In this document: piece after piece, positions 1 to 21,990 of the stretch
How the letters are laid out: every line of letters begins with the position of its first letter
How positions within the stretch are numbered: position 1 is the stretch's first letter
Virus record (IMG/VR): IMGVR_UViG_3300017708_002909
Coordinates: 1-21,990 of that record
DNA: 21,990 bases
Source of the DNA: a virus
Direction: 5' to 3' (one strand)
Program-made: the position numbers and the translations under genes
Notes under the pieces: generated by a model
What the model saw: only the letters and a program-made list of their open reading frames with translations
What the model was told of the DNA's origin: nothing
Database searches by the model: none

Positions 1-362
1 ACAAATTCTAATATACGTTTTTCCCAATTTTTACTATTACTATCTTTTTTAGATAAATCTAAAATTTCTTTTTGTGAACCATAATAATCTTTCCAATCAG
101 ATTCAGTTATTATTTTTTGTTTTTGGGGAGTACGTCCTTTAAGGCCCTGCTTAGATCTTTCTTCTTTTAAAGCTTGTAATGCTTTTTTGCCTAATTTTTT
201 ATTTCTTTCAAAATAAAGAACTTTTTTACCTATATATCTTATATCAGTAGGTTTATATCTAACCTCATATATAAATCCATAAGTTCCCTTAGGCATGTCT
301 TCTATTGATGTTATAACCCTTCCCTGATATATCCAGGTAGCGGTTGTTGGCATATCTTTCAT
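1..362 (-). CDS. GIY-YIG-like endonuclease, N-terminal part (cut by window edge)
   Basis: I translated this open frame by hand from the ATG at 362; it runs 120 codons without a stop to the window edge, so the C-terminus is missing. Residues 28-32 read YGFIY and residues 43-46 YIGK, which fit the two halves of a GIY-YIG nuclease core. A basic stretch follows (residues 46-84), then ESDWKDYYGS at 87-96. That last motif is common in a phage family of GIY-YIG-like putative endonucleases. Known GIY-YIG enzymes cut DNA using the two tyrosines, a later arginine and a glutamate; the glutamate may lie outside the window. It may be a free-standing homing endonuclease or a phage DNA-processing nuclease. 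The gene starts 20 bases after the fibre gene stop, with no Shine-Dalgarno sequence. A second ATG at 353 is an alternative start. Confidence 0.68.
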   Translation of the reverse strand, partial: MKDMPTTATWIYQGRVITSIEDMPKGTYGFIYEVRYKPTDIRYIGKKVLYFERNKKLGKKALQALKEERSKQGLKGRTPQKQKIITESDWKDYYGSQKEILDLSKKDSNSKNWEKRILEF

Positions 363-382
363 TTAAAAAGTTATTAAAACCA

Positions 383-1570
383 TTATAAAGAATCAAATGA
401 TACTTGAATTTCTAAATCAGAATTCATAGGAACTTTTGTTGGTACTGATAATTTACCTACAGCTAATAAATTTTTATTATTATCATATAAACCAACTGTA
501 GTAATGTATGGACTAAAATATGATCCTGTTGCAAAATCTTTATAAACATAATTTGTTCCTGGTAAAGGTTGTTCTAATTGACTACCTGATAGTAGTGAGG
601 GGTTTAATGAATAGCCAAATTCATTATCTCTTACAACACATTTATATTGATATTCATTTAATGTAACAGAGGAAGAAAAACCTACTGTCATATTACCAAA
701 CCAATCAGTTCCACCAGAATTATAACCATCTTGATTTACTAGGGCAAGAGCTCCAACTGTAGGTATTCCACTATTACCTGGTGATTTTAAAGGATTAGAA
801 GATGATACTGGTGTTAATATAGCTATTCCATGTTCATATGAAATATTTCCACAATATTGATTTGTTATATTAGAAGCTCCTGCAGTTATATCATAAAATA
901 AATTTCCATTTCCATCATCAATAACATCAAAAAATCCAACAGTATCCATTGAAAATTTAAAACTTTGTGGTTCAATATTATTACCAAACAATTTAGAAGG
1001 AATGGATATTACCGACATATAATTCATATTTTGAGGAACACTCCAATCAGAAGAATCAATTTGTTCTCCTAATAAAGCTGCTCTAGTCTGGGTAATAGTA
1101 CTATTTTCATAGTTATAATATTGAGGACTTTTTATAGCCCCAATAGGTATATTATTAGATCCACTAAGGCCAATGTCAATATTATTATAATCAGCAAATA
1201 CATTATTTTGAGGACCTTCTAAACCATATAACATACTAGAAGTAGTTGCTAAACTACCAGACATACTTTCAAAATAGTTAGAATAATAAAGTTGCATTAC
1301 ACTTGAATACACTGAATTAGTGTTTAGTTTATTTACAAAACCAGAAGCATTTTGGGACCCTGATACTGTTGAACCCCCAACATAAAAAACCCAATTTCCC
1401 TCTGTAGTAGTTTCAAATATAAGTTTATTTGTGGGAGGTTGAGTTCCGTAGTATATTTCAACTCCTACATTAGATGCAGTCATAGCATTCCCTTTAAAGC
1501 TAAATCCTTTATTAGCAGAAAAAGGAGTTATTGTAATATCCTTTGTAGTGAATTGTTTGTAAGCTGACAT
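383..1570 (-). CDS. Virion structural protein, probable tail fibre/adhesin, paralogue of the next gene upstream
   Basis: This 395-residue protein is rich in S, T, N, G and Y, as expected for a beta-rich virion surface protein. It has no signal peptide or membrane segment. The start MSAYKQFTTKDI, followed by ITPF, resembles a conserved N-terminus I associate with structural proteins of marine T4-like phages. The C-terminal 40 residues (356-395) contain ITTVGLY and then LLAVGKLS, closely matching the C-terminus of the 351-residue protein encoded just upstream. A shared NPS-x-x-x-GS element lies about 30-40 residues before that. The two genes therefore look like diverged duplicates, with a common C-terminal module and different N-terminal halves. 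The position at the end of the baseplate block suggests a distal fibre or receptor-binding part. The exact role is inferred. Confidence 0.6.
   Translation of the reverse strand: MSAYKQFTTKDITITPFSANKGFSFKGNAMTASNVGVEIYYGTQPPTNKLIFETTTEGNWVFYVGGSTVSGSQNASGFVNKLNTNSVYSSVMQLYYSNYFESMSGSLATTSSMLYGLEGPQNNVFADYNNIDIGLSGSNNIPIGAIKSPQYYNYENSTITQTRAALLGEQIDSSDWSVPQNMNYMSVISIPSKLFGNNIEPQSFKFSMDTVGFFDVIDDGNGNLFYDITAGASNITNQYCGNISYEHGIAILTPVSSSNPLKSPGNSGIPTVGALALVNQDGYNSGGTDWFGNMTVGFSSSVTLNEYQYKCVVRDNEFGYSLNPSLLSGSQLEQPLPGTNYVYKDFATGSYFSPYITTVGLYDNNKNLLAVGKLSVPTKVPMNSDLEIQVSFDSL
485..505. repeat. 21-base identical segment shared with 1675-1695 (paralogous C-terminal module)
   Basis: Positions 485-505 and 1675-1695 are identical over 21 bases and lie in the same reading frame of the two paralogous fibre-like genes, where they encode ITTVGLY. 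DNA identity beyond the protein match may reflect recent duplication or recombination between the two 3' ends, or simply shared codon bias. Confidence 0.7.
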
Positions 1571-1575
1571 ACATT

Positions 1576-2631
1576 TTAGTAATCTAATTTAACTCTAACA
1601 AGTAATTCTTTTGTAAAATCTTTAATTAATGGTCTACTTAATTTTGCTACAGCACATAATTCATTTGATTCATTATATAAACCAACTGTAGTAATAAATG
1701 TTTGTGGGTTATTTTGCATTGTAGGCCATAATAAAGCACCTGTCGATCCTGTTACAAATGATGGGTTAGATGAATAGTTAAAATCACTATTTTGAGCTCT
1801 TACAAAATAAAAATCAGAAGCTAAAGTTTCTTGAGAATTTAATCTAAATGTTTTATTTGCTTGGAAAATACTTCCTGAAAGTGCATTATATAATTTTTGT
1901 GGATTTTGGCTATTAGTATTTGAACTTCTACCAATTCCCATATTAACTCCACCACCTGCAGAGTATCCATCTAAAGCAGGACCATTTAATAATATTAAAC
2001 CTACATCTGGTAAATATAAACCATAAGATCCTGAATCAGCTGAAAATCCTGTAGATTTAACTCCAGTATAAATTGTTCCTTGAGAACCTGATACTATATT
2101 ATAAACTCTTCCAGCATTTCCAAATACATTTCCTGTACTTATTTTACTATCATCTGTTAATGTTAACATATCTAAACCATTAGCTCCACTCTTAGATATA
2201 TTTAATTCCATAGTACCTAATGCTAATGATTCTTTATATCTTGCCCTTTCAACAGCTAAAGCGAAAAAATAGGATCCCGTAAAATCTCCAAAGATAAAGG
2301 GTTCTGTATCATCTCCTAGCACTATATTTTGATATTGTCCATATATTGTTGATGATGGGGATTTACCTATAACTTGAGCATTATAAAATAAACTTCCACT
2401 ACCTACTTCATCCGCATAAGCTATATCAAATTGAACTGCAGCTGAAGTTTCAGTTGATGCTGTTTGATACATATGAAGGTAATATTGTCCTGAATTTGAA
2501 TTTGCCTGAACAGATGATGTGTAAATTTCAGTTAATCTTGGAGCATTATTACTCCATACAGTTCCAGTTACGGAATCTATACTATTAATTATATCACCTG
2601 ATCCAAATGTTGTAAAAGCTCCATTAGCCAT
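1576..2631 (-). CDS. Virion structural protein of T4-like marine phage type, probable fibre/baseplate periphery
   Basis: This 351-residue beta-rich protein resembles structural proteins I associate with marine T4-like phages. Recognisable stretches are IYGQYQNIVLGDD, then FIFGDFTGSYFFALAVERAR and YKESLALGTMELNIS in the middle, and YGLYLPDVGLILLNG further on. The C-terminal module (residues 313-351) contains ITTVGLY and AVAKLSRP and is shared with the downstream 395-residue protein. The preferred start at 2631 is preceded by an A-rich leader with no Shine-Dalgarno sequence. The gene follows the 217-residue structural gene after 18 bases and precedes its paralogue by 5 bases, so all three are probably co-transcribed. 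Virion membership is likely; the precise place in the particle is not visible from sequence. Confidence 0.65.
   Translation of the reverse strand: MANGAFTTFGSGDIINSIDSVTGTVWSNNAPRLTEIYTSSVQANSNSGQYYLHMYQTASTETSAAVQFDIAYADEVGSGSLFYNAQVIGKSPSSTIYGQYQNIVLGDDTEPFIFGDFTGSYFFALAVERARYKESLALGTMELNISKSGANGLDMLTLTDDSKISTGNVFGNAGRVYNIVSGSQGTIYTGVKSTGFSADSGSYGLYLPDVGLILLNGPALDGYSAGGGVNMGIGRSSNTNSQNPQKLYNALSGSIFQANKTFRLNSQETLASDFYFVRAQNSDFNYSSNPSFVTGSTGALLWPTMQNNPQTFITTVGLYNESNELCAVAKLSRPLIKDFTKELLVRVKLDY
1675..1695. repeat. Second copy of the 21-base identical segment (see 485-505)
   Basis: This copy encodes residues 313-319 of the 351-residue fibre-like protein and is base-for-base identical to 485-505. 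Similarity drops just outside the segment at DNA level but continues at protein level to both C-termini. Confidence 0.7.
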
Positions 2632-2649
2632 ATTTTATTATTTTTTATG

Positions 2650-3303
2650 TTATTGCATTCCTGCAGATTTTCTTAATTCAAAAGGTATTTGTAATCTTGC
2701 TCCTGTACCTCTACCTACAATAGTTAATGTAGCATATAATACAGTAGCTGTTCCAAACACGTTAATAGAAGTAGCACTTAATGTAAAATTAGTACCTGTT
2801 ACTGTTTTAGAAACATTAGTACCTAATGTTTGTTGAGAGTTTAAAGTATTACTAGAATTAGCTCCACCTCCTATAATATTAGCATAAGTAATGTTAGACA
2901 TTGTCACAGTATATCCTTCCGCTTCAGGAGAAGTTCCAGAAAATGTGGTTGTTTGGGGAGTAAGAGCTGGTATTGTAGTTTCTCCTGTTACTAATTCAAC
3001 TTTACTAAATCCAAGTGAAATAGTAGGCATTACTGCTGTTGATCTAGGTAAAGTAACTAGTTTATACTTCATAGTTTGAAGTTCATTAGGAAAAGCTTCT
3101 AAAACAGGCATATTTTCAATTGCCTCTCCATAATAAGCAGATCCTGAAGGGTGATCAGGATTATATAAAGAATAATCTACTTCATCATCTGATAAGGCAA
3201 ATTGTGTAATATTAAAAGCATTACCACCTTGGGCTAGCAATTCTCTTCCTTTTTTAGTTAAAATAGCATCTACTGTTACTACTTGATTATTTAAATATCC
3301 CAT
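2650..3303 (-). CDS. Conserved phage virion/baseplate-associated protein
   Basis: This 217-residue protein starts MGYLNNQVVTVDAILTKKGR. That opening, with ELLAQGG and FNITQFALSDDEVDYSLYNP after it, is characteristic of a small conserved family in marine and Bacteroidota-type T4-like phages. The function is unknown, but the gene usually sits with tail or baseplate genes. The N-terminal 80 residues are the recognisable part. The rest is a T/S/N-rich, probably beta-sandwich segment (residues 110-217) ending in RLQIPFELRKSAGMQ. Its start is preceded by the longest intergenic gap of the window (71 bases), which carries a promoter-like element. It may therefore begin its own late transcript covering the two fibre-like genes. 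No catalytic motif is visible. Confidence 0.65.
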   Translation of the reverse strand: MGYLNNQVVTVDAILTKKGRELLAQGGNAFNITQFALSDDEVDYSLYNPDHPSGSAYYGEAIENMPVLEAFPNELQTMKYKLVTLPRSTAVMPTISLGFSKVELVTGETTIPALTPQTTTFSGTSPEAEGYTVTMSNITYANIIGGGANSSNTLNSQQTLGTNVSKTVTGTNFTLSATSINVFGTATVLYATLTIVGRGTGARLQIPFELRKSAGMQ

Positions 3304-3319
3304 TTTATATTAGTATTTT

Positions 3320-3330
3320 ATTATAAATAT
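3320..3330 (-). promoter_or_regulatory. Candidate promoter element, copy A
   Basis: On the coding strand this reads ATATTTATAAT, ending 16 bases before the ATG at 3303. The same 11 bases occur in the two other large gaps (16329-16339 and 19837-19847). Further upstream the coding strand has TTTG, then 20 bases, then TATATTTA. This comes close to the Bacteroidota housekeeping promoter pattern (TTTG at -33, TAnnTTTG at -7), with one mismatch in the last base. It may be a promoter for the 217-residue gene and the two fibre-like genes. This is inference from position and recurrence. Confidence 0.45.
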
Positions 3331-3374
3331 ATGTATTTTTTATTTTTATTCCAAATTATAATTTTAGTTAAATA

Positions 3375-6300
3375 TTAATCTAATTGATTTGGTGAATTTT
3401 GTTGAAATACATTTTCTGATTGTAATTTATTAATTATTTTTTGCACATTTCTTTGTTGTATATCAGTTAAATCATTTGGTACTATATACCCATCTCCTGA
3501 TGGTGTTTGTATTCCAAACGATCCTGAAGGTTGATTTACCTTTAATGTTACTTTACTGTCATCTTGTTTTCTTTTTCTAAAAGTTGCTGCTCTAATACTT
3601 CCTGAAGGAATAGGATGTATTAATGTAGAAGGATCAGGTGATACTATTAATCTATCAAACAAAAATGCAGGATCTAAAAAGTATATTGTTGGTACAGATT
3701 CTCCATCTGTTACATAAGGGGAATTTATTTTATTTGATTTTAATGGAAACTGAAGCGATTTATCAATAATTCCATTATTATTAGTACCAAAAAACCATTG
3801 TATACCTACATTTGGAACATTTGGATCTCTTGCTTTTGTTTTATCTACAGTTACTGTTACTTGAGTTGGACGATTTTCACCATTTAAATTTACTACATAA
3901 TTTGATAATTCTGCAGAAACTAGGGCAGAACCTGAACCTATGTCATTCATAGTATAAGCCCCATAAGTATTATCAGCCCAATAAAAACAAACTTCATTTT
4001 GTATTGCTATATCTAGTCTTCTTTTATATTCTTCTATTTGATATGGATTATTTTTTACTAAAGGTGATGAAGAAGTAATAAGTCCTGAAAGAGTAAAATC
4101 AAAAGTTGAAGGAGATCCAGCCCATGCAAAAGTATCTGTTCTTACAGCAGGAGGAGCTAGTTCATAATCAATTACTTGAAAATCTTGTTGTATAATTGAT
4201 TCAGCAACACCACCAGATGATCCTGATAGAATCTCTTGCGGTATTGCATATGCAACTCTAATTTCATCTCCAGGTTCTATATTTATAGTAGTGTTTTCTA
4301 TTTGTTCATATTCTGTTAACTTAGATCCTGATATGTCCCACCTATAAAAAGATCCTAATTCATCAGGATCTAATATTGGAATAATCATTTGTTGGTCAAA
4401 CTCAGCATTTATTCCAGCAGTTCTAAGACCCATTGAATTAGGTACTACAGGTAATCCACCCCAATCACCATCAGTTTGAGATCCACCAGCTTGTTGTATT
4501 ATTTGAACAATACTCGGCATTCCCTTAGAATAAGTAAATTCTCCCACAAGTGTGGTTGGATCTGGTTTTGGCATAGCATCACCATAAACTATATGACATC
4601 TATTAATTGAGTTCATCCATTGTAAATTAGGACCAATAAGACTACCAATACTACCACCATTATAATTACTAGGTCTAGTAGGTTGAGTATATGATGGTCC
4701 TCTTAAATTTAAAATCCCAAATCCTAAACTAGTAGCATAATTAGAACTTCCAGTAACAAGAAGAGCTATTGCAGTTGATCCTGTATCAGGGAAATTATTA
4801 GGAGTGTCAGGTTGAATTAAATTAGGAAAAGTAGTTAATTTTTGGTAAGGAGCCATATCCTCTGGGAAGAAGAGAGTTAAACCTACTTGTTGTTCAATAT
4901 TATTTGCATTAGGAAGAGTCAATGAATTAAGTCCTTGTCCTGTATAGCTAGGTCTAAAGAAACTTTGAGTTGCAGACATTTGTGTTGGATTCACTTGATT
5001 TGACCAATAAACATCCCAATTAGTTGCCCCTGCAACAATTGGAGCTGCTTCTAATTTCATTCGGTTATAATTAAGGGTTGTTCCATTAAATTTAGCAAAT
5101 GTTTTTGTTGGGTTATTATATATATATGATGCTTTTCTATCTGGTGAAAATGTTGAAGAAACTGGGAGTAAGTTAAAATTATCACCACTTATTAAAGATG
5201 AAGTAATAATAGGTGATTGTTGATCTAATATTTCTTCAAATGGGATTTGGATTAATTGATCTATTACAAATGTAGAAGTACCAAAAATAGATAAATCTTC
5301 ATATGACTGTTTAAAATGTGCTATATTAATAGGATGAACATCTATAACAGCATTTTTACCATATGAAACATCACCTTCCCAACTTCCAGTTTCACCATTA
5401 ATATATTTAACTTGGTGTTGAGCTAGTAATTTTGGGGTATTAGCTATTCCAGTAGGACCAAAAGTTGCTGATCTTAATGGAAGTAAACTTGCTGATGGTA
5501 TACCCGTATAAAAATTATAGTCTGCACTTTCTAATAAACATCCTTTATATCTAGGATTAGATAGAGCTAATGATGTATAATTACTGTCAGGAACTTCAGC
5601 AAATTCTAATAATGTAGTATTTGTAGCTGTACCATCCCATCCTAATTGAGATGCTGATACTAATAGAGAATAATCTGAAGGTATTCCTTCAATTTTAGTT
5701 GATGAAGAAATTACAGGATCAAAATCCATATCAAATAAATATGAATTTTTTCTACTACCACTTATATTATTAATTATAGGATTATATGGTGAATTTTGGA
5801 ATAATTGACTTTGAGAAGGTTGAATAGTAAATCCATCATTAGGGAATAAATGTTTTTCACCTAATGATTCTTCTACTAATGTAATATTAGACATTACAAC
5901 TTCATCTGCTGCACCTGGACATACATAAAATGGAACGATAGCACCATAAGTAGGTGGGATACCACTTCCATTCATACCAGGACCATTTGAATCAACTAAA
6001 TCTTTTCCTTGATAAACAAATGAAAAAGAAAAAGTACCATTAATACCAACTGCTGGAGCGGAAGGGTCTGTATTTTGTTTAAATAATGCATCTCCAGTTA
6101 CAATATCATTTCCTGTTGCAACTAAAAGGCCTGTATCCCCTAATGAATAAACACCCATACCAACTCTACCACCACTAACAACACCTGTTGTTGTAAATGA
6201 TACAGTATATCTTGATCCTACTTTTAATGGAAAGTTTGAATTATGTGGAAAAACAGATCCTGTTATCATTCCAGATGCAGGAGATGCATTAGGTCCAACT

Positions 6301-9300
6301 GTAAATCCAGTTGCAGTACGACTTGCAAAATTAGCATCACTTTCTGCTTGTGTAATATCAATAGCAATTAGCGATCCACTTGTATCTGATGTTTTGTCAT
6401 TTCCGTCAGCAAATATTCTATAGGGATTATATTGGGTTGGAATAACTTCAAAATTACTACCACTATATTCACCATTATAAAATTCATCTTGTGTATCTTC
6501 AACTCTATATTCTCCTGTAAAATCATCTATATAAAACCATGCTTGTTGAGAAGATGATGGTTCAGGTTTTGTAAATTCTGCATCCTCACCAAATGAAAAA
6601 GTATATGCTGAAATTTCAACAGTAGCTCCAGTTCCCGCAATATTCCAGTATAATCTTTCATCTGCAAATGCTTCTAAGTAATTATCTGATATTAATCCTG
6701 GTGGGTCTTGAACTGTTATTCCAGCATATGTAGTTTCAAATATTCCACCTCTTTTACTTGATGTTACTTCAAGTTTTACATCAGTAGCACTTGATGGTAC
6801 ACCTGTAAAAATCATATTTAATCTTACTTGGGATATAAATGTACCTTCTGCTTCAAAGTAAACTTTATCTTGATAATCAACTGCTACAAATATCCCAGAT
6901 TCTATTTGAGAAGCATGATCTGGAAGAGTTGAAAATAAAGGAACAGCTGCTGCTCCATTTGTTAAAGTAATATTATCTCCTTCAGATGTATAAAATCTTC
7001 CTTCATTAGTTATTATATTATATTTATTAACACTTCCTCCTGCACTTCCTGTTAAGGAATACATTCCTATACTTGAAGTAACTAATAAATTTTTCTCAAC
7101 TATTCTACTATTAAATCCTGTTTGAGATGAAGGACCAAATGTATTTGATCCGGTTTCAGGCGTAGTAGCAACTTCAGTATTAATATTAATACCAATCTCT
7201 GTATTTGTTTTGTTTCGCTCTAATAGATGTTGTTTTACGATAATTCCCGTACTTAAACTAGTACGAGCAGGCACATAATTCTTAATTGCTTTAAATAATG
7301 AAGTTTCGTAAAATTTAATTAACCTATTATAATCATATTCTTTTTCAACTAAAGTTGTAGGTGAATTAGGTTCAACATCATTATTAACATTAAAACCTTG
7401 ATATTTTTTAAAATAATCTTCAGCAATACGAGTTAATTCAGGATATCTATCTGAGCTTTCAGAGATAAATCTTGGATCTGCTATTGCATCAGATACTACC
7501 CCATGTCCAAACGTACCTATTATGTCATCATTTATTTCATTTTGAAATGAAAATCCAACTTCTAATGAATTAATATCTTCAGTATAACTTCCACTTTGTT
7601 CAAATTCTTGTTGTATACTTCTAAAAGGTGATAATATTGTACCATATTCATTACCATCAATTACTTGAATTTTATTTTTTATTCTATTTCTAAGACCAGC
7701 TGCAGGTTGGTCCATGTAATTTATTTCATTAATAGGAGAAATCCATGATGCTGTAATATATTGATTATCTGGTTCTGTAGCTATGTCCCATGAGTAATAA
7801 CTACTAGTAACAATACCTCTAGTTGATAATGCATTTTTATACTCTATAAAAGACGAAGTAAATAATTCACCTGTTGAATTTACAATAGAGGGATGAATAG
7901 ATCCTATTCCTTTATCTACTCCTGCTACATTTATTCCAAACTTAAATTGATTTTTAGTATTTCCATAATTTCCTGTAGCAAAATTAGTATATAAACCCCC
8001 CATAGGTGAATTATTAAATTCTAATTCATTACCTAATGAAATTCTATATGATAGTTGATCATAAGAACTACCTGCTCCTGTATTTGAATCTGAATGTCCT
8101 TGAATTGATTCAGGATTCATTACATAATCATTAAATGAAGATGCTGATACTGCTCTTCTATAATATCTAAACTCTTGATACTCCCCTACAAATGGTCTTC
8201 CTATAAATTTACCACCTACTTTCATTATAGCTTTTAAAGCACCAGTTCCTCCTCCTACTATTACATTATTACCACTTCCATAATCTCCATCAAAAGGCAA
8301 TCCTCCTAAAAGTAATGCTCTTTTATTAATACTTGTGGTAGTATTATCAGCATTATCAAAAAACATATTATTCCAAGCTGTATTCATTGAAGATGATATC
8401 TTACCATCAAGCATTTGAATTGAAGCTGATCCCTGAAATCCTATTTGATTTCCATCATAACCATTATATATATTATTTGCTACTCTTAATTCAAATTCAT
8501 TAAGTGTATTATCTTGACCAGATGCAGATAAATTAGTTGATCTTTGTAATTGAACTGACCACCAACCATCATTAAAAAATGGTAAAGAAATTTTAGAAGA
8601 CGTAAAATAATGTCTACCAGAATTTAAAGTACCTTCAATAGCTCCATCACCAACTGAACCAGACATTACTAGTTGAAGAGTTCCATATTGTGAATCTGTT
8701 GGTAATGTAGAGCCGTCAAATGATCCAGAATTTGAACCTGAGTATTCTAATACTATAGCAAATGCTCCTGGGGAATTTGGAACGTTTCCTCCTACTCCAT
8801 CAAACCAAGGTTTAATTAATAAAGAAGAAGTGAAAAACTGATCAGAACCTATTGGTTTTTTGTTTTTAAATCTAAATTGTATACTATCAGGTGGTGAAAA
8901 ATAATTAGATGGGGCTGATGCATCATAAAAATTACTCGCTAGTGGTGTCCATGGTATTAAAACAGAACTACTAGCTTGTGTTCCTAATGTGGATGGAGTA
9001 TTTTTTACTAAAGAACCAGAATAAGTTTTAACTGCTGTACTATAACGATTCATCCATAAATCATAATCGTTTTCATCATCTTTATTTTTACCCCCAAATT
9101 CACTTATACGAAGCATTGTATTAGGAACACCCCATATGTTAATTAATTGTCTTAATCCTGTTACAGTTCCTTTTCTTTTTACTAAAGAAACCATATTGTG
9201 GAAAATTCTTTTATAAATTTCTTGTGATGAATTTTCAATTGGATATGGGAAAGATGGATCTGCTAAAGCTATAACATATCCTAAGGTTGATTGTTTTTGA

Positions 9301-10979
9301 TCATAATAATTAATAACTGAACCTGATGCTATATCTACATAACGACTAATATATTCTAAACCACTTCCAGCTGAAGGGAATACTCCTACTCCATTAGGAT
9401 TAAATCCTATTGAATTAAAATCATTTCCGCCAAGTGTAAATCCTAAAGATTCTACAACATCAGCAGCTAATCCTAAAGGTAAAACAGATCCAGTTAAAGA
9501 AGAATTTGTATTTCTAACTTGTTCAAGGGCTTCAGTGTATATGTAAGCTTCATCAAAAGCTTGACCCGTCATATTTACAAATTTAATATATTGGTTATTA
9601 CTACTATTATCTGTAATAAAAGGAGGTATTAAATAATATAAATAATCTTGGTTATTATTATCATATATTGATGCTGAAAATATTTGATTTTTTCCAGTAT
9701 TAAAATAAGCATCTAATTCATTAGTACTTCCAAACCAATTTTTTGCTTCTGAACTTGAAACTGAAAAGTTTTTATAAGGATATGTTGATGTATATTTAGG
9801 CCAAGATTCAGATCCTGTTACATAGTATAAAAAATATTCATAACTATCAAATTTACTAATAATTTGGTTAATATTGTTACTAATATCATTATAACTAGAA
9901 GAATAATCTACTGATCCTGTAGTATCACCATCAATACCTTCAAGATCTAAAATTTCATCTTCAAAGGCTTCAATTGAAGTTAATTTATCTTTAAAATTAT
10001 TTAATCTTTGTTCTGCAGAAGAATATTTTACAAATTGACTCCAATCTCCCCAATTTTTTCTTATAGCTACTCCTTTTTGGTCTCTTAAAGAATTAAATTG
10101 ATAATATGAAGCTGATGAATTAGTATTAATTAAATCCTTTAAAGTTTTATAATTAGTAGAATTGTTTACTTTATCTTTAATACTTACATTATAATTAGGA
10201 CCTTTAAGTGAAAGTAAATTATCAATAAATTCTAAATTAGGTTGGAAATTTACATTAAATACTTGTGTTTCTCCTACTTTTGTAATAATTTGTAATTCTT
10301 GATTTTCTTCAAATTCTAAAGGAAGTGGATTATATAGTTTTATTAAAATAGTAGCTTCACTAGTAGAACCAGTTACTGGTAGTTCTAATTGACTATTTAC
10401 TGCTATAAAATTTCTATTGTTTTCAAATGAAATATAAAATTCATCAGCATTTTCTCTAGCATTAATTTTATTTGAAAATTGTTGATAATAATTCTCAATT
10501 TGACTTTTATTTAAAAAATTATTTTGAATTCTTAATTCTGTTCTATCCCCAGATATATCTTTTATAAAATAAGGATAACCCTCAAATAATTTTTCATTTT
10601 GATCATTTGGTATTAGCTCAGATCCTAATTCATAATCTATAAAATTATATAAAGCATAATAATTTCCTGAAGAATATCCTTGATTATATATATCTTCAAT
10701 TGGGTTTAATTCAAATTGATTGTAAACAGTATTTGAGCCTGTAGATAGAGGTTGATTTTCAGGTGGTAAATAGGTACCATTAGACTCATAATTTAAATTT
10801 TGATATAATATAGTTTGAGAATAATTGTAAATATAAAATTGAGTTTTACTTTTATTGGGTGTAAAAGAACCTGTTAATTCAATTGAAGGTACAACAGCAT
10901 CTAAGCTTAATTCAAATCCTTCTTGAAGAAAAACTTCAGCGTTTAGTTGTTCAATTGATGCAGAAACTGGTATTGCCAT
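3375..10979 (-). CDS. Giant baseplate wedge/adhesin protein with tail-protein-I-like (gp7-type) segment and LamG-like lectin domain
   Basis: This is a single uninterrupted 2534-residue frame. Residues about 318-386 contain SAEQRLNNFKDKL and a following helical stretch seen in large tail proteins of Bacteroidota phages. Residues about 585-630 (KGTVTGLRQLINIWGVPNT, ending LRISEFGG) resemble the conserved segment of P2-type tail protein I, the counterpart of T4 wedge protein gp7. Residues about 700-960 look like a LamG/concanavalin-type lectin fold, with DGWWSVQLQRS and GEYQEFRYYRRAVS near its end. Residues about 1220-1256 carry FKAIKNYVPARTSLSTGII, then QHLLERN. The rest to the C-terminus is S/T/N/G-rich, probably beta-sandwich modules. 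It follows gp25 and gp6 as gpI does in P2. I infer a wedge component fused to a very large sugar-binding extension. No protease or hydrolase motif was recognised. Confidence 0.72.
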   Translation of the reverse strand: MAIPVSASIEQLNAEVFLQEGFELSLDAVVPSIELTGSFTPNKSKTQFYIYNYSQTILYQNLNYESNGTYLPPENQPLSTGSNTVYNQFELNPIEDIYNQGYSSGNYYALYNFIDYELGSELIPNDQNEKLFEGYPYFIKDISGDRTELRIQNNFLNKSQIENYYQQFSNKINARENADEFYISFENNRNFIAVNSQLELPVTGSTSEATILIKLYNPLPLEFEENQELQIITKVGETQVFNVNFQPNLEFIDNLLSLKGPNYNVSIKDKVNNSTNYKTLKDLINTNSSASYYQFNSLRDQKGVAIRKNWGDWSQFVKYSSAEQRLNNFKDKLTSIEAFEDEILDLEGIDGDTTGSVDYSSSYNDISNNINQIISKFDSYEYFLYYVTGSESWPKYTSTYPYKNFSVSSSEAKNWFGSTNELDAYFNTGKNQIFSASIYDNNNQDYLYYLIPPFITDNSSNNQYIKFVNMTGQAFDEAYIYTEALEQVRNTNSSLTGSVLPLGLAADVVESLGFTLGGNDFNSIGFNPNGVGVFPSAGSGLEYISRYVDIASGSVINYYDQKQSTLGYVIALADPSFPYPIENSSQEIYKRIFHNMVSLVKRKGTVTGLRQLINIWGVPNTMLRISEFGGKNKDDENDYDLWMNRYSTAVKTYSGSLVKNTPSTLGTQASSSVLIPWTPLASNFYDASAPSNYFSPPDSIQFRFKNKKPIGSDQFFTSSLLIKPWFDGVGGNVPNSPGAFAIVLEYSGSNSGSFDGSTLPTDSQYGTLQLVMSGSVGDGAIEGTLNSGRHYFTSSKISLPFFNDGWWSVQLQRSTNLSASGQDNTLNEFELRVANNIYNGYDGNQIGFQGSASIQMLDGKISSSMNTAWNNMFFDNADNTTTSINKRALLLGGLPFDGDYGSGNNVIVGGGTGALKAIMKVGGKFIGRPFVGEYQEFRYYRRAVSASSFNDYVMNPESIQGHSDSNTGAGSSYDQLSYRISLGNELEFNNSPMGGLYTNFATGNYGNTKNQFKFGINVAGVDKGIGSIHPSIVNSTGELFTSSFIEYKNALSTRGIVTSSYYSWDIATEPDNQYITASWISPINEINYMDQPAAGLRNRIKNKIQVIDGNEYGTILSPFRSIQQEFEQSGSYTEDINSLEVGFSFQNEINDDIIGTFGHGVVSDAIADPRFISESSDRYPELTRIAEDYFKKYQGFNVNNDVEPNSPTTLVEKEYDYNRLIKFYETSLFKAIKNYVPARTSLSTGIIVKQHLLERNKTNTEIGININTEVATTPETGSNTFGPSSQTGFNSRIVEKNLLVTSSIGMYSLTGSAGGSVNKYNIITNEGRFYTSEGDNITLTNGAAAVPLFSTLPDHASQIESGIFVAVDYQDKVYFEAEGTFISQVRLNMIFTGVPSSATDVKLEVTSSKRGGIFETTYAGITVQDPPGLISDNYLEAFADERLYWNIAGTGATVEISAYTFSFGEDAEFTKPEPSSSQQAWFYIDDFTGEYRVEDTQDEFYNGEYSGSNFEVIPTQYNPYRIFADGNDKTSDTSGSLIAIDITQAESDANFASRTATGFTVGPNASPASGMITGSVFPHNSNFPLKVGSRYTVSFTTTGVVSGGRVGMGVYSLGDTGLLVATGNDIVTGDALFKQNTDPSAPAVGINGTFSFSFVYQGKDLVDSNGPGMNGSGIPPTYGAIVPFYVCPGAADEVVMSNITLVEESLGEKHLFPNDGFTIQPSQSQLFQNSPYNPIINNISGSRKNSYLFDMDFDPVISSSTKIEGIPSDYSLLVSASQLGWDGTATNTTLLEFAEVPDSNYTSLALSNPRYKGCLLESADYNFYTGIPSASLLPLRSATFGPTGIANTPKLLAQHQVKYINGETGSWEGDVSYGKNAVIDVHPINIAHFKQSYEDLSIFGTSTFVIDQLIQIPFEEILDQQSPIITSSLISGDNFNLLPVSSTFSPDRKASYIYNNPTKTFAKFNGTTLNYNRMKLEAAPIVAGATNWDVYWSNQVNPTQMSATQSFFRPSYTGQGLNSLTLPNANNIEQQVGLTLFFPEDMAPYQKLTTFPNLIQPDTPNNFPDTGSTAIALLVTGSSNYATSLGFGILNLRGPSYTQPTRPSNYNGGSIGSLIGPNLQWMNSINRCHIVYGDAMPKPDPTTLVGEFTYSKGMPSIVQIIQQAGGSQTDGDWGGLPVVPNSMGLRTAGINAEFDQQMIIPILDPDELGSFYRWDISGSKLTEYEQIENTTINIEPGDEIRVAYAIPQEILSGSSGGVAESIIQQDFQVIDYELAPPAVRTDTFAWAGSPSTFDFTLSGLITSSSPLVKNNPYQIEEYKRRLDIAIQNEVCFYWADNTYGAYTMNDIGSGSALVSAELSNYVVNLNGENRPTQVTVTVDKTKARDPNVPNVGIQWFFGTNNNGIIDKSLQFPLKSNKINSPYVTDGESVPTIYFLDPAFLFDRLIVSPDPSTLIHPIPSGSIRAATFRKRKQDDSKVTLKVNQPSGSFGIQTPSGDGYIVPNDLTDIQQRNVQKIINKLQSENVFQQNSPNQLD

Positions 10980-10991
10980 TTTTTATTTTAT

Positions 10992-11423
10992 TTAACTTAT
11001 TCTTGTATCAATATTTACTCTTTCAGTATTTTCAATGTTTGGTCTTCCTGTTCCATCAAATAATACATTATCATTAGGATCAATTGCATCTTCTAAATTA
11101 GTTGCTTCTTGTATTAACTCTAAATTTTGTCTCCTTAAATCAGCAATTTCATCTAATAATGCTTGTATTTCACTACTAATAGTAGCAAAATCAGCATATT
11201 CACCACTAGTTTTTGCAAGATACTCATGAGATTCTATTTCTCCAAGCTTAGGTATAATATAGAAAAATTTATCGTAAAGATACCAAAAATCATCAACTGT
11301 AGCTAAATCTCTATCAAAGAAAGATGGGTCAACTACATTAACTAATTGAGTAAATTCTTTATTTACTGTTTCATTAAATTTATCTTTATTATATCTTTGT
11401 ACTTTTAATGTTGTTTTCTCCAT
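10992..11423 (-). CDS. Small coiled-coil baseplate-cluster protein, function unknown
   Basis: This 143-residue acidic protein has an N-terminal globular part (VVDPSFFDRDLATVDDFWYL, residues about 29-48). A clear heptad-like helix follows around residues 80-112 (EIQALLDEIADLRRQNLELI). The C-terminal tail is polar (DGTGRPNIENTERVN). I do not recognise a named family, but the composition and position suggest an oligomeric structural or assembly protein. Its ATG overlaps the stop of the upstream 491-residue gene by one base (TAATG), which implies translational coupling. The giant wedge gene starts 12 bases after its stop. It may help trimerise or attach the giant protein, much as small coiled-coil proteins do in other baseplates. 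This is an inference from context. Confidence 0.6.
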   Translation of the reverse strand: MEKTTLKVQRYNKDKFNETVNKEFTQLVNVVDPSFFDRDLATVDDFWYLYDKFFYIIPKLGEIESHEYLAKTSGEYADFATISSEIQALLDEIADLRRQNLELIQEATNLEDAIDPNDNVLFDGTGRPNIENTERVNIDTRIS

Positions 11424-12898
11424 TACCCATTTGTTACTTTAAACATTATATCTTCATCAAATACTTTTGTAGTACCATCTATAGTGGTTTTTAATAAAAT
11501 TGTATAATATCTTTCTGGTTCTAATCCTCCCATATAAATATCAAAATAACTAGAGGTTGTATCAGCACTTACTTGAGTATAGGTAGAATCAAATTCTATT
11601 ACATATTCATTTGTTTCTGAGTCTTTTATAGCAAAATATGATTCTTGAGGTAAATAGAAATTTGTTAAATATCCAGATTGTGTTTGAAATACTTTTTTAG
11701 GATATTGAGGAACTGCTGCTATTCTAAATCTTTGTATGCTTTCAGAAAAATATACACCATCATTATTATAAGATGAAATAAATGCTTCAGGTTGTGATAA
11801 AGTTTGCATTTCTGAAGATGTAAAGTAAAAGAAATCATCAAATTTAAAATCTAATTGAGGTGGATATATAGTATTAGTATCTACTGAATAAAATTTAAAA
11901 GTTGAAGCTTGAGATTCAGAAGGGATAAATTCAACTGATGAGGTTTGTTTTATAATAAATCCTTCATTTGGTATATCACCCCCAGTAACTCCTTTAGACT
12001 GACTTATCCAAATATCAACAGTATTAGTTACATTAACATTTAAATCAATTGGATCTGAGTAGGTAAATGTTTGTGTTTGGACTATATCTTTTAATGTAGC
12101 TGAACCTGTGAACCATGTTCCGCCCCCTGTTCCTCCATAAACACTATCATAAGATGCTGTTGTTCTTGCTGTGTATACTGATAAATCTTCATGCCATTCT
12201 TTATCAGCTGTTGAACCAGTCCAAGAACAACCATTTTTAGTAACAGGAGAATTCCCAAATCTTCCTGTTCCCATATCCCAACTTTGTGATATTGGATATA
12301 CTTTTAAATAAGATGTAGAATTTAAATTTGTTACTACAGCTGCATAATTTTTTAAATTAGAACTCCAAATTCTAGGTGTAAAATCTCCTGCTGTTAAAGT
12401 AAATGAAGCTGTTGTTAATCCACCTGCAGTTGTAGGTAAACCTCCTATTTTAATTATATCACCAGGTTTATAACCTTTACCTTTTATATTACGTAAATAA
12501 GGACCAGCTGTGGGAATAACTGCTGCACTTAAGGTATTTGATGATGCAAACAATTGAAGTTGACCACCAATACCCTTTCCTGTAGAAGCAGTTATAGGAT
12601 AATAAGAAGAATTTACAAGTGTGTCGTTTATATTTGTGGGATTATCTGTTATAGAAGAAAATATATTTCCATTAAGATGATTTATATAATTAGTAGAATT
12701 AGCAGAACTAGAAACATAAGTATCAAAAGCACTATCTATTTCTGTTGATGGAAATTTAATTAAATATCTACTAGTTTGTGCATTACTATCTAATAAATAA
12801 GTAGATGCTTCTAATATTTGATCTAATCCTGTATTCATGTCAGGATCTTGGGTGTACAATGTAGCGTCTTTTTCAGGAAATAGTTTATAAATTGCCAT
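11423..12898 (-). CDS. DNRLRE/CBM96-like structural protein of the baseplate cluster
   Basis: This protein has 491 residues. Its N-terminus (DATLYTQDPDMNTGLDQIL, residues 11-29, then SRYLIKF at 43-49) resembles the first strands of DNRLRE/CBM96-type beta-sandwich domains, which are found in cell-surface and phage adhesive proteins. A second recognisable block is YPISQSWDMGTGRFGNSP at 201-218, followed by W226 and GGTWFTGS. Residues about 84-190 separate these blocks and contain GKGYKPGDIIKIGG (140-153), a motif like those in fibre repeats, so they may be an inserted small domain. The C-terminal third looks like further beta-sandwich modules (RYYTILLKTTIDGTTKVFDE near the end). It is probably a virion surface protein between wedge and fibres. 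Its start lies four bases after the stop of the repeat protein gene. Confidence 0.58.
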   Translation of the reverse strand: MAIYKLFPEKDATLYTQDPDMNTGLDQILEASTYLLDSNAQTSRYLIKFPSTEIDSAFDTYVSSSANSTNYINHLNGNIFSSITDNPTNINDTLVNSSYYPITASTGKGIGGQLQLFASSNTLSAAVIPTAGPYLRNIKGKGYKPGDIIKIGGLPTTAGGLTTASFTLTAGDFTPRIWSSNLKNYAAVVTNLNSTSYLKVYPISQSWDMGTGRFGNSPVTKNGCSWTGSTADKEWHEDLSVYTARTTASYDSVYGGTGGGTWFTGSATLKDIVQTQTFTYSDPIDLNVNVTNTVDIWISQSKGVTGGDIPNEGFIIKQTSSVEFIPSESQASTFKFYSVDTNTIYPPQLDFKFDDFFYFTSSEMQTLSQPEAFISSYNNDGVYFSESIQRFRIAAVPQYPKKVFQTQSGYLTNFYLPQESYFAIKDSETNEYVIEFDSTYTQVSADTTSSYFDIYMGGLEPERYYTILLKTTIDGTTKVFDEDIMFKVTNG

Positions 12899-12902
12899 TT
12901 AA

Positions 12903-13688
12903 TTATATATTAAAGTTTGTTAAGTCATCAAGTTTAGGACCAATATCATTAGGAACTATACTTTCATCAATAGATGTAGGCACACCACCTGTACCTGGTT
13001 GTTGGTTTAATCCACTTCCTATAACTTCTTCAATTTCTAAACTTGGGTCTGCAAGAACTTCTAAATACGTCCTATTAGGAGTATATTGTTGTAATGTCAT
13101 TGTTTCCAATGTTCCCCCATCTTCGGAATTTTCTGTAGTATCTATGAATTTTGCTCTTGTAGGATATCTTAATACTTTATATTGACCTCCATCTATAAAT
13201 GTAGATTTTTCTCCATTTGCAGCTGATGTTCTATTTGGTCCTCCACTTGCTCCTTGTTTTACTCCTGCTTCTGAATTTTCAACATCTAAAGCTGTAGTTT
13301 TAAAAGTATTTGTTAGTGGTGATTCACCATCTGTAGCTCTTACTATTCCTTCTTTTGTAGTATAAAAAGGATTTTCAGGTGTATAATTTTGTACAAAACC
13401 TGATCCGTTAGGACCATCATCATTAATAGGACCACCAGTACCTCCTTGTTTTGCACCAGCTGAATTGCTTTCAACATCTAGACCTGTTATTTTAGTAGAT
13501 TGGATTAAATCATTAGTTGAAATATCAGATCTTACTACTCCTTCATTAGTAGTATAATATGCATTATCAGCATTATACCTTTGAATAAAGCCAGATGATG
13601 GGTTGTTAGTTATTCCTCCATCTATGGGAGTACCATCTACAGGTTGTGATTCTTTTTGGTTGTTATATATTTCTAATAAACTTTTCAT
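12903..13688 (-). CDS. Baseplate-cluster protein with two 64-residue tandem repeats
   Basis: This 261-residue protein has two adjacent repeats of exactly 64 residues, at 32-95 and 96-159. By hand alignment they match at about 30 of 64 positions with no gaps. Shared elements are SGF-x-Q-x-Y, YTT-x-EG-x-VR, LDVE, AG-x-KQG and GGP. Partial echoes flank them: GTPIDGGITNNPS before, and GLNQQPGTGGVPTSIDES near residues 227-243. The C-terminal third has LRYPTRAKFIDTTE and ends in an acidic tail. No enzyme motif, membrane segment or signal peptide is seen. The gene lies directly after gp6-like (9-base gap), where T4 and P2 place further wedge or adaptor genes. I infer a structural adaptor or baseplate-periphery protein. 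The family is not recognised by name. The leader is A-rich with no Shine-Dalgarno sequence. Confidence 0.62.
   Translation of the reverse strand: MKSLLEIYNNQKESQPVDGTPIDGGITNNPSSGFIQRYNADNAYYTTNEGVVRSDISTNDLIQSTKITGLDVESNSAGAKQGGTGGPINDDGPNGSGFVQNYTPENPFYTTKEGIVRATDGESPLTNTFKTTALDVENSEAGVKQGASGGPNRTSAANGEKSTFIDGGQYKVLRYPTRAKFIDTTENSEDGGTLETMTLQQYTPNRTYLEVLADPSLEIEEVIGSGLNQQPGTGGVPTSIDESIVPNDIGPKLDDLTNFNI
13212..13403 (-). repeat. Internal protein repeat unit 2 (residues 96-159)
   Basis: This is the second 64-codon unit of the 261-residue protein, directly abutting unit 1. It starts SGFVQNYTPENPFYTTKEG and ends SAANG. Confidence 0.8.
13404..13595 (-). repeat. Internal protein repeat unit 1 (residues 32-95)
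   Basis: This is the first 64-codon unit of the 261-residue protein. It starts SGFIQRYNADNAYYTTNEG and ends DGPNG. It is the same length as unit 2 with no indel, which suggests a folded domain duplicated in tandem. Confidence 0.8.
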
Positions 13689-13698
13689 ATTTTTTTAT

Positions 13699-15558
13699 TT
13701 ATAATGGTACTACTCTTCCAACAATATCTGATTGTGGATATTTTAATTCAAATACCATTGGATCAACTGATGGATAAATTATACCATTATTAGTAGCAGC
13801 CAACAAATCATAAGAATAATCACTATATCCTTTACTTGCACCTGCTATATTTTTAATTACTACATTAGTTACAGTTTGTACTCCTTCTACTTTATCTAAT
13901 AAAATTGATATTTCTTTTAATAAAATAGGTTGGTTAATATTCCAATTATCTATATTAAAATAATCTGTTAATTCAGTTATACATCTTAAAATTACATCAT
14001 TATTATTAAAGTTAGGTAATACAATTATATCAAATTCACATATTATATTAATAATATAAGCATCTTTTATTTTAATAGAATCATTTATCATCCTATATTC
14101 TGATAGATAAGTTTTTAAGTTTTGTTTTAATGTTGTTGATGCTGTTCTTAAATTTTTATTAGAATTATATGATAACACATACATATCTAAAATAGTTGGT
14201 AACTCTCCTATCCCATATTCAGCTACTTTTGTAGGTTGTATATAAGCTTTAGCAATAGTACCAATATTAGCAGGCATACTTAAAGCTCTAATTAAATAAT
14301 CTTGTTGAGTAACTGTTCTTAATTGGTTTTGAAAATTACCTAAAGCATTTTGTCTAGTTTCTTCTATAGTATCTGCTCCTTGTCCTCCATCAGCTGCTAA
14401 AATATTATTTACAGCAACAGAATCAAAAATAGAATCTGCTAATGCAGTGTCAGTAATTGCTGGATTAGTAAAAGTAACATTAGTAGGATTAAAATTAGTT
14501 AATGTTCCTGAGGCAACATTTGATTCTAATCCTCCTCCAGTTAAATATCTTATTGTTAAAGTTGTGTTAGCAGGAGCTATACCATAAGTATCAGTAAACA
14601 TAAAATTTAGGGGAGAAAATGCAGTGTTTAATTTATCTTTAGAAAAAGATAAACCTGTACCTACATTATCTGGATTTGGTACTATATTTTCATCATTATC
14701 ACTAACAGTTCCTGCACCAAACCCTATTTGTAATGTAGTAGAATTTAAAAACCTTGTTGTGAATCTTCTTTGTACTTGTTTTAAATTTAATAAATTTGGG
14801 GCATCATCTTGAATAGCATTAGGGTCTGTATAACTTGCGTTTATTTTTGTAGTAAATACCGTACTTTGTGCTAAATTTAATACTTCATACCATTCATTAC
14901 CATCGCTATCAAAACAATCTAATACATTTATAATATTTGCAGCATTTATATCAACTACTGGAAATTTTGAAGGGGATGTAAAAGATGCATCTATTGAATT
15001 AATAGTTCCTGATATTGCTTTTCTTGTTTTTTTCAATAAAAATCTATTTGGTTGTGTTCCTGATATAGAATAAATTGATATTTCAGTTGGATCTTGTGAT
15101 GAGGAAATAGAAAAATCACACACATCTTCAGTTATAAATTTAATATTTGAATTTTCGTTAGATGTTACTTGAAAATTCTCAGGAATTTTTAAAGCATAAT
15201 CAAAATCTGGGACTTTATTATCTGCAGGTCCTTTTGCTGGTAGTTGTTGATAGAAAACAATATCCACAGTAGCTGCTGTTGTTACTTTAGGTCTATATCC
15301 TAACATATAAGCTAGATCAAATAGATTTTTTTCTTGCCTAGCATATTGTATAAAAGTTTCTTGAATTTGATTATCTAAATAAAAAGATAAAACATCTCCA
15401 ACATATGATGCCATTTCAATAAATAACATTCCTGTTGAATCAGAAGAAAAGTCATTAAAAGTATTTGGAAAATAAGTTTTAGAATAATCTATAAGAGCAC
15501 CTCTAAATGTATTAAAATCTCTATTTGTATATGTTATATTTCTATTTAATTCTGCCAT
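13699..15558 (-). CDS. gp6: Baseplate wedge protein, gp6/gpJ-like
   Basis: This protein has 619 residues, close to T4 gp6 (660). The N-terminus, including ITYTNRDFNTFRGALIDYSK and GMLFIEMASYVGDVLSFYLD, is diagnostic for the gp6/baseplate J family, followed by FDLAYMLGYRPK. The C-terminal half has QDYLIRALSMPANIGTIAKA at about residue 420, then VLPNFNNNDVILRCITEL, LLKEISILLDKVEGVQTVTN and a short tail. In T4, two copies of gp6 plus one gp7 form the wedge core, and gp6 joins wedges into the iris ring around the hub. It is coupled to gp25-like upstream by TAATG, the same order as P2 W-J. The candidate gp7 partner is the giant protein downstream. Assignment to the family is firm; exact interfaces are not visible. 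Confidence 0.9.
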   Translation of the reverse strand: MAELNRNITYTNRDFNTFRGALIDYSKTYFPNTFNDFSSDSTGMLFIEMASYVGDVLSFYLDNQIQETFIQYARQEKNLFDLAYMLGYRPKVTTAATVDIVFYQQLPAKGPADNKVPDFDYALKIPENFQVTSNENSNIKFITEDVCDFSISSSQDPTEISIYSISGTQPNRFLLKKTRKAISGTINSIDASFTSPSKFPVVDINAANIINVLDCFDSDGNEWYEVLNLAQSTVFTTKINASYTDPNAIQDDAPNLLNLKQVQRRFTTRFLNSTTLQIGFGAGTVSDNDENIVPNPDNVGTGLSFSKDKLNTAFSPLNFMFTDTYGIAPANTTLTIRYLTGGGLESNVASGTLTNFNPTNVTFTNPAITDTALADSIFDSVAVNNILAADGGQGADTIEETRQNALGNFQNQLRTVTQQDYLIRALSMPANIGTIAKAYIQPTKVAEYGIGELPTILDMYVLSYNSNKNLRTASTTLKQNLKTYLSEYRMINDSIKIKDAYIINIICEFDIIVLPNFNNNDVILRCITELTDYFNIDNWNINQPILLKEISILLDKVEGVQTVTNVVIKNIAGASKGYSDYSYDLLAATNNGIIYPSVDPMVFELKYPQSDIVGRVVPL

Positions 15559-15965
15559 TATTGTAGTGCTATATTAATTTGATCTTCTGCTCCTATATTG
15601 CGAACTGTATAATTTAAAATGAAATTTATAGTATTTCGATCTTGTTGGTTATCAAATTCTATTGTTTTTACTTCTACAGAAGGAAATCTTGAATTTATAT
15701 TATCTCTTATTCTTGCTTCTAATGCAGATGTTACTCCATCATTGATTCCTTCCCATAATAAAGCTCTTAAATCTGCTCCAAAATTTGGTCTAAATACTCT
15801 TTCTCCTTTATTTGTTAATAAATAATTAATTAAATTAGTTTTAACTACTTCTCTAGTAGTAAATGTAGGGTTAAATACTGCTCTTCCTGATAAGGGGAAG
15901 CTAAACCCCAAAGCAGCGCTACCACTATTAACAGTAGGAAAAACATTATCTATAATTCTAGCCAT
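15558..15965 (-). CDS. gp25: Baseplate wedge protein, gp25/gpW-like
   Basis: This 135-residue protein is nearly the length of T4 gp25 (132). It carries the family core NKGERVFRPNFGADLRALLW (residues about 52-71), the EPR-like motif region that anchors gp25 in the wedge core and links to the sheath-initiating end of the baseplate. A further match is IRDNINSRFPSVEVKTIEFD, then NTINFILNYTVRN near the end. In contractile tails this protein is needed for sheath polymerisation and is conserved from P2 and pyocins to type VI secretion (TssE). Both ends overlap neighbours by one base (TAATG), so it is probably translated in step with the 117-residue gene before it and gp6 after it. Confidence 0.93.
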   Translation of the reverse strand: MARIIDNVFPTVNSGSAALGFSFPLSGRAVFNPTFTTREVVKTNLINYLLTNKGERVFRPNFGADLRALLWEGINDGVTSALEARIRDNINSRFPSVEVKTIEFDNQQDRNTINFILNYTVRNIGAEDQINIALQ

Positions 15966-16318
15966 TATTTACTATTCATTAAATTCATTATTTGATCCAT
16001 ACCTACATTTCCATCAGGTAAAGCACCATTAGCCATATCCATTCCTGGGTTTGGTTTGAAAGTTTGAGCATTGTTAGTATTAAAAGAAGCAGCAGTTTCA
16101 CCTAAAATATTTTTATAAGCATCTCTTTTTTCTTGAGATGACATTACAGGAGTTGTTGGTGAAGGTGTAGGAATTGAAGGATTATAAGACTCCATAACAG
16201 GAGTTTGAGTTACTACTTTTGGTGTTTTTACAGCTTCTAAAAGTATATCTTTTAATTCTTCTTGTATTACTTCTCTAACAGTTTCTTTAAGTACTTTTTT
16301 TAATTCTGTTAATTTCAT
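15965..16318 (-). CDS. Small baseplate-cluster protein with N-terminal amphipathic helix
   Basis: This 117-residue protein is not recognised as a named family. Residues 1-31 form a charged amphipathic helix (LKKVLKETVREVIQEELKDI). Similar N-terminal helices occur in many small marine phage proteins. Residues 32-60 are rich in P, T and V and probably flexible. Residues 61-117 contain SSQEKRDAYKNILGETAASF and an M/G/N-rich end (MDQIMNLMNSK). The layout suggests an assembly factor or linker rather than an enzyme. It begins after a 45-base gap with a promoter-like element and is coupled to gp25-like by TAATG, so it may lead the wedge transcript. AAAG directly abuts the ATG, too close to act as a normal ribosome site. 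Confidence 0.6.
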   Translation of the reverse strand: MKLTELKKVLKETVREVIQEELKDILLEAVKTPKVVTQTPVMESYNPSIPTPSPTTPVMSSQEKRDAYKNILGETAASFNTNNAQTFKPNPGMDMANGALPDGNVGMDQIMNLMNSK

Positions 16319-16328
16319 CTTTAATTTT

Positions 16329-16339
16329 ATTATAAATAT
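16329..16339 (-). promoter_or_regulatory. Candidate promoter element, copy B
   Basis: The coding strand reads ATATTTATAAT, ending 10 bases before the ATG at 16318. With three more upstream bases (16329-16342) it is identical over 14 bases to copy C. An ATTG lies 20 bases before the AATATTTA part, the same spacing as TTTG in copy A. It would drive the 117-residue gene, gp25, gp6 and genes beyond. Promoter function is inferred. Confidence 0.45.
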
Positions 16340-16363
16340 TAGTAATTTATGTTTTTATATCAA

Positions 16364-18256
16364 TTATGACCCAGTAGGTACTGGTAATCCATTTCTACCA
16401 AATTCAAAATACCATTTATCAGCTGTTGTTAAACCATTATTTACATTATTTTGGTTATATGAACTTGAATTTGGATTACCTCCTCCAGGTGACCAAAATG
16501 GTAATTCAGAAGCTGCTTGAGCATTTGCGTTATACCAATTTATTCCTAATACATTTTTAAGTTTTATAAGAATTTGGGTTTTAGAATATGCATTTATTTG
16601 ATCATATGTTAATCCATCATTAGTTTCATCATAATTAGGAGGAATTGTATTATTAAAATAATAATCCGTAGCTATATTTATTTCAGATTGATATATATTT
16701 TCTATTTCATTAGAAGTAATTAATTCATTAGCATTCCCACTTATTGGAATTTCATTAACAATAGGTTGATTATAACCTTGATTTTTACTTAAAAAATAAT
16801 CTTTTAAAGGATCATTAAAATTATTTCCTGCACCTGATAAAAATCTTAAATTAGCTGCTTCAAAAATAGCTTGCATAAATGGTTTTCGTTTAGCCATTTC
16901 TGATCTTAAACTTACAAATTCATTTCCAATAGTAGCGTCATTAAATAAATTTTCTGCTGTTAAAGCTAATCTTTCTGAATATGGGTATAATCTTCCATCA
17001 TTAGCATATCCAAATGCTCCATCATTACTCCATCTTTTTGATGTAGAGTTATAATCACCACCTTCTTCTTTTGCGTTTTCAAGTATATTTCTAGCAGTTC
17101 TTCTTATTAAATTGATTTGACCTGCTATTATTTGGTCAGTACCATCAAAATCTGCTAAGAATAGCCTTTTAATAGTTGCATCTAATACTCTATCACCTTG
17201 TTGGAATTCATATCCTTCATTAGCTACAGCTTGTTCTAAAATAGTTCTTGAATTATCAAAGGCTTCTTGAACTATTGTTGGATAATTTTCCTTATTTGGT
17301 CCTCTATTTTGTGATAACTCCCAAGCTAATTCATATAATTCATCTGCTTCTTCTCTATTAGCACCAAAAAGACTCATTAATATAATAATTTGATTTTCTT
17401 TAAATATAGCTTTAAGTGGATCTTCTTGAGGTTCTGGTGCTGGGAATATTAAATCTTTAGTATCAATTAACCACTTCATTTCTTCAACTAAAACAGTATT
17501 TGAAGATGAAAATGATTCATTTCCTAATAATTCTTCTACAAGTGCATTTTCATTATAAAACTCTCCATCTATAACAGATTCTTTATTTTGAGCTATTATT
17601 TGTTTTTTTGGAAATGAAAAGTCAGTTGGTGGAAATTCTAATCTTAAATAATAATCTCCATATAATAGTCCTGGGGGTGTTGTTAGTATTTCTTCTAATT
17701 CTGCATCACTTAATACTCCAACAAAGTTTGTAGCTGTTGCTTCTAAATCTTCAGCAGTAATATTAGGATCTTTTTCTATACAAATATTAAGGGCAACATC
17801 AAATTCATTTAATTTTGTAATTACTTCTCCTACATCACTACTAATTAATTCTAAAGCCTCTGGGATTGATTCTAAGGATGCTTCTTCTTTATCTATTAAT
17901 GTTCCTAAATTATCTAAAGCATCAGCTAGATTATTAGTTACAGATAAAGGTAATCCTATACCTGGAGGAACTGATGAAGGTATTGGAAGTTGTTTTATGA
18001 TAGTTTTTCCTGCACTTAGTGCTTCAACTGCTACTTCAGATCCCTGTGCTACTTTATTTAAAAGTAATATTTTTTGCTCTATTTGTTGTAGGGCACCATT
18101 AATTTGATTTTTTTGTTCAATTAAAGATTTTAATTCTTGAGTTGTAGGACAAGCATCTTTAAATCTTTCTATTAATACATCTAAAGTTTTATTAAATTGA
18201 AATGTAGTTCTAGTTATACTAGTTACTATTCTTGATATGAATTTTGCTAAAGCCAT
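16364..18256 (-). CDS. Probable baseplate hub/inner baseplate structural protein
   Basis: This 630-residue protein has three visible parts. Residues 1-90 are helical with a coiled-coil-like stretch (LIEQKNQINGALQQIEQKIL, 45-64), followed by a P/G-rich hinge (PIPSSVPPGIGLP). Residues about 196-270 form a mixed segment (YGDYYLRLEFPP, then LVEEMKWLIDTKDLIFP) that resembles a conserved region of structural proteins in T4-like Bacteroidota phages. Residues about 280-630 are acidic and helical, ending with a G/N/S-rich stretch and GRNGLPVPTGS. No peptidoglycan hydrolase motif is evident. It sits between the spike and gp25-like genes, coupled to the spike gene by TAATG. That is where hub, tail-length or inner-ring proteins are expected. 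I infer inner baseplate or hub; no T4 equivalent can be named. Confidence 0.55.
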   Translation of the reverse strand: MALAKFISRIVTSITRTTFQFNKTLDVLIERFKDACPTTQELKSLIEQKNQINGALQQIEQKILLLNKVAQGSEVAVEALSAGKTIIKQLPIPSSVPPGIGLPLSVTNNLADALDNLGTLIDKEEASLESIPEALELISSDVGEVITKLNEFDVALNICIEKDPNITAEDLEATATNFVGVLSDAELEEILTTPPGLLYGDYYLRLEFPPTDFSFPKKQIIAQNKESVIDGEFYNENALVEELLGNESFSSSNTVLVEEMKWLIDTKDLIFPAPEPQEDPLKAIFKENQIIILMSLFGANREEADELYELAWELSQNRGPNKENYPTIVQEAFDNSRTILEQAVANEGYEFQQGDRVLDATIKRLFLADFDGTDQIIAGQINLIRRTARNILENAKEEGGDYNSTSKRWSNDGAFGYANDGRLYPYSERLALTAENLFNDATIGNEFVSLRSEMAKRKPFMQAIFEAANLRFLSGAGNNFNDPLKDYFLSKNQGYNQPIVNEIPISGNANELITSNEIENIYQSEINIATDYYFNNTIPPNYDETNDGLTYDQINAYSKTQILIKLKNVLGINWYNANAQAASELPFWSPGGGNPNSSSYNQNNVNNGLTTADKWYFEFGRNGLPVPTGS

Positions 18257-19479
18257 TATAAAGTTTTTGTTGTTTTGGATTTATAAAATTCAATTGAAGT
18301 TAACATAGTTTGAGCTTGTAATCCTACTTTTGTTGCTGTTTGGGCAACAGCAATATTAGGAACAAAAGGTATAGGTGTACCTACAGTACCTAAAGCACTT
18401 GTTAATGTAATTACATTTGTTAATAATTTTTGAAAATCTTGTAAAAATTTATCTCCTAATATTACAGGTTCAGTTGCATTTTTACTTCCTAAATAAATTT
18501 CTTTAGTATTTACTATAAATTTATTTTTTGAATCTATATTGACAGTATCTTGAGTATTTAAATTAATAGAAGTATTTGCACCTAATAATATTGAATCATT
18601 TTTTGCATTGAAAACTAATCTTCCTGAATTAATTAATACCTGTTCTCCTACAAATTCATTTAAATCTTCAGGTGGAGAATCATAGGATGAATAGTTAGTA
18701 CTTGCTCCTTTTATAGGAATTTGTTGGTTAGAAGTTAAATATATTGATGATTTATCTGTATTTATATTTTCTACTTGAGGTATCCAAGGATCATCTTGTG
18801 TTTCTGTTTGGCCATTTTTTATAATAGTAATAGGTTCACCATTAACCCCACTATCAGACCAGGGATTTGGTGGTGAACTATTATTTACAGTACTACCAAA
18901 TCTTATAGTATTACCCCATCTTCCTTCAATTAAAACATCCCCCTCATAAGGTTGTAAGCTTCTAATTCCTACTCTTTCTTGAAATGTTAATCCTAAATTA
19001 ATATTATTAATAGGTACATCAGATTGTATTTCTACTCCAGCTTCAGTGCTTTCGTATTTTTGGGCATTTGTAGAGTCATTAGCTAATGTGTTAGGTAAAG
19101 CATTATGATGGATACTATTCCAAATATTAATTGATTGAAAATAATAAAATTGTTTACCCGAGCTAGGATTTTCTTGAGTATTTGGGTTAGGCATTGATAT
19201 TATATAAACAATTTCGTTTACTATAGGTAAAAATTTAATATTAGAATATAAGGGTTTTGCAAAACTTAAAGATTCTAAGGTTTGATTTCCAGGATTATCT
19301 ATTTCTTCATACAATATTCCCCCCATTCCTAAATATTCCCCATACTTTTTCCAAGTAAGAGGATAATCATCACCATTTAAAGAAACAAATTTTACCCTTA
19401 CTGGAATTATTTCTTGTTGTATGGCATTTGGGGTGGGTGTTGAATTTAAAGAACTTAAACCTGTTGGAATTTTAACCAT
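18256..19479 (-). CDS. Baseplate central spike protein, gp5/VgrG/gpV-like, without lysozyme domain
   Basis: This protein has 407 residues. Residues about 170-196 (QPYEGDVLIEGRWGNTIRFG at 176-195) and the preceding beta-rich part look like the OB-fold region of baseplate spike proteins. Residues about 278-345 (VLINSGRLVFNAKNDSILLG, then INLNTQDTVNIDSK and IYLGSKNATEPVILGD) have the alternating pattern of the trimeric beta-helical needle seen in gp5, VgrG and gpV. A short, partly hydrophobic C-terminal region follows, with helical potential (LLTNVITLTSALGTVGTPIP). T4 gp5 carries a lysozyme domain between OB-fold and needle; here the region between (about 197-277) is short and polar with no lysozyme motif. 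The start overlaps the upstream 118-residue gene by 8 bases. It probably forms the tip that pierces the outer membrane. Confidence 0.75.
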   Translation of the reverse strand: MVKIPTGLSSLNSTPTPNAIQQEIIPVRVKFVSLNGDDYPLTWKKYGEYLGMGGILYEEIDNPGNQTLESLSFAKPLYSNIKFLPIVNEIVYIISMPNPNTQENPSSGKQFYYFQSINIWNSIHHNALPNTLANDSTNAQKYESTEAGVEIQSDVPINNINLGLTFQERVGIRSLQPYEGDVLIEGRWGNTIRFGSTVNNSSPPNPWSDSGVNGEPITIIKNGQTETQDDPWIPQVENINTDKSSIYLTSNQQIPIKGASTNYSSYDSPPEDLNEFVGEQVLINSGRLVFNAKNDSILLGANTSINLNTQDTVNIDSKNKFIVNTKEIYLGSKNATEPVILGDKFLQDFQKLLTNVITLTSALGTVGTPIPFVPNIAVAQTATKVGLQAQTMLTSIEFYKSKTTKTL

Positions 19480-19828
19480 TATTTTTATTTTCTTTATTTA
19501 ATCTTTCTAATTTATCCATTTCTGCTAATAACTCTGCTTTTTCTTCTTCAGTTATACCAAATTCCCCTTCATCATTAGTATTATTAACAGCTCTTTGAAT
19601 AATAGTAGCCATTTTAATTAATTGTTCATCATTTTTTACCCCTATTTCTAAGTATTCTTTTATTAAAGGTACTATTAAAGTAGCATCACCTATTTCTTGG
19701 ATTAGTGGTTTTAATTCACTTATTAAAGAAGAAATTTGTTCTTTTTTCTTTGTTTGGTTTTCGTATATCTCATGAAGAATATCTGAGAATTTTTTATCAC
19801 CAAATATTATTGAATCTAATTGTCCCAT
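19472..19828 (-). CDS. Small helical protein upstream of the spike, function unknown
   Basis: This 118-residue protein is predicted almost entirely helical. It contains FSDILHEIYENQTKKKEQIS, then LISELKPLIQEIGDATLIVP, and a C-terminal charged helix EEEKAELLAEMDKLERLNKE. No membrane segment, signal or catalytic motif is seen. The family is not recognised. Its 3' end overlaps the spike gene by 8 bases and it starts after a gap with a promoter-like element, so it likely opens the baseplate transcript. It may be a spike or hub assembly partner, or a chaperone of the tail. This is inference from position only. Confidence 0.6.
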   Translation of the reverse strand: MGQLDSIIFGDKKFSDILHEIYENQTKKKEQISSLISELKPLIQEIGDATLIVPLIKEYLEIGVKNDEQLIKMATIIQRAVNNTNDEGEFGITEEEKAELLAEMDKLERLNKENKNNG

Positions 19829-19836
19829 AATTTTTG

Positions 19837-19847
19837 ATTATAAATAT
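19837..19847 (-). promoter_or_regulatory. Candidate promoter element, copy C
   Basis: The coding strand reads ATATTTATAAT, ending 8 bases before the ATG at 19828. The 14 bases 19837-19850 are identical to 16329-16342. No TTTG is found at the upstream spacing seen in copies A and B. The opposite strand contains the exact octamer TATAAATA known from T4 late promoters, but in the direction away from the gene. A promoter just after the sigma gene would start the baseplate block. Confidence 0.45.
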
Positions 19848-19862
19848 TAGATTTTTAAATTT

Positions 19863-20672
19863 TTAAGATGGAAAAAAACCTTTTTCATAATACACTAAAT
19901 ATTTTTCTTTAAATACTTTGTGTAATTTATTAGCTATTTTTGTAATTTTAGGAGTTTTAACATCAATCATTTCTCTTATATAAATGTAGAGAGCTTTTTT
20001 ATTAAAAACATCTATAGCATCTCTTTTTCTAAATAATTCTAAAATACAATCAGCTATTTGAGCATCATACTCTTTTGGAAAATAACCATAAATATTCTCT
20101 GTCATATACTTTACATATAAATCTATAAAAATTGATAATCTATCTCCTTCTTTATATCCTTTAGTATATAATTCATCTCCAAAATTGTTATCTGATTCAA
20201 TAAATTTTTGTGAAGATTGTTCTAATTTAGGGTTTAATATAAAAAAGGTATTATCACCTACATCTAAATTTTGATGTTTGGTTATATCAACCATATCAAC
20301 AGAATCTATTCTTTTTTTATAATTTTTTTGATTATATATTATTAACCATCTTTTTACAATAGTCCCAAAATAAGAATATGCTTTTGCTCCTTTTGATGGA
20401 TCAAATAAATGAATTTTATCTAAAAGAAATACCATAATTTCATGTTGTAGGTCTTCTAAATTTTCAACATTATCTGTATAGTAAAATTTAAAAGTATGAA
20501 TAATATTTTCTGTTAATTTATAAAAGGGATAGTGTATTTCTCTTTGATATATTAAACTTTTAAAATTTTTATCGCTACTTTGATTATATTTAACAATAGC
20601 ATCTTCAGTTTCTTGAGTAAAATAATTCCTCTTTTGTTTTTTCTTTTTTGCGGCTTTTATTATATTATCCAT
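19863..20672 (-). CDS. gp55: Late-transcription sigma factor, gp55-like
   Basis: This 269-residue protein is longer than T4 gp55 (185). The N-terminus is strongly basic (KAAKKKKQKR). Residues about 60-120 match sigma region 2 as found in phage late sigma factors: FKFYYTDNVENLEDLQHEIM, then VFLLDKIHLFDPSKGAKAYS and YFGTIVKRWLIIYNQK. There is no sigma region 4-like helix-turn-helix that I can see; instead residues 130-269 carry a divergent extension. In T4, gp55 replaces host sigma on RNA polymerase and, with gp33 and the sliding clamp gp45, reads late promoters of the type TATAAATA. Placed just before the baseplate block, it probably directs expression of the virion genes. The start abuts the previous stop with 9 bases between. 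The assignment rests on region 2 and is good but not certain. Confidence 0.78.
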   Translation of the reverse strand: MDNIIKAAKKKKQKRNYFTQETEDAIVKYNQSSDKNFKSLIYQREIHYPFYKLTENIIHTFKFYYTDNVENLEDLQHEIMVFLLDKIHLFDPSKGAKAYSYFGTIVKRWLIIYNQKNYKKRIDSVDMVDITKHQNLDVGDNTFFILNPKLEQSSQKFIESDNNFGDELYTKGYKEGDRLSIFIDLYVKYMTENIYGYFPKEYDAQIADCILELFRKRDAIDVFNKKALYIYIREMIDVKTPKITKIANKLHKVFKEKYLVYYEKGFFPS

Positions 20673-20681
20673 TTATCACAG

Positions 20682-20960
20682 TTATATTTCTTTAATTTTG
20701 AATTCATTTAATAATTCTTGTAAAGTCATAACTGTTTTAAAAAAGAAACCTATTTCATCATCGCTTTTAAATCTTCCTTGAGCATCTAATTTTTTTAGCT
20801 TTTCATCTGAGATTTCTATTGCTTGAGAAATTTTATTTAGATATTTCATATATTCTACTAAAATATCTTCTTGTTGTTCATTTTTCTTCATTAGATTAAA
20901 AGTAGTAAAACCTAATACTACTACTAATGCAGATAAAATTGATATTAATATTATTTCCAT
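20682..20960 (-). CDS. Small membrane-anchored protein with cytoplasmic helix
   Basis: This 92-residue protein has a single N-terminal hydrophobic segment (residues 2-23, IILISILSALVVVLGFTTFN). KK and a charged helical region follow (YMKYLNKISQAIEISDEKLK, then FKTVMTLQELLNEFKIKEI). There is no signal peptidase site, so it is probably an N-terminal anchor with the rest in the cytoplasm. The family is not named, but short anchored helical proteins of this type are frequent in marine T4-like phages. It lies between the HD hydrolase (one-base gap) and the sigma gene (9-base gap), so it is probably expressed with them. Its role is unknown; membrane-linked regulation or an accessory to lysis or assembly are guesses. 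Confidence 0.62.
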   Translation of the reverse strand: MEIILISILSALVVVLGFTTFNLMKKNEQQEDILVEYMKYLNKISQAIEISDEKLKKLDAQGRFKSDDEIGFFFKTVMTLQELLNEFKIKEI

Positions 20961-20961
20961 A

Positions 20962-21729
20962 TTATAAGTTGTCTAACATATTCTTCAATCCTGGGCTTGA
21001 TATATTACCTAGGGCTTTAGATTTTGTAGTTTTTTTATTTTTTATTGTAAAATTTTCTTTTGGTTTATTTTCAAATTTTTTAAATTTAGGTAACCATTCT
21101 CTTTCAAATTCAATTCTAGCTGCCATCATATCTGCTTGATGTAATATAAAGGGTAGAGACGTTCTTGGTTTTTGCTCTGGCATCCATCCTTTTAAATATT
21201 TGTCGTTTGCTGGGTCATATAAACCATCATGAGTTTGTATTGCTATCATTTCATTAAAAGAATATTTAATATCATGATGTTGAAGTAACCATAATCCTCT
21301 ATCTGGAACTGATGAAAATGGGACTTCTTTATTAAACATATAATCTTCTCCTAATTTTTCTCTTCTCCATTTATCAGTCTGGGGGATGTATGATGCTTGA
21401 TCCATACTACCCATTTTACCTAAATCATGATTAATAGCAGAAAATACCAATTCTTCTATAGTAAATGTAGTAATATCTGTGCCTTCTTCTTTCCATAATT
21501 CATATTGTTTAAGAGCACAACGAACTACTCTATTTACATGTTCAACATATCCTCCTGGAAAAGCATTATGGTATTCTTTTTTATGTGCCGCGGGCATTAT
21601 AATAATTCTCTCCTCAAACTTTTTATAGAATGCAAGTAATTTTTCACCTCTAACTCCTGTAATATAATTTTCAATATTATCAAGAAATAACCCCCAATTT
21701 GATTGTATTTGTTCTGCTGATAAATTCAT
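20962..21729 (-). CDS. HD-domain metal-dependent phosphohydrolase
   Basis: This 255-residue protein has the full HD-superfamily set: H64 (GGYVEHVNRVV, 59-69), H101-D102 (AINHDLGKMG, 98-107), H151/H152 (LLQHHDIKY), H167 (IQTHDGLYDP) and D200 (ILHQADMMAAR, 195-205). These residues bind two metal ions and cleave phosphoester bonds in nucleotides, cyclic nucleotides or nucleic acids. The substrate cannot be read from sequence. The C-terminus (about 212-255) is lysine-rich and may bind nucleic acid. The gene is upstream of the sigma factor rather than with replication genes. It may adjust nucleotide pools, remove host alarmones or cyclic dinucleotide signals, or process nucleic acids. Its ATG has the nearest thing to a Shine-Dalgarno sequence in the window, AAAGG, but only two bases away. 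Confidence 0.82.
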   Translation of the reverse strand: MNLSAEQIQSNWGLFLDNIENYITGVRGEKLLAFYKKFEERIIIMPAAHKKEYHNAFPGGYVEHVNRVVRCALKQYELWKEEGTDITTFTIEELVFSAINHDLGKMGSMDQASYIPQTDKWRREKLGEDYMFNKEVPFSSVPDRGLWLLQHHDIKYSFNEMIAIQTHDGLYDPANDKYLKGWMPEQKPRTSLPFILHQADMMAARIEFEREWLPKFKKFENKPKENFTIKNKKTTKSKALGNISSPGLKNMLDNL

Positions 21730-21742
21730 AACCTTTATTTAA

Positions 21743-21925
21743 TTACATTGTTTCTTGTTCACGATCTATAAATGATTTTAGATCTTGAAGTATTTCTTTT
21801 GATTGATTAATTTCATTAGTAAATTCGTTAGCATCTGCCCCCGGTCTACTTAAGATAAAAAGTAAAGTTTGTAATTTACCCTCTAGCTTCTCAATTAATC
21901 TAACACACGTTTCCTTATTTCTCAT
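21743..21925 (-). CDS. Small helical protein, function unknown
   Basis: This 60-residue protein is probably a helical hairpin: CVRLIEKLEGKLQTLLFILS, a short turn with RPGADANE, then FTNEINQSKEILQDLKSFID. It looks like a real gene because it fits the operon with a 13-base gap, uses the same TAA stop and has the same codon style. Small proteins of this kind are common between regulatory genes of T4-like phages. No function is assigned. The 65 bases before it (21926-21990) are AT-rich with stop codons in all frames. They may include the end of another minus-strand gene, but this cannot be decided here. Confidence 0.6.
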   Translation of the reverse strand: MRNKETCVRLIEKLEGKLQTLLFILSRPGADANEFTNEINQSKEILQDLKSFIDREQETM

Positions 21926-21990
21926 AATTTAATTATTTAGTATTATTCTATGTTCATATTTAATATCTTATCTCTTTATATCTCCTAATA

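Follow-up and report, generated by a model that had tools for sequence, protein, structure and literature searches.

A 2534-residue phage protein, probably a gpI/gp7-type baseplate wedge subunit with an inserted LamG-like domain and two fused neighbouring modules

The window, which is the whole stretch of DNA analysed here, is a virus record of 21,990 bases. On its minus strand, positions 3375-10979 form one uninterrupted frame of 2534 codons, and the plus strand of the same interval is closed by numerous stops. Homologues encoded as a single ORF of 2398-2849 aa were found in ten other IMG/VR contigs (L004, L005, L008-L012 and L018-L020), with 48-66% identity to the window protein in their best segments. 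This excludes an assembly artefact, and the 2534-residue ORF proposed in the initial annotation is real. A profile search recovered at least 536 relatives in viral contigs of IMG/VR, and a genome scan gave two MAG matches only. Few relatives have a name: a 1265-aa protein of Flavobacterium phage immuto, a 1336-aa protein of Microcystis phage Mel-JY01 and a 1400-aa protein of an uncultured 484-kb phage. When the whole window protein was searched against Pfam, PHROGs and the PDB sequences, no match was obtained. The contig of one relative (L096, 3-5096) was assigned by binning to Candidatus Nitrosopelagicus; it could be a phage contig misbinned in an archaeal MAG, or could belong to a virus of archaea.

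The features of the locus, in the direction of transcription, are as follows.

15558-15965, minus strand: 135-aa sheath initiator resembling gp25, encoded upstream within the operon (GPW_gp25, E 5.5e-11)
13699-15558, minus strand: 619-aa wedge protein similar to gp6 (PHROG 'baseplate wedge subunit' at E 3e-16)
11423-12898, minus strand: p491, conserved structural neighbour that precedes A in all loci compared; wedge motif absent
10992-11423, minus strand: p143, small protein whose conserved gene immediately precedes A and occurs in nearly all loci compared; wedge motif absent
3375-10979, minus strand: whole ORF, 2534 aa, ATG start, single frame
6390-10979, minus strand: module A, residues ~1-1530, putative wedge scaffold with inserted LamG domain (homology to separate A genes and to immuto gp109)
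9084-10922, minus strand: conserved N core, residues 20-632, in all relatives (mean identity ~74% in the close family)
9084-9188, minus strand: gpI/gp7 KG[T/S] motif, residues 598-632
8100-8999, minus strand: LamG/concanavalin-like domain, residues ~661-960, between N core and core2
7020-7712, minus strand: core2, residues ~1090-1320, with the motif FKAIKNYVPART, kept in nearly all relatives
6570-6890, minus strand: V1, residues ~1364-1470, rapidly evolving beta-sandwich towards the C-terminal end of module A (AF2 pLDDT about 72-87)
5505-6389, minus strand: module B, residues ~1531-1825
3378-5504, minus strand: module C, residues ~1826-2534
2650-3303, minus strand: p217, conserved marker closing the A-B-C interval, found behind A/B/C in all layouts counted (58% identical to immuto gp107)

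Nearly all relatives whose loci were compared share the order gp25, gp6, p491, p143, A, ..., p217, p351, p395. Phage immuto (vB_FspM_immuto, NC_055915) has the same order, with a spike gene, gp25, gp6, p491, p143 and A to p217, and its gp25 and gp6 carry baseplate annotations. The gp6-like protein of the window is 45% identical over its length to the baseplate wedge protein annotated there. In the window gp6 and A are separated by three genes, and in most relatives by two; the window's own family has an extra gene, p261, between gp6 and p491. Judged by similarity and gene order, the gp25-gp6-p491-p143-A region is a contractile-tail baseplate operon. We also considered p491, p143, B and C as counterparts of T4 gp8-gp11 or of cyanophage gp8, for which no support was found. 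Cyanophage ACG-2014f has a virion structural protein of 2406 aa, part of which is matched by residues about 89-193 of p491 (HH E 4e-5); the immuto homologue of p491 lacks much of this segment.

The window protein consists of three modules in a fixed order, A, B and C. Where A is a separate gene it encodes 1190 aa (L041) or 1187 aa (L026); the end of module A at ~1530 is approximate, as it was set by alignment. Conservation is highest in the N core, which in an AF2 model of L041 has a beta-rich N-terminal domain followed by a helical region. N core and core2 co-occur in nearly all relatives, and where the LamG domain is absent core2 follows closely after the N core. Immuto gp109 (1265 aa, annotated as hypothetical) is homologous to the window protein in N core and core2 but lacks the LamG insert, and the gene after it encodes a separate B-like protein of 403 aa. 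Within the close family, conservation forms a mosaic in which residues 1-650, 931-990, 1081-1320, 1481-1530, 1711-1950 and 2431-2530 are conserved, with fast-evolving stretches between them.

A gpI-like segment had been proposed at about residues 585-630, and a motif was indeed found at residues 598-632. This stretch, SLVKRKGTVTGLRQLINIWGVPNTMLRISEFGGKN, resembles P2 gpI (FIHCHKGTIGAIRRVVEPLGYLINVTEWW), T4 gp7 (FYSTKGIEASYKFLFKVLYNEEVEIEIES) and cyanophage gp7 (FYQSKGSEESFKILFRVLYGEDPLVIDLE). When it was compared with a combined profile of 62 columns, made from eight gpI and seven gp7 sequences and the cyanophage protein, the HH E-value was 2e-4 (up to 3e-3 with the full module) and none of 500 column shuffles was as good. 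Since the 62-column region was picked around the KG motif, this E-value is somewhat flattering. The comparison of the family profile with gpI alone is free of that bias, and there none of 200 column shuffles was as good. P2 gpI (Tail_P2_I, TIGR02242) carries a KGT motif within a surrounding pattern like that of the window protein; it differs in having 176 aa, in being encoded apart from the fibre gene H and in having no LamG domain, B or C. T4 gp7 (1032 aa) has the KG motif and is the wedge gene after gp6, as in the window, but taken alone it gave no significant alignment to the family profile, with 32 of 200 shuffles as good. TIGR02242 was the most frequent NCBIfam match (18 of 60 members). 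In the three members with positions shown it falls on the KG[T/S] motif, and the profile columns involved are those that P2 gpI matches too. Since the NCBIfam entry PRK08320, for an unrelated aminotransferase, was matched repeatedly as well (13 of 60, best E 9e-4), the recurrence of TIGR02242 alone was not counted as proof.

Further comparisons were made around this motif. The neighbours p491 and p143 (34 and 65 of 100 shuffles as good, respectively) and modules B and C matched the motif profile no better than shuffles. Domain-wide alignment of the region to gpI or gp7 gave E-values of 0.04-0.5; the positive control, gpI against gp7, was also non-significant, so that this test lacks power and its failure is not evidence against a wedge protein. 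Searches with the gpI-like region of the members against Pfam and PHROGs yielded no recurrent relevant match, its profile against the PDB found no wedge protein, and the module A profile had no match in the T4, P2 and S-PM2 genomes. A T4 gp7 profile had no match in the genomes of the relatives, and as it had none in S-PM2 either, this search is uninformative; PF09684 gave zero matches across one phylum and is of no use. The 50 matches listed in a PDB fold search with the L041 A-gene model, whose helical region is of mixed confidence, include no wedge protein and are mainly lectin-like folds. In BFVD there were two weak matches to 'baseplate wedge initiator' (E 0.015 and 0.036), for which the query region is unreported and could be the lectin domain. 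Core2 had looked by eye like the C-terminal part of gpI (PASR/PART), but this was rejected as 196 of 200 shuffles were as good. Together, the 35-residue motif and the position in the operon suggest that the protein is a member of the wedge.

Directly after the motif, between the core blocks, lies the domain at residues ~661-960, in agreement with the lectin-like domain initially placed at about 700-960. The number of residues that separate N core from core2 is bimodal among 66 aligned sequences, with 21-52 in seven, 281-484 in 59 and no values in between, which indicates a discrete insertion with empty sites. The domain is also absent in immuto (L001) and L095. LamG-free sequences fall into three separate clades of the N-core tree, and thus the domain was gained or lost more than once. 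Its absence by HMM in L002, L003 and L085 was rejected as a failure of sensitivity because hundreds of residues lie between N core and core2 in these sequences; a count of five LamG changes on the tree would consequently be an overstatement.

The fold was predicted on a homologue. The complete A gene of L041 was modelled as it fits the size limit, and the window's own domain is homologous to it by HMM. In this AF2 model the insert has a pLDDT of mostly 60-91, with most strand blocks at 86-91, and Foldseek matched the model to laminin G, neurexin, agrin, pentraxin and CBM40 (E 2e-5 to 1e-3). Laminin_G_3 of Pfam matched three of 51 members (best E 0.12) and not the window itself; the domain is therefore named LamG-like by its fold and not as a member of that Pfam family. 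The sole sequence-profile matches of the domain in the PDB were to neurexin-1-alpha (E 0.3-0.6). A LamG jelly-roll fold is supported as a predicted structure. The mean identity of the LamG domain is about 0.41, compared to 0.74 for the core. LamG domains often make protein-protein contacts instead of binding sugars.

Modules B and C correspond to genes that are separate in other loci. In L041 the genes A, B and C (1190, 329 and 508 aa) lie one after the other before p217. Typical sizes of the separate genes in several relatives are about 330 aa for B and about 508 aa for C. B is a separate gene of ~330 aa in L041, L043, L047, L026, L034 and L063, and C is separate in L041, L054, L059, L094 and others; the unfused B genes have their own conserved starts. 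Using hhalign, the end of B was found at residues 1718-1822 of the window protein (HH E 1e-7), the start of C at 1872-1966 (1e-3 to 3e-3) and the end of C at 2453-2524 (2e-5 to 7e-5), with the order of B end, C start and C end kept. Among 65 loci classified, 19 (including the window) have ABC in one gene, eight have A|B|C, seven AB|C and three A|BC, and in most of the remaining loci B or C was undetected. The gene number changes at least 10 times on a tree built from 59 N cores, compared to a mean of 19 for shuffled labels. Read without a root, each of these changes may be a fusion or a fission. In L073 (10004-17146), a break between LamG and core2 divides A into two ORFs of 1140 and 1228 aa, of which the latter also includes B and C; this could be a further natural split or a sequencing error.

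The initial annotation had described the rest of the protein as a very long beta-rich tail of probable sugar-binding or adhesive modules. This is correct only in part. An AF2 model of residues 1335-2534 was poor (mean pLDDT 49), too poor for conclusions, and confident beta structure is confined to about 1364-1470, a beta-sandwich, and less so to 2234-2399. Most of the tail consists of the fused equivalents of the neighbour genes B and C. Foldseek with the 1335-2534 model, including V1, returned generic jelly rolls, none at E <= 0.001, and no tail-fibre family of Pfam or PHROGs was matched. Sugar-binding modules in the C-terminal half are thus unsupported.

Wedge proteins with added modules have been described before, and calling the architecture unusual, as was done initially, is too strong. 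In cyanophage ACG-2014f (NC_026927), which has the gp25-gp6-gp7 order, a protein of 4225 aa (YP_009134330.1; L119 14978-27655) stands in the gp7 position. It is annotated as 'baseplate wedge subunit' and is far larger than T4 gp7. A KG[S] motif near its N-terminus matches T4 gp7 (HH E 2.5e-5) and a YHYH domain lies at 1248-1342, but homology to the window protein is undetectable beyond the motif. AlgoCIS has the large wedge proteins Alg11, with two carbohydrate-binding modules, and Alg12, and its gp7-like part was termed a hotspot of evolutionary re-engineering (PMC8894135). Compared by description, Alg12 fuses gp6- and gp7-like parts and not gp7 with downstream genes (PMC8894135). Gp119 of phage Vp4 is a baseplate wedge protein with carbohydrate-binding folds and is reported to bind cells; it is wedge protein 3 of a Herelleviridae phage and has other module types, and the accessible text reports no fusion of the kind in the window (PMC11406892). 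In pelagimyophages and cyanomyophages T4 gp7 is apparently replaced by VrlC, and unidentified structural proteins with concanavalin-A and YHYH domains occur (PMC7029224). With the precedents of ACG-2014f, AlgoCIS and Vp4, host contact built into the wedge is not a new idea. As far as these analyses show, the ABC fusion and its repeated joining and unjoining are new.

We consider it probable that the window protein is a gpI/gp7-type wedge scaffold subunit (A) of a contractile-tailed phage, with a LamG domain inserted beside the motif and with B and C joined C-terminally. We infer that it is present in the virion, most likely as six copies in the wedges around the spike. The N core, the motif and core2 would build the scaffold together with gp6 and gp25, from which the LamG domain would project, probably touching host surface glycans. 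B and C, covalently held instead of by assembly, may form or anchor the outer baseplate. Sugar or receptor binding may be suggested by the LamG fold and by the non-significant generic jelly-roll similarities, which are its sole hints. A further step would be one covalent 'wedge-adhesin' chain of scaffold, lectin and outer baseplate B and C, whose parts are repeatedly joined and unjoined and in which the LamG domain would relay host contact straight to the contraction-triggering scaffold. This we regard as doubtful.

Other explanations were weighed against the same data. The protein could be a giant tail fibre or adhesin, with a fibre-like baseplate adaptor as its N-terminal part, a motif that is convergent or borrowed, and the true gp7 encoded by another gene of the operon. 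The motif has just 35 residues, the PDB matches listed include no gp7 fold, fibres commonly contain LamG and other beta-sandwiches, and p491 and p143 stand between gp6 and A, all of which would fit a fibre. However, the motif beats all shuffles and coincides with the TIGR02242 positions, conservation peaks in the N core, unlike in fibres, and p491 and p143 fail the motif profile. We therefore hold a fibre to be unlikely. Still less probable, in our judgement, is that a protease cuts the fused chain into A, B and C at virion maturation, so that the fusion would be an expression strategy and the machine would be as in the unfused relatives. Fused and unfused states do interchange repeatedly with the gene order otherwise unchanged, as expected if joining is neutral; however, no protease gene was recognised among the ten window proteins scanned, and conservation is comparatively low in the stretches around the junctions.

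Of the alternatives, the one we take most seriously, although we lean against it, is that the LamG-like domain is a structural spacer or a fibre-docking surface and not a glycan site, which is compatible with wedge membership. The domain adjoins the wedge motif, and it was gained or lost among relatives that keep the rest of the protein. XM1 gp17 offers a parallel, as it has unresolved flexible parts with a reported role in tail spike binding (PMC10457771). On the other hand, the LamG domain changes more rapidly than the core. Such a rate is often seen in parts that face the host, but a co-evolving contact with a fibre would fit it as well.

If the protein is a gpI/gp7-type wedge scaffold, this gives a likely identity to a wedge protein unrecognised by Pfam and PHROGs, in a group that is widely sampled in IMG/VR. 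The LamG-like domain is a clean natural insertion with empty sites for comparison. Moreover, with three tail proteins whose covalent joining switches repeatedly, B and C are predicted to touch the wedge in every relative.

Two minor observations concern the operon. Among the loci laid out, p261 (12903-13688) is confined to the window's family (L018), and it contains an internal imperfect repeat, SGFIQRYNADNAYYTTNEGVVRSD / SGFVQNYTPENPFYTTKEGIVRATD. The starts at 10979-11020 of the window (minus strand) and at 10001, 13588 and 14579 of L041 have no clear Shine-Dalgarno sequence and are preceded by A/T-rich leaders, e.g. TAAATAAAATAAAAA ATG. Such leaders would fit a Bacteroidota host, and the host group is possibly Bacteroidota.
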